Assembly: GCA_007121535.1 (NCBI GenBank)
Contig: SKKK01000297.1
Span: 1 to 49,642, forward strand
Reading direction: 5' to 3'
Length of the DNA: 49,642 bases
Origin: Planctomycetaceae bacterium
GTDB lineage: Bacteria; Planctomycetota; Planctomycetia; Pirellulales; Pirellulaceae
This document shows positions 1 to 49,642 of the stretch, in pieces. Under the pieces are notes generated by a model that saw nothing but the letters and a program-made list of their open reading frames with translations, was not told where the DNA came from and ran no database searches. The position numbers and the translations under genes were made by a program. Within the stretch, counting starts at the first letter, position 1. Each line of letters opens with the position of its first letter.

Positions 1-92
1 CGGCGCTAGCCGCCGGTTCTGGACGCCAACGGCGGCTAGCGCCGTGCCGCTCACTCATCGCGCCCCCAAGATTTCGCCGGACAACGCTCTAG
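1..92. repeat. Dispersed repeat family A, copy 1 (cut by window start)
   Basis: These bases match 16074-16166 over about 92 bp with roughly eight differences. Both copies hold a left arm ending GGCGCTAGCC, a short spacer, a right arm GGCGGCTAGCGCCGTGCCGC, and then a shared non-palindromic tail reaching 'cactag/ctctag'. The arms are imperfect inverted repeats centred on the palindrome GCTAGC. The element ends about 70 bp beyond the stop codon of the minus-strand GNAT-nitrilase gene. No coding potential is evident. Confidence 0.8.
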
Positions 93-159
93 CATTGGGT
101 GACGGATCGAACGTTTCGCCATGAGTATAACACGGCGCACGCGAACGGGACACTCGTCC

Positions 160-1719
160 TCAGACCTCGTGGGTCTGGCCGTTTTCGGTGTAGACGACTT
201 TGTACAGGTCGCGACGGCGATCGTTCCAGTTCTGGACCGACCCGGCCTCTCGGTGCCGCCTGAGTTGTTCGACGTCCACGTCGTGGATGATCATCGTCTC
301 GATGTTGGCATTGCATTCGGCCGCGATCGCATCCCGAGAAAACTCGGCGTCCGCCGGCGTGAAAATCGCAGATTGAGCGTAATGAATGTCGGCGTTTTCG
401 ACGAAAGGCAGATTGCCCGTGCACCCGGCGACCGCGACATACAGATGGTTTTCCACGCAACGCGCCATGGCACAGTGGCGGATTCGCAGGTAGCCATGCC
501 GCGTTTCCGTGTTGAACGGCACGAAAACGATTTGGGCGCCCTTTTGCGCCGCGATCCGCACCAGTTCGGGAAACTCGATGTCGTAGCAGATCTGGATGGC
601 AATCCGTCCGCAATCGGTATCGAACACCTCGACCTTGTGGCCCGGAGTCACGCCCCACCATTTTCGTTCGCTGGGAGTGACGTGAATCTTGTACTGCTTG
701 CCCAACGTACCGTCGCGGCGGAACAGGTAGCTGATGTTGTACAGGATCTCGTCTTCCACCACGAAATGCGAGCCGCCGATGATGTTCACGTTGTATTTCA
801 CCGCCATCTCCGTGAACAACTCCAGGTACGGCTCGGTGAATTTCGACAATTGCCGAGCTGCCAGACCGGGTCGTTCGGGCGGAACGCAGGACAGTAGCTG
901 CAACGTGAACAACTCGGGAAACAGCAAAAAATCGCTCTTGTAATCGGACGCCACGTCGATGAAAAATTCGCACTGTTTGGCGAATTCCTCAAAGCCAGGC
1001 ACCGAACGCATCTGGTACTGGACCACGGCCAGTCGGATCGGTTCGATGACGTGATGGTACCGTCGTTTGGCCCCGCGACGATAGTCCAGATTGGGCCATT
1101 CCAGGAACGTGGCGTAACCCCGCGAATCGGAATCGTCGGGAAAGTATCCCGGGATCAGGCCTTTGATCGTGAATCCGTTGGCTATCTGAGCGGTCAACAC
1201 CGGGTCGAACTGCGCTTTCTCGATGACCTTTTCGACGTATTCCCGCGCGGTCATGGTTTCCGCATGCTGACCGTACCCGGGAATGCGGCCGCCGATGACG
1301 ATGCGGGCCAGATTGCGTTCGCGGCAAAGTTCCTTGCGGGCCTCGTATAATCGCCGCGAAAGCTTGAGGCCGCGGAAATCGGGATGCACCATCATCTCGA
1401 TCCCATAAAGCGTATCGCCCTTGGCGTCGTGGTTGCGTATGTACCCGTTATCCGCCACGATCCGCCAATTGTGCCAGGCGATGTTCGGGTCGTAATCGAT
1501 GATCAGACTGCTGGACGAAGCGGCCAATTGATCATCGATTTCGATACACAGTTGGCCTTCGGGAAAGGTGCGAATCTGGCTTTCGACCTGTTCCCGAGTC
1601 CATGGTTCCATCTCGGGGAAACATCGCTTTTGCATGTCGGTCAATGCGTCAAAGTCCTCCATTCGCAATGGGCGCAGGACGGTCTTCCATTCGAAGTCTT
1701 TGAGGTTGAGCGTTTTCAT
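160..1719 (-). CDS. Bifunctional GNAT acetyltransferase / nitrilase-superfamily carbon-nitrogen hydrolase
   Basis: A 519-residue two-domain fusion. Residues 12-190 resemble a GNAT N-acetyltransferase, with an acetyl-CoA-loop-like stretch [16 protein letters not shown] at about 110-125. Residues 225-500 are a nitrilase-superfamily amidase: the Glu-Lys-Cys triad is visible as E269 in LLFPELF, K344 in KQYKIHVTP and C378 in [10 protein letters not shown]. Such enzymes hydrolyse or transfer amide nitrogen, but the substrate cannot be read here. This GNAT-nitrilase arrangement is known in Planctomycetes and some other bacteria. The ATG at 1719 is preceded by AGGA. The protein has no signal peptide and is probably cytosolic. 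It appears to be a single-gene unit, with repeats on both sides. Confidence 0.9.
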
Positions 1720-2222
1720 AGCATCCTGTTCTTAAGGATCGTTCGCGAAATACGTATCGTGAGTCGTTCGCCGGGACCGTGGCACTTCGGGTACCCCGCA
1801 CCGATGAATCCTGAGAGGCCGTAACAAAACGGTTCGGCGCGGGTTACGGACCCCGCCGATGAACGAGCGGTGGTAATCCATCGTAGTCTGCTACCTGATC
1901 GGCGTGTGATCGGGTTACCCGCTTTGGATCCGGTCGTCGGCCCGGGCGCCTTTCACTGCCAGAGCCAGCAGTAGGCCTGCCCGTTGGAAAGTTAGGACCG
2001 GCGAACGGATCGCGATCGGGTTTTCTATTGAGCGGCAAGGCGCTAGCCGCCGTTTTTTCCGTTGTTTTCGTACCGGCGGCTAGTGCCGTGCCGCTCACTG
2101 CTTTCGTACCGGCGGCTAGCGCCGTGCCGCTCACTGCTTTCGTATCGGCGGCTAGCGCCGTGCCGCTCACTGCTTTCGTATCGGCGGCTAGCGGCGTGCC
2201 GCTCGGTGATTCGGGACGGGGG
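1720..2222. other. Intergenic region dominated by repeats
   Basis: No credible gene lies here. The right half is the family A tandem array (2030-2210). Bases near 1837-1860 (GGCGCGGGTTACGGACCCCG) resemble the sequence flanking repeat copy E2 at 25590-25615. The open frames through the array are simple consequences of a 36-bp period, which is divisible by three. Confidence 0.7.
2030..2210. repeat. Family A repeat with four tandem 36-bp units
   Basis: The left arm (AGCGGCAAGGCGCTAGCCGC) starts at 2030. The right arm then occurs four times, with CGGCGGCTAG starting at 2074, 2110, 2146 and 2182, an exact 36-bp period. Units differ by single bases (GTACC/GTATC, TAGTGCC/TAGCGCC/TAGCGGC). The array ends about a dozen bases from the hisG stop codon. 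The 36-bp period gives an artefactual 12-residue repeat in the frames that read through it. Confidence 0.85.
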
Positions 2223-3101
2223 TTAGTCGATGATCTTATTGATCGAGTATTCGACGATCCCCCGGGCGCCGGCGGCTTTTAGTTGGGGGATGATGGTTCG
2301 GACGAACGTTTCGTCGACGATCGTGTGCACGTCCACCCAGGCGGGATCGCTGAGCGCCGAGACGGTTGGATTCTGCAACGCAGGCAGGATCTGCAGGATT
2401 TGGTTCAGCCGATCCTGAGGAACGTTCATCATCAGCCCGACCTTGCCCTCGGCATTCAGGCACGACTGCAGCATCAGCGCGATATTGTCCAATTTCGCCC
2501 GCTTCCAATCGTCCTGGTACGCTGAGGGATTGGCGATGAAACGCGTCGTGCTCTGCAACACCTCGGCCACGATCCGCAGGTTGTTGGCTCGCAACGAGCT
2601 GCCCGTTTCGGTCACCTCGACGATCGCATCGGCCAGCTTTGGCGGCTTGACTTCGGTCGCCCCCCACGAGAATTCCACCTGCGCCTGGACTTGGTGCTTT
2701 TCGAGGAAAGCATGGGTCAGCCCGACCGCTTCGGTGGCGATGCGTTTGCCTTGCAGATCCTGGACGGTTCGGATCGGCGAGTCTTCGGGCACGCACAGCA
2801 CCCAGCGAACCGGGCGACGGCTGACTTTGGAGAACACCAACTCGCAGATCTCGACCACCCGGGCGTTCGACTCCAGCACCCAATCGTGGCCTGTGATCCC
2901 GGCGTCCAAGATGCCCTGTTCGACGTACCGAGCCATCTCCTGGGCACGGATCAGCAGGCATTCGATTTCCAGGTCGTCGATCGACGGGTAGTACGACCGG
3001 GACGAGAAACTGATGCGATAACCGGCGCGCCGGAACAGTTGTGCCGTGGCTTCTTGCAGGCTGCCGGCGGGGATTCCCAACTTCAAGAGTCTTTCGGACA
3101 T
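2223..3101 (-). CDS. hisG: ATP phosphoribosyltransferase, long form
   Basis: The 292-residue product catalyses the first step of histidine synthesis, condensing ATP and PRPP. Family hallmarks are the N-terminal [24 protein letters not shown] near residue 90, a central GKRIATE, and [15 protein letters not shown] near 160. The length and the C-terminal [18 protein letters not shown] segment mark the HisG_L form, which carries a regulatory ACT/PII-like domain used for histidine feedback and needs no HisZ. ATG at 3101. The gene lies 118 bp downstream of hisI, with repeat B1 between them, so the two may be co-transcribed. Confidence 0.95.
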
Positions 3102-3148
3102 GGTGTTTGGTTTCTGCTTGAGTCTTATTCGATTTTTTTCGCATCTAT

Positions 3149-3229
3149 GTAGGTTGGGACTCTGTCCCGACCGGGTCGGGTCGGAGACCCAACCTACTTC
3201 GGTGGCGGCCGTGGCCGCGTTAGGATTTC
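3149..3229. repeat. Dispersed hairpin repeat family B, copy 1
   Basis: A 49-bp core (3149-3197) is identical to 25473-25521. It folds into a long hairpin: a 10-bp outer stem GTAGGTTGGG/CCCAACCTAC and an inner CCCGAC/GTCGGG. A second shared part, GCGGCCG...GGCCGCG followed by TTAGGATTTC, runs to about 3229 and covers the stop codon and last two sense codons of hisI. The core separates hisI from hisG. Confidence 0.9.
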
Positions 3230-3606
3230 TTGTAAACCTGAGTGGGATCGAAAACCCGTTGGCCTTCGACTTGGACGGCTCGGGTTTGCGGATCGATACG
3301 GCGGAAAAAGCAACTGCGATAGCCTTCGTGGCAAGCCGCTCCGCCGATCTGATCGACTTTCACCAGCAGCGTGTCGGCGTCACAATCAAAGTACAGGCTC
3401 TTCAGATGCTGGACGTTTCCGCTTTCTTCGCCCTTGCGCCACAGCTTTTCGCGGCTGCGGCTCCAGTAACAGACCCGCCCCGTTTGAAGCGTTTCCTCAT
3501 AGGCCTGCTGATTCATGTAGGCCAGCATCAACACGTCGCCGGTCTGATGATCCTGGGCGATGACGGGAATCAAGGGGTGTTTGTTGAAGTCGGGTTCGTT
3601 CACCAT
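3220..3606 (-). CDS. hisI: Phosphoribosyl-AMP cyclohydrolase
   Basis: This is the third step of histidine synthesis, opening the purine ring of phosphoribosyl-AMP. The 128-residue protein carries the metal-site signatures [14 protein letters not shown] and the cysteine pair in ACHEGYRSC, plus the N-terminal [14 protein letters not shown]. It is monofunctional; the HisE activity is encoded separately at 14.6 kb. The start is uncertain: ATG 3606 or GTG 3603 sit very close to GGAGG (3608-3612), and a TTG at 3633 is also in frame. The ends of other HisI proteins favour 3606. The last two codons and the stop lie inside repeat B1. Confidence 0.93.
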
Positions 3607-3652
3607 TCCTCCGTTTTGATTGTTCTCGTGCAAGGATGGGTATCTCAGTTGA

Positions 3653-4027
3653 TCAGTTGATCATTCGGAAGGTGTAAGGGTAACGGTACCGGTTGCCGCG
3701 ATTCGCCTCGATCCCGCCGATGACGCCGTAGACGATTCCCGCGATCAAGATCGCAATCGCCACCGGCGCCAGCAGGCAACTGGCTGCGGTGACCAGGCTG
3801 GCGACCAAGCAGGAGAGTTGAAAATTCAAAGCTTCTTTGGCCTGGTCGTCGATGAACGGGGAACTCTCGCGTTTGACCAGCCAGATGATCAGGGGCCCGA
3901 GCGCGCTCAAGCCGACCAGGATCGACAGATGCGCCAAGGTGGCCCACAGCCGATCGTCGTCGGTGATGTCGGTGCGCACCGGAGGCAGATCATTCTTGTC
4001 CGTTGGTTTTTCGGGCATCGAGCACAT
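3653..4027 (-). CDS. DUF4870 small membrane protein
   Basis: A 124-residue protein. A short polar N-terminus is followed by [16 protein letters not shown] and a hydrophobic segment, then the family-typical [13 protein letters not shown], then two more hydrophobic segments (about residues 75-105), ending [13 protein letters not shown]. This matches the DUF4870 (Tic20-like) pattern of three membrane segments; its function is unknown. ATG 4027 has GAGG nine bases upstream; ATG 4018 is an alternative. The gene ends 46 bp upstream of hisI, on the same strand, so co-transcription is possible but no functional link is known. Confidence 0.85.
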
Positions 4028-4209
4028 ATTATGCCGCCTCGGGGTTTTCCATGGAATACTGAGTCTTTCGAGGCCGGAATAAAACCGCGTCGTTCTCGGA
4101 GATCCCGACCCACATAGGCGGTTTTGTTACGACCTTTCAAAAAGTCGTATCGAATCGCCCTGAGTCCCGCAACCATGTTAACCATGAAGGATCGGCAAAG
4201 AAATGACGG

Positions 4210-4262
4210 TTGCATTTTTTTGCCCCTCACCCCTCGCTCTCCCACCAAGGGAGAGGCGACAC
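4210..4262. repeat. C-rich palindromic intergenic repeat
   Basis: After a T tract, TTTGCCCCTCACCCC is followed by the hairpin CTCTCCC-ACCAA-GGGAGAG (arms about 4230-4254). Elements of the type 'cccctcaccc...ctctcccnnaagggagag' are widespread dispersed repeats in bacteria. Only one copy is visible here. The T run precedes the stem on the plus strand, so it is not laid out as a terminator in either direction. Confidence 0.5.
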
Positions 4263-4277
4263 CGGACAGTCACTTTT

Positions 4278-4691
4278 TCAACGGTCATCCAGATACGAAT
4301 AAGATCGACGCCGTCTTTGGTACTGTGTCCGTCGGGGGCGAGTGCGGGGATGAGTGCGATGATGAGGGTGGTAATGTCCACCTTCAACAAACCAATAGCC
4401 TGCCAGCAGCCGGTAAAAACACAGGATAATGAAGGCACCGGCTGTACCGATTCCGAACCCGACGGGACTTATAGGGGTAACGGCATGCCCCTCAAAGAAG
4501 AAGGAAACGATCCCACAGCCGATCACCGTGCCGACGACTCCCATCGCCATCGTTGCGATGGCACCACCCGGGTCGGGGCCGGGCATGATGGCCTTGGCCA
4601 ACAATCCGACAACGGTTCCGAACCCGATCCAGACGAAAAACAGGTTCGCGGCGTGCTGCAGGTTTTCCATCACTTGCACATCAAAATTCAC
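4278..4691 (-). CDS. GlsB/YeaQ/YmgE-type membrane protein with His/Arg-rich tail
   Basis: A 137-residue protein from GTG 4691, chosen because GGAG lies nine bases upstream (4701-4704). Residues about 15-105 hold three hydrophobic segments with the transglycosylase-associated family pattern: GLLAKAIMPGPDPGG, then VVGTVIGCGIVSFFF, then GFGIGTAGAFIILCFYRLLAG. Family members are small stress-related inner-membrane proteins of unknown mechanism. They normally stop at about this point. Here roughly 33 extra residues rich in His and Arg follow, which may be a real tail or a frameshift. A candidate ncRNA with its terminator lies upstream. Confidence 0.75.
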   Translation of the reverse strand: MNFDVQVMENLQHAANLFFVWIGFGTVVGLLAKAIMPGPDPGGAIATMAMGVVGTVIGCGIVSFFFEGHAVTPISPVGFGIGTAGAFIILCFYRLLAGYWFVEGGHYHPHHRTHPRTRPRRTQYQRRRRSYSYLDDR

Positions 4692-4795
4692 GACAGTTTG
4701 CTCCAACAAAGGGGTTGGGGGTACTTCCCATCGGTATCGGCAACTGTGCCCGCTGGAGTTTGACGATAATTGCGATCGTTCCCCAGTCCGCGCAT

Positions 4796-4860
4796 AAAAA
4801 AAGCTCCCGGCAGCGACGGTATCCCAGGGGGGCAGAGGATTCCGCGTTTGCTCCGGGAGC
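4796..4860 (-). terminator. Intrinsic terminator, minus strand
   Basis: Read on the minus strand, GCTCCCGG (4853-4860) pairs with CCGGGAGC (4803-4810) across a 42-nt loop and is followed at once by seven U residues (4796-4802). This fits a Rho-independent terminator, although the loop is long. It ends the candidate ncRNA and lies about 100 bp upstream of the GlsB-like start codon, so it could also be a leader attenuator for that gene. Confidence 0.65.
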
Positions 4861-5118
4861 GATTGGACGGTTTACCACCGATGCATCCTGCGGGGGTGGC
4901 AGATGGTCCTGGTTCCGCAAGCCGTCCGGCGGGGCGAAGCTTTCAGTCGGCGTCCATGCCAACATTCGTCTTCGGTGTCCGCAGAGACACGCACGGGTAC
5001 GTGCTCCAGATGCTGGACTCCATCAGGCGACCGCAAAAAATGGGACGGACACCACACGGGAAACTGGGGGGTTCATTGGACTCTCGCCAGTTCTGTTGCG
5101 AGTTGCTCGTCTCATTGA
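4796..5118 (-). ncRNA. Candidate non-coding RNA of about 320 nt, family not recognised
   Basis: The interval between the Gfo/Idh/MocA stop (5224) and the GlsB-like gene has no convincing ORF, yet it is bounded by a good promoter (5125-5153) and an intrinsic terminator (4796-4860) on the same strand. Local hairpins are visible, for example GTGTC-TCTGCG-GACAC and AACTGG...CCAGTT. I looked for RNase P, tmRNA and 6S landmarks and found none: there is no GAGGAAAGUCC and no tag peptide frame. It could instead be a long 5' leader of the downstream gene. Confidence 0.4.
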
Positions 5119-5124
5119 GGCAGG

Positions 5125-5153
5125 AAGATATGCCAATGCTCGGCTCTCGTCAA
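5125..5153 (-). promoter_or_regulatory. Sigma-70-like promoter, minus strand
   Basis: On the minus strand, TTGACG (5148-5153) and TATCTT (5125-5130) are separated by exactly 17 bp. Upstream are two A5 tracts within CTGCGAAAAAGCTCGCAG, which could act as an UP-like element. The predicted start of transcription is near 5118. The match to consensus is good but unproven in a planctomycete. Confidence 0.5.
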
Positions 5154-5223
5154 GAGCTTTTTCTGCGAGCTTTTTCGCAGCATGCAAGCACTGCTATCAT
5201 CATGTTGCCCAGCTCGCGGGTGC

Positions 5224-6684
5224 TTACAGTTTCCAGCCGCTTCGATAGTCGCAGGTCAACAGTGCATCGGCAGCCGTCGAATTGGTGATCCGCATCGCCA
5301 CCGGATCGTACTCCAGCGTCTGATCGATCTGCGTGGCGACGTTGCCCAGCATCAGCAGTTCGTTCAGTGCGGATGCATAATCGAAATCCGACCACGGCGA
5401 TGGGCCTCCCCGACAGGCCAGCAGCCAGTCCTGTTCGTGACCTCGTGAGCGGTCGACCTGTTGCGGTTGGCGGCGATCGATGTCCTGGAAGTCTGCGGCC
5501 GGGATCAGGCGGAACGTTGCATTGTGACCGGTGGAATGGATCAGCCCGCGAGTACCCACGATTGCGGCGCCGGCGAACTTCAGGCCCTCGACCGCTTCCG
5601 GGTCGCCCGGGATACCGGGGTCGGTGATCAGGGCTTCGATCTTCTCATGAGCCTGGGGAACCGGTCCTTTGTACCACTGGAAGACGATCGGCGGCAGCTC
5701 GCCGCGCGGCGGAATCTCCCACTGGACGTGCTCCCATCGCGGGAAGGACAGAGGATTGATACCCGAGGAAGTGGCCGAGACACGAAGCAACGGTCGTGGT
5801 GATTCACCTGCGGGTTCTGACCAAAGCTGTTGAACCTTCAACGCCATGAAGGCCAAATTTGCGGTGTGCGACGCCCAGTTGCCAAGCTGGCAGGTTCCGA
5901 AATCCCGCCATTGATTGCGACGCGTCCAGTCCGGATGATAGGGCCGATCGGCTGCGGGACCCAGCCACAGGTCCCAATCCAAGGTTGCGGGCTTGGGCGG
6001 CTGGCCCGCGGGAGCCTGCGGACGATCCGCGCCGCGGCCCGTATTCCATATGTGAACTTCGCGGATCTCGCCGATCGTCCCGTTGCGGATCAGTTCCAAG
6101 GCGCGTCGAAACGGTCCGGCGGCCGTGCCTTGGTTGCCCATCGACGTGGCGACGCGATACTTGCGAGCCAATTCGCGGAGGGCTCGCGATTCATGCACGG
6201 TGCGAGTCAGCGGTTTCTCGCAGAACACGTGCATGGCGGCGCGGATCGCGGCGGCGGAAGCCACGGCGTGCGTGTGATCCGGTGTGGACACCACCACCCC
6301 GTCCATACGCCCTTGCCAAGCGTCCAGCATTTGGCGAAAGTCCTGAAACTGCTGCGGCGGTTGCTCGGTCAACTGGCGATAACGCCGGGCAGCTTGCCGC
6401 TCCCAATCATGAGGCGATTGGGCCAGTCGATCGGCCCCCTGTTGCCATCGCCGCTGAGCGGCCGCCATTTTTTCGGCGTCCACATCGCACAACGCAACGA
6501 CCTGCTCCAACCGCGGCAGCGTGTCGACGAACCATGTGCCTCGGCCTCCGCAGCCGATCAACCCCAGATTCAACCGCTCGTTGGCCTGGTACGTGCGTGC
6601 CGACGCGCTATTGCTCAAAATCACCCAGCCAGCGGCACCCGCGGCTGCCAGGAATTCACGACGATTCGAAGTTACGGCCGTCAT
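5224..6684 (-). CDS. Tat-exported Gfo/Idh/MocA family oxidoreductase
   Basis: A 486-residue protein that starts with a twin-arginine signal (SNRREFLAAAGAAG, then a hydrophobic stretch and SASA at about 26-29). A Rossmann motif follows, GLIGCGGRGTWF (about 41-52), and the family's catalytic-region EKP occurs in CEKPLTRTV. This is typical of the large planctomycetal set of exported NAD(P)-dependent dehydrogenases thought to act on sugars or inositols; the substrate is unknown. The C-terminal segment ends with DYASALNELLMLGNVATQI and a SAADALL-like stretch common in this subgroup. ATG at 6684. Confidence 0.9.
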   Translation of the reverse strand: MTAVTSNRREFLAAAGAAGWVILSNSASARTYQANERLNLGLIGCGGRGTWFVDTLPRLEQVVALCDVDAEKMAAAQRRWQQGADRLAQSPHDWERQAARRYRQLTEQPPQQFQDFRQMLDAWQGRMDGVVVSTPDHTHAVASAAAIRAAMHVFCEKPLTRTVHESRALRELARKYRVATSMGNQGTAAGPFRRALELIRNGTIGEIREVHIWNTGRGADRPQAPAGQPPKPATLDWDLWLGPAADRPYHPDWTRRNQWRDFGTCQLGNWASHTANLAFMALKVQQLWSEPAGESPRPLLRVSATSSGINPLSFPRWEHVQWEIPPRGELPPIVFQWYKGPVPQAHEKIEALITDPGIPGDPEAVEGLKFAGAAIVGTRGLIHSTGHNATFRLIPAADFQDIDRRQPQQVDRSRGHEQDWLLACRGGPSPWSDFDYASALNELLMLGNVATQIDQTLEYDPVAMRITNSTAADALLTCDYRSGWKL

Positions 6685-6802
6685 GCGAGTCCCTCCTGTT
6701 CATCGGGAAGAAAGCGTGTCGCCCGCAGGCGTTCCTGCTACTCTCTTTTCAGCGTAAACGATCGGGTGTGCAACGGCCAGCCGCCACCATCCCCCCTTTC
6801 GT

Positions 6803-6837
6803 CCGATTCCATCAAGGAGTATCCGGCCGGATGCTTA
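6803..6837 (-). repeat. Dispersed repeat family C, copy 1
   Basis: Read on the minus strand, it begins TAAGCATCCGGCCGG and continues through a conserved ATTCC/TTGATGGAAT part of about 34 bp. Matching copies are at 20939, 27633 and 48721. The first three bases are the stop codon of priA, so the element starts exactly at the gene end. Confidence 0.8.
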
Positions 6838-9120
6838 CAGCAGGTTGACGGGGTCGACGTCGATGATCCATTGGACGTCGGCGGAGGACTTGAGTTCGGC
6901 CGTAACGTTGCTCAGGATGGCATGCATGGCGTCTCGATCGTGACCTTGCAGCAGGGCATGAAAGCGGTACTTCGTCTGCAGCTTGGCGATCGGCGCGGGC
7001 GCCGGTCCGATGATGCGTAGTTCCGCGCCCATGGCATCGCGGGCGGATTCCAACCGGTCGGCAACGTCGTCGGCAAAGGCCTCGGTATCGGCTTCCACCG
7101 GTCCGCGGATGATGATCCGCATCATCACGGCCGTTGGCGGGTATTGAAACTGCTGACGGATCGCCAGTTCCTGGCCCGCGAACGTTTCATAGTCGTGACG
7201 GACGGCCGCTTGCAGCGCCGGATGCTCGGGACTGAAAGTCTGCACCATCACGCGGCCTTCCCGATCGCCTCGGCCGGTTCGACCGGCGACTTGGGTCACC
7301 AGTTGGAACGTCCGCTCGGCAGCGCGAAAATCGGGGAAATGAAGCGCCGTATCGGCATTGATGACGCCGACCAGGGTGACGTTGGGGAAATCGAGTCCTT
7401 TGGCGATCATCTGCGTGCCGAACAGGATTCGGACGTCGCCAGCGCGGAATGCAGCCAGCGCCTGTTCATGACTGCCGGGCCGCTGCATGGTGTCCGAATC
7501 CATGCGTAACGCCGTGACTCCGGGAAACCGTTGCTTCAATTCCTGTTCCAGTCGCTGCGTTCCCAGGCCGGCGAAGCGGATGCCCGTGAAGCGGCATTCG
7601 GGACAGACGTCGGGCGTGGCGATGGAATAATCGCAGTAGTGGCACACCGCGCGGTTGTCGGCTCGGTGATGGGTCAGCGCGATGTCGCAGTCACGGCAGC
7701 GGATCACGTGTCCGCAGGACGGACATTGGATGCTGGTCGAAAAACCCCGCCGGTTCAGCAGCAGGATCACCTGTCCGCCGTCGCGCAGAGCCAGGTCCAC
7801 CGCCTGATGCAGCGGGCGACTGATGGCCCCGCGATGATGGCGACCTTGGTACTCCAGCCGCAGATCGATGGTCGTCACGTCGGGCAGCGATCGATCCAAC
7901 ACGCGGGCGGGCAGCCGCAGCAGCCGGAAATCTCCTTGTTGCGCCCGATACCAACTCTCCAAGGACGGCGTGGCCGAGCCCAGCACCAGCGGGACGCCTT
8001 CGGCCCGAGCGCGTTGGAGCGCGACGTCGCGGGCATGATAGCGAGGCGCCTGGTCTTGCTTGAACGAAGTGTCGTGTTCTTCGTCCAGCACGATCATGCC
8101 CAACTGCGGCGTGGGCGCGAACACGGCGCTGCGCGCTCCGACCACCACCTGGATCTCGCCTCGGGCGATGCGCTGCCAGTGCCAATGACGCTCGGCGTCG
8201 CTCAGATGGCTGTGCAGCACGGCCACGCGTTCAAAACGCGACCGGAACCGCTGCCGCGTTTGCGGGGTCAGGCTGATCTCGGGCACCAACACGATGGCCT
8301 GGCGACCGAACTGGATCAGTTCCTCGATGGCTCGGATGTATACCTCCGTCTTGCCGCTGCCGGTCACTCCGTACAACAACAGGGTTTCTTGGTGGCCGGC
8401 GTTCAGGACGTGCAGGATCGCATCCAGCGCCTGTTGCTGGTCAGAGTTCAGCGGGCGTTGCGAATCGGGGTCCTCGATCGTTTCCACGATCTGTCCGGTG
8501 GCCACGCGACGCATTTCCACCTGGATCAATCCCTTGGCCTGCAACTGCTTGATCGGCGCCTGGGTACAGCGGGCGGCGGAGGCCAGTTGTCGCGCGGTCA
8601 GCGGTTCCGGGGCGGCGGCCAGCAGACGCAGCGCGTGCATCTGCTTCTCGGGCAGACTCAGTTGTGTCAGCCGCGCCGCGACTCGCGTCGGAACGCTCAG
8701 ATAAGCCGTCGCGCGCGTCCCCGCCGCCGTCCGCACCCCTGCCGGCACCACGGCCTCCAAAGCCGCACCCCAAGGGCACAGATAGTACCCCGCCATCCAT
8801 TCGGTCAAGCGCAGCATCGAAGGCGCGAGCAACGGCCGGTCATCCAGAACGGCGGAAACTTCTTTCAGTTGCCGGGTCGCGACGCTCTTGTACCGAACGT
8901 CCACACACCAGGCGATCAATCGCCGGTTTCCGCGGCCCAGCGGGACTCGCACCCGTTTGCCAGCGGCGATCGACGTGGCCAGCGCCGCAGGCACCTGATA
9001 ATCGAACTGGCCGTGCGGCGGTTCCGGAAAGACCACGGTCGCGATCAGCCGTTGTTCGGCGTCGTCCATGTCCCAAGGGTCCGGGTCGGGCTGAAAGAGG
9101 TCGCGCTGTCGTTTGCTCAT
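6835..9120 (-). CDS. priA: Primosomal protein N' (replication restart helicase)
   Basis: The 761-residue PriA helicase reloads the replisome at stalled forks. Visible features in order: an N-terminal DNA-binding domain; Walker A GVTGSGKTEVY; Walker B VLDEEHD; zinc cysteines in CPSCGHVIRCRDC and CHYCDYS...CPECRF; and helicase motifs GTQMIAKGLDFPNVTLV and QVAGRTGRGDREG. The ATG at 9120 (MSKRQRD) is preferred over upstream in-frame codons because these would run into nadD, which is transcribed divergently from 9218. The stop codon lies inside repeat C1. Confidence 0.96.
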   Translation of the reverse strand: MSKRQRDLFQPDPDPWDMDDAEQRLIATVVFPEPPHGQFDYQVPAALATSIAAGKRVRVPLGRGNRRLIAWCVDVRYKSVATRQLKEVSAVLDDRPLLAPSMLRLTEWMAGYYLCPWGAALEAVVPAGVRTAAGTRATAYLSVPTRVAARLTQLSLPEKQMHALRLLAAAPEPLTARQLASAARCTQAPIKQLQAKGLIQVEMRRVATGQIVETIEDPDSQRPLNSDQQQALDAILHVLNAGHQETLLLYGVTGSGKTEVYIRAIEELIQFGRQAIVLVPEISLTPQTRQRFRSRFERVAVLHSHLSDAERHWHWQRIARGEIQVVVGARSAVFAPTPQLGMIVLDEEHDTSFKQDQAPRYHARDVALQRARAEGVPLVLGSATPSLESWYRAQQGDFRLLRLPARVLDRSLPDVTTIDLRLEYQGRHHRGAISRPLHQAVDLALRDGGQVILLLNRRGFSTSIQCPSCGHVIRCRDCDIALTHHRADNRAVCHYCDYSIATPDVCPECRFTGIRFAGLGTQRLEQELKQRFPGVTALRMDSDTMQRPGSHEQALAAFRAGDVRILFGTQMIAKGLDFPNVTLVGVINADTALHFPDFRAAERTFQLVTQVAGRTGRGDREGRVMVQTFSPEHPALQAAVRHDYETFAGQELAIRQQFQYPPTAVMMRIIIRGPVEADTEAFADDVADRLESARDAMGAELRIIGPAPAPIAKLQTKYRFHALLQGHDRDAMHAILSNVTAELKSSADVQWIIDVDPVNLL

Positions 9121-9217
9121 CGGTCCTTGATTGCTGCAAGAGAAACCGGCTATCATACCAGAGTCGAGTCGACTTGTCCGTTTTGTTCGCGTTCCTCGGT
9201 ACCAGAGGTTGGGTAAC

Positions 9218-9841
9218 TTGAAAAAAATCGGCATCTTGGGAGGCAGTTTCGATCCTGTGCATTGGGGACACCTGCTGCTGGCGGAAACGTGTCGCGAGCA
9301 ATGCTGTCTGGACGAGATCTGGTTCCTGCCCGCCGCAACGCCACCGCACAAACTACGGCGGCCATTAAGTTCGGCCGCCCATCGCGTGGCCATGTTGCAA
9401 TTGGCGATCGCCGGTCACAAGGCCCTGCACGTGTCCACCCTGGAAATCGATCGAGGCGGCGTCAGTTACACGGTGCAGACACTGGTCGAGTTGAACGAAA
9501 GGCACCCGGCGGATGAATGGTTCTTCTTGATGGGCGCTGATTCCTTGCAAGACCTGCCCGCTTGGTACCAGCCTCAGGAGATCTGCCGCTTGGCGATCCC
9601 CGTTGTCGTGCGTCGCGTCGGCGCACCGGAGCCCGATCTGGACGTGTTGCGGCCGGTGACGACTCCCGAGCGATTGGCGGCGATCCGGGAACACCAGGCT
9701 CAAATGCCCCTGATCGAGCTGAGCAGCACGGCCATCCGTCAGGCGGTTCGCACGGGGCGCAGTATTCGCTATCAGACCCCCCGAGCCGTCGAGAAGTACA
9801 TCCAGGCCCAGGACCTGTACCGAAATGGGGAATCCGCGTGA
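9218..9841 (+). CDS. nadD: Nicotinate-nucleotide adenylyltransferase
   Basis: The 207-residue enzyme adenylylates nicotinate mononucleotide in NAD synthesis. The nucleotidyltransferase signatures are GGSFDPVHWGHL (about 7-18), PPHKLRRPLSS and the C-terminal ELSSTAIRQAVRTGRSIRY. The start is taken as TTG 9218, because the domain begins right there (LKKIGILGG) and AGAGG lies nine bases upstream; upstream codons would overlap the priA promoter region. The amidohydrolase gene follows within 40 bp, so the two probably form an operon. Confidence 0.95.
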   Translation: MKKIGILGGSFDPVHWGHLLLAETCREQCCLDEIWFLPAATPPHKLRRPLSSAAHRVAMLQLAIAGHKALHVSTLEIDRGGVSYTVQTLVELNERHPADEWFFLMGADSLQDLPAWYQPQEICRLAIPVVVRRVGAPEPDLDVLRPVTTPERLAAIREHQAQMPLIELSSTAIRQAVRTGRSIRYQTPRAVEKYIQAQDLYRNGESA

Positions 9842-9881
9842 GGCTCGTGGCGATGGATCTCCGGCAGCGAAAGGCAGCGGT

Positions 9882-11156
9882 ATGGTAAGCGGGCCAGCGT
9901 CCGACGTTTACGCGCTGCGCGCTCGATGGGTCCTGCCCGTCCTGTCGCCGCCGATCCGTGACGGCATCGTGGCGATCGCCGGATCCCAGATCCTTGACGT
10001 GGGCGCCGATCGAGGCGAGTATCGCTCGATCGATCTGGGCGAGGCGGCCATCCTGCCCGGTCTGGTCAATTCGCATACGCACTTGGAATTCAGCGACCTG
10101 GAAGTCCCGCTGGGCCGGCCGGGAATGCCGTTTACCGAGTGGATCGCCGCCGTGGTCCAGCATCGTCGCCAACACGATCCGGAAGATCCGCAGCGCATGG
10201 TGGCGGCTATTCGGCGGGGGATCGCCGAGAGTCTGCGACTGGGAGTCACGACCTTGGGCGAGATCGCGACCGGGCCGTGGCCCGGCGATCGGATTTCCGA
10301 GCAGCCCAACGGCGTCGTCTTTCGGGAACTATTGGGGTTGCCGTCCGAGCGCATCGAAAGTCAGATCGATCTGGCTCAAGCTCATTTGAAACTCGGACGA
10401 TCGGGCGAAGCATGGCGAGCCGGGTTGAGTCCGCACGCTCCCTATTCGGTGCATCCGGAACTGCTGAGTCGGTCGGTCGATTTGGCGCGGCGTGGCGACG
10501 CTCCTTTAGCCATGCATCTGGCCGAAACCCGCGAGGAACTGCAATTGCTGGCATCGCACGACGGACCGTTCGTCCCGCTGCTGCGGCAGTTGGGCGTTTG
10601 GGAACCCGACGCATTGCCGATCGGTCGGCGGCCGATGGATTATCTCAAGATCTTGGCCCGGGCGCCGCGCGCTCTGGTAATCCATGGCAACTACCTGGCC
10701 GACGATGAAATCCGTTTTCTGGGCGATCGCGCGGATCGCATGTCGGTCGTCTATTGTCCCCGGACGCATCGTTACTTCGGGCACGAACCGTATCCCTTGA
10801 CTCGAATGATGGCGGCAGGCGTGTGCGTTGCGTTGGGGACGGATTCCCGCAGTTCGTCGCCAGACCTTAGTCTGTTGGCCGAAATGCACCAGGTGGCAGA
10901 AGAGCACTCGGAAATCGCCCCCGATCGAATCTTGCGGATGGCGACAGTCCAGGGGGCTCGGGCGCTGGGTTGCGGGCCGACCATCGGGACGTTGGACGTT
11001 TGCGGACCAGCCGATCTGATCGTCGTCGAGTTGCCGACCGGTCAACGCGATCCCTACTCGTGGCTCTTCGACGCATCGACACGAGTCCTCGCCACGATCT
11101 GTCGCGGAAGACTTGTGGCGGGATCGTTCAATCGCAATGCGGATTTCCCTCCGTAA
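9882..11156 (+). CDS. Amidohydrolase-superfamily deaminase/hydrolase
   Basis: A 424-residue metal-dependent amidohydrolase of the chlorohydrolase / cytosine-deaminase type. Metal ligands are visible as HTH in NSHTHLEF, MHLAET, HGNYL and the Asp in LGTDSRSSSPDLSLLAEM; SPHAPYSV is also family-typical. Relatives deaminate nucleoside-like substrates, for example aminofutalosine in menaquinone synthesis, but the substrate is not determinable here. ATG 9882 was chosen; ATG 9825, overlapping nadD, is an in-frame alternative. It is likely co-transcribed with nadD. Confidence 0.85.
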   Translation: MVSGPASDVYALRARWVLPVLSPPIRDGIVAIAGSQILDVGADRGEYRSIDLGEAAILPGLVNSHTHLEFSDLEVPLGRPGMPFTEWIAAVVQHRRQHDPEDPQRMVAAIRRGIAESLRLGVTTLGEIATGPWPGDRISEQPNGVVFRELLGLPSERIESQIDLAQAHLKLGRSGEAWRAGLSPHAPYSVHPELLSRSVDLARRGDAPLAMHLAETREELQLLASHDGPFVPLLRQLGVWEPDALPIGRRPMDYLKILARAPRALVIHGNYLADDEIRFLGDRADRMSVVYCPRTHRYFGHEPYPLTRMMAAGVCVALGTDSRSSSPDLSLLAEMHQVAEEHSEIAPDRILRMATVQGARALGCGPTIGTLDVCGPADLIVVELPTGQRDPYSWLFDASTRVLATICRGRLVAGSFNRNADFPP

Positions 11157-11261
11157 CGCATCGTGTTCGAGGACGCCGGTCAAGGACCGGTCAATGAATG
11201 AGTGTCGCGTCTCGCGGAAGGGGGCGGGGATCTTCTTGGGGCACAGTTTCGTTACGCAATT

Positions 11262-12749
11262 TTAGCGCTGACCGCTCCGTTCGGGATAGACGCCGGATTG
11301 CCGCACGACGAACAGCAACTCGCACTCGAAATCCACCTGGACCGGCGCCGGTTGCATCTCGAAATCTTCCGCAGCAGGCGGTACAACCTGCGGATCCCAA
11401 AGATCCGCGTCTCGCGCGGGTATGGCGGGATCGTCCATCGGTGCGGGGATCTCGAACAGCGAAGGATCGATCCAGCCGACGGAACCGAACACGCCCAGGT
11501 TCCTCGCCGAGCGGCTCATGATTCCAAAGTTGGCGAGCAAACGGACGGCTTGGCCGGCGTTGGTTTCGACATCCGTGGATTCGGCCAAACGATTCAATAC
11601 CTGAGTCCCGGCGTCCCGCGTCGTCAGATTCATAGAAAACCCGCCGATCCCGGCCGGTTGCGATATCAGGTCCGCGTAAAGCGCGTCGGCGGTGAACGCA
11701 GTGGTTCGCACCAAATAGAGATCCACCCGATCCATCTCTTGACGTTTCCGATCCACGATCTCGACGCCCTCCAGGAATCGTTCTTCCAGCAAGGCTTCCT
11801 GCTCCCTGCGGCCGATCACCGAGGTGTCGCCAAAACCGATGCGGTGCCGGAGCAACAGCTTGGAAAAAGCCGCATTCCGGACTCCCTCCTCCGTCACCAA
11901 GACTTCGTAGACCAAAACCAAACGCCGCTGCTGCAGGGAGGAAACCAAAGTGAAAGGCGACGATGCATCCGGCGACCAGGTTCGCGCCGGAGCCGCTGGC
12001 GCGTCGGGCAGTGTGTCGACCGGTGCATCTTCCGCCGATTCGATCGGCGGGTCGATTTCAGGCCGCTCGACGACCGTTGGTCCGATCGGATCGGTTCTGT
12101 GCGGCACGGCGACCATCAGCAAAATCGCGGTCGCGATCGCAGCAACAGCCCAAAAAACGCTGCGCCATGCGCTTGAACGTCGATCGCTGGCGGCACGGTC
12201 TGCCGCGATCGTCGATCGGCGCGTCTCGGACGAGGGCATGATCTCGCCACCCGTTGCTGCATCCGATCTGCCGGAATCCAACGATTCGATTTTCCGCATC
12301 ACTCGAGTCGCGAAGCCGTCGTCCAATCGATAGGCGTTCAACAGTTTCAATCGGCGCTGCAACGTGCACAAACGATCGAACCAACGCCGCTGAGCTTCAT
12401 CCTGTTCCAGGCGAAGGCGTACGGCTTGCCGTTGCCGGTCGTCCAATTGATCGTCGACATAAGCGCCGATCTGCTCCGCGTCGACGTCCTCGGACGACTT
12501 TTCCTGCTGTGCTGCCCGGCAACCCAGGTCGATCGCGCGTGCCATTCGATCTGCGGCACCTTGTTCCAATCGATGATGCGGCAAGGTCCGCAGACGATCG
12601 ACCAACCCGGTCAGCGCTCGATAGCTCTCCCGAAACTCGGGATCGTCCGCCAGCCGCCGCTCGACAGCTTGTCGCTGCTCGACGGAGATTTCCCCGTCAA
12701 GGCACCCGCTGAGCAACTCTTTTTCGTCGAACGCGCCCCGCCGCTTCAT
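11262..12749 (-). CDS. Anti-sigma-factor-like membrane protein with two N-terminal modules
   Basis: A 495-residue protein. The N-terminal 150 residues hold two related helical modules (LLSGCLDGEISVEQRQAVERRL and QIGAYVDDQLDDRQRQAVRLRL), each like the cytosolic sigma-binding part of planctomycetal anti-sigma factors but without the zinc HxxxCxxC motif. One membrane segment follows (about 197-215), then a long domain of about 270 residues that I do not recognise and that would lie outside the cytoplasmic membrane. No sigma factor gene is adjacent. ATG 12749 is used because the module starts directly after it. MoxR is divergent. Confidence 0.65.
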   Translation of the reverse strand: MKRRGAFDEKELLSGCLDGEISVEQRQAVERRLADDPEFRESYRALTGLVDRLRTLPHHRLEQGAADRMARAIDLGCRAAQQEKSSEDVDAEQIGAYVDDQLDDRQRQAVRLRLEQDEAQRRWFDRLCTLQRRLKLLNAYRLDDGFATRVMRKIESLDSGRSDAATGGEIMPSSETRRSTIAADRAASDRRSSAWRSVFWAVAAIATAILLMVAVPHRTDPIGPTVVERPEIDPPIESAEDAPVDTLPDAPAAPARTWSPDASSPFTLVSSLQQRRLVLVYEVLVTEEGVRNAAFSKLLLRHRIGFGDTSVIGRREQEALLEERFLEGVEIVDRKRQEMDRVDLYLVRTTAFTADALYADLISQPAGIGGFSMNLTTRDAGTQVLNRLAESTDVETNAGQAVRLLANFGIMSRSARNLGVFGSVGWIDPSLFEIPAPMDDPAIPARDADLWDPQVVPPAAEDFEMQPAPVQVDFECELLFVVRQSGVYPERSGQR

Positions 12750-13132
12750 GGTACCACTTTCGATTCTAGCTTTCGCTCTTTCGACCCGCGCCCCGATCGC
12801 TTTGATCGGCCACAGCTCGCAAACCATCTGGCTGTCGAATCGATAAAGATCCCCCTAATTTAGTTAAAATCAGCGGTCCACGGTAATGTCACTGGCCGCG
12901 AGACCCCTGATTGACGTAAGACCTTTTGCTCTTGTTCCAGTGTTGCGACGCGAGAATGCCCAAAAAAGTTCCGTGCCCCCCAATGGCGGCCTTCCGCGTG
13001 TCAATCACGGCTGGGCAGCCTAACAGGGCTTGGCAAACGGTTCAAGTTCTTTAAGCTTCCAGACATTGGCGTTCCATCTTCGGAGGTTCCGTATTCCGGT
13101 CCTCCTCTGCATCCATCACAGGCGCAACGTGC
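12750..13132. other. Intergenic region between divergent genes
   Basis: This 383-bp stretch should hold the promoters of the anti-sigma-like gene and moxR. No convincing -35/-10 pair was found. TGATTGAC near 12909 and GTCAATCA near 13000 form an 8-bp inverted repeat about 85 bp apart. Nothing else is supported. Confidence 0.4.
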
Positions 13133-14086
13133 ATGGCCGACATTCCCGCTGTTGCAAAACGAATCATCAGCAACGTCGAGCGCGTGATCGTCGGCAAGCG
13201 GCAACAGCTCATCCTGTCGCTGGTCGCTTGGCTGTGTGAAGGACACATCTTATTGGAGGACGTACCGGGCGTAGCGAAGACGATGCTGGCTCGCGCGCTG
13301 GCTCGCAGCCTGGGATGTTCGTTCAAGCGCATTCAATGCACCCCGGACCTGCTGCCCAGCGACGTGACCGGTGCGTCGATTTTCAACCAGAAGACCAACG
13401 AGTTCGAGTTTCGTCCGGGACCGGTGTTCGCCCAACTGGTCTTGGCCGACGAGATCAACCGGACGACGCCGCGCACCCAGGCCTCGCTGCTGGAAGCCAT
13501 GGCCGAACAGTGCGTGACGGTCGATGGGGTAACACATCGCTTGGAGCCGCCGTTTTTGGTAATCGCCACGCAGAATCCGGTAGATCATGAAGGGACGTTT
13601 TCGCTGCCCGAGGCGCAATTGGACCGCTTCTTGATGCGGTTCTCTCTGGGGTATCCGACGATCGAGGAAGAATTCAAGATGCTGGCGTTGCTGCAGCAGC
13701 GGCATCCTCTGGATGATCTAACGCCGGTGGTGACGGCCGAGGAACTGGTGGGCTGCCAGCAAGCGGTACGTCAGATCCACGTCGACGACAAGGTTCGACA
13801 CTATATGTTGCAGATCATCCACGACACCCGCGAAGCCGAAGATCTGGCGTTGGGGGCCAGCCCGCGCGCCTCGATCGCCTTGTTTCGAACGGCGCAAGCC
13901 ATGGCAGCGATCCGCGGACGCAACTACGTTCAACCCGACGACGTCAAGCGTATCGCCGCGCCCGTGCTGACTCATCGACTGATCCTCAGGCCGGAGAGTC
14001 GTCTGCGCAAGATCACGGCGGAATACGTGTTGAGCGAGGTGATCGCAGAAATCGCAGTCCCCACGCTGGACGATATCCGATCCTGA
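13133..14086 (+). CDS. MoxR family AAA+ ATPase
   Basis: A 317-residue MoxR-type AAA+ ATPase. The P-loop is LLEDVPGVAKTMLARALA, with Ala before Lys-Thr as in many MoxR proteins. Walker B is LVLADEINR, the sensor-1 region is VIATQNPVDHEGTFSLPEAQLDRF, and the C-terminal lid contains GASPRASIAL. Such ATPases usually work with VWA-domain proteins to mature enzymes or envelope complexes. No DUF58 or VWA partner lies downstream, which is unusual. ATG at 13133. Confidence 0.92.
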   Translation: MADIPAVAKRIISNVERVIVGKRQQLILSLVAWLCEGHILLEDVPGVAKTMLARALARSLGCSFKRIQCTPDLLPSDVTGASIFNQKTNEFEFRPGPVFAQLVLADEINRTTPRTQASLLEAMAEQCVTVDGVTHRLEPPFLVIATQNPVDHEGTFSLPEAQLDRFLMRFSLGYPTIEEEFKMLALLQQRHPLDDLTPVVTAEELVGCQQAVRQIHVDDKVRHYMLQIIHDTREAEDLALGASPRASIALFRTAQAMAAIRGRNYVQPDDVKRIAAPVLTHRLILRPESRLRKITAEYVLSEVIAEIAVPTLDDIRS

Positions 14087-14216
14087 CGCTGGCCGGAACA
14101 AAACGCAGCACCGCACTCATCTGCCTAACCGCGCATCTTTCGCGCCGCATGAAGATCGCCGAAGCCGGGGGTCGACGTTTACATAGAGAGATCGATTTCC
14201 GACGGGAGAGCTGCTG

Positions 14217-14540
14217 ATGGAAAGCGAGCACACGAAACCAACGTCCAATGCCGACCCGGATCTGCTGATCATGGCCGGACAGATCGCCGAACGATGCTGC
14301 GCCCGGGTCTTGCGACGTTTGAGCGGTCTGAAATCCGACATGTCCGTGGTCGAGGTTCGCAGTTACATCCGCACCCGAAGCGCTGCCGTCGTGCAAAGCG
14401 AAACGCAATGCTGGCTGATCGACCACCGGGGCCAGCACCTGGCGGACAGCGTCCGTTTGATCGAGACGGCCACGGAATTGCTCGTCGAGCACTTCCTGAC
14501 CGTCCACAGGAATTCCACCGACGAACGTCACGCGGCATGA
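14217..14540 (+). CDS. Small uncharacterised protein
   Basis: A 107-residue soluble protein with no recognised domain. It begins MESEHTKPTSNADPDLL, contains the cysteine pair AERCCARVL, and is predicted mostly helical and strand-mixed. A strong ribosome site (GGGAGAG, seven bases before ATG 14217) and gene-like codon use support it. It lies 130 bp downstream of moxR on the same strand, but no functional link is known. Confidence 0.6.
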   Translation: MESEHTKPTSNADPDLLIMAGQIAERCCARVLRRLSGLKSDMSVVEVRSYIRTRSAAVVQSETQCWLIDHRGQHLADSVRLIETATELLVEHFLTVHRNSTDERHAA

Positions 14541-14595
14541 TCCGGGCGTCGGGAGCCGCGCGGACGCCGCACCACCATCGCGAACCGCTGGTGAT

Positions 14596-14925
14596 TCATG
14601 ACGATCGCGACGCTTTTTCGACCAGGCCCGAGACACCGAACCGGCGCCCCAATTCCGCCTCGACTTCCTCCCAGGTCACCTTTCGATGCCCGAGCATCAC
14701 GAACAGATGGTAGACCAGGTCAGCCGCTTCATGGACCAGATGCTCGTGTCCCTCAGGGTCGGGCTCTCCCGCCGCATGGACGACCTCCCGAGCTTCTTCG
14801 ATGATCTTGCTGCCGATCTTTCGGGTACCACCGGCGAACAACTGGCTGGTGTACGAGCGGTGCGGCGGATCGGCGCGGCGGTCTTCGATGACCTCCATCA
14901 GCTTCTGCAAAATGCTGGCTTCCAT
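14596..14925 (-). CDS. hisE: Phosphoribosyl-ATP pyrophosphatase
   Basis: The 109-residue enzyme performs the second histidine step. The MazG-like metal site is visible as KIIEEAREVVHAA followed by HLVHEAADLVYHLFVML, and RSYTSQLFAGGTRKIGSK is family-typical. ATG 14925 is preferred: AGAGG lies eight bases upstream and the domain begins at once (MEASILQKLMEVIEDR); longer forms would extend into the miaA region. It is separate from hisG/hisI (2-3.6 kb) and hisA (46.5 kb), so the pathway is dispersed. Confidence 0.94.
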   Translation of the reverse strand: MEASILQKLMEVIEDRRADPPHRSYTSQLFAGGTRKIGSKIIEEAREVVHAAGEPDPEGHEHLVHEAADLVYHLFVMLGHRKVTWEEVEAELGRRFGVSGLVEKASRSS

Positions 14926-15026
14926 AGTCGCCTCTTGACGGGGGACGATGCGTCTGAAAAACTTCTTATCGTACGGTTTCGCTGACGATTTGACAATCGC
15001 CTTTCCAGGAAGACAACCCTTTCCGC

Positions 15027-16031
15027 ATGCCCTCACCCGCTTCTGCCACAAACAAGGGAACCGGTGCGACGCCACCGGCGCAAGACTGCTGGTACCTGAC
15101 CGGACCGACCGCCAGCGGAAAAACCGAGATCGGTCTGGAATTGGCTCAGCGGCTGGATGCCGAGATTATCTCCCTGGATTCGATGACGTTATACCGGCAC
15201 ATGAATATCGGCACCGCCAAGCCCAACGCCCGGCAACAGCGACGCGTGCCCCATCATCTGATCGATATCCTGGACCCCGACCAATCCTTCAGCCTGTCCA
15301 ACTATGTCGATGCGGCGACCGCCAAGATCGAGCAGATTCGCGAGCGGGGACGCCAGGTGTTGTTCGTCGGCGGTACGCCCCTGTACCTGAAGGCCATGCT
15401 GAGGGGCATCTTCCGCGGCCCGCCCGCCGATTGGAAGTTTCGACAGCAGATCGAAGAGGAACTGCAGGCGGTCGGACTGCCAGCCCTTCATCAACGCCTG
15501 CAGCAGGTCGATCCGCTGTCCGCAGCCAAACTGCATCCCCACGACAAGCGTCGGATCATCCGTGCTCTGGAGGTCTATCGATCGACCGGGCGCCCCATCA
15601 GCCATCTGCAAACCCAGTTCGACGAAGGCCGCCCCGCCGATCAGTGCCGCGTATTCGTGGTAACCTGGCCCCGCGATGTCCTGCATCGGCGGATCCAGCA
15701 GCGAGTCGAGACGATGTTCGCGGCCGGGTTGGTCGACGAAGTCCGCAGAATCCTCGATAGGTTTCAGAACCTGAGCCGCACCGCCAGTCAGGCGGTCGGC
15801 TATCGTGAAGTGATCGAAGGCTTGAAACAGGGACGCGCCCGGGAACAAACGATCGAAATCGTCAAGACGCGCACCCGGCGCTTCGCTCGCCATCAGGAAA
15901 CGTGGTTTCGCAGCCTCAGTGAATGCCGCTTTTTGGTTCGAACCGCCGATGATGACCAACCGGCGATCATTCAGCAAATCCTGGATGCTGCTAATGCACA
16001 GCGATCCGATTTGATGTCCGGCGGAGAGTAG
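15027..16031 (+). CDS. miaA: tRNA dimethylallyltransferase
   Basis: The 334-residue enzyme isopentenylates A37 of tRNAs that read UNN codons. Signatures: P-loop GPTASGKTEIG (about 30-40), LDSMTLYRHMNIGTAKP, HHLIDILDPDQSFS, FVGGTPLYLKAMLRG, and the C-terminal AVGYREVIEGL with RTRRFARHQETWFR. ATG at 15027, divergent from hisE, with about 100 bp between the starts. Length is normal for the family. Repeat A2 begins 34 bp after the stop. Confidence 0.96.
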   Translation: MPSPASATNKGTGATPPAQDCWYLTGPTASGKTEIGLELAQRLDAEIISLDSMTLYRHMNIGTAKPNARQQRRVPHHLIDILDPDQSFSLSNYVDAATAKIEQIRERGRQVLFVGGTPLYLKAMLRGIFRGPPADWKFRQQIEEELQAVGLPALHQRLQQVDPLSAAKLHPHDKRRIIRALEVYRSTGRPISHLQTQFDEGRPADQCRVFVVTWPRDVLHRRIQQRVETMFAAGLVDEVRRILDRFQNLSRTASQAVGYREVIEGLKQGRAREQTIEIVKTRTRRFARHQETWFRSLSECRFLVRTADDDQPAIIQQILDAANAQRSDLMSGGE

Positions 16032-16065
16032 AACCGTTCGACAAATGAGGGTCGGGTTCTCATGT

Positions 16066-16166
16066 GAGCGGCAAGGCGCTAGCCTCCGGTCCTGGACGCC
16101 ACCGGCGGCTAGCGCCGTGCCGCTCACTCATGGCGCCCCCAAGATTTCGCCTGGACAACGCACTAG
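16066..16166. repeat. Dispersed repeat family A, copy 2 (complete)
   Basis: This copy shows the full element: left arm GAGCGGCAAGGCGCTAGCC, a 14-bp spacer, right arm GGCGGCTAGCGCCGTGCCGC, and a 45-bp tail shared with copy 1. It fills the gap between the convergent ends of miaA (16031) and exodeoxyribonuclease III (16200), about 34 bp from each stop codon. Confidence 0.88.
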
Positions 16167-16199
16167 TGCCATTCCGCCCAGTTATTTCCCGAACGGCGC

Positions 16200-16985
16200 T
16201 TAGCGGTCCGAGGGATCGGTTGCCAGGTCGATGGTCACGGGCGCATGGTCGGAAACGGAGATGCCAGCCGCTCGATCCACCGAGGCGTCGCGGAACGTCT
16301 CCCGGGCCTTTTCATTACCAAGCAGGTAATCAATACGCCAACCACGGTCCAACTGTCGTGCATTCCCGCGATTAGACCACCATGAATACGGGCCATCGAT
16401 ATCCCCGAAATGAACACGCACGAAGTCGTGCCAACCGGCTTTCAGCAGGCGAGTGAACCACTGGCGCTCATGGGGTAAGAAGCCCGAGTTCTTTTCGTTG
16501 CCCTTGGCGTAGAAGATATCCCGCTCGGTATGGGCAATATTTATATCGCCCCCCAAGATAACCGGATGCTCGGCTTGAGCCAGTTTCTTCGCCCAGGGGA
16601 GAAAACGCTTCATCCAGGCTTCTTTTGACTTTTGCTGCTCGGGACCAGCCGACCCCGACGGCAAGTAGACCGAAACGACCTGAACGCCCTGGACCATGGC
16701 ACGGACCACCCGTCCGTCCGGGTCTGGCTTCCCATCGATGCCGGAACCGAGGAATTCGATAGGCAGCCGGGACCAGATCGCGGTACCTGCGTAGCCTTTT
16801 TTCTCGGCCGGATGCCAATACACCGTCCAGCTATCAGGATCTTGCCATTCGGGTGGCAATTGTTCGGGCAGGCTGCGGATCTCTTGCAGCAACAGGACAT
16901 CTGGCGAGATTCGAGCGAGGCAATCGCCGAATCCCTTCTTCAGGGCCGCTCGAAGACCGTTTACATTCCAAGTGGTGATTCGCAT
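16200..16985 (-). CDS. xth: Exodeoxyribonuclease III / AP endonuclease
   Basis: The 261-residue enzyme of the EEP nuclease family cuts at abasic sites in base excision repair. Motifs in order: MRITTWNVNGLRAALKKGF, LLLQEI (metal Glu), AEKKGYAGTAIWSR, LGGDINIAHTERDI, YSWWSNRGNAR...GWRIDYLL and SDHAPVTIDL at the C-terminus. ATG 16985 is set by the conserved N-terminus. It is divergent from the ApgM-family gene (start 17124). Confidence 0.95.
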   Translation of the reverse strand: MRITTWNVNGLRAALKKGFGDCLARISPDVLLLQEIRSLPEQLPPEWQDPDSWTVYWHPAEKKGYAGTAIWSRLPIEFLGSGIDGKPDPDGRVVRAMVQGVQVVSVYLPSGSAGPEQQKSKEAWMKRFLPWAKKLAQAEHPVILGGDINIAHTERDIFYAKGNEKNSGFLPHERQWFTRLLKAGWHDFVRVHFGDIDGPYSWWSNRGNARQLDRGWRIDYLLGNEKARETFRDASVDRAAGISVSDHAPVTIDLATDPSDR

Positions 16986-17123
16986 GGGCGGATTTATAGC
17001 GAATCCGAGCGAAAATCCAAGCGGAGTGGCATCGATTTTCTCGGTGGGGCACGTCTGGACGAATGGCGGCATTTTGGTCAGACTGTACGCTTCTGGTTTA
17101 TCTGGTCCAATAAGGCAAGGTAC

Positions 17124-18329
<1,206 letters not shown>

Positions 18330-18409
18330 CGCGTGACCGCGAAACGGCGAGCGTCCCGTGCGAATTCACTCTTCCTATATTAATTCCTGGAAAGACGATA
18401 GCAACAACG

Positions 18410-20188
18410 ATGTCATTGATCGTACAAAAGTTTGGTGGAACCAGCGTCGCGGATTGCGAGAAGATCCTGGCCGCGGCGCGCAAGGCGATTCGAGCCCATC
18501 AGGACGGGCACCAGGTGGTGATGGTGGTCAGCGCCATGGGGAAACAGACCGACCAACTGGTTCAAATGGCCAGCGAAATCACGGATCGCCCCGAGGCTCG
18601 GGAACTGGATATGCTGCTGTCCACGGGCGAGCAGGTCAGCGTGGCCCTGATGGCCATGGCGATCCATTCGCTGGGCTACAAGGCGGTCAGTCTGACCGGC
18701 GCCCAGATCGGCATCCGCACCGACGCCATCCACACCAAGGCTCGGATCAAATCGATCTCCACCGAACGACTCCAGGAATTGTTGGATCAGGGGAACATCG
18801 TCATCGCCGCCGGGTTCCAAGGCATCGACGAACACATGGACATCACCACGCTGGGACGCGGTGGCAGCGATACGACGGCGGTCGCCTTGGCAGCCGTGCT
18901 GAAGGCCGACGCCTGCGAGATCCATACCGATGTCGACGGCGTGTACACGACCGATCCGCGCGTGCTGCCGGAAGCCAGGCAGGTCGAGCGGATCAGCTAC
19001 GATGAAATGCTGGAGCTGGCAAGTTTGGGCGCCAGCGTGATGCACAACCGGTCGATCGAGTTCGCGAAAAAGTTCAATGTGCCGATCCACGTGCGCAGCA
19101 GTTTCAGCGACTCACCCGGATCGATGATCGTCGCCGAACCCGAATCTCACGCGACTCCGGTTTGCGGCGCCGCCGTGACAAAGAACGAGGCGCGGATCAG
19201 CGTGCTGGGCGTGCCCGACCGACCGGGTGTCAGCCTGGAGATCTTCTCCCGCGTCGCCAGTCGAAACGTGACGCTCGATATGATCGTTCAAAACGTCAGC
19301 GAAGCCGGGTGCGCCGATATCTCGTTCACCGTACCCAACGATGAATTGGGGATCACGCTGGAAGCCGTGCAACAGGCCATCGAGACCCTGGGAGCGGGGC
19401 AGGTGAACTGGGACGATCAAGTATCGAAGGTTTCCGTGGTCGGGTTGGGAATGGCCAGCCAGGCCGGTGTGGCCGAGAAGATGTTTGCCGCATTGGCCGA
19501 CGAGAAGATCAACATCCAGATGATCTCGACCAGCGAGATCAAGATCTCGGTGCTGGTCGAACGGGCAAATGCTCTGCCCGCCCTGCGCGCCGTCCACGCG
19601 GCGTTCGAACTGACGAAGAAGCCCGAGGTTACCGCGATTCCCCCAACCGATCACCGCCCGTCGGCCGATGCCGCCACGGTCGCTTCGCGATTGCAAGACG
19701 TCGACATGGAGGATCTGATGCTGGACGACATCTCGTTGGACGACACTCAGGGTCGCGTGACGATCACCGGGTTGCCGGACGCACCCGGCATCGCGGCGCA
19801 CGTGTTTCGCGAAGTGGCAGCCGGTGGGATTGTGGTGGATATGATTGTCCAAAGCCACGATAGCCATCGCGACGACGCCAGCCTGAGCTTTACGGTGCCG
19901 CGCAGCCAGGTTCCGGCCGCCGTCGTCGTCGCTCAACGCTTGGCCGCCGAATTCTCCTGCGGGGGCACCAGCAGCGAAGCGGAAATCGCCAAGCTCAGCG
20001 TCTGCGGGGTCGGGCTGCGGAGCAACACGACCGTGGCGATCCGCATGTTTCAGGCACTGGCCGAAGCGGGCGTGAACGTCGACATGGTCAGCACCAGTGA
20101 AGTCCAGGTGAACGTGGTCTCGGACGGCAAAAGCGGCGTAACGGCCCTAAAAAGCCTGAAAGCGGCCTTCGCCGATGCTTTGCGGTGA
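18410..20188 (+). CDS. lysC: Aspartate kinase with four ACT domains
   Basis: The 592-residue enzyme phosphorylates aspartate at the head of the lysine, threonine and methionine pathways. The kinase domain (1-240) begins SLIVQKFGGTSVAD and includes LGRGGSDTTAVALA and DVDGVYTTDPR. Two ACT pairs follow: about 262-402 and, after a 45-residue linker, 447-592. The pairs are clear duplicates (DMIVQNVSEAG versus DMIVQSHDSHR; MISTSEIKISV versus MVSTSEVQVNV). Most LysC proteins stop after one pair; cyanobacterial aspartokinases share the four-ACT layout. It is probably in an operon with the ApgM-family gene. Confidence 0.95.
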   Translation: MSLIVQKFGGTSVADCEKILAAARKAIRAHQDGHQVVMVVSAMGKQTDQLVQMASEITDRPEARELDMLLSTGEQVSVALMAMAIHSLGYKAVSLTGAQIGIRTDAIHTKARIKSISTERLQELLDQGNIVIAAGFQGIDEHMDITTLGRGGSDTTAVALAAVLKADACEIHTDVDGVYTTDPRVLPEARQVERISYDEMLELASLGASVMHNRSIEFAKKFNVPIHVRSSFSDSPGSMIVAEPESHATPVCGAAVTKNEARISVLGVPDRPGVSLEIFSRVASRNVTLDMIVQNVSEAGCADISFTVPNDELGITLEAVQQAIETLGAGQVNWDDQVSKVSVVGLGMASQAGVAEKMFAALADEKINIQMISTSEIKISVLVERANALPALRAVHAAFELTKKPEVTAIPPTDHRPSADAATVASRLQDVDMEDLMLDDISLDDTQGRVTITGLPDAPGIAAHVFREVAAGGIVVDMIVQSHDSHRDDASLSFTVPRSQVPAAVVVAQRLAAEFSCGGTSSEAEIAKLSVCGVGLRSNTTVAIRMFQALAEAGVNVDMVSTSEVQVNVVSDGKSGVTALKSLKAAFADALR

Positions 20189-20329
20189 CATTTTTTCGTT
20201 TTTTACCGGTTTTTGCGGCATTTCCGCCTTGCAAATCCGCTAGCAAAGTATCTAATCATCGCCATCCGCTCAGCGGATTGATGTGGTTCAGTTGATTCAA
20301 TTCCCCTGTTACATGGAGGGCTGCAAGGC

Positions 20330-20647
20330 ATGGCAAAAAAGAAAGCAGCATCGAAGGCGCCGACGAAAACCGAATTGTTAGCAAACATCGCCGAGACGAC
20401 CGGTCTGAACAAGAAGGATGTCGGCGCCGTATTGGATGCCCTGAACGACGAATTGACCAAGGCGGTCAAGGATGCCGGACAGTTCACCCTGCACGGCATG
20501 CTGAAGGTTGTCGTTCAACAACGTCCGGCCACGAAGAAACGCCAAGTCCGCAACCCGGCGACAGGCGAAATGGTCTGGGCGGCTCCCAAACCGGCTCGAA
20601 AGGTTGTCAAAGTGCGACCTCTCAAGGCCCTGAAGGAAATGGTCTAA
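20330..20647 (+). CDS. HU family DNA-binding protein
   Basis: A 105-residue nucleoid protein of the HU/IHF family. It has a Lys/Ala-rich N-terminal extension (MAKKKAASKAPTK), the helical dimerisation part (TELLANIAETTGLNKKDVGAVLDAL), and the DNA-binding arm with RNPATGEMVW. The C-terminus is basic (KVVKVRPLKALKEMV). GGAGG lies ten bases before ATG 20330. It is a separate unit, 141 bp after lysC. Confidence 0.93.
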   Translation: MAKKKAASKAPTKTELLANIAETTGLNKKDVGAVLDALNDELTKAVKDAGQFTLHGMLKVVVQQRPATKKRQVRNPATGEMVWAAPKPARKVVKVRPLKALKEMV

Positions 20648-20782
20648 CACCGCTGATCGCCGCACCAACTGCGGCGACCTGGGACTTCGGCAACTGGCGG
20701 TGAATGCTTTGCCCGCAGCGCTGTGGCCGGTCGCTGACCTCGGACCGAGCCACGACCGCCGACCGATGGTCTACAATGTCAC

Positions 20783-20810
20783 GGGAGACCTCCGGTCGGC
20801 GGTTTCGGCG
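20783..20810 (+). repeat. Dispersed repeat family E, copy 1
   Basis: GGGAGACC followed by CGGTCGGCGGTTTCGGCG; 27 of 28 bases match copy E2 (25611-25638) in the opposite orientation. Confidence 0.7.
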
Positions 20811-20938
20811 CGGCCGGAGAGCCGCGACCGGCGCGGTTGATTATTCGCTGCGAGTTGCCTTGCTGCAGTTCCTCGCATGTGCTGCTGACTCGCCGCGAGA
20901 GCGCGCAGTGAGCCGCTGCGCGCGTCTTTTGCGCAGCC

Positions 20939-20972
20939 AAGCACCCGGCCGGGTATTCCTTGGTGGAATCGG
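20939..20972 (+). repeat. Dispersed repeat family C, copy 2
   Basis: It begins AAGCACCCGGCCGGG and continues to GGTGGAATCGG. It matches copies C1, C3 and C4 over about 34 bp. Confidence 0.8.
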
Positions 20973-21062
20973 CGGAAGGGCGGCGACGCACCTCGACAAT
21001 CGACCACGCAAACCCGATCCTTGCGTGGACGCTCGTCACTCCAGTCCGCTATCAAAACGTGG

Positions 21063-21800
21063 CTACAGAGGCACGTCGCTGGGCTTTTTCGGCGTCGCGC
21101 GGTTGACGACCGAACCCAGGTTGTTCATCGAAGCAATCTGCAGGTAGGCCAGTTCCAGTTCGTCGGACTTGACCAAGTCGGCCAACTTGTCCTCGCCCAA
21201 CGTCTTGATCCGCGCTCGGCTGGCGCCCAGAAATCCGCCCAACGCTCGTTTTTCGCCGCCCGGCAGAGAGATCTGTGCCTGCATCGGTTCCAACAGGTTC
21301 AATTCCTTGAGCTTCTTGCAGAAAGCCTGAGTGCGGATGAACTGATTCTGGTAATCGCTCAAGAACTTCAGCATGTTCTTCAGGTACTCGGTCTGCTCGC
21401 CCTGTTCGTCGAACAACCGCTGACCTCGCCCTTCGCGATTGCACCCCGACCAGGTCTCGTCGACACACAGCGTGAACTGCGAGGCATCTTCGTTTTGGGC
21501 GAAAACGAACGGATACCGCCGCACAAAGGCCGGGATGTAGTCCGCTTTCCAAGCCTTGTTCTCGTCCAAGTACAGGTTCTGAGCATCCGCGACCCCCAGG
21601 ACGACCACCGGCGTCACGGATTGGTCGCCACCCGCGAAAACGATCGTGTACTCGCGCGCCGCCAACGGGATCTCCACCGCCATCAGCGGCACCGAATTCA
21701 CCTTGGACGCAAATCCAAAGTCCACTCGTTCAATGCTTAGGTCGCCGTGTTGTGTCGGAGAGACCGGGACCACCTTGTCGTAAAACAACATTTGCGTCAT
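21063..21800 (-). CDS. SapC family protein
   Basis: A 245-residue protein matching the SapC family: an N-terminal YDKVVPVSPTQHGDLSI, then VPLMAVEIPLAAREYTIVF, YIPAFVRRYPFVFA near the middle, LCVDETW, and a helical C-terminus. The name derives from a Campylobacter surface-layer transport gene, but the biochemical role of the family is unsettled. In proteobacteria these genes often neighbour tryptophan-halogenase and TonB-receptor genes; that context is absent here. ATG 21800 is chosen because the domain begins at once; upstream in-frame codons lack conserved sequence. Confidence 0.85.
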   Translation of the reverse strand: MTQMLFYDKVVPVSPTQHGDLSIERVDFGFASKVNSVPLMAVEIPLAAREYTIVFAGGDQSVTPVVVLGVADAQNLYLDENKAWKADYIPAFVRRYPFVFAQNEDASQFTLCVDETWSGCNREGRGQRLFDEQGEQTEYLKNMLKFLSDYQNQFIRTQAFCKKLKELNLLEPMQAQISLPGGEKRALGGFLGASRARIKTLGEDKLADLVKSDELELAYLQIASMNNLGSVVNRATPKKPSDVPL

Positions 21801-22185
21801 TGAAAAAACACCTTTCTTGATTATCAAGCCTACCCCAAATCGGCTCCCACGAAAAACCACGTTGTTCTCGCGAGCTTGACCTGCCACGATCGGACGTGAA
21901 CCACCCTGCACATGTGGCTCGGTCAGAGAACCCGTGATTATCTCGTTACGTTTCCTGTCCGTCGACCCCCTATGAGCATATATTTTACGTTGTCTACGCT
22001 GCCTGCGGAAAATAGGAGTGATAGGGGAGACTGTATGGGATTCGCTGTTTTCTTACCACAGCCGTGAAGCCATCAAGAAAAGTTAATGTGAGGTGCTTAC
22101 GGACGGGGGCATTCTTGGTTTAGAGTAGTGTCAGCGTTTGGCGAGGCGGCAAACGGACCGGCTGGGAGAATTGGGAGTCTTCGTG
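21801..22185. other. Intergenic region between divergent genes
   Basis: This 385-bp stretch must carry promoters for the SapC-like and DUF3311 genes. An AT-rich patch (CATATATTTTACG near 21977) could be a -10 region, but no matching -35 was seen. No ORF or repeat is supported. Confidence 0.4.
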
Positions 22186-22380
22186 GTGAAGTATTTAGTG
22201 GCAGTGCTGTTGATTTTGCTGGTGATATTGCACCAGGACTATTGGCAATGGGATGACGCGACCTTGGTTTACGGTTTTGTGCCTTGGACGTTGGTCTATC
22301 ACGTGGGCTTGTCTCTTGGCGCGGCGGCGGTCTGGTGGTTGACGGTTCGATTTTGCTGGCCAGAGAATCCGAGCGAATAG
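22186..22380 (+). CDS. DUF3311-type small membrane protein, symporter partner
   Basis: About 64 residues with two membrane segments (KYLVAVLLILLVILH and LVYHVGLSLGAAAVWWLTV) separated by a Trp-rich loop (QDYWQWDDATLVYGFVPWTL). This fits DUF3311 proteins, which are commonly encoded directly before sodium:solute symporters and may assist them. The start is GTG 22186 (or GTG 22183), with GGGAG at 22173; TTG 22138 would add 16 polar residues. It ends nine bases before the symporter start, so the two are an operon. Confidence 0.8.
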   Translation: MKYLVAVLLILLVILHQDYWQWDDATLVYGFVPWTLVYHVGLSLGAAAVWWLTVRFCWPENPSE

Positions 22381-22389
22381 GAGAGCCGC

Positions 22390-23955
22390 ATGATCCAATT
22401 GGTGATCATTATTCTTTACTTGGCGTTGCTTTTAAGTCTTGGGCTTTTCTCGAACCGTCTGTTTCGGGGAACGGCCGCCGACTATATGTTGGCCAGTCAC
22501 ACGATCGGCCCCTTGTTGTTGCTGATGTCGCTGTTTGGAACGACCATGACCGCGTTTGCCTTGGTCGGCTCGACGGGTCGCGCGTACACTCAGGGGGTTG
22601 GCGTGTACGGGCTGTTGGCTTCGGCCAGTGGCATCGTGCATTCGCTGTGCTTTCTTTTGATCGGCGTGCCTCTGTGGCGATGGGGGCGTCGTCACGGATA
22701 CAGCACGCAGATCCAATTCTTCCGCGAGCGCCTGGGCAGCGATTTGATCGGCTGGCTGTTGTTTCCCATCCTGGTGGCTCTGGTGATTTCGTATCTGTTG
22801 TTGGGTGTCGTCGCGGCGGGCGCTGTGGTCAACGTGTTGACGACAGGGGCCTTTCAAGCCGTAGGATGGTTCGGCGAATACGGACACGGCGTACCTCCAT
22901 GGTTGGCCGCCGCCATCGTCTGCTTGGTGGTGCTGACCTACGTGTTTTTCGGTGGAATGCGTGGGACCGCGTGGGCGAATTGCTTTCAGACGATGGTCTT
23001 CATCGTCCTGGGCATGTTGACTTTTGTCACGATCGCGCAAGCGGTGGGGGGGACAGGCAACCTGTGGCAGGACATGCGGATCGCTTCGCAGGACGTTCCC
23101 ACCCAGCAATGGACGCGCAGCAGCATCCCGAAGCCGGTTTACTTCTCGTACCTGCTGATTCCATTGTCGGTGGGCATGTTTCCCCACGTATTCCAGCATT
23201 GGCTGACAGCGCGCAGCATGAACACCTTTCGTTTACCGATTGTGATGCATCCCATCCTGATCATGATCGTTTGGGTTCCGTGCGTGATGCTGGGAGTTTG
23301 GGCGAGCGGCCCGAATTCGGGGATTCCGGCAGGCACCGGCGAAAACCGTGTTCTGGCGCTGCTGGTACAAACCCACGCAGGACCGATTCTGGGCGGCTTG
23401 CTGACAGCCGGCATCCTGGCGGCGATCATGTCATCGCTGGACAGCCAATTCCTGTGTCTGGGGACGATTTTCACGGAAGATATCGTGGTGCACAGTCGTG
23501 GCCAGGGCCACTTCACCGAAAAGCAGGTGGTCTTGATGGCTCGGCTGTTCGTGGTGGCCATGGTGTTGGTGACGTACGTGCTGAGTCTATTTCCCCGCGC
23601 CGTGTTCGATCTGGGAATCTGGTCCTTCAGCGGCTTTACCGGTCTGGTCCCACTGGTGCTTGCCGCCATCTATTGGCGACGTCTGACCGTCGCCGGTTCG
23701 GTGGCCAGCATCCTGGCGGCGGTCGGCACTTGGTCGATCTTGTTTTGGCGAGCCGGTTGGGGGTTGGACAGGCGGTATGCTTTTCCCGAATCGCCGATCC
23801 CTTTGGTCGGCGATTGGAGCATCCCGCCCATGCTGCCCGTGGTGACGATCGTCATCGTCGCTGCGGTGGCGCTGCTGAGCGTTTCGCTGGTCACGCGACC
23901 ACCGAGCGACGCGACATTGGACCGCTTTTTCGATGCGCCTCGCAGGCCGACGTGA
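22390..23955 (+). CDS. Sodium:solute symporter family protein
   Basis: A 521-residue integral membrane transporter of the SSS family with about 13 hydrophobic segments. Family-typical stretches include GTTMTAFALVGSTG near the N-terminus, TYVFFGGMRGTAWANCFQT, and AAIMSSLDSQFLCLGTIFTEDI in the sodium-binding core. The substrate cannot be read from sequence. ATG 22390 has GGAGAG just upstream, overlapping the end of the DUF3311 gene. Confidence 0.93.
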   Translation: MIQLVIIILYLALLLSLGLFSNRLFRGTAADYMLASHTIGPLLLLMSLFGTTMTAFALVGSTGRAYTQGVGVYGLLASASGIVHSLCFLLIGVPLWRWGRRHGYSTQIQFFRERLGSDLIGWLLFPILVALVISYLLLGVVAAGAVVNVLTTGAFQAVGWFGEYGHGVPPWLAAAIVCLVVLTYVFFGGMRGTAWANCFQTMVFIVLGMLTFVTIAQAVGGTGNLWQDMRIASQDVPTQQWTRSSIPKPVYFSYLLIPLSVGMFPHVFQHWLTARSMNTFRLPIVMHPILIMIVWVPCVMLGVWASGPNSGIPAGTGENRVLALLVQTHAGPILGGLLTAGILAAIMSSLDSQFLCLGTIFTEDIVVHSRGQGHFTEKQVVLMARLFVVAMVLVTYVLSLFPRAVFDLGIWSFSGFTGLVPLVLAAIYWRRLTVAGSVASILAAVGTWSILFWRAGWGLDRRYAFPESPIPLVGDWSIPPMLPVVTIVIVAAVALLSVSLVTRPPSDATLDRFFDAPRRPT

Positions 23956-23999
23956 TGGGCCGGAGGCTTGGGTTGACCAGCGGTTTCGCGCCCGATCGC

Positions 24000-25274
24000 T
24001 CACTGGCCGATGCAGTACAGGTAGCGGTCGCTGCGCAGGAGGATCTGGCCTTGCGAGATGACGGGCGAGCCGTTGAAGATGCTGTCATCATCGGCGATCA
24101 CGTTGTGAGCCAACAGACGAAAACTCGGTTCGGCCGGCAGGACGTATGTGCCTCGACCGCGGCTGACGTAGTACAGCTTCCCGTCGGCGGCCACGGGCGA
24201 AGCATAGATCCGGTCCGGGGTGGGACTCAATCGCTGTTCGTACAACACTTCGCCCGTCTTGGCATCGACGCAATACGCGGCGCCGCGTGATTCGTTCGCC
24301 CAGTACAGATGGCCGTCCACGTACACCGGTGACGACACGTTCGATCCCTTGTTGATCTCCCACAGTTTGTGCGTCTGGGTAACGTCGCCTCGACCTCCCG
24401 ATCGGATAGCCAGTGCCGTATTGCGTCGTCCGCCAATGACGTACAACATGTCGTCCTCGGCAAGGACGCTGGGGCAGATATAGTCGTCGATGGCGATGCA
24501 GGTCCACAGCTTTTCGCCCGTTTCCGGGTCGACTCCGATCACGGCTCCCTTGGTATTGACCGCCAGTTCCCAGTTGCCCGCAGCGGTCTTGACCAACGTG
24601 GGTGTATTCCAGGACTGTTCCATTCCACCCAGACGCCAGACCTCTTTTCCGGTCTTCTTTTCCAAAGCGATCAGATCGCCGCATTCCACGCTGGCGTTGA
24701 TGATCACCAGATCGCCGTACAAGACAGGCGAGTTGGCTGTGCCGAAACTGTGAGTTCCATCGCCACAATGCGTCAGCCAGCGCTGTTGGCCATCATGCCC
24801 GTAGGCGGCAGCGCCGGTCGTGCCGTAGAAGACGTAGATGCCCGTCTCGTCGACCGCAGGCGTTCCCGAAGCATAGCCGTGCAATGCGATGAAACCTCGA
24901 TAGGGCTGCTGAGGATGCGTCGACGGTTGCTTGGCATCCCAAATGATCGTTCCATCCTCGCGATTCAGGCACAGCAGATGCCGCTGAAGGTCCGACATCT
25001 CGCCGGGTTCTCGTTCGTCAAGACCATATCCCGAATAGCACGTCACGTAGATCCTGTCCCCAAAGGTAACAGGACTGGAAGCACCGAAACCGGGCAGTTC
25101 TGTCTTCCACACGATACTGTTGTCGGCATCCCATGTGGTGGGAAGTCCCGTATCGTCCGATCGCCCGGCGGAATCCGGACCGCGAAACTGAGGCCAGTCG
25201 GAGCTGAAAGCCACACACGGTAAAAGAAGGCACGTCAGCAAAACAATAGCAAGACGATCAAAGTAGCGAGTCAT
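24000..25274 (-). CDS. Secreted PQQ-binding-like beta-propeller protein
   Basis: A 424-residue exported protein. A signal peptide (residues 1-24, LAIVLLTCLLLPCVAFS) is followed by DWPQFRGPDSAGRSDDTGLPTTW, the usual opening of planctomycetal PQQ-like propellers. Repeated WD-like blades end in patterns such as GEKLWTC, GKEVWRLGG and TGEVLYEQRL. These proteins are abundant in Planctomycetes; enzymatic activity is generally unproven. ATG 25274. The gene is convergent with the symporter. Confidence 0.9.
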   Translation of the reverse strand: MTRYFDRLAIVLLTCLLLPCVAFSSDWPQFRGPDSAGRSDDTGLPTTWDADNSIVWKTELPGFGASSPVTFGDRIYVTCYSGYGLDEREPGEMSDLQRHLLCLNREDGTIIWDAKQPSTHPQQPYRGFIALHGYASGTPAVDETGIYVFYGTTGAAAYGHDGQQRWLTHCGDGTHSFGTANSPVLYGDLVIINASVECGDLIALEKKTGKEVWRLGGMEQSWNTPTLVKTAAGNWELAVNTKGAVIGVDPETGEKLWTCIAIDDYICPSVLAEDDMLYVIGGRRNTALAIRSGGRGDVTQTHKLWEINKGSNVSSPVYVDGHLYWANESRGAAYCVDAKTGEVLYEQRLSPTPDRIYASPVAADGKLYYVSRGRGTYVLPAEPSFRLLAHNVIADDDSIFNGSPVISQGQILLRSDRYLYCIGQ

Positions 25275-25472
25275 TGGGCAGGCACCTCATTGGTAGGGTC
25301 AAACATGGAAACCGTTACGTCACAAAATCCGCCGATCACCGCCCCCTCAGATCCCCCCATGGGTGGCCAAGGCGGTCGATCGCGTCCCGTAGTATAGACA
25401 AGAATGAAAGGACATGGCAAGGATCCAATAGGCCCTTCATGCGTAACATGCGCGCACGGTGCGCGCATCTTT

Positions 25473-25557
25473 GTAGGTTGGGACTCTGTCCCGACCGGGT
25501 CGGGTCGGAGACCCAACCTACACTGGTTGCGGCCGGAGGCCGCGTTAGGATTTCGCA
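25473..25557. repeat. Dispersed hairpin repeat family B, copy 2
   Basis: The 49-bp core (25473-25521) is identical to 3149-3197. It is followed by the shared GCGGCCG...GGCCGCGTTAGGATTTC part. Here, unlike copy 1, it does not touch a reading frame. Confidence 0.9.
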
Positions 25558-25610
25558 ATCCCCAGTGGCTCGGCGCGGGTCTCCCCGTGTTCGGCGCGGG
25601 TCTCCGACCC

Positions 25611-25638
25611 CGCCGAAACCGCCGACCGAAGGTCTCCC
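25611..25638 (-). repeat. Dispersed repeat family E, copy 2
   Basis: Reverse complement of E1 with one difference. It lies ten bases from the stop codon of the 25648-27351 gene. Confidence 0.7.
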
Positions 25639-25647
25639 ATCCCAGTC

Positions 25648-27351
25648 TCATTCCCGCAACGTAGAACTCCTCCGCCGAAATACATCTGCACGTTCGCCCT
25701 CCAGGGCCGCTTTGCCGACGGTATCGACCACATCCTCATAGCCCGGACCGCCGGCGCCGAGATAGCCGTCGCTGCGACCGGTCTGGTCCTTGCTGACCCA
25801 AAAGGCATACAGCGAACCGCCGGTCAGCCGGAATCGAAAGCGCACCGGCGTTTGCCGCAGCGCCGATAGATCGGCGCCGTCGTTCCAGGTAATCGGCGCC
25901 AGGGTGCTGTCGCCGACAAACGGGACGCAATGGTCCAGCGTATACGGCTCGATCGTCTGGCCGTCTTCGTCCAGTATTTCGACGGTCAATGCGCCTTCGG
26001 GTATGTCGGCATTGACGAACAGCCGTCGGCCGTCAAAGACGACCGGTCGCGTCGTCAACGTCCCGCCGCCGGGACCGGCGTCCATCGAAGCAAACCCGTC
26101 CCGCCGCAAGGTCGCAAGTCCGACACTGCCACCGTGATAGATTCCCTGACTGCCGTCGGGAGCATGGCCGGAGTAAGCCGTATACGGAAAGACGAGTTGG
26201 TCGCCGATCACCACAAAGATGCCGGTCGTGCTGTGCAGGTACGCGCGATCCCAATCGCCGTCCCGACGCGTCGCGGCGATAAACGGCTCTCGGCGAGGCC
26301 GATGCCAATGAAAACCATCTCGCGTGAACCCCACTTCCAGATCGGTCAGCTTGGGGAATCCGTTTTCCTCACAGATCTGATTGACCGGTCCGCGATGAAT
26401 ATAATGCATACCGACGATCAGACTTTCATACGCCACCGCGTTCAGACTGTAAAGCTGGCAGCCGTGTCCGTGCGCGGCGGGATGGTAACTGCCGACCGGT
26501 TCCGGTCGGTCCAGCCAATCGACGCACGTCCAATAGACGGCGTCGTCCCAGTTTGTGTTCAGGAAATCCGGCGACTCCTGATAATACCGTGCGCGGCGGC
26601 CGCGTTTGTCTTCCTGAATCAGCTTGTCGCGGTCTCGAATGCTGTACACCCAGACGTCACGAAAGGGATTGTAGAAGAAGGAGGTATAGTCGTCCCGATA
26701 CCTGCCCGTATTGACGCCCTCGGACCATTGCAGCCCGTCAGGAGAGGTGTACAGCATATGCCCCCGCTTCCGATCGGCCTCAAGGTATTTGACTCTCTGG
26801 TCGGGATTCTTCGCGTGAATATCGAGCCAAACGCTGTTGTCGTCGACGCGTCCATCCTTAAGCACATTGCCTCTCTCCGGGGACAGTTCGGGCCGCGTCC
26901 ATTCGATCATATCGCCACTGGTGGCAAGCGATAACGGACCTCGCCAACCGGCGGTATAAAACATCTTGAACAACTGATCCTGCGGGTCGTAGAAGACACC
27001 GCCGTGACCCAGATAAACAACGCTCCGCAGCCGGATTTCCTGTTCGGTCTGCGGCGTGAAGACGGGATTGCCCTCAAAACGCCGGGCCGCATGGTGGGTG
27101 CGCCGCAGGTCCGTATGCTCTACCAAAAAGTCGTCCACAAACAACTGCCGGCCGACTTGGATCGGTATCACCGACGGCGGATGCTCCAGATACGGCACCG
27201 GCATCGGTTCGTTGGACAGCGGGCGAAAGTCCCCGGGCGGCCAGACTTCCGGCAGACGAATGCCGTTATACAACAACTCGCCGCCGGCAACGTCCAACCC
27301 CGAAGCCAATGCCGCCGCGGCAACAATGAAAACACGCATCAACTTGATCAT
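25648..27351 (-). CDS. Secreted propeller-like protein, possibly glycosidase-related; function unknown
   Basis: A 567-residue protein with a signal peptide (MIKLMRVFIVAAAALASGLDVAGG). The body has recurring strand patterns such as GHGGVFYDPQDQLFKMFYTAGWRG, LATSGDMIEWTRPEL and YTSPDGLQWSEG, reminiscent of five-bladed GH32/GH43-type propellers. The C-terminal 120 residues look like a separate beta domain (FVNADIPEGALTVEILDEDGQTI). The name of a catalytic residue cannot be justified. Similar secreted proteins are frequent in Planctomycetes. ATG 27351 fits the signal peptide better than the upstream in-frame start. Confidence 0.65.
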   Translation of the reverse strand: MIKLMRVFIVAAAALASGLDVAGGELLYNGIRLPEVWPPGDFRPLSNEPMPVPYLEHPPSVIPIQVGRQLFVDDFLVEHTDLRRTHHAARRFEGNPVFTPQTEQEIRLRSVVYLGHGGVFYDPQDQLFKMFYTAGWRGPLSLATSGDMIEWTRPELSPERGNVLKDGRVDDNSVWLDIHAKNPDQRVKYLEADRKRGHMLYTSPDGLQWSEGVNTGRYRDDYTSFFYNPFRDVWVYSIRDRDKLIQEDKRGRRARYYQESPDFLNTNWDDAVYWTCVDWLDRPEPVGSYHPAAHGHGCQLYSLNAVAYESLIVGMHYIHRGPVNQICEENGFPKLTDLEVGFTRDGFHWHRPRREPFIAATRRDGDWDRAYLHSTTGIFVVIGDQLVFPYTAYSGHAPDGSQGIYHGGSVGLATLRRDGFASMDAGPGGGTLTTRPVVFDGRRLFVNADIPEGALTVEILDEDGQTIEPYTLDHCVPFVGDSTLAPITWNDGADLSALRQTPVRFRFRLTGGSLYAFWVSKDQTGRSDGYLGAGGPGYEDVVDTVGKAALEGERADVFRRRSSTLRE

Positions 27352-27632
27352 GACAAATTTCCCTTGCAATCCAATTCACATCGAGGCGGTAACAATACCG
27401 CCCGCTTTCTTTGGAGTGCGGTGGCTTGACAGCGCTTTGGCTCTGCCTGTCTTTCCGCTCATCCAAAAGCAATCGTGCAAAACGCAAAGCTGACGCAAAA
27501 TGAAAGGGGCGTCAAGCCGCCGCACCCCAAAACGACTCGAATCTCCTGCGAAGACGTTTTCCATAGAACGAGATCAGACCAATTGGCCTTGAAAAGCAGA
27601 AATTGAACACCCCACTCCCGACCCCTTTCACG

Positions 27633-27665
27633 CAATTCCACCAAGAAATATCTGGCCGGGTGCTT
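27633..27665 (-). repeat. Dispersed repeat family C, copy 3
   Basis: On the minus strand it begins AAGCACCCGGCCAGA and runs to GGTGGAATTG. It shares the 34-bp family C core and the neighbouring GGGGTCGGGAGT with copy C4. Confidence 0.75.
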
Positions 27666-27793
27666 CATGTTGGGCAACCGGATCGATTCCAGACGCCGAT
27701 ACTTGAATTCAGCAACGTTCCTGAGTAATATGATCCAGACTTCGGCATACAAGGATTGATTGGTCTTAATGCCGCTATTTAGGAGTTCCGCGA

Positions 27794-27799
27794 TATAAT
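27794..27799 (+). promoter_or_regulatory. Possible -10 element upstream of the kinase gene
   Basis: A perfect TATAAT lies 90 bp before the kinase start, within GATATAATCA. The same 10-mer occurs 96 bp before nadA (47472-47481). No good -35 is present at 16-18 bp, so the call is weak. Confidence 0.3.
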
Positions 27800-27889
27800 C
27801 AGAAGCACTGCAATCTATGTCGCCTAGCTGGGTGCTACAAGGCGAAGGGGGGTATTGCCTTCCTGTTGGCCTTTGTTCGGAGAAGTCTA

Positions 27890-29665
27890 GTGTTCGCAAT
27901 GTCAGAACCATTCAAGCCGCATGTCAATTGGCCTGCCTCGACGGACGATCTGGCAAACTGGTTGATCGAGCTGCCGGAATCAGGGCAGCCGACCGACAGT
28001 TCTTCATGGACAGAGGCAGCGTTGAAGCGAGGCGGGTTGACCGCCTATCAAGCCCGCGAAATCGTTGCGGGGCGGGGCAGACGATTGGTACTGGGCAACT
28101 ACTTGATCCTGGACCGGATCGGTCACGGCGGGATGGCAGTCGTGTTCCGGGCCAAACATCGGCAGATGGAACGCATCGTGGCCCTGAAAATGATCTCGCC
28201 CCAGATCGCCAACTCGCCGCGTGCTCTGGCTCGCTTCCAGCGCGAAGTCCACGTGGCCGCCCAATTGGATCATCCGAACATCGTCACCGCGTATGATGCG
28301 GATCAGACGTTTGGGACGCCGTTCCTGGTTATGCAATACGTGGATGGTGTCGATCTGGCAACCTTGGTGCGCCGCCATGGACCAATGTCGATCGACCAAG
28401 CCATCGCCTGCTTGATGCAAGTCGCACGGGGTCTGGAATACGCTCACCAGTTGGGAATCGTGCATCGGGACATCAAGCCCGGCAACCTGCTGCTGGACCG
28501 GCAGGGAATCGCCAGAATCCTGGATATGGGCCTGGCTCGCGTGGCTTGGCGATCCGATGAACAGGATCCGCTGACGGAAGACGGCCGGATTATGGGGACG
28601 GTGGCCTACATGGCGCCCGAGCAAACGGTCGATACCAGCCGAGCCGATGCTCGATCCGATCTTTACAGCTTGGGAGCCACCTTCTGGTATCTGGTGACGG
28701 GCAGGTCCATGAATGCGGGGCGAACGGTGCCCGGCACGTTGCTGGCGCACCAGGGGCAGCCCCCAGTCAGATTGAAGGAAGTCTGTCCCGAGGTGCCGCA
28801 GCCGGTCGAGGACCTGTTCGCTCGCTTGGTGGCGAAGAACCCTGAAGATCGCTATCCATCAGCGGCCGAGTTGATCGCCGATCTGAAGCGGTGGATTTCT
28901 GTTCCCGAAGATCTCCGGCCGTTGGTTGCCGCTACGGCCGCGAGCGGTGATCGAGACGATTCGTGGTTCTCGCATGACGAGCGACCCGAGGGACGTTCAT
29001 GCCAAACTTCACTTTCAGTGCCACCGATCGAATCGTCGATCGACACCAGGACGTTTCCCGAAGTCTTGGCCGATCTTGAGCCAACTCCAGCCAGGTCGTT
29101 TCCCGAAAGTGACACCGAGCTGAGGCCCGACGGAAAGCCGGTTCCGCTACCGGCATCCGATGGACGAAGTGCGTCGGAAACGCGATGGCGATATCCCAAG
29201 CTGCTGGCGACTGCTACTGCGATGGCGGTGTTGCTGTTGCTAAGCACCTGGTTGATCGTTCGGGACCAAGCCGGAGAAGAGGTTGCTCGATTTCGCGTGC
29301 CCGACGGTGGCAGCGTCATCTCGCAAACATCGGCAGGTGCGAAGACGGTGATCCCGCCAGAAGAGCAGACGCCTGCGGAAGATCCCACCGCGCCCGTGAA
29401 CGATTTCGAGTGGAACTTGCCACCGGGTTCGCCGCCGCCTGCGATCGCCCCTTTGGATGCGAAGATCGCCGCTCAAATCCAGCAAGCCTGGGCAGATCAT
29501 CTGGGGATTCCCGTGAAATTCACCAAATCAGCCCGATTGGTACATCGAACAATTGGCCGCCCAAGCGCCGCAACATCGGGTGCGGATCACCCGGCCTTAT
29601 TACCTGGGCCGGTGCGAAGTGACCCAAGCTCAATACGAGCGATTGACGGGCGTCAATCCGAGTGA
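27890..29665 (+). CDS. Serine/threonine protein kinase (membrane-anchored; C-terminus frameshifted)
   Basis: A 591-residue reading frame. The Hanks-type kinase domain has the glycine loop DRIGHGGMAVVFRAKH, VALKMI (Lys), HRDIKPGNLLL, DMGLAR in place of DFG, and VAYMAPEQ. A membrane segment (LLATATAMAVLLLLSTWLIV) follows, then the typical extracytoplasmic VARFRVPDGGSV region. At HLGIPVKFT, where the SUMF1 domain normally begins, the frame shifts; the last 45 or so residues are out of frame and the SUMF1 remainder continues in another frame. GTG 27890 with GGAG seven bases upstream is preferred; ATG 27899 is the alternative. Confidence 0.88.
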   Translation: MFAMSEPFKPHVNWPASTDDLANWLIELPESGQPTDSSSWTEAALKRGGLTAYQAREIVAGRGRRLVLGNYLILDRIGHGGMAVVFRAKHRQMERIVALKMISPQIANSPRALARFQREVHVAAQLDHPNIVTAYDADQTFGTPFLVMQYVDGVDLATLVRRHGPMSIDQAIACLMQVARGLEYAHQLGIVHRDIKPGNLLLDRQGIARILDMGLARVAWRSDEQDPLTEDGRIMGTVAYMAPEQTVDTSRADARSDLYSLGATFWYLVTGRSMNAGRTVPGTLLAHQGQPPVRLKEVCPEVPQPVEDLFARLVAKNPEDRYPSAAELIADLKRWISVPEDLRPLVAATAASGDRDDSWFSHDERPEGRSCQTSLSVPPIESSIDTRTFPEVLADLEPTPARSFPESDTELRPDGKPVPLPASDGRSASETRWRYPKLLATATAMAVLLLLSTWLIVRDQAGEEVARFRVPDGGSVISQTSAGAKTVIPPEEQTPAEDPTAPVNDFEWNLPPGSPPPAIAPLDAKIAAQIQQAWADHLGIPVKFTKSARLVHRTIGRPSAATSGADHPALLPGPVRSDPSSIRAIDGRQSE

Positions 29666-30194
29666 ATTCCCGGGCGATCCGAACAGGCCTGTCGAAAGGG
29701 TTTCCTGGCTCGATGCACGAGCGTTTCTTCGCAAATTGGACGAACTGCCGCAGGACGGCGGCCCGTACGGCCGCTATCATCTGCCGACCGAAGCCCAATG
29801 GGAATACGCGTGCCGTGCGGGCACCACGACGGATTATAGCTTTGGCGATGCTGCCGACCTGTTGGCCGAATACGCTTGGTACAGCCGTAACTGGGATGGC
29901 AGCACGCGCCCGGTGGGCCTCAAGCTTCCCAACGCCTGGGGGCTGCACGATATGCACGGCAACGTGCGCGAGTGGTGCCAGGATTTGTTCTGCGAAAACT
30001 ACTACGCCACGTCTCCCGGCGTCGATCCGACCGGTCCTAGCACGGGTTCCAAGAGGGTGTTTCGAGGCGGCAGTTGGGACGGCGGCCCGCAAGGGCGACG
30101 ATCGGCCTTCCGCAGCCGCTTCCCCGCGAACGACTCGGAGGGTTCCCTGCTGGGATTCCGCGCTGCGATGACCATCGAATCGCGTGCCGAGTAG
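29520..30194 (+). pseudogene. SUMF1 / formylglycine-generating-enzyme-like domain, N-terminally truncated and out of frame
   Basis: The frame encodes an otherwise good SUMF1-type C-type-lectin-fold domain: DWYIEQLAAQAPQHRVRITRP, LGRCEVTQAQYERLTG, VSWLDARAF, YHLPTEAQWEYACRAGT, LHDMHGNVREWCQD, and RVFRGGSWDGG. It has no usable start: the frame opens just after a TGA at 29514. The expected opening (NSIGMKLVLIPPGEF-like, about 30 residues) is missing at the junction with the kinase frame. The parsimonious reading is a kinase-SUMF1 fusion disrupted by an internal deletion whose length is not a multiple of three, or an assembly error. Confidence 0.8.
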
Positions 30195-30332
30195 GCGCCC
30201 GGCCCCCCGGGGGCCCCCGTGCAAGGCTACCTTAATTGGCAAAAAACTTTCGGCTGGGGTCCTTGTCAAAAGACTCGAAACACCACCGACAGCCTCGGAG
30301 CGAAAAGACCCCCGTCCCTTTTTCGCCGCCGC
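30195..30332. other. Short intergenic region with GC palindrome
   Basis: Just after the SUMF1 stop, GGCCCCCCGGGGGCC (about 30203-30217) can form a strong hairpin but has no following T tract. No gene is supported. Confidence 0.4.
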
Positions 30333-31106
30333 TTACTTGCTTTGCCGCCGCGAGGCGATTAGACCGGCGATGTAGGCGCCTTTGAAGCCGGAATCGATGT
30401 TGACGACGGTTACGTTGGAAGCACAACTGTTCAGCATCCCCAGCAGGGCGGCTACGCCGTCGAAGGCGGCGCCGTATCCGACGCTGGTGGGCACGGCAAC
30501 GACCGGGCAATCGACGTAGCCGCCCACCACGCTGGGCAGGGCGCCTTCCATCCCGGCCACGACCACCACGGCATCAAGATCTTGCAGCTTGGGAAGATGG
30601 GCCGGCAGCCGATGAGGCCCGGCGACGCCCACGTCGTGGATCGTGGTGACTTCGACGTTCATCCAATCCAAGGTCTCCCGAGCTTCTTCCGCCACGGGCA
30701 GATCGCTGGATCCCGCCGAGATCAACGCGACTCGCCCCACTCGAGGCGGTTTGACGGTCTCGTCCTCGGAAGGCGCGGGGATGCGAAAGGTTCGCGCCAA
30801 GGGGTTGTACCGCCCGTCGGAAAACCGGCCGGACAGGATTTGGGCCTTTTCCGCACTGACTCGCGTCGCCAAAACGGCCATATCATGCTCGCCCAATCGC
30901 TGGAAGATGGCGATCAGTGTCTCGACACTCTTGCCTTCCCCGTAAACGACCTCGGGAAATCCGCAGCGTCGGCGGCGATCCAGATCCAAGGTGACCTCGG
31001 CGAATGCCGCCATGGTCGGCTGTGCCACCGTCTGTACGAAGCGTTCCAATTCAAGCTGGCCATCCAGCAATTGCCGAGCGAGGGCTTCGACTTGCGTTGC
31101 ATCCAT
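30333..31106 (-). CDS. larB: Nickel-pincer cofactor biosynthesis protein LarB
   Basis: The 257-residue LarB carboxylates and hydrolyses nicotinate adenine dinucleotide, the first step to the nickel-pincer nucleotide of lactate racemase-type enzymes. It is related to PurE. Signatures: FPEVVYGEGKSVE, RVALISAGSSDLPVAEEA, HDVGVAGPHRL and VVVAGMEGALPSVVGG, VVAVPTSVGYGAAFDG. ATG 31106 has AGGA eight bases upstream; GTG 31121 is an alternative. LarC and LarE are not in the window. It is the last gene of a probable rsmA operon. Confidence 0.92.
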   Translation of the reverse strand: MDATQVEALARQLLDGQLELERFVQTVAQPTMAAFAEVTLDLDRRRRCGFPEVVYGEGKSVETLIAIFQRLGEHDMAVLATRVSAEKAQILSGRFSDGRYNPLARTFRIPAPSEDETVKPPRVGRVALISAGSSDLPVAEEARETLDWMNVEVTTIHDVGVAGPHRLPAHLPKLQDLDAVVVVAGMEGALPSVVGGYVDCPVVAVPTSVGYGAAFDGVAALLGMLNSCASNVTVVNIDSGFKGAYIAGLIASRRQSK

Positions 31107-31130
31107 CTCAGGTTTCCTCACAAACGACTC

Positions 31131-31358
31131 TCAGACCCAATCCAGCCCGGTGATTCCCTTGATCCGCTGGTGGTATTCCCCCAGCAGACCACCCACCACG
31201 TCCCAGCACTGCTCGTGCCGGACCTCGATGTCCCCGTGCTCGTTGACGCGGACGATCGTGTCATGGGTGATCCCGGCATTGATCAGATCCTGCTCGCGCA
31301 TTTCCTTGTCGTTGACCACTTGAGCCAACTGGTTGCCGGTCATTTCGATAAATCGCAT
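31131..31358 (-). CDS. Small conserved-looking protein of unknown function
   Basis: A 75-residue soluble acidic protein (MRFIEMTGNQLAQVVNDKEM ... WDVVGGLLGEYHQRIKGITG). I recognise no domain. Its ATG (31358) overlaps the end of rsmA by 19 bp, and it ends 24 bp before larB, so it is embedded in an operon. That, plus gene-like codon use, supports it being real. Confidence 0.7.
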   Translation of the reverse strand: MRFIEMTGNQLAQVVNDKEMREQDLINAGITHDTIVRVNEHGDIEVRHEQCWDVVGGLLGEYHQRIKGITGLDWV

Positions 31359-32278
31359 CCTTGTTCCTTTCCACCCTGAACCCGGATCTGCTGCCGCACG
31401 GCTTCGGCCAATGCCAGCATGGATTGCACATCAAGTTCCTCTGCTCGGGCATTGCCGTCAAGCCCCTGTTGCCGCATCAGGCGATCGACGGTTGTTTTGT
31501 CCGCTTGGCCCTTCAGGAAGCTGATCAATTCACTGCGCAAGAACTTGCGCCGGTGAAAGAACATGGCTCGCACGAATCGATGAAAGAATTCGGGGTCCGG
31601 AATCTCCGCTCGTTTCCGGGGATTCGGACGGACTTGGATAATGGCTGAATCGACTTGAGGTCGCGGCCAGAATACGCTGGGCGGCAGGATGCGAAGGATT
31701 TCGGTCTCGCATTGACACTGGATCCAGATGCTGAGCGCTCCGTAGGATTTGGTTCCGGGTGAGGCCGTGATGCGATCGGCCAGTTCCTTCTGGATTGTCA
31801 CGGTCATCGACACCGGTAACGGCTGGACGTGCAGCAGATTGGTGATGACCGGCGTTGCCACGCGGTACGGCAGATTGGCCACCAGTTTCAACTGTCGCTG
31901 CGGCGCCGCGTCCAAGCTGCGCCGAATCGTGTCCAGCACCTGCGGCGCGAAACGGTTCTTGTTCTTCAGGGCATCCAGTTGCAACATCGTGATGTTGTGG
32001 AAGTCGATCAGCGTTTCCGACGCCAATTGATGCAGGTGCGCATCGATCTCGACGGTCACCACGGCTCCGGCGTGTTCGGCCAGCATCGTCGTCAACGAGC
32101 CGGTGCCCGTGCCGATCTCCAGCACCACGTCCTCGGTTCCGATCGCGGCGGCGTCGGCCAACAATCGGACCAGATTCAGATCGACCAGAAAGTTCTGGCC
32201 GTGGCGCGCATCGGGACTCAGCCCGACTTCGCGGAATCGCTGAATCAGATAAGAAACGGTCTGACGGGGTGCGTTCAT
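31340..32278 (-). CDS. rsmA: 16S rRNA dimethyladenosine transferase
   Basis: The 312-residue KsgA/RsmA dimethylates two adjacent adenines near the 3' end of 16S rRNA. Motifs: GQNFLVDLNLV, the SAM loop LEIGTGTGSLT, VTVEID, catalytic NLPYRVATPVI, and FWPRPQVDSAII. ATG 32278 is chosen because the conserved region begins 20 residues later; the longer in-frame extension would run into the UroD-family gene. Length is slightly above the family norm owing to a C-terminal extension. Confidence 0.95.
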   Translation of the reverse strand: MNAPRQTVSYLIQRFREVGLSPDARHGQNFLVDLNLVRLLADAAAIGTEDVVLEIGTGTGSLTTMLAEHAGAVVTVEIDAHLHQLASETLIDFHNITMLQLDALKNKNRFAPQVLDTIRRSLDAAPQRQLKLVANLPYRVATPVITNLLHVQPLPVSMTVTIQKELADRITASPGTKSYGALSIWIQCQCETEILRILPPSVFWPRPQVDSAIIQVRPNPRKRAEIPDPEFFHRFVRAMFFHRRKFLRSELISFLKGQADKTTVDRLMRQQGLDGNARAEELDVQSMLALAEAVRQQIRVQGGKEQGCDLSK

Positions 32279-32318
32279 CCCAGATTCTACTCTTGCCACA
32301 GGTGGGCTCGCCCATCGT

Positions 32319-33767
32319 TCAAAACGACAACAGGCACTGCCAGATAAACGTGTTGCCCAGACTTTCGATTTGGTCCCAGACGCTTTGAACCAATGCTTCG
32401 TCGCCCGGAATGTCGGGGATCTCCCGGCGTTTCTCTTCCCACGGAACGCACACGCCGGGCTTGATTCTCGGTTGCGGACGACCTCGTAAACCGAACCCGG
32501 TCTCCGGTAGCGGCTGAATCGGTGCTGCCGGGGTGACAGGTTCCGCCGAGGGGATTCCGCTGTAGACGCCATACTCCCGAGTCGCCCGGGTCATCGCCCT
32601 CAAGTTTTCGACTTTCGTATCATTCTGCATGATCGCTCCGGCGTCCATGATGTAACCGCCATCGCCGGCAACGCCTTCGATCACGCGGCGGCAGCATTCG
32701 CGGACTTCCTCGGGGGTGCCGAAGCTCAGTAAACGATTGGGGATCCCGCCGCTCAAGCAGAACTTGTGCCCGATCTTTCGGTGGGCTTCAAAGATATCGT
32801 CCTGATCGACATGGTACACTATGCTCTGGTCCGGCAATTCCGCAAACGTGTCCAGGTGTGCGTTCCACTTGCCTTCCGCGTAAAACAGCGTCTGGTGACC
32901 GTTGGCCCATAATTCCTCGACGATCGGCCGCAGTGTCGGCCAGAAATGGGACTGGAACTGTTGATGATTGATGAAGGGCACGCAGCCGCGATGCATCCAG
33001 AATCCGACGGGAACTTGTCGAGCCGGATCGGCGGTCGTCAACGCCACGTGGGTCAAGTGCGGGACCAACGCTTCGCAGGCGGCCAGCACCTTGTCCGGTT
33101 GGGTGTGCATGTCCATCACCAGCCCGATGTAGCCCCGCAATTTATCTGCGATGATATCGAAGGGCGCCTTCAGGATGCCGGCGATCGCCGACACGGTGCC
33201 GCATTGCTGACGCAACAACTGGTTCTGGTGCCCGAGCGCCCCGAAGTACTGCATCATGGCCATCCCGCCCTTGACCAACGCCAGGTTGTGCCGATACGTG
33301 GCCGGCTGGCCCGGCGCCACGATTTCCGCCGAGACTCGAGGCAGCCAGACGTTGTACAAGAATCCGGTGGGGTCGTCGATCAATTGATCGTACTCGTCGG
33401 CCTTCATGAACGCATCGTCTTCTTCCGGTTCGCGGTATTGGAAGCCGACGTCCGGTCCGATATGAATCCCCGGAATGCCATAGTATTTCAGTCCGATCGC
33501 CTGCGTCAGTCCGGTCCAGACGTACACCATGTTGCAGACCACGGCGTCCCAGTCGAAATCGACGGCGCATTGGCGTGCGGCCTTCAGCGCGTACTCGTAG
33601 TCGTGTGTCACTTGTTGGCAGGTGTATCCGGCGTGCACGGCAGTCAATTCAGCCACCAATGGCCGAATCGGGACCATGTCCGGTTTTTCGTTCCGCATGG
33701 CGGTGACATAACGGTTCAGACGCTGGGCATACAACGTCTCCTTGTCCTGAGGGATCTCGGCGCTCAC
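32319..33767 (-). CDS. UroD-family (uroporphyrinogen decarboxylase-like) protein
   Basis: A 482-residue protein of the PF01208 fold, which covers uroporphyrinogen decarboxylases and corrinoid methyltransferases such as MtaA. Matching parts include WDAVVCNMVYVWTGLTQAIG, FYAEGKWNAHLDTFAELP and KIGHKFCLSGGIPNRLL near the C-terminal half. It is longer than true HemE (about 350) and lacks the HemE N-terminal signature, so a methyltransferase-like role is more likely. The start is GTG 33767: GGAGG lies nine bases upstream, whereas ATG 33776 abuts it. Confidence 0.8.
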   Translation of the reverse strand: MSAEIPQDKETLYAQRLNRYVTAMRNEKPDMVPIRPLVAELTAVHAGYTCQQVTHDYEYALKAARQCAVDFDWDAVVCNMVYVWTGLTQAIGLKYYGIPGIHIGPDVGFQYREPEEDDAFMKADEYDQLIDDPTGFLYNVWLPRVSAEIVAPGQPATYRHNLALVKGGMAMMQYFGALGHQNQLLRQQCGTVSAIAGILKAPFDIIADKLRGYIGLVMDMHTQPDKVLAACEALVPHLTHVALTTADPARQVPVGFWMHRGCVPFINHQQFQSHFWPTLRPIVEELWANGHQTLFYAEGKWNAHLDTFAELPDQSIVYHVDQDDIFEAHRKIGHKFCLSGGIPNRLLSFGTPEEVRECCRRVIEGVAGDGGYIMDAGAIMQNDTKVENLRAMTRATREYGVYSGIPSAEPVTPAAPIQPLPETGFGLRGRPQPRIKPGVCVPWEEKRREIPDIPGDEALVQSVWDQIESLGNTFIWQCLLSF

Positions 33768-33908
33768 GATCAACATCCTCCGCTACGGTGGTCACGCATT
33801 CGGACTCGGGCACAACAGACGACAGTATGAGATCAATCGAGCGTCTTGTCGATAGGCCGCGGGGCGGCATCCGGCCGAAAGCGGAACGGAGGCGATGAAG
33901 GGGAAATA

Positions 33909-34018
33909 GGGGTCAGGTCTTGACATTTAACTTTTTGTTGAATCTACAGTTGGGTCTTGACATTCAACTTTGTGGCGAGTCTCTCCGTGGAAAAAGTTAA
34001 ATGTCAAGACCTGACCCC
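33909..34018. repeat. Inverted-repeat element with perfect 28-bp arms (family D)
   Basis: The left arm (33909-33936, GGGGTCAGGTCTTGACATTT and on to CTTTTT) is perfectly complementary to the right arm (33991-34018). A third, imperfect direct copy of the left arm lies in the loop (33952-33971). GGGGTCAGGTCTTGAC-type sequences recur next to REP-associated (Y1) transposase genes in many bacteria; no transposase is present here. It lies between the UroD-family start and the flavoprotein stop. Confidence 0.85.
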
Positions 34019-34029
34019 ATCTCCCATCA

Positions 34030-35292
34030 TCAGACCGTCGATACTGGCTGAGAATCTTGTCGCTTCATTTGACGCGCCCGCTCCAAGGCGGGTATCAAGT
34101 CGTCGAAGATGCGTCCCGCGCCATCGTGAAAAACTCGACCGATCAAAAGATCCGTCAGATTGTTGCGGTGTTCGGGATGTTGACGCAGGAAGGCTCCCAG
34201 ACTGAATTCGTCCGAGTAGTAGACATCGACCAATTGACGTATCCATCGCGTTCCGTCTTGGAACGAAGGAATCCACGAACCCAATTGTCTGGCCGAAACA
34301 TCGCCTGCCTGCAGGCCTTCCACCACGGCATCCGCAGCCAGTTCGCCCGATCGCAGCGCCAAATAAACTCCGGACGAGTAGATCGGGTCGATGAAACCGA
34401 AGGCATCACCCACCAAAACCCAGCCGTCACCCGCTTGTCGCCGAGTCGAATAGGAGAACTCTTTGGCGACTCGGAATTCGCTGACCAATTCAGCGTTGAC
34501 CAAGCGTTCCTGCAGGGCGGGACACAGGGCCAATTCCTCCTGGAAAACGTCGGCCGGACGGCCGCGGTTCTTCAACAGATAGTCACGGTCTCCCACGACT
34601 CCGATGCTCGTAATGTTATCGGACAGCGGGATGAACCAGAACCAGGACTGCTTGTCTTGCGTGTGCATGATGATGGTGGCCCCGGCATTGTCGCCCGCGT
34701 CGCGGCGAGCATTCCGGTAGTAATTCCAGATCGCCATCTTCCGCAAATGGGGATCTTCCACCCGAATGCCCAACGCGTTGGCGATCACCGCCTGCTGGCC
34801 CGTCGCGTCGATGATCACGCGACTGGTCACGGGATGACGCGAACCGTCTTCCTGTTGCAGAGTAACGCCCGTCGCTCGATCCCCGTCGAACTTGACGGAC
34901 AACACTCGGGTTCGGTCGCGACAATCGGCCCCTTTTTCTGCCGCGTTATCGAACAGCATCTTGTCGAAATCCGCTCGTTCCACCTGCCACGTTTCGGCGC
35001 ATTCGCGAGGGTCGTGGTCGCGAAAAAAGAAAGGCTGCGACTCTTTGCCCGACGAGCTGACGAACTGCACGCTCATTTTCCGCATGAACTGACTGGACTT
35101 CATCTTATCCAGCACGCCCAAACGTTTCAGCGTCCAGTAGGTTTCGGGCATCAACGATTCGCCGATGTGGAATCGAGGCATGCGCTCACGTTCGACCAAC
35201 AGCGTGGAAAACCCACCCTTTGCGACCACAGTCGCCGCAGTCGAGCCGGCCGGTCCGCCCCCGATGACAACGCAATCGTATTGGTCTCGCAT
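34030..35292 (-). CDS. FAD-dependent oxidoreductase resembling flavin-dependent halogenases
   Basis: A 420-residue flavoprotein. The FAD-binding GGGPAGSTAA is at residues 11-20, HIGESLMPETYWTLKRLG at about 42-59, and GDAFGFIDPIYSSGVYLAL near the C-terminal third. Two halogenase hallmarks appear: WFWFIP at 217-222 matches WxWxIP, and K72 in FMRKMSVQF sits where halogenases carry their chloramine lysine. Close non-halogenating relatives (geranylgeranyl-reductase and hydroxylase-like) also exist, so activity is open. ATG 35292 has a G5 stretch about eight bases upstream. Third gene of the prenyl synthase / chorismate-lyase-like cassette. Confidence 0.8.
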   Translation of the reverse strand: MRDQYDCVVIGGGPAGSTAATVVAKGGFSTLLVERERMPRFHIGESLMPETYWTLKRLGVLDKMKSSQFMRKMSVQFVSSSGKESQPFFFRDHDPRECAETWQVERADFDKMLFDNAAEKGADCRDRTRVLSVKFDGDRATGVTLQQEDGSRHPVTSRVIIDATGQQAVIANALGIRVEDPHLRKMAIWNYYRNARRDAGDNAGATIIMHTQDKQSWFWFIPLSDNITSIGVVGDRDYLLKNRGRPADVFQEELALCPALQERLVNAELVSEFRVAKEFSYSTRRQAGDGWVLVGDAFGFIDPIYSSGVYLALRSGELAADAVVEGLQAGDVSARQLGSWIPSFQDGTRWIRQLVDVYYSDEFSLGAFLRQHPEHRNNLTDLLIGRVFHDGAGRIFDDLIPALERARQMKRQDSQPVSTV

Positions 35293-35400
35293 TATGTTAC
35301 CCCCTCATCTGTATTCGAAATCAAGCGAAGTTGGCCAGGACGCTCGAACATTAAGCCTCGCAGACCGATGCAACTCTCGCCCCAAAATTCTAGCGCCGCG

Positions 35401-35982
35401 TCAATCGGCTGTCACGATTTCCAGTAGCTCGATCACCGGCACGTCGTCGCAATAGATCAGGGCCGAACGAGCGTACAGCGGGCCGGGCGAATCCAGTTCG
35501 AAGTACCCGCTCAGCTCATCGCCGGGCTCGACTTCCCAAAACGACAAAAGTCGTACATTTCGGTATATATTTCTGTTAATCAATGTCGTGCCCAGCGGAA
35601 TCGATTCGCTTTCGATCTCGTCGCGGACTTCTGCCGGCAGAAGTGTCCGATTGATCCGGACGATCCCAAACAGCACGACCTCCTGATCGCTGAGTCGTCG
35701 GAGCAGGACCTTTCGGTGATAGTGCGTCTCGGTGGTTTCCGAGCGCAACACGTCGACTTCGACGGGGCACCCATTATGGGCTTCCAGGGTGACGGTCATG
35801 TGTTGGTGATGGGCCAGCAGTGTATGGTAGATGGACGGAAGATCGTTTTCCTGCATTTCACGGAAACCGGCCAGTTCGTTGGGCGAAGCGTAATAAATTT
35901 TCGTCAGGGCTTCGAGTTCCGGAGTTGAGCGGAGCGATGCATTCACTCGACCTTTTCCTTCCCTTTTTTGAATGTGGGTCAT
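35401..35982 (-). CDS. Chorismate-lyase-like protein (UbiC / DUF98 type)
   Basis: A 193-residue protein with the chorismate-lyase-like pattern: LLAHHQHMTVTLEAHNG, THYHRKVLLRRL, VVLFGIVRINRTLLP, a central SIPLGTTLINRN and the C-terminal VIELLEIVTA with its acidic residue. Members cleave chorismate to hydroxybenzoate and pyruvate. ATG 35982 overlaps the stop of the upstream prenyl synthase gene as ATGA; GTG 35946, preceded by AGGA, is an alternative start. No UbiA prenyltransferase is nearby. Middle gene of the cassette. Confidence 0.7.
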   Translation of the reverse strand: MTHIQKREGKGRVNASLRSTPELEALTKIYYASPNELAGFREMQENDLPSIYHTLLAHHQHMTVTLEAHNGCPVEVDVLRSETTETHYHRKVLLRRLSDQEVVLFGIVRINRTLLPAEVRDEIESESIPLGTTLINRNIYRNVRLLSFWEVEPGDELSGYFELDSPGPLYARSALIYCDDVPVIELLEIVTAD

Positions 35983-37727
35983 TCGTCCGGCCGCTCTAAG
36001 ACCGCAGCGATCAGATACTGCAGCAGCCGTCCGAACGCCTCGGGTTCCATTTTCTCGGCAACTTCCTGGCATCGTTGCTGGTGTTTTTCAATCAATCGAT
36101 TCGCTTTTTCAAACGCGCCGGCCTGATCGTACAAATCCCAAGCCCGCTGCAGCCGCCGTTCAAACGGCTGACGATCGTCCTTCACCAGATTCAACAGTTC
36201 GTCCACCGATCGATCATCCAGGCTCTCCAGAGCCAGCGCCCACAAGATGGTGGGTCGGCCGGCCAGCAGATCGGCTCCCGCTGTCAGCTTATTATGCTGG
36301 TCTCCTCGCCAGTCGTTCAAATCGTTCAGGATCTGAAAGGCGACGCCCAGATTCCTGGCAAACACTTTGATCGGCTGTCCATAGGGTCCGACGGGCCCCG
36401 CCAGTCGAATCCCGGCGAACAGGGCGGCTTCGAAGGCCGGCGCTGTCTTCAATGCGTAGATCTTCAGGGCGTCGATCGGCTTGAGCCTCTTGTTGCGCGA
36501 ATCACGCCAGAGCAGTTCGGCCCCTTGGCCCTCGGACAGCTTCGTGTGAGCGGTCGCCAAACAATCCAAAATGTCGACGGCCACGTCGGCGCCCAGCGCC
36601 CGGGTCTCGCGACTGATCATCCGGTAGCCCATGCCGATCAGATAATCGCCCACGTTGATCGCGGTGGCCGTTCCGTACTGGCGATGCATGGTCGCTTCTC
36701 CGTAACGGAACGGATCGTCGTCTTCGATATCATCATGCACCAGCGAAGCTTTGTGGAACGTCTCGATCGACATCGCCGCTCGTTTCACCGCATCGGGCAG
36801 TCGAGCCACCCATCTGGCGCCGTCGGGCATGGTTCCGTGCCCTCCGGTCAAGGCGTCGTAGACCGCCAGCGTGATGAACGGGCGCGCGTACTTGCCACCC
36901 TTTTGCAAAAAGTCGTAGGCGATCGATTCGGTCCCCGCGATCGGCTCGATCGCGCTCAGTCCATCGCCATTGATCTGACTCAACCTCGGCCCGCCGCGAA
37001 TACGCGGGATCAGTCGCTCGATCTCGTCCGAAGCGAACATTCCCGACGCACACCGCATTAGATGCACGTAGCTGCGAGTCTGCGAACCGGCGTCGGGACC
37101 AACGGCGTGGATCATCTCGTGGACCCAGTCTTCATCGACCGACGTGTTCCGGCACTCGCTGGACAACAACGGTACCGCCATGCATGGAATCCCCGCCAGC
37201 AGGATCTTGTCGATCGCCTTTTCCAGTACGTTCAGGCACGCCACCCCGACGATCGCGTCGACGTGGCCACTGACGATGATCCGCAAGACCAGCGGCGACC
37301 CCTCGGCTACCAACACCCGATAGCCCATGGACTCTGAAACGTCGCGAAAATCGGCGATGTTGCACGCGCCGCACTTCACACATTCCAACCCTCGCTCGTC
37401 GAATTCGGCGGGACAGCCCCGGGAGTGTTTCAGGCAGTGCGGCAACAGCAACAGCCTTCGCGAAACGGGGATGGCTGCAACCTGCTCGCGCCAGAACTCG
37501 GAGGCCAAAATGACCATCGTCCAACCGGTAAACGCCTCGGGCAAACCCAATCGCTGCAGAATCCCGCGAGATATTCGTTCCAACTGAGCCTTCGTCACCG
37601 CATGGGTCTTGTCCATGCGTCGCGCTACGTCTTCGCAAAGGCTGCGGATCTGCTGGCGGACGGGGCGCTGCTGCGGAACGGCCTTCAGGTGTCCCGTCGT
37701 TCTCGCGGCCACCGCGTCGCCCGGCAT
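35979..37727 (-). CDS. DUF116 / polyprenyl diphosphate synthase fusion
   Basis: A 582-residue fusion. Residues about 65-205 match DUF116, with cysteines in PHCLKHSRGCPAEF, LECVKCGACNIADF, VGVACLNVLEKAI and ECRNTSVDEDWV. Residues 260-575 are a trans-polyprenyl synthase: GGKYARP (277), the first Asp motif HDDIEDDDP (331-339) and FQILNDLND (464-472), where the usual DDxxD has Asn in the first position. The product is probably a C15-C40 isoprenoid diphosphate; what DUF116 does is unknown. ATG 37727 is used; TTG 37775, with GGGAG six bases upstream, is an alternative. Confidence 0.85.
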   Translation of the reverse strand: MPGDAVAARTTGHLKAVPQQRPVRQQIRSLCEDVARRMDKTHAVTKAQLERISRGILQRLGLPEAFTGWTMVILASEFWREQVAAIPVSRRLLLLPHCLKHSRGCPAEFDERGLECVKCGACNIADFRDVSESMGYRVLVAEGSPLVLRIIVSGHVDAIVGVACLNVLEKAIDKILLAGIPCMAVPLLSSECRNTSVDEDWVHEMIHAVGPDAGSQTRSYVHLMRCASGMFASDEIERLIPRIRGGPRLSQINGDGLSAIEPIAGTESIAYDFLQKGGKYARPFITLAVYDALTGGHGTMPDGARWVARLPDAVKRAAMSIETFHKASLVHDDIEDDDPFRYGEATMHRQYGTATAINVGDYLIGMGYRMISRETRALGADVAVDILDCLATAHTKLSEGQGAELLWRDSRNKRLKPIDALKIYALKTAPAFEAALFAGIRLAGPVGPYGQPIKVFARNLGVAFQILNDLNDWRGDQHNKLTAGADLLAGRPTILWALALESLDDRSVDELLNLVKDDRQPFERRLQRAWDLYDQAGAFEKANRLIEKHQQRCQEVAEKMEPEAFGRLLQYLIAAVLERPDE

Positions 37728-37792
37728 TGCGATCGCCGTCTCTTGCAAATGTTGTGTCCCACCGATGATCGACAACGATTGCTCCCTGTATC

Positions 37793-37889
37793 TTCTGCGG
37801 CACAGCCGCCCATCGGCCGCACCTGTTGGACCGGTGGCTAGCGCCATTCCGCTCACTCTTCTACGGCACAGCCACCCATCGACCGCACC
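37793..37889. repeat. Direct repeat pair flanking a family A half-site
   Basis: Two 31-bp copies (37793-37823 and 37859-37889, each starting TTCTRCGGCACAGCC) differ at three positions and are 66 bp apart. Between them, at 37831-37857, is a degenerate family A right arm (GGTGGCTAGCGCCATTCCGC). They lie upstream of the prenyl synthase start. Confidence 0.75.
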
Positions 37890-37973
37890 AACCCACGTCG
37901 GAATCAACCTATTCTAGCTAGCCTTCACCCGGCTTCGCCAGTGGGCATACCAACAACGAGTTGAGAATCCATT

Positions 37974-39005
37974 CTAATTGGTGAACGCGGGGCGTCCAGG
38001 GAAGTACAGGCAGCAGTTTTCGGGGCAAACGTCGTGATTGGGTCCGTATTGACCGACCGCCAATCGCGGGGCCTTTGGATCAAGGCGTTCACGAATCAAT
38101 TCGCCGATCGTTTGGATGAATCGAGGATGGGTACCGACCGTTTGGGCTCGGATCATGCGGATGCCCAACTGGCCGCAGATCTCGGCCGCCTCGACGTCTA
38201 AATCGAACATGACCTCCAGATGGTCCGAAAGGAAGCCGATCGGCACCAGCACCAAATACTCGGGGCGATCGCGTTGATGCAACTGTTGGATGGCCTGGCC
38301 CACATCCGGCTCGAGCCACGGTTGAGACGGTGGCCCGCTGCGGCTCTGGTAGACCAGACGATACTTTGGGTGCTTGAGCGATTCGCTGACCAGTCGGCAA
38401 CTCTCGCTCAGTTGTCTGACGTAATCGCTGTTGTCGGACATCGATATCGGGATACTGTGGGCCGTAAAGTATAACCAAGTGTCGGGTCGATCCGCTTTCG
38501 GAATTTGGTTCAACGCCGCCTGCACACGCTCGGTCTGCGCCTGGATGAATCCGGGATGGTTGTAGAAGACACGGATTTTGTCGACCACCGGTGCCGACTC
38601 GCCGCAAGAGGCCCGCGCCACTTGGATGTCCTCGCGATATTGACGGCACCCCGAGTAGCAACTGAAGGTCGAGGTGACCCAGGCCAATGCTTTTCGAACT
38701 CCGTCGGCCTGCATCTGCCGCATCGTATCCACCAGCATGGGGTGCCAATTTCTGTTGCCCCAATAGATGGGAAGAGGTGGTCCATTGGCTGCCAATTCCT
38801 GACGGAGTGCCGCGATCAAATCACGGATTTGGTTATTGATGGGACTGATTCCGCCAAAATGATAGTAGTGCTCGGCAACCTCCAGCATCCTTTCCCTCGG
38901 AACACGTTTGCCTCGCAATACGTTTTCCAAAAAGGGAATGACGTCTTCGCGACGTTCCGGACCACCGAAAGAGACGATCAAGATCGCATCATACTGGTCG
39001 GACAT
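37974..39005 (-). CDS. hemH: Ferrochelatase
   Basis: The 343-residue enzyme inserts ferrous iron into protoporphyrin IX, the last step of protoheme synthesis. Signatures: ILIVSFGGPERREDVIPFLENVLRG at the N-terminus, the catalytic His in YFTAHSIP, and VPIGFLSDHLEVMFDLD with the conserved Glu. It lacks a membrane anchor. ATG 39005. It sits 78 bp after the epimerase-like gene on the same strand. Confidence 0.95.
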   Translation of the reverse strand: MSDQYDAILIVSFGGPERREDVIPFLENVLRGKRVPRERMLEVAEHYYHFGGISPINNQIRDLIAALRQELAANGPPLPIYWGNRNWHPMLVDTMRQMQADGVRKALAWVTSTFSCYSGCRQYREDIQVARASCGESAPVVDKIRVFYNHPGFIQAQTERVQAALNQIPKADRPDTWLYFTAHSIPISMSDNSDYVRQLSESCRLVSESLKHPKYRLVYQSRSGPPSQPWLEPDVGQAIQQLHQRDRPEYLVLVPIGFLSDHLEVMFDLDVEAAEICGQLGIRMIRAQTVGTHPRFIQTIGELIRERLDPKAPRLAVGQYGPNHDVCPENCCLYFPGRPAFTN

Positions 39006-39083
39006 GTTTTTTCATTGACTCCCACCGCTCGAGGCTTGAATGCAATATTTCAAGGGATTCTATCAGAACGGGAAGCATCGGGT

Positions 39084-40115
39084 TCAGAACTTGCCGCTGA
39101 CGACCTGAAAATGGGTGGGCCGATTCAAGCTTTCGCCACCTTGAAGTACCCACTGGGCGATCCATTGGATCATCTGATCGGCTGTCACTTGAACTTGGCC
39201 CAACAACTGATGTCCCAGCGAACCGTCGTTCAGATACGCCACCGGCCCCTCTTCGCCGACAAGATGCACCGGCTTTTCCATCAGTTCTCCGAAACGTTTC
39301 GCCACGTCCTTCACTCGAAGCATCTCCGGACCGGCGATGTTGACGATGCGAGCCGGTATGGCCGCCTGATTCAGCGCTGCAAGTGTCATGGCATTCGCCT
39401 CGGCTTGCCATATCACATTGACCGTCGGCATGGTGATGTCGATCGGGTTGCCGGCCAACACATCCTTGGCGATGTCCACCAAGACGCCGTACCGCAACTC
39501 GGTGGCGTAATTCAATCGCAGCAATACGGTGGGGATCTGCAGGTGTTCGCTGAAGTACTGGAACATCCGTTCGCGTCCCAGAACGGTCATCGAGTATTCG
39601 CCGACCGGTTCTAACGCATCGGTTTCCCGAGACCCCCTTCCGGCGGATGGAACCATGCCGTAGACATTGCCGCTGCTGAAAGCCACGATTCGGCTGTTGC
39701 GAAATTTGCGGCATACCAGTCCTGGCGCGTAGCAGTTCATCGCCCAGGTCAACGCCGGGTTGCGGCTGGCACCAAACTTCATGCCCATCATGTACACGAC
39801 CAACGGTGCGTCGGGTAATCGATCCACCTGGGCTTCGTTCAATAGATCGCAGGATATCGTTTCGATTCCCCACTGCGACAACCGATCGAGCAGCTCAGGA
39901 TCGGAAAAACGAGAAACCCCGATGATGCGTCGATTTTGCCCGGCCCCGTCAGATGCGAGTCGCGCCATTCGGGCCAAGGTGGGGCCCATTTTGCCGCCAA
40001 CCCCCAACAGGATCAAATCGCCGGGCAATTCGCTCAGTGTTTGGATTGCTTCTGCACTCGGTTGACTCAACCGCTGTTCCAATTCTTCGACGTTTCGTGG
40101 TGCTTGCTCGGTCAT
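39084..40115 (-). CDS. NAD(P)-dependent epimerase/dehydratase-like protein
   Basis: A 343-residue extended short-chain dehydrogenase-type protein. The Rossmann loop is LLGVGGKMGPTLAR (about 36-49), and VVYMMGMKFGASRN followed by VAFSSGNVYG resemble the family's central strands. A tyrosine in EYSMTVLGRERMF stands near the usual YxxxK, but the lysine is replaced, so catalysis is uncertain. The function is unknown. ATG 40115 follows GGGAGGG. Confidence 0.78.
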   Translation of the reverse strand: MTEQAPRNVEELEQRLSQPSAEAIQTLSELPGDLILLGVGGKMGPTLARMARLASDGAGQNRRIIGVSRFSDPELLDRLSQWGIETISCDLLNEAQVDRLPDAPLVVYMMGMKFGASRNPALTWAMNCYAPGLVCRKFRNSRIVAFSSGNVYGMVPSAGRGSRETDALEPVGEYSMTVLGRERMFQYFSEHLQIPTVLLRLNYATELRYGVLVDIAKDVLAGNPIDITMPTVNVIWQAEANAMTLAALNQAAIPARIVNIAGPEMLRVKDVAKRFGELMEKPVHLVGEEGPVAYLNDGSLGHQLLGQVQVTADQMIQWIAQWVLQGGESLNRPTHFQVVSGKF

Positions 40116-40523
40116 CGTTTCCCTCCCTTGTCGCCTTGGCCTCGACGACAAAACATAATGTCCCTTTCCCAACCGGATGTTCCCGGTTCACCGTATCGTC
40201 CGCAGGATTATCCGTCCATTTCGCCGCTCAGGTCAACCATTGGGCGCGAACAGTCGGCTGGTCTTCTAACATTCAAAAAAAAACGCGACAAATACAAACT
40301 GTGATATCCTGATATTCTTATCATTTGCTGTTGTTTTGACGTAAGGCGTTGTGATAAAAGGATTTACGCATATCGGCCATCAATAACGCTACTTCGGTGT
40401 TTCCTGGTTGGGCCTCTTGATCAAACGGACATGTACGATGCACAATAGGGATGCTGTGCGGTGAGTGCAACCATGCACCATGGCGGCCCAGAACGTTCCT
40501 TTTTTAGCTCTGGAGTTTTCCAC
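40116..40523. other. Intergenic region upstream of citrate synthase
   Basis: This 408-bp gap lies between divergent genes. It has an A9 tract near 40267 and a TTGACG near 40336 without a clear -10 partner. A GTG at 40461 opens the citrate synthase frame earlier, but lacks conserved sequence. No gene or repeat is supported. Confidence 0.4.
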
Positions 40524-41825
40524 ATGACGAATCAAGGCGCTCGATCGGGCGGAATGGCCCGGCTGCAATTGCCGAACAAAGAAGTCGAATTACCCGTCGT
40601 TATCGGAACGGAAGACGAACATGCCATCGACGTGACCAAGTTGCGCGGCCAAACAGGCTACATCACGCTTGATGAAGGCTATCGCAATACCGGGTCGGTG
40701 GAATCCAAGGTCAGTTTCATCGATGGCGAAAAAGGCATCCTGCGTTATCGCGGTATTCCGATCGAGCAACTTGCCGAGCATTCCACGTTTATCGAGACGG
40801 CCCTGCTGCTGATCTACGGTGAATTGCCGACGGCCGATCATCTGGCCCGTTTTCGGGACCTGTTGATCGAACACGAGAACATCCACGAGGGCATGCGACG
40901 TGGCTTTCAGGGCTTTCCCCCAACGGGTCATCCGATGGCGATCCTGTCGTCGATGATCAACACGTTGTCCTGCTACAATTTGGACGTGCTGCAGATGGAG
41001 GACGAGAGCACCTTTGAAAACGCTGCCGCTCGTTTGATCTCGAAGATCCGCACGGTAGCCGCTGCTTCCTATCGAACGTCGACCGGCCGGCCGCTGATGT
41101 ACCCGGATCCCAAGCTGGCTTACTGCAAGAACTTCCTTCATATGATGTTCTCGATGCCCAATCGCCCCTACGAACCCGATCCGGACATCGTACGAGCGCT
41201 CAGCCTGTTCCTGATCCTGCATGCTGACCACGAGCAAAACTGTTCGGCGGCGACGGTCCGGATGGTCGGATCGTCGGGCGCCAACCTGTTCGCGTCCTGT
41301 GCCGCTGGCGTGTGTGCGCTGTGGGGTCCGTTGCACGGCGGGGCGAATGTGGCGGTCGTCGACCAGCTGCAAAGGATCCATGATTCGGGAACCAGCATCA
41401 AGGAATTGATCGAACGTGTCAAACGCAAGGAAGAACGGCTGTTCGGCTTCGGGCACGGCGTGTACAAGAGTTATGATCCTCGTGCCCATATTCTCCGCGA
41501 TCACGCACCGAAGGTGCTGGCCAAGTTGGGCCAACACGACCCCTTATTGGATATCGCGCGACAGTTGGAAGAAATCTGCTTGAGCGACGATTACTTTGTC
41601 AGCCGGAACCTGTATCCGAACGTTGACTTTTATTCTGGCATGCTATTGCGAGCCATGGGAATACCGGTGAATATGTTCACGGTCATGTTCGCGATCGGTC
41701 GCATGCCCGGATGGATCGCCCAGTGGAAGGAAGTCCACGACAACCAGAGTCGCATCTATCGGCCGCGCCAGGTGTATACCGGACCTCCCCTGCGGGATTA
41801 CGTGCCGGTGGAACAACGCGGCTGA
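40524..41825 (+). CDS. gltA: Citrate synthase
   Basis: The 433-residue enzyme condenses acetyl-CoA and oxaloacetate. Signatures: GYRNTGSVESKVSFIDGEKGILRYRG near the N-terminus, LHADHEQNCSAATVRMVGSSGANLF (active-site His), GPLHGGANVAVVDQL, and FGHGVYKSYDPRA. It is the larger, Gram-negative type II form. ATG 40524 is preferred, with GGAG nine bases upstream. Its 3' end overlaps the convergent comEC by 28 bp. Confidence 0.95.
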   Translation: MTNQGARSGGMARLQLPNKEVELPVVIGTEDEHAIDVTKLRGQTGYITLDEGYRNTGSVESKVSFIDGEKGILRYRGIPIEQLAEHSTFIETALLLIYGELPTADHLARFRDLLIEHENIHEGMRRGFQGFPPTGHPMAILSSMINTLSCYNLDVLQMEDESTFENAAARLISKIRTVAAASYRTSTGRPLMYPDPKLAYCKNFLHMMFSMPNRPYEPDPDIVRALSLFLILHADHEQNCSAATVRMVGSSGANLFASCAAGVCALWGPLHGGANVAVVDQLQRIHDSGTSIKELIERVKRKEERLFGFGHGVYKSYDPRAHILRDHAPKVLAKLGQHDPLLDIARQLEEICLSDDYFVSRNLYPNVDFYSGMLLRAMGIPVNMFTVMFAIGRMPGWIAQWKEVHDNQSRIYRPRQVYTGPPLRDYVPVEQRG

Positions 41826-44323
41826 ACCTTTTTCCAGTAGCCTTGCCATCGCGAAACCTGGAAACGGTCGGTTCGGATCTGAACTTGAACAGCTCCGTCT
41901 CGCGCGGTATGCAACGTTCGTGCACCTCGTTCGTTGTATGCCGCTTCGGCCAGATGGGTTCGTTCGGGGTCGGCGCCGCTAAAGATGACCCAATTCGACC
42001 GCGCCCAATCGGCGAAGGCAATTTGCTGGGGAAGGTTTCCGCCGTGATGCGGCGCCGACACGATGTGCCAGCCCGGAGATTCTTCCGCGAGAAGCTCTTC
42101 CAAGCCTGGAGATTCTATGTCCGCTGGCAGCATCATTCGAATCCCGCCGAACTCGATGCCCAACACCAGGCTGTCCGCGTTGTCGCTTCGCGTGGCATCC
42201 GGTATCACGGGATGCCAGACTTCGATGTCGACGTTTTCCCCAACCGCCAACCGATCCCCGGCTCGCAGCTCACGGATCGGGATCTGCCGCTCGTGCAATT
42301 GCTGCTGTAGCGTCTGCAACGGCGCATTGGGCTGGTCAAACATCCCGGGCGGGATATAGATGATTCCGATGGTGAAGCGATCGATGAGCCCGGGAATCGC
42401 ATTGTAGTGGTCCAAGTCGCCATGGGAAACGATCACTGCATCCAAATGGGTGATCCCACGTGACCAGACGGTAGATGAAATGGCGCGAAGCACTGAAGTC
42501 GATGGTCCCATGCCACCGGCGTCGAACATCAGGGTACGCCCGTCGGGAAGTTCGACGATCGTGCATGCTCCATGCCCTACCGCGACAAACGTGGCGGTCA
42601 GATGCCCGTCGCGCGAGCCGCCGGGGAAAGCCGTCGCACAGCCCACCGCCAACCAAACCGCCACCGCCGTCAGACGCCAACGGTGCCGCAGCAGGTCGCG
42701 CGGTATAGCGACCATCAAGGCCAGCGTCACGTAGAAGCCCAACACCCACCAGGTCGCCGGAGGCGGTATCCAGAAATGGCTCCAAGGCGCCTGCTTGGCC
42801 CAGTCGACAGAGTGTTCCAGCAAAGCCAGGCTGCGATGACAGATCCAGCCGAACCCCATCGCCAGCGGCGGCACGAAACCGCCGAACGCCAATACGCCAA
42901 ACCCAGCGAACAAGGCGACGGACATCGGCAACCAAATCACGGGGTTCAATAGCAGGGCGATCGGCGATACCAGATGGAATCGATGCATCAACAACGGCAT
43001 GGCGGCCAGCCAGATCAAGGTGGTCACCATGATCAACTGGCCGACTCGTTCCCAAAAGGCCCGCATGATTCGCCAAGGCCAAGGCCGCGATTGGAGAATC
43101 AACTGACGGACCGGATCTTCGGTGACCGGAACCATCAGCCAGGGTCCGAACGCAGCGATCGTGGCCACCGCCAAGAACGAAAGCTGCGGACCGGTCTGGA
43201 AAAGCACGGTGGGATTTCCCATCAGCAAGAATAGGGCAGCCAACGCTAAGGTGTTGTAGATCGAACCTCGACGGCCGGATAGCCGAGCCCCACAGAAGAC
43301 CACCACCAGGACCGCCGCTCGGGTCACCGGCGGCCGTGCTTCCGTCAAGAGGGCGTAAGACACAACCAAGATGGCGGCTGTGACCAGCGACCAGCGACGG
43401 GGGACAGCCAACAATCGCAAGAGCCACCACAAGCCGCAGGCAAGAATCCCGATATGCAATCCCGAGATGGCCAACAAATGGATCGTTCCGGTCAGAAAAA
43501 AATCCTCGGCCCGCTCGCGCGGCAGTTCATCCCGCGCGCCCAACAGGACCGCAGCCGCCAAAGCCGATTGCGGGTCCCGTACGTATCTTGCAAGTTGATC
43601 CTGACAGAAACGGCGCACCTGGTACAACCAACGCCACCCGCCGTAACCGTCCGCCCGTCCTGTCACACGAACGCACTGGGGCCAGCGGCTATGCAGTTCG
43701 AACAACTCGCGCTGGCTGCGTCGAAAGTCGGCGAAATCGAATTCGCCCGGATTTCTTGCGGTGGTGGGACGGCGAAACGAGGCGAAGATCTGTAGCCGAT
43801 CCCCGGCGGAAATTTCCGTCGATTCACCGGTGATCGACAAGCGAGCCCGTCCCGAAGCAGTACGCCACTGCATCCCGTCCCGGACGTGAGTGACAAGAAC
43901 CGTCGCCTGAGTGCGCGGCTGCGGGGGAATCGACGAGAACACATCGGGCGGTGGTGCAGGCATCCGTCGCGAGTCCGTCAAGGCGATCGCCCGGACACAG
44001 ATTCCCTGCGAACGTTCCGCCGCCGCCAATCCCAATTCGTCTTCGGCGAAAATGCGCCAATAGACATGATGCCGGATCGCACCGACCGAAGCCGCTGCCA
44101 ACAAGAGCACAACGACAGCGATCCGCTCGCGGCCTCGCCACCAAGCCAGCCACCAGACGGACAAACCGACCACCGCCAGCACGGCCCACACCATCCATGG
44201 CCAAGCCCAAAAACGATCCGCCATGATGCCGCAGCCGACTGCCATCAGCAGAACCACCAGCGGCTGGCTTCGCCAACCATCGATGGTCGTCGTGCTCGCT
44301 GCAGCGGGCGCTGGCCGGTTCAC
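41798..44323 (-). CDS. comEC: ComEC/Rec2-type DNA uptake channel
   Basis: An 841-residue membrane protein. It has hydrophobic N-terminal segments, a central competence domain (LLAISGLHIGILACGLWWLLRLL, then PVTRAAVLVVVFCGARLSGRRGS), and a C-terminal metallo-beta-lactamase-like domain (VAVGHGACTIVELPDGRTLMFDAG, VSHGDLDHYN, APHHGGN). It translocates single-stranded DNA in natural transformation. GTG 44323 is preceded by a G5 run. The length is normal. Confidence 0.92.
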   Translation of the reverse strand: MNRPAPAAASTTTIDGWRSQPLVVLLMAVGCGIMADRFWAWPWMVWAVLAVVGLSVWWLAWWRGRERIAVVVLLLAAASVGAIRHHVYWRIFAEDELGLAAAERSQGICVRAIALTDSRRMPAPPPDVFSSIPPQPRTQATVLVTHVRDGMQWRTASGRARLSITGESTEISAGDRLQIFASFRRPTTARNPGEFDFADFRRSQRELFELHSRWPQCVRVTGRADGYGGWRWLYQVRRFCQDQLARYVRDPQSALAAAVLLGARDELPRERAEDFFLTGTIHLLAISGLHIGILACGLWWLLRLLAVPRRWSLVTAAILVVSYALLTEARPPVTRAAVLVVVFCGARLSGRRGSIYNTLALAALFLLMGNPTVLFQTGPQLSFLAVATIAAFGPWLMVPVTEDPVRQLILQSRPWPWRIMRAFWERVGQLIMVTTLIWLAAMPLLMHRFHLVSPIALLLNPVIWLPMSVALFAGFGVLAFGGFVPPLAMGFGWICHRSLALLEHSVDWAKQAPWSHFWIPPPATWWVLGFYVTLALMVAIPRDLLRHRWRLTAVAVWLAVGCATAFPGGSRDGHLTATFVAVGHGACTIVELPDGRTLMFDAGGMGPSTSVLRAISSTVWSRGITHLDAVIVSHGDLDHYNAIPGLIDRFTIGIIYIPPGMFDQPNAPLQTLQQQLHERQIPIRELRAGDRLAVGENVDIEVWHPVIPDATRSDNADSLVLGIEFGGIRMMLPADIESPGLEELLAEESPGWHIVSAPHHGGNLPQQIAFADWARSNWVIFSGADPERTHLAEAAYNERGARTLHTARDGAVQVQIRTDRFQVSRWQGYWKKVQPRCSTGT

Positions 44324-44362
44324 CGCTGATCCCCCGTCTGCCCAAGGCGGTTCAGGTGGAAA

Positions 44363-46459
44363 TCAATCTTCTTCTTCGTCTTCCAGCTTGGCTTTCGACA
44401 TGATCTCCTGCTGGACATTGGCGGGCATCACGTCGTAATGGCTGAATTCCATCGTGTAACTGCCCTGGCCGCCCGTCATGCTGGACAGCGTTCGGGCATA
44501 GGTGGTCACTTCGCGCAACGGGATCTCGACTCGGATCGTCTGCAGGTTGCCTCCGACCGCCTCACTGCCCTGCACCCGCCCGCCGCGGCTGGACATGTCG
44601 CTGTACACGTCGCCGACGTTGGCCTCCGGAACGGTGATCTCCATCTTGACGACCGGCTCCAACAAACAGGGACTCGCTTTCTCGAAGACTTGGCGGAAGG
44701 CCATGCGAGCGGCCGTTTTGAAGGCGGTTTCCGAACTGTCGACCGGATGATGTTTGCCGAAATGCACTTCGATGCACAAGTCCTGGACCAAATAACCGGC
44801 GATGACCCCACCCACCAGACGCTCCTTGAAGCCTTTTTCGATCGCGGGCATGAAGTTGCCGGGGATCACGCCGCCCACCACGGAATCGACCCACAGAAAA
44901 TTGTGCGTCTCGTCGTAATGATTGCTCTTCATCTGGGGGAAACGCTGCTTCGTGGCGAACTCTTCGATATTCGTGCCCCGCGGCAACGGGTACATGCGAA
45001 TGTGCACCTCACCGAACTGCCCGCGTCCACCCGTCTGCTTCTTGTGTCGGTAACTGCCCTCGGCGGGCGCTTGGATGGTTTCCCGGAACGGAATCTTCGG
45101 CTCTTTGGTTTCGACTTCCAGCTTGTCCCGCCGATGCAGCCGTTCCCGGATGACCATCAGGTGCAGTTCGCTCATCCCGGTCATCACCAATTCCTTGGTC
45201 TGAGCGTCGCGGTCGATATGGATGGTCGGGTCTTCCTCGGCGACCTTGCTGAGCGCCCCCGACAACTTGGTCTCGTCCCCGCGGCTCTTCGGCGACACGG
45301 CCAATCCAACCATCGGCGTCGGAAAGTCGATACTCGGCAACTCGTGATCGCCCAGCGTGGTACCCGTTCGCAACTCTTCCATCTTGGCGATGGCGACGAT
45401 CTCGCCCGGACCTGCCTCATCGATCCCCGTGGTCTCGCTTGCTTGAACCTTCAACAAGGGTCCCAATTTGACGCCTTTGCGTGCCGAGCTGGTCGGTACG
45501 GTCTGGTCGCGTTTGATCGTCCCTGAAAAGATGCGAATGAAGCTCAGCTTCTGTACGAACGGATCGATGCGAGTCTTGAAGACTTGAGCGATCAAGGGGC
45601 CGTCCGCTTTGGGCTCGACGTCGATCTGCTGCTCACCAAGGGTCGCCTTGCGCTGCAAGTCCGCCGGCGACAGTCCGCACATGGCCACGGCGTCCAGCAT
45701 CTCCATCAACCCTACCTCGGTCTTGCCCGAGCAACAAACGATCGGGATCAGACTGCCCTCGGCGACGGCCCGAACGATCAGCCGCGACAGTTCCGCATCG
45801 GTCGGTGGTTGACCTTCGAAATAACGTTCCATCACCGCCTCGTCCACCTCGATGATCGATTCGAGCAACGGCTCGTGAATCTCCTGCGGATCCATCAACG
45901 CTCCGCTGGTGTCTTCCGGAACCCGCAACGTGCTGACCACCCCGCGAAAATCGGTTCCCAGACCGACCGGCACGTTCAGCAGCACGCACTGGTTGCCCCA
46001 AAGATCACGGATGCTCTCCAGCAGGCCGGGAAAGTCGATGTTATCGCCGTCCATCTTGTTGATCACAATCATTCGACCCACGCCCGCCTTTCCCGCCTCT
46101 TGAAAGACGCGACGCGTGTTGACCTCGATACCCGAGTGCGCGTTGACGACGATCAGCGCCATGTCGACGCCCGTAAGCGCGCCGATGGTCTGGCCGATAA
46201 AGTCCGGATAACCCGGCGTGTCGATCATCTGAAACTGCTTGCCCGCGTGCTGGAAATGCACCACGCTGGATTCGATCGAGTATTTGTGCTGTTTTTCCTC
46301 GGGATCAAAATCGCAAAGACTGGTGCCATCATCCACGCTGGGATGCGCGTTGATCGTGCCTGTCTTGACCAGTATCTTGTCCACCATCGTGGTCTTGCCG
46401 CTGGAACCATGACCGCAGATTGCCACGTTGCGGATGTCTTCGATTTTCACTTTCGCCAT
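44363..46459 (-). CDS. Elongation factor G paralogue (EF-G2 type)
   Basis: A 698-residue translational GTPase. The P-loop is ICGHGSSGKTTMVDKIL, which differs from the AHIDAGKTT of canonical EF-G and marks the paralogue group. Other G motifs are DTPGYPDF and NKMD. Domains II-V follow, including GMSELHLMVIRERL, RHKKQTGGRGQFGEVHIR and PEANVGDVYSDMSSRGGRV. Whether it drives translocation or recycling is not known for this group. It is not beside rpsL/rpsG/tuf. ATG 46459 has AGGA eight bases upstream. Confidence 0.92.
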   Translation of the reverse strand: MAKVKIEDIRNVAICGHGSSGKTTMVDKILVKTGTINAHPSVDDGTSLCDFDPEEKQHKYSIESSVVHFQHAGKQFQMIDTPGYPDFIGQTIGALTGVDMALIVVNAHSGIEVNTRRVFQEAGKAGVGRMIVINKMDGDNIDFPGLLESIRDLWGNQCVLLNVPVGLGTDFRGVVSTLRVPEDTSGALMDPQEIHEPLLESIIEVDEAVMERYFEGQPPTDAELSRLIVRAVAEGSLIPIVCCSGKTEVGLMEMLDAVAMCGLSPADLQRKATLGEQQIDVEPKADGPLIAQVFKTRIDPFVQKLSFIRIFSGTIKRDQTVPTSSARKGVKLGPLLKVQASETTGIDEAGPGEIVAIAKMEELRTGTTLGDHELPSIDFPTPMVGLAVSPKSRGDETKLSGALSKVAEEDPTIHIDRDAQTKELVMTGMSELHLMVIRERLHRRDKLEVETKEPKIPFRETIQAPAEGSYRHKKQTGGRGQFGEVHIRMYPLPRGTNIEEFATKQRFPQMKSNHYDETHNFLWVDSVVGGVIPGNFMPAIEKGFKERLVGGVIAGYLVQDLCIEVHFGKHHPVDSSETAFKTAARMAFRQVFEKASPCLLEPVVKMEITVPEANVGDVYSDMSSRGGRVQGSEAVGGNLQTIRVEIPLREVTTYARTLSSMTGGQGSYTMEFSHYDVMPANVQQEIMSKAKLEDEEED

Positions 46460-46523
46460 GCCCGTATCCTTTTTCCCCTTGCACAAAAACAGAAATCGTC
46501 CAATGTCAACGCACCCTGACCCA

Positions 46524-47267
46524 TCAGGCGCCCGACCCGCAGCCGGCCGTCCCCCGGTCAGCCGCCGCCAGGGCCTCGTTCAGCGTCAAGCTACCTTCGT
46601 ACAGTGCTCGCCCGATGATGCAGCCATCCATCCCCGCCTCGGCCAACCGACGCACGTCGTCAGCCGTGGTGATCCCCCCCGAGGCAATCACCGGGACGCT
46701 CACCGCTCGCCGCATCTCGGCCATCGCCATGAAGTTCGGCCCCGCCATCATTCCATCCCGAGCGATATCGGTGTAAATCACTGCAGCGATCGGCTGATCG
46801 GCCAAGGACCGAGCCAATTCCGTTGCTTCGACCTGGCTGCTCTCCCGCCAGCCTTCGCTGGCGACAAGTCCATCACGCGCATCGATCCCGACCGCCAACC
46901 TTCCCGGGAAGCGACGGCTGACCTGCCCGAACCAAGCTGGGTCCTTGACCGCCTTGGTTCCGATCACCAGTCGAGTCAATCCCAGACTCAGCATCAACTC
47001 GATCGTTTGCTCGTCACGAATTCCCCCGCCCAATTCGCATGGGATGTCCACCGCCGATACGATCGATTTGACCGCGTCAAAATTCCCACTTTTACCATCG
47101 CGAGCGCCATCCAGATCCACCAGATGCAGGTACTCTGCACCCTCAGACACCCACCGCTGGGCCATCGCTGCCGGATCGTGCCCGAAAACCGTTTCGCGAG
47201 CGTAATCACCCTGCAGCAAACGCACACAATTTCCACCGCGAAGATCGATCGCCGGCCAGACCTGCAT
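46524..47267 (-). CDS. hisA: ProFAR isomerase (HisA)
   Basis: The 247-residue (beta/alpha)8 enzyme isomerises ProFAR to PRFAR in histidine synthesis. Signatures: VWPAIDLRGGNCVRLLQGD with the first catalytic Asp, LGGGIRDEQTIE, AVGIDARDG with the second Asp, and YTDIARDGM. ATG 47265-47267. The gene follows EF-G's start region by 65 bp on the same strand; hisA is transcribed first. Confidence 0.95.
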   Translation of the reverse strand: MQVWPAIDLRGGNCVRLLQGDYARETVFGHDPAAMAQRWVSEGAEYLHLVDLDGARDGKSGNFDAVKSIVSAVDIPCELGGGIRDEQTIELMLSLGLTRLVIGTKAVKDPAWFGQVSRRFPGRLAVGIDARDGLVASEGWRESSQVEATELARSLADQPIAAVIYTDIARDGMMAGPNFMAMAEMRRAVSVPVIASGGITTADDVRRLAEAGMDGCIIGRALYEGSLTLNEALAAADRGTAGCGSGA

Positions 47268-47402
47268 TCCCCCAACTCCCGAGTCTCAAGAACAACCCAC
47301 TTCGAAACGCAAGAGTATGACACACACAAGACCTACTCACAAGCCCGCACCCCATCCATCAAGGAGCGGTAAATCGTCGTACCTTGGTAACATGAAAGCC
47401 TC

Positions 47403-47414
47403 TTGATCGATCAA
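47403..47414. promoter_or_regulatory. Perfect palindrome TTGATCGATCAA, possible operator
   Basis: A 12-bp perfect palindrome 60 bp upstream of the TATAAT that may serve nadA. Palindromes of this size are typical of dimeric regulator sites, but no second copy was seen and the regulator is unknown. Confidence 0.25.
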
Positions 47415-47473
47415 AGGAATCCTTCATAGCCCCCCCAAATGTACAGGCACTACGAAGACCACGCCATCAGGGA

Positions 47474-47479
47474 TATAAT
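47474..47479 (+). promoter_or_regulatory. Possible -10 element of nadA
   Basis: TATAAT within GATATAATCA, 98 bp before the nadA start. The same 10-mer lies before the kinase gene. No good -35 hexamer is present at 16-18 bp. Confidence 0.3.
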
Positions 47480-47577
47480 CAATGAGTACGGGAAATTCTT
47501 GCTGCATCTTCCAAACACGTATTCGAAAAGTTCGATATCCCAAACGCAGTGTCCCCAAGCATTGCCGGAGTTGCGTG

Positions 47578-48714
47578 ATGAGCATTGTTATTGAACCTTC
47601 CGCTCAGCTAGATCTAGCCCCCTATAAGTCGTTGGAAAACAGCCATTTGTCCGACCAAATCGAGGCGATTCGAGAACAAATGGGGAAGCGACTACTCATT
47701 CTGGGCCACCATTACCAGCAGGACGAAGTGATCGCTCACAGCGACTTGCGGGGAGACAGTTATCAACTGAGCAAACTGGCCGCATCCAGCAGCGATTGCC
47801 GCTACATCGTCTTCTGCGGAGTGCATTTCATGGCCGAAACGGCCGATATTTTGGCCAACCGGCCGGAAAAGTTGGCCGAGCGTGATGGTGATCGGGTGAC
47901 GGTGGTGCTGCCGGACATGGCGGCTGGGTGCTCGATGGCCGACATGGCGGCGATCGAACAGGTAGAATCCGTCTGGGAGGACATGGGCGAAGTGATCGAC
48001 ACCAGCGACGTGACGCCCGTGACCTACATCAACTCGGCGGCCAGCTTGAAAGCCTTCTGCGGCCGTAATAACGGGATCGTCTGTACGTCCAGCAACGCGC
48101 GGGCCGTCTTGGAATGGGCCTTTCAACGAACCAAACGGGTGTTGTTCTTCCCCGACCAGCATTTGGGCCGCAATACGGCACTGACCATGGGGATCACCAA
48201 CGACCAGATGCCCGTTTGGAACCCCTACGAGGAGATGGGCGGCAACTCGGAGGAGGACCTGCTGAACAGCCGCGTTCTTCTTTGGCAGGGGCATTGCAGC
48301 GTGCATCAGATGTTCCGCGCCGAGCATGTCCACCAATTTCGGCAGCGCACCCCGGAGATCAGCATCTTGGTGCATCCCGAATGCATGCAAGAGGTGAACG
48401 ACTTGGCGGACGTGTCCGGGTCGACCGGCAAGATCATTCAAACCATCGAAAACGCGCCGACGGGTAGCAAATGGGCGATCGGGACCGAATTGCATTTGGT
48501 GAACCGCTTGAAACAGGAGCATCCCGATAAGGAGATCCATTTTCTGTCGCCTGTTGTCTGCATGTGTGCCACGATGTACCGAATCGACTTGGCCCACCTG
48601 TGCTGGAGCCTGGAGAATCTGGTCGCTGGGCACCCCGTAAATGTGATCCAGGTGGATGACGAAACGGCGCGCTGGTCGCTGGTCGCTTTGGAACGGATGC
48701 TGAAAGTCAAGTAA
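47578..48714 (+). CDS. nadA: Quinolinate synthase
   Basis: The 378-residue enzyme makes quinolinate from iminoaspartate and dihydroxyacetone phosphate in NAD synthesis, using a [4Fe-4S] cluster. Visible: LGHHYQQDEVIAHSDLRGDS, the cluster cysteines C118 in AGCSMAD, C269 in HPECMQEV, and C328/C330 in VVCMCATM, and TELHLVNRL. ATG 47578 has GGAG nine bases upstream; the upstream in-frame ATG (47482) lies too close to the -10. No nadB or nadC is adjacent; nadD is at 9.2 kb. Confidence 0.95.
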   Translation: MSIVIEPSAQLDLAPYKSLENSHLSDQIEAIREQMGKRLLILGHHYQQDEVIAHSDLRGDSYQLSKLAASSSDCRYIVFCGVHFMAETADILANRPEKLAERDGDRVTVVLPDMAAGCSMADMAAIEQVESVWEDMGEVIDTSDVTPVTYINSAASLKAFCGRNNGIVCTSSNARAVLEWAFQRTKRVLFFPDQHLGRNTALTMGITNDQMPVWNPYEEMGGNSEEDLLNSRVLLWQGHCSVHQMFRAEHVHQFRQRTPEISILVHPECMQEVNDLADVSGSTGKIIQTIENAPTGSKWAIGTELHLVNRLKQEHPDKEIHFLSPVVCMCATMYRIDLAHLCWSLENLVAGHPVNVIQVDDETARWSLVALERMLKVK

Positions 48715-48720
48715 GCGGTA

Positions 48721-48753
48721 ACCACCCGGCCAGGTATTTCGTGGTGGAATCGG
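48721..48753 (+). repeat. Dispersed repeat family C, copy 4
   Basis: ACCACCCGGCCAGG and on to GGTGGAATCGG; matches the family C core and starts six bases after the nadA stop codon. Confidence 0.75.
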
Positions 48754-48764
48754 GCGGAGGGGTC

Positions 48765-48824
48765 GGGAGTCGTTTTGGGCAAAGCGTTTTCCATGTGGCT
48801 CGTCGTTGCCCGAAGACGACTCCC
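48765..48824. repeat. Long imperfect hairpin downstream of nadA
   Basis: GGGAGTCGT (48765-48773) pairs with ACGACTCCC (48816-48824), and inside it GGGCAA (48777-48782) with TTGCCC (48806-48811), leaving a 23-nt loop. No T tract follows, so it is not a classical intrinsic terminator, but it could still end or stabilise the nadA transcript. Confidence 0.55.
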
Positions 48825-49038
48825 GCCCCCCTGCTCAGTGGGGAAGGTACCCGGGAACTGAAGGAGTTTGCCCCGCGTCAGAACCAGCGGTTGGTCTGAC
48901 AGACTCCTAGTAGAAACGATGAAAGGCCGTCGGGAAAATGACGATGATAGGGATGTGGGCAGATATTTGGCCGCTACGAGCCTGTGAAGAGATCGGTCTG
49001 AACTCTCGGTTCAAATTAGCAAGGAAGAAGGCGAGGCG

Positions 49039-49642
49039 ATGACACGTTCAAGACGCTCGATTGGTTTCGAACGCCTGGAAACCCGATGTGTATTGAGCAC
49101 TCTTTTGGGCGTCGGCGAGGCAGAGGTTATACGCGTCGACATCCCCGATTTGGAGGTGCTGATCACTGCCGACCAATTCAGCGCGCCGGTCAACGTCAGC
49201 AACGCCCAGGGGATTCGCGGAGTTGAAATCCAGTTGGGCTATGACCCCGCACTGCTGCAGACAAGTGAAGATCGCATCCGGGCGGGTTCGCTGTGGTCGG
49301 GAGTCCAAACCGAGGTGGTGTTGAATTTGGACGAGGCGGCTGGGACGATCGATGCGTGGGTTTTCGGTGCCGAGGCGTTACAGGCCGAGGCTGGCAGCCT
49401 GCTGGAAATCGACTTCCAACCTGTTGGAACGCCCGTCGCCGGGGAGACATCGATCCTGGACCTGAGCTTCGTGCGGGTCAACGAAGGGCAGATCAACGTC
49501 GATCCTCTGCCGCAACCGGGGTTGGACGAGACCGATGGGCTCGTGACCTTTGTTGCTGTTCCCGTGCCGGAATTCGGGACGTTAAGCGGATTCGTCTATG
49601 CCGATACCAACAACAATCATCAACCCGATGCGGCTGAGGGCA
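49039..49642 (+). CDS. Exported cohesin-like / SdrB-like protein, 5' part (cut by window end)
   Basis: An open frame of 201 codons that runs off the window. It begins MTRSRRSIGFERLETRCVLS, the basic-plus-'LExRxxLS' opening of planctomycetal exported proteins. Residues about 32-175 resemble a cohesin-type beta domain (IPDLEVLITADQFSAPVNV, GVEIQLGYDPALLQTS, LLEIDFQPVGT). The last visible stretch, TLSGFVYADTNNNHQPDAAEG, opens an SdrB-like (B-type) repeat. Purine-rich GGAAG/GAGG stretches precede ATG 49039. Such proteins are thought to be surface or envelope proteins; its role is unknown. Confidence 0.8.
   Translation, partial: MTRSRRSIGFERLETRCVLSTLLGVGEAEVIRVDIPDLEVLITADQFSAPVNVSNAQGIRGVEIQLGYDPALLQTSEDRIRAGSLWSGVQTEVVLNLDEAAGTIDAWVFGAEALQAEAGSLLEIDFQPVGTPVAGETSILDLSFVRVNEGQINVDPLPQPGLDETDGLVTFVAVPVPEFGTLSGFVYADTNNNHQPDAAEG

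Follow-up and report, generated by a model that had tools for sequence, protein, structure and literature searches.

We identified a conserved, structured and free-standing small RNA (sRNA) gene at 5153-4796 on the minus strand of the window (i.e., the whole 49,642-nucleotide stretch of planctomycete DNA analyzed here), which is not represented in the copy of Rfam searched. The evidence for such a gene is firm, and its transcription is inferred. We propose, with a probability of about 0.6, that it encodes a trans-acting sRNA that binds CsrA and perhaps also pairs with other RNAs via a C-rich loop; transcription, CsrA binding, titration and pairing are all inferences. An initial annotation had described this interval as a candidate noncoding RNA or, alternatively, a regulatory leader. 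Our analysis confirmed this observation and indicated that it understated the case. The RNA is a candidate for a new family, for which a covariance model that works, a clear promoter and sites open to testing are at hand. If such a conserved RNA carries CsrA-type sites, it would offer a handle on post-transcriptional control in planctomycetes.

Promoter, extent and terminator of the RNA gene

The promoter consists of a -35 element, TTGACG (5153-5148, minus strand), with A5 tracts directly upstream, a 17-nt spacer and a -10 element, TATCTT (5130-5125), followed by a G+C-rich discriminator (CCTGCC in the window). Taken alone, this match was not beyond chance (1 match in the region, where shuffled versions averaged 0.6), and the reality of the gene was settled by conservation. 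We used a pool of 109 loci, comprising the window, 32 relatives and 80 loci from named genomes minus 4 duplicates. The pattern TTGA[CT]...TA[TC]NNT was found upstream of the conserved core in 89 of these loci, window included (six of the 109 had short upstream sequence), with spacers of 17 nt in 66 loci and 18 nt in 23. In control stretches, the same pattern was missing from all 94 taken further upstream and occurred once each among 104 downstream stretches and 109 from the opposite strand. The six bases 3' of the -10 element had a mean G+C content of 94% over the 89 loci and read CCCGCC in 29 of them. Since close relatives were kept in the pool, counts over the 109 loci are not independent.

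The transcript start was inferred to lie 7 nt past the -10 element, giving an RNA of ~320 nt (4796-5117); no RNA data support this position. Over the 89 loci with such a promoter, the inferred transcripts had a median length of 310 nt (range 131-451 nt). At the 3' end, GCTCCCGG (4860-4853) pairs with CCGGGAGC (4810-4803) and is followed by a T7 run (4802-4796), so that the promoter and the hairpin terminator with U7 that the initial annotation had pointed out both held. The two arms of the terminator hairpin (4803-4860) are separated by an insert of 42 nt that forms an inner hairpin, which is why a simple terminator scan did not contain it. Immediately 5' of this hairpin is a conserved element, GUCCAAUC (4861-4868), that was predicted to be single-stranded. 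We also observed that TGCGC directly followed the T-run (4790-4794) in 77 of 109 loci, compared to 6 of 1355 runs of five or more T elsewhere in the loci. This conserved motif should fall beyond the end of the RNA and remains unexplained.

Distribution across planctomycetes

The genome that contains the window is 9.3 Mb in size and consists of 706 contigs. A DNA search with positions 4700-5230 found a single match in each of 33 out of 40 genomes, counting the own genome, and the absence of conservation in relatives, which would have refuted the initial annotation, was not seen. The alignment was 93% identical over query positions 28-531 in genome G001 and 80% in G002, where it spanned positions 69-448 of 531, i.e., from the promoter to just beyond the T-run. 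In more distant genomes, only the 3'-terminal ~70-105 nt could be aligned.

A covariance model of the 3' core (R1, based on the 33 sequences of alignment A1) detected the RNA in 111 of the 119 family genomes, including 86 of the 87 that were of high quality (completeness ≥90%, contamination ≤5%). The corresponding numbers were 156 of 297 for the class and 37 of 392 for a phylum sample. Three weak matches among these 37, all from outside the class (L193-L195), were rejected, as they were plain terminators that lacked the C-rich loop. A second model, R2, was used solely for finding members; no more than 5 pairs were retained in it, since part of its alignment, A2, had the outer stem out of register. 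With R2, a match was obtained in 168 of the 297 genomes of the class: 78 belonged to the order (82 genomes), 73 to family f18 (83 genomes), 15 to f118 (76 genomes) and 2 to f121 (7 genomes), and the 49 genomes of f19, f119 and f120 together had no match. The RNA was nearly always present in a single copy per genome; only 4 of the 168 genomes had two to four matches. Of the loci fetched from f18 and f118, 15 of 20 and 2 of 9, respectively, had the promoter pattern within 380 nt, and some of the distances were implausibly close.

A pattern scan of named genomes gave at least 119 stretches, 80 of which were made into loci. The titles of these 80 were planctomycete in 78 cases and just "bacterium" in the other two. 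Two of the 78 named Kuenenia; they look mislabelled, since in the promoter region they are very similar to L069 and L117, which are titled Planctomycetaceae. Among the named strains with a match to the core pattern were Blastopirellula marina DSM 3645, Rhodopirellula solitaria CA85, Stieleria sedimenti ICT_E10.1 and Botrimarina colliarenosi Pla108. None of the viral contigs contained the exact core pattern.

Secondary structure and covariation

The central domain was analyzed in an alignment of 36 sequences, consisting of the window and 35 of the 89 transcripts with a promoter that matched a landmark pattern; the other 53 were excluded. Three consensus helices were recognized: P1 (GUCYGCA/UGCGGAC), P2 (CGAAGCG/CGCUUCG) and P3, located within P2. 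In the window, P1 is a hairpin with strands GUCC-A-GCA and UGCGGAC and a variable apical stem (4975-5020), P2 is a helix of CGAAG and CUUCG (4935-4974) and P3 is a hairpin with strands GUUGGC and GCCGAC around the loop AUGGAC (4946-4963), a putative CsrA/RsmE-type site of the ANGGAN hexaloop kind for which there are no binding data. P2 and P3 were supported by both covariation and the single-sequence fold. P1 rests on homology and covariation in the 36 sequences and was missing from the minimum-energy fold of the window, in which three small hairpins were drawn instead. The stability of this fold was modest (z = -2.09; 3 of 100 shuffles were equally good).

We found that 81.5% of the cells in P1-P3 had standard pairs vs. 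31-41% when the helices were slid, and that both-sided changes occurred in 17 of the 23 pairs. Of 500 shuffles, not one was as high as the observed value on four measures, and a single one was on a fifth. This test is biased in favor of the structure, which had been derived from the very sequences tested. Similarly, the ANGGA loop is invariant in the set of 36 by construction, since the selecting pattern required it; the changes in the stems are not subject to this. In the 3' hairpin, 4 of the 13 consensus pairs showed two-sided changes (33 sequences). Compensatory changes in relatives, which the initial annotation had suggested looking for, are therefore present in both the central domain and the terminator. 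Together with promoter conservation and near-universal presence in the family, they support its description of a free-standing noncoding RNA, although no RNA data are available.

CsrA-type hexaloops

The 89 transcripts, which had not been selected for GGA, contained 63 strict ANGGAN hexaloops (stem of at least 3 Watson-Crick pairs) spread over 50 transcripts, whereas shuffled sequences had a mean of 1.9 and a maximum of 8 (200 runs). Antisense strands, upstream flanks and downstream flanks had 0, 1 and 6, respectively, and twelve other loop patterns occurred 0-5 times each. With relaxed rules (stem of at least 2 pairs, G-U counted), 113 hexaloops were found in 75 of 89 transcripts vs. 13.7 in shuffles. 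Thus, 39 transcripts had no strict hexaloop and 14 not even a relaxed one; two or more strict hexaloops were present in 13. It has been reported that the high-affinity site of RsmE is a hexaloop, ANGGAX, placed directly on a stem, and that RsmE stem-loops have a C-G closing pair (PMC4005645); the closing pair was C-G in 58 of our 63 hexaloops.

In the window fold, 2 of the 12 GGA were fully exposed, one in P3 and the other in a small hairpin, GCAGGAUGC (4883-4891), each with an unpaired probability of at least 0.98. In each of the other ten, both G were mostly paired. Strict hexaloops were found in 5 of the 20 loci fetched from f18 (0.35 in shuffles, maximum 2) and in none of the 9 from f118, and relaxed hexaloops in 11 of 20 (2.7 in shuffles) and 2 of 9 (1.0 in shuffles), respectively. 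Binding of CsrA to these hexaloops is likely, but it is inferred in the absence of RNA or binding data.

CsrA itself was found in all 297 class genomes (1 to 17 matches each), with 12 CsrA-domain matches in the genome of the window (G000; L276-L287). Because every class genome searched had CsrA, its co-occurrence with the RNA is uninformative. Hfq was detected in none of 40 relatives (own genome included), whereas five control genomes did give matches.

C-rich terminator loop

The apical loop of the inner terminator helix is a near-invariant C-rich sequence, GCCCCCCU (4826-4833), in which six C were unpaired with a probability of 0.82-0.98 in the window fold, and which is a candidate pairing seed. 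GCCCCCC at the tip of this helix was invariant in the 33 A1 sequences. It was also kept in all 80 named loci, by construction, since the search pattern contained it. In the loci fetched from f18 and f118 with the A1-trained model, the C-rich loop was largely kept and the stems differed. As this loop outlasts the hexaloops in both families, the C-rich hairpin may be the older element, and CsrA binding may be neither the ancestral nor the only function of the RNA.

Potential targets were searched in ten genomes with the exact 9-nt complement of the loop, CAGGGGGGC, located 2-14 nt before an ATG. There were 91 matches vs. 41 with the reversed pattern. The 91 matches corresponded to 84 distinct sites, 80 of which were examined (the last four listed for G030 were left out). 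An open frame of at least 60 codons followed 40 of the 80, with a stop close upstream in 11 of the 40. An all-against-all protein comparison (E ≤ 1e-4) detected no pair and hence no recurring ORF family.

Proposed function and alternative explanations

According to our proposal, the sRNA would have a housekeeping-type promoter of its own, with a G+C-rich discriminator, and would end at an intrinsic terminator of its own. Hairpins in the 5' and central regions would display ANGGAN hexaloops, to which CsrA dimers may bind. The sRNA could then draw CsrA off mRNAs (titration) or, alternatively, hold CsrA while the loop GCCCCCCU of the terminator pairs with other RNAs. The modeled shape of the RNA suggests CsrA binding in organisms where Hfq was not found. 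One could speculate further that it is a hub of Hfq-free riboregulation in planctomycetes, with one CsrA paralogue serving as a general matchmaker on ANGGA hairpins and GCCCCCCU pairing with many mRNAs; this is a conjecture that we regard as improbable.

Several other explanations were considered. The initial annotation had left room for a regulatory leader of the downstream small membrane-protein gene, and the next downstream ORF in the window (4278-4709) does share the strand of the RNA. However, the unit is closed by an intrinsic terminator, 61 of 105 loci had their first downstream ORF on the other strand, and the downstream genes did not belong to a family shared by most loci: the largest family of neighbors was seen in 19 loci, at mixed positions. 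Although a simple longest-ORF rule was used to predict neighbor ORFs and some are spurious, this variability in family and strand led us to reject the leader, and a cis-acting leader or riboswitch is very unlikely. Further downstream in the window, also on the minus strand, are genes for a DUF4870 protein (3653-4027), phosphoribosyl-AMP cyclohydrolase (3220-3633) and HisG (2223-3101), and a tandem array (2066-2204) with 3.9 copies of a 36-base unit (97% matches) lies shortly beyond the HisG stop codon. A second explanation is a divergent 6S RNA, tmRNA or other known housekeeping RNA missed by Rfam, in line with the usually single copy per genome and the near-universal presence of the RNA in the family. 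Yet Rfam at gathering scores had no match anywhere in the window, a search of 4600-5300 with E up to 10, which included the covariance-model search proposed in the initial annotation, gave nothing, and 14 homologous loci had no match at gathering scores. When eight loci (two shared with the 14) were searched with E up to 1, none reached a family gathering score and three rows were returned (mir-995, Flavo-1 and CcsR1; E 0.23-0.89). The impression that no known family could be recognized was accordingly upheld at Rfam cut-offs. In the case of 6S RNA (RF00013), the own genome had a match over the cut-off elsewhere (G000:C332:1266-1486, 48.1 bits), which excluded this candidate here; tmRNA and other RNAs were tested by these scans only. 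We consider a housekeeping RNA hardly credible. As for 6S RNA in the 40 relatives, any match was found in 9 and a match over the cut-off in 3, so the Rfam model may give low scores to the 6S RNAs of this group.

A different division of labor within the RNA deserves more weight. It may be a base-pairing sRNA that acts chiefly through its C-rich terminator loop, an anti-Shine-Dalgarno-like seed, while the GGA hairpins merely recruit CsrA as a stabilizer or matchmaker or are a lineage decoration. The invariance of GCCCCCC in A1, the persistence of the loop in f18 and f118 loci where GGA hairpins thin out, and the failure to find Hfq in the 40 relatives would fit this explanation, as would the CsrA-promoted pairing of SR1 with ahrC described for Bacillus subtilis (PMC8501984). 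On the other hand, the 80 CAGGGGGGC sites in ten genomes revealed no recurring ORF family, and covarying GGA hairpins would require another explanation. This possibility is real but doubtful, and we retain the CsrA-binding sRNA as the preferred reading.

Comparison with known RNAs

Among the matches listed, a search of the open-access literature revealed no description of this RNA and none of any Csr-type sRNA in planctomycetes; most subscription papers were outside this search. The RNA was also not described in the available parts of PMC2864571, PMC4005645, PMC7366521, PMC5673643 and PMC9029176. A 2010 list of motifs includes Rhodopirellula-1 from Proteobacteria and Planctomycetes (PMC2864571). 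Since its table row there has no Rfam accession, the Rfam scans may not cover it.

The CcsR ("cuckoo") RNAs (RF02791) resemble the RNA in having a hairpin with a C-rich loop. However, the loop is GCCCCCCU here and CCUCCUCCC in CcsR, and the CcsR model has 83 positions, much below the median length of our inferred transcripts. RF02791 matched the core of one of the eight loci (L109) with 19.6 bits and an E value of 0.89, compared to a gathering score of 65.3.

CsrB and RsmZ sequester CsrA, and CsrB has many accessible GGA sites. The proposed CsrA-binding sRNA is like CsrB/CsrC and RsmX/Y/Z in that GGA is located in hairpin loops, with an ANGGAN hexaloop and C-G closure, and in that a free-standing gene ends in an intrinsic terminator in a genome with csrA. 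It differs in that strong sites usually number one or two rather than many, in its near-invariant C-rich terminator loop and in the lack of a detectable Hfq in relatives. Many accessible GGA sites per RNA were not seen (2 of 12 fully exposed in the window fold; two or more strict hexaloops in 13 of 89 transcripts). The GacA/UvrY box, TGTAAG-N-CTTACA, was not found within 250 nt upstream of the promoter in any of 89 loci, and the Csr/Rsm models of Rfam had no match in the window, the 14 loci or the eight loci at E up to 1. In the absence of a many-site array, a GacA box and an Rfam match, we did not file the RNA as a Csr/Rsm member; by analogy, it may nevertheless act like one. With regard to SR1 of B. 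subtilis, neither an Rfam match nor a target was found here, and any resemblance would lie in the mode of action, in which CsrA binding would be combined with base pairing.
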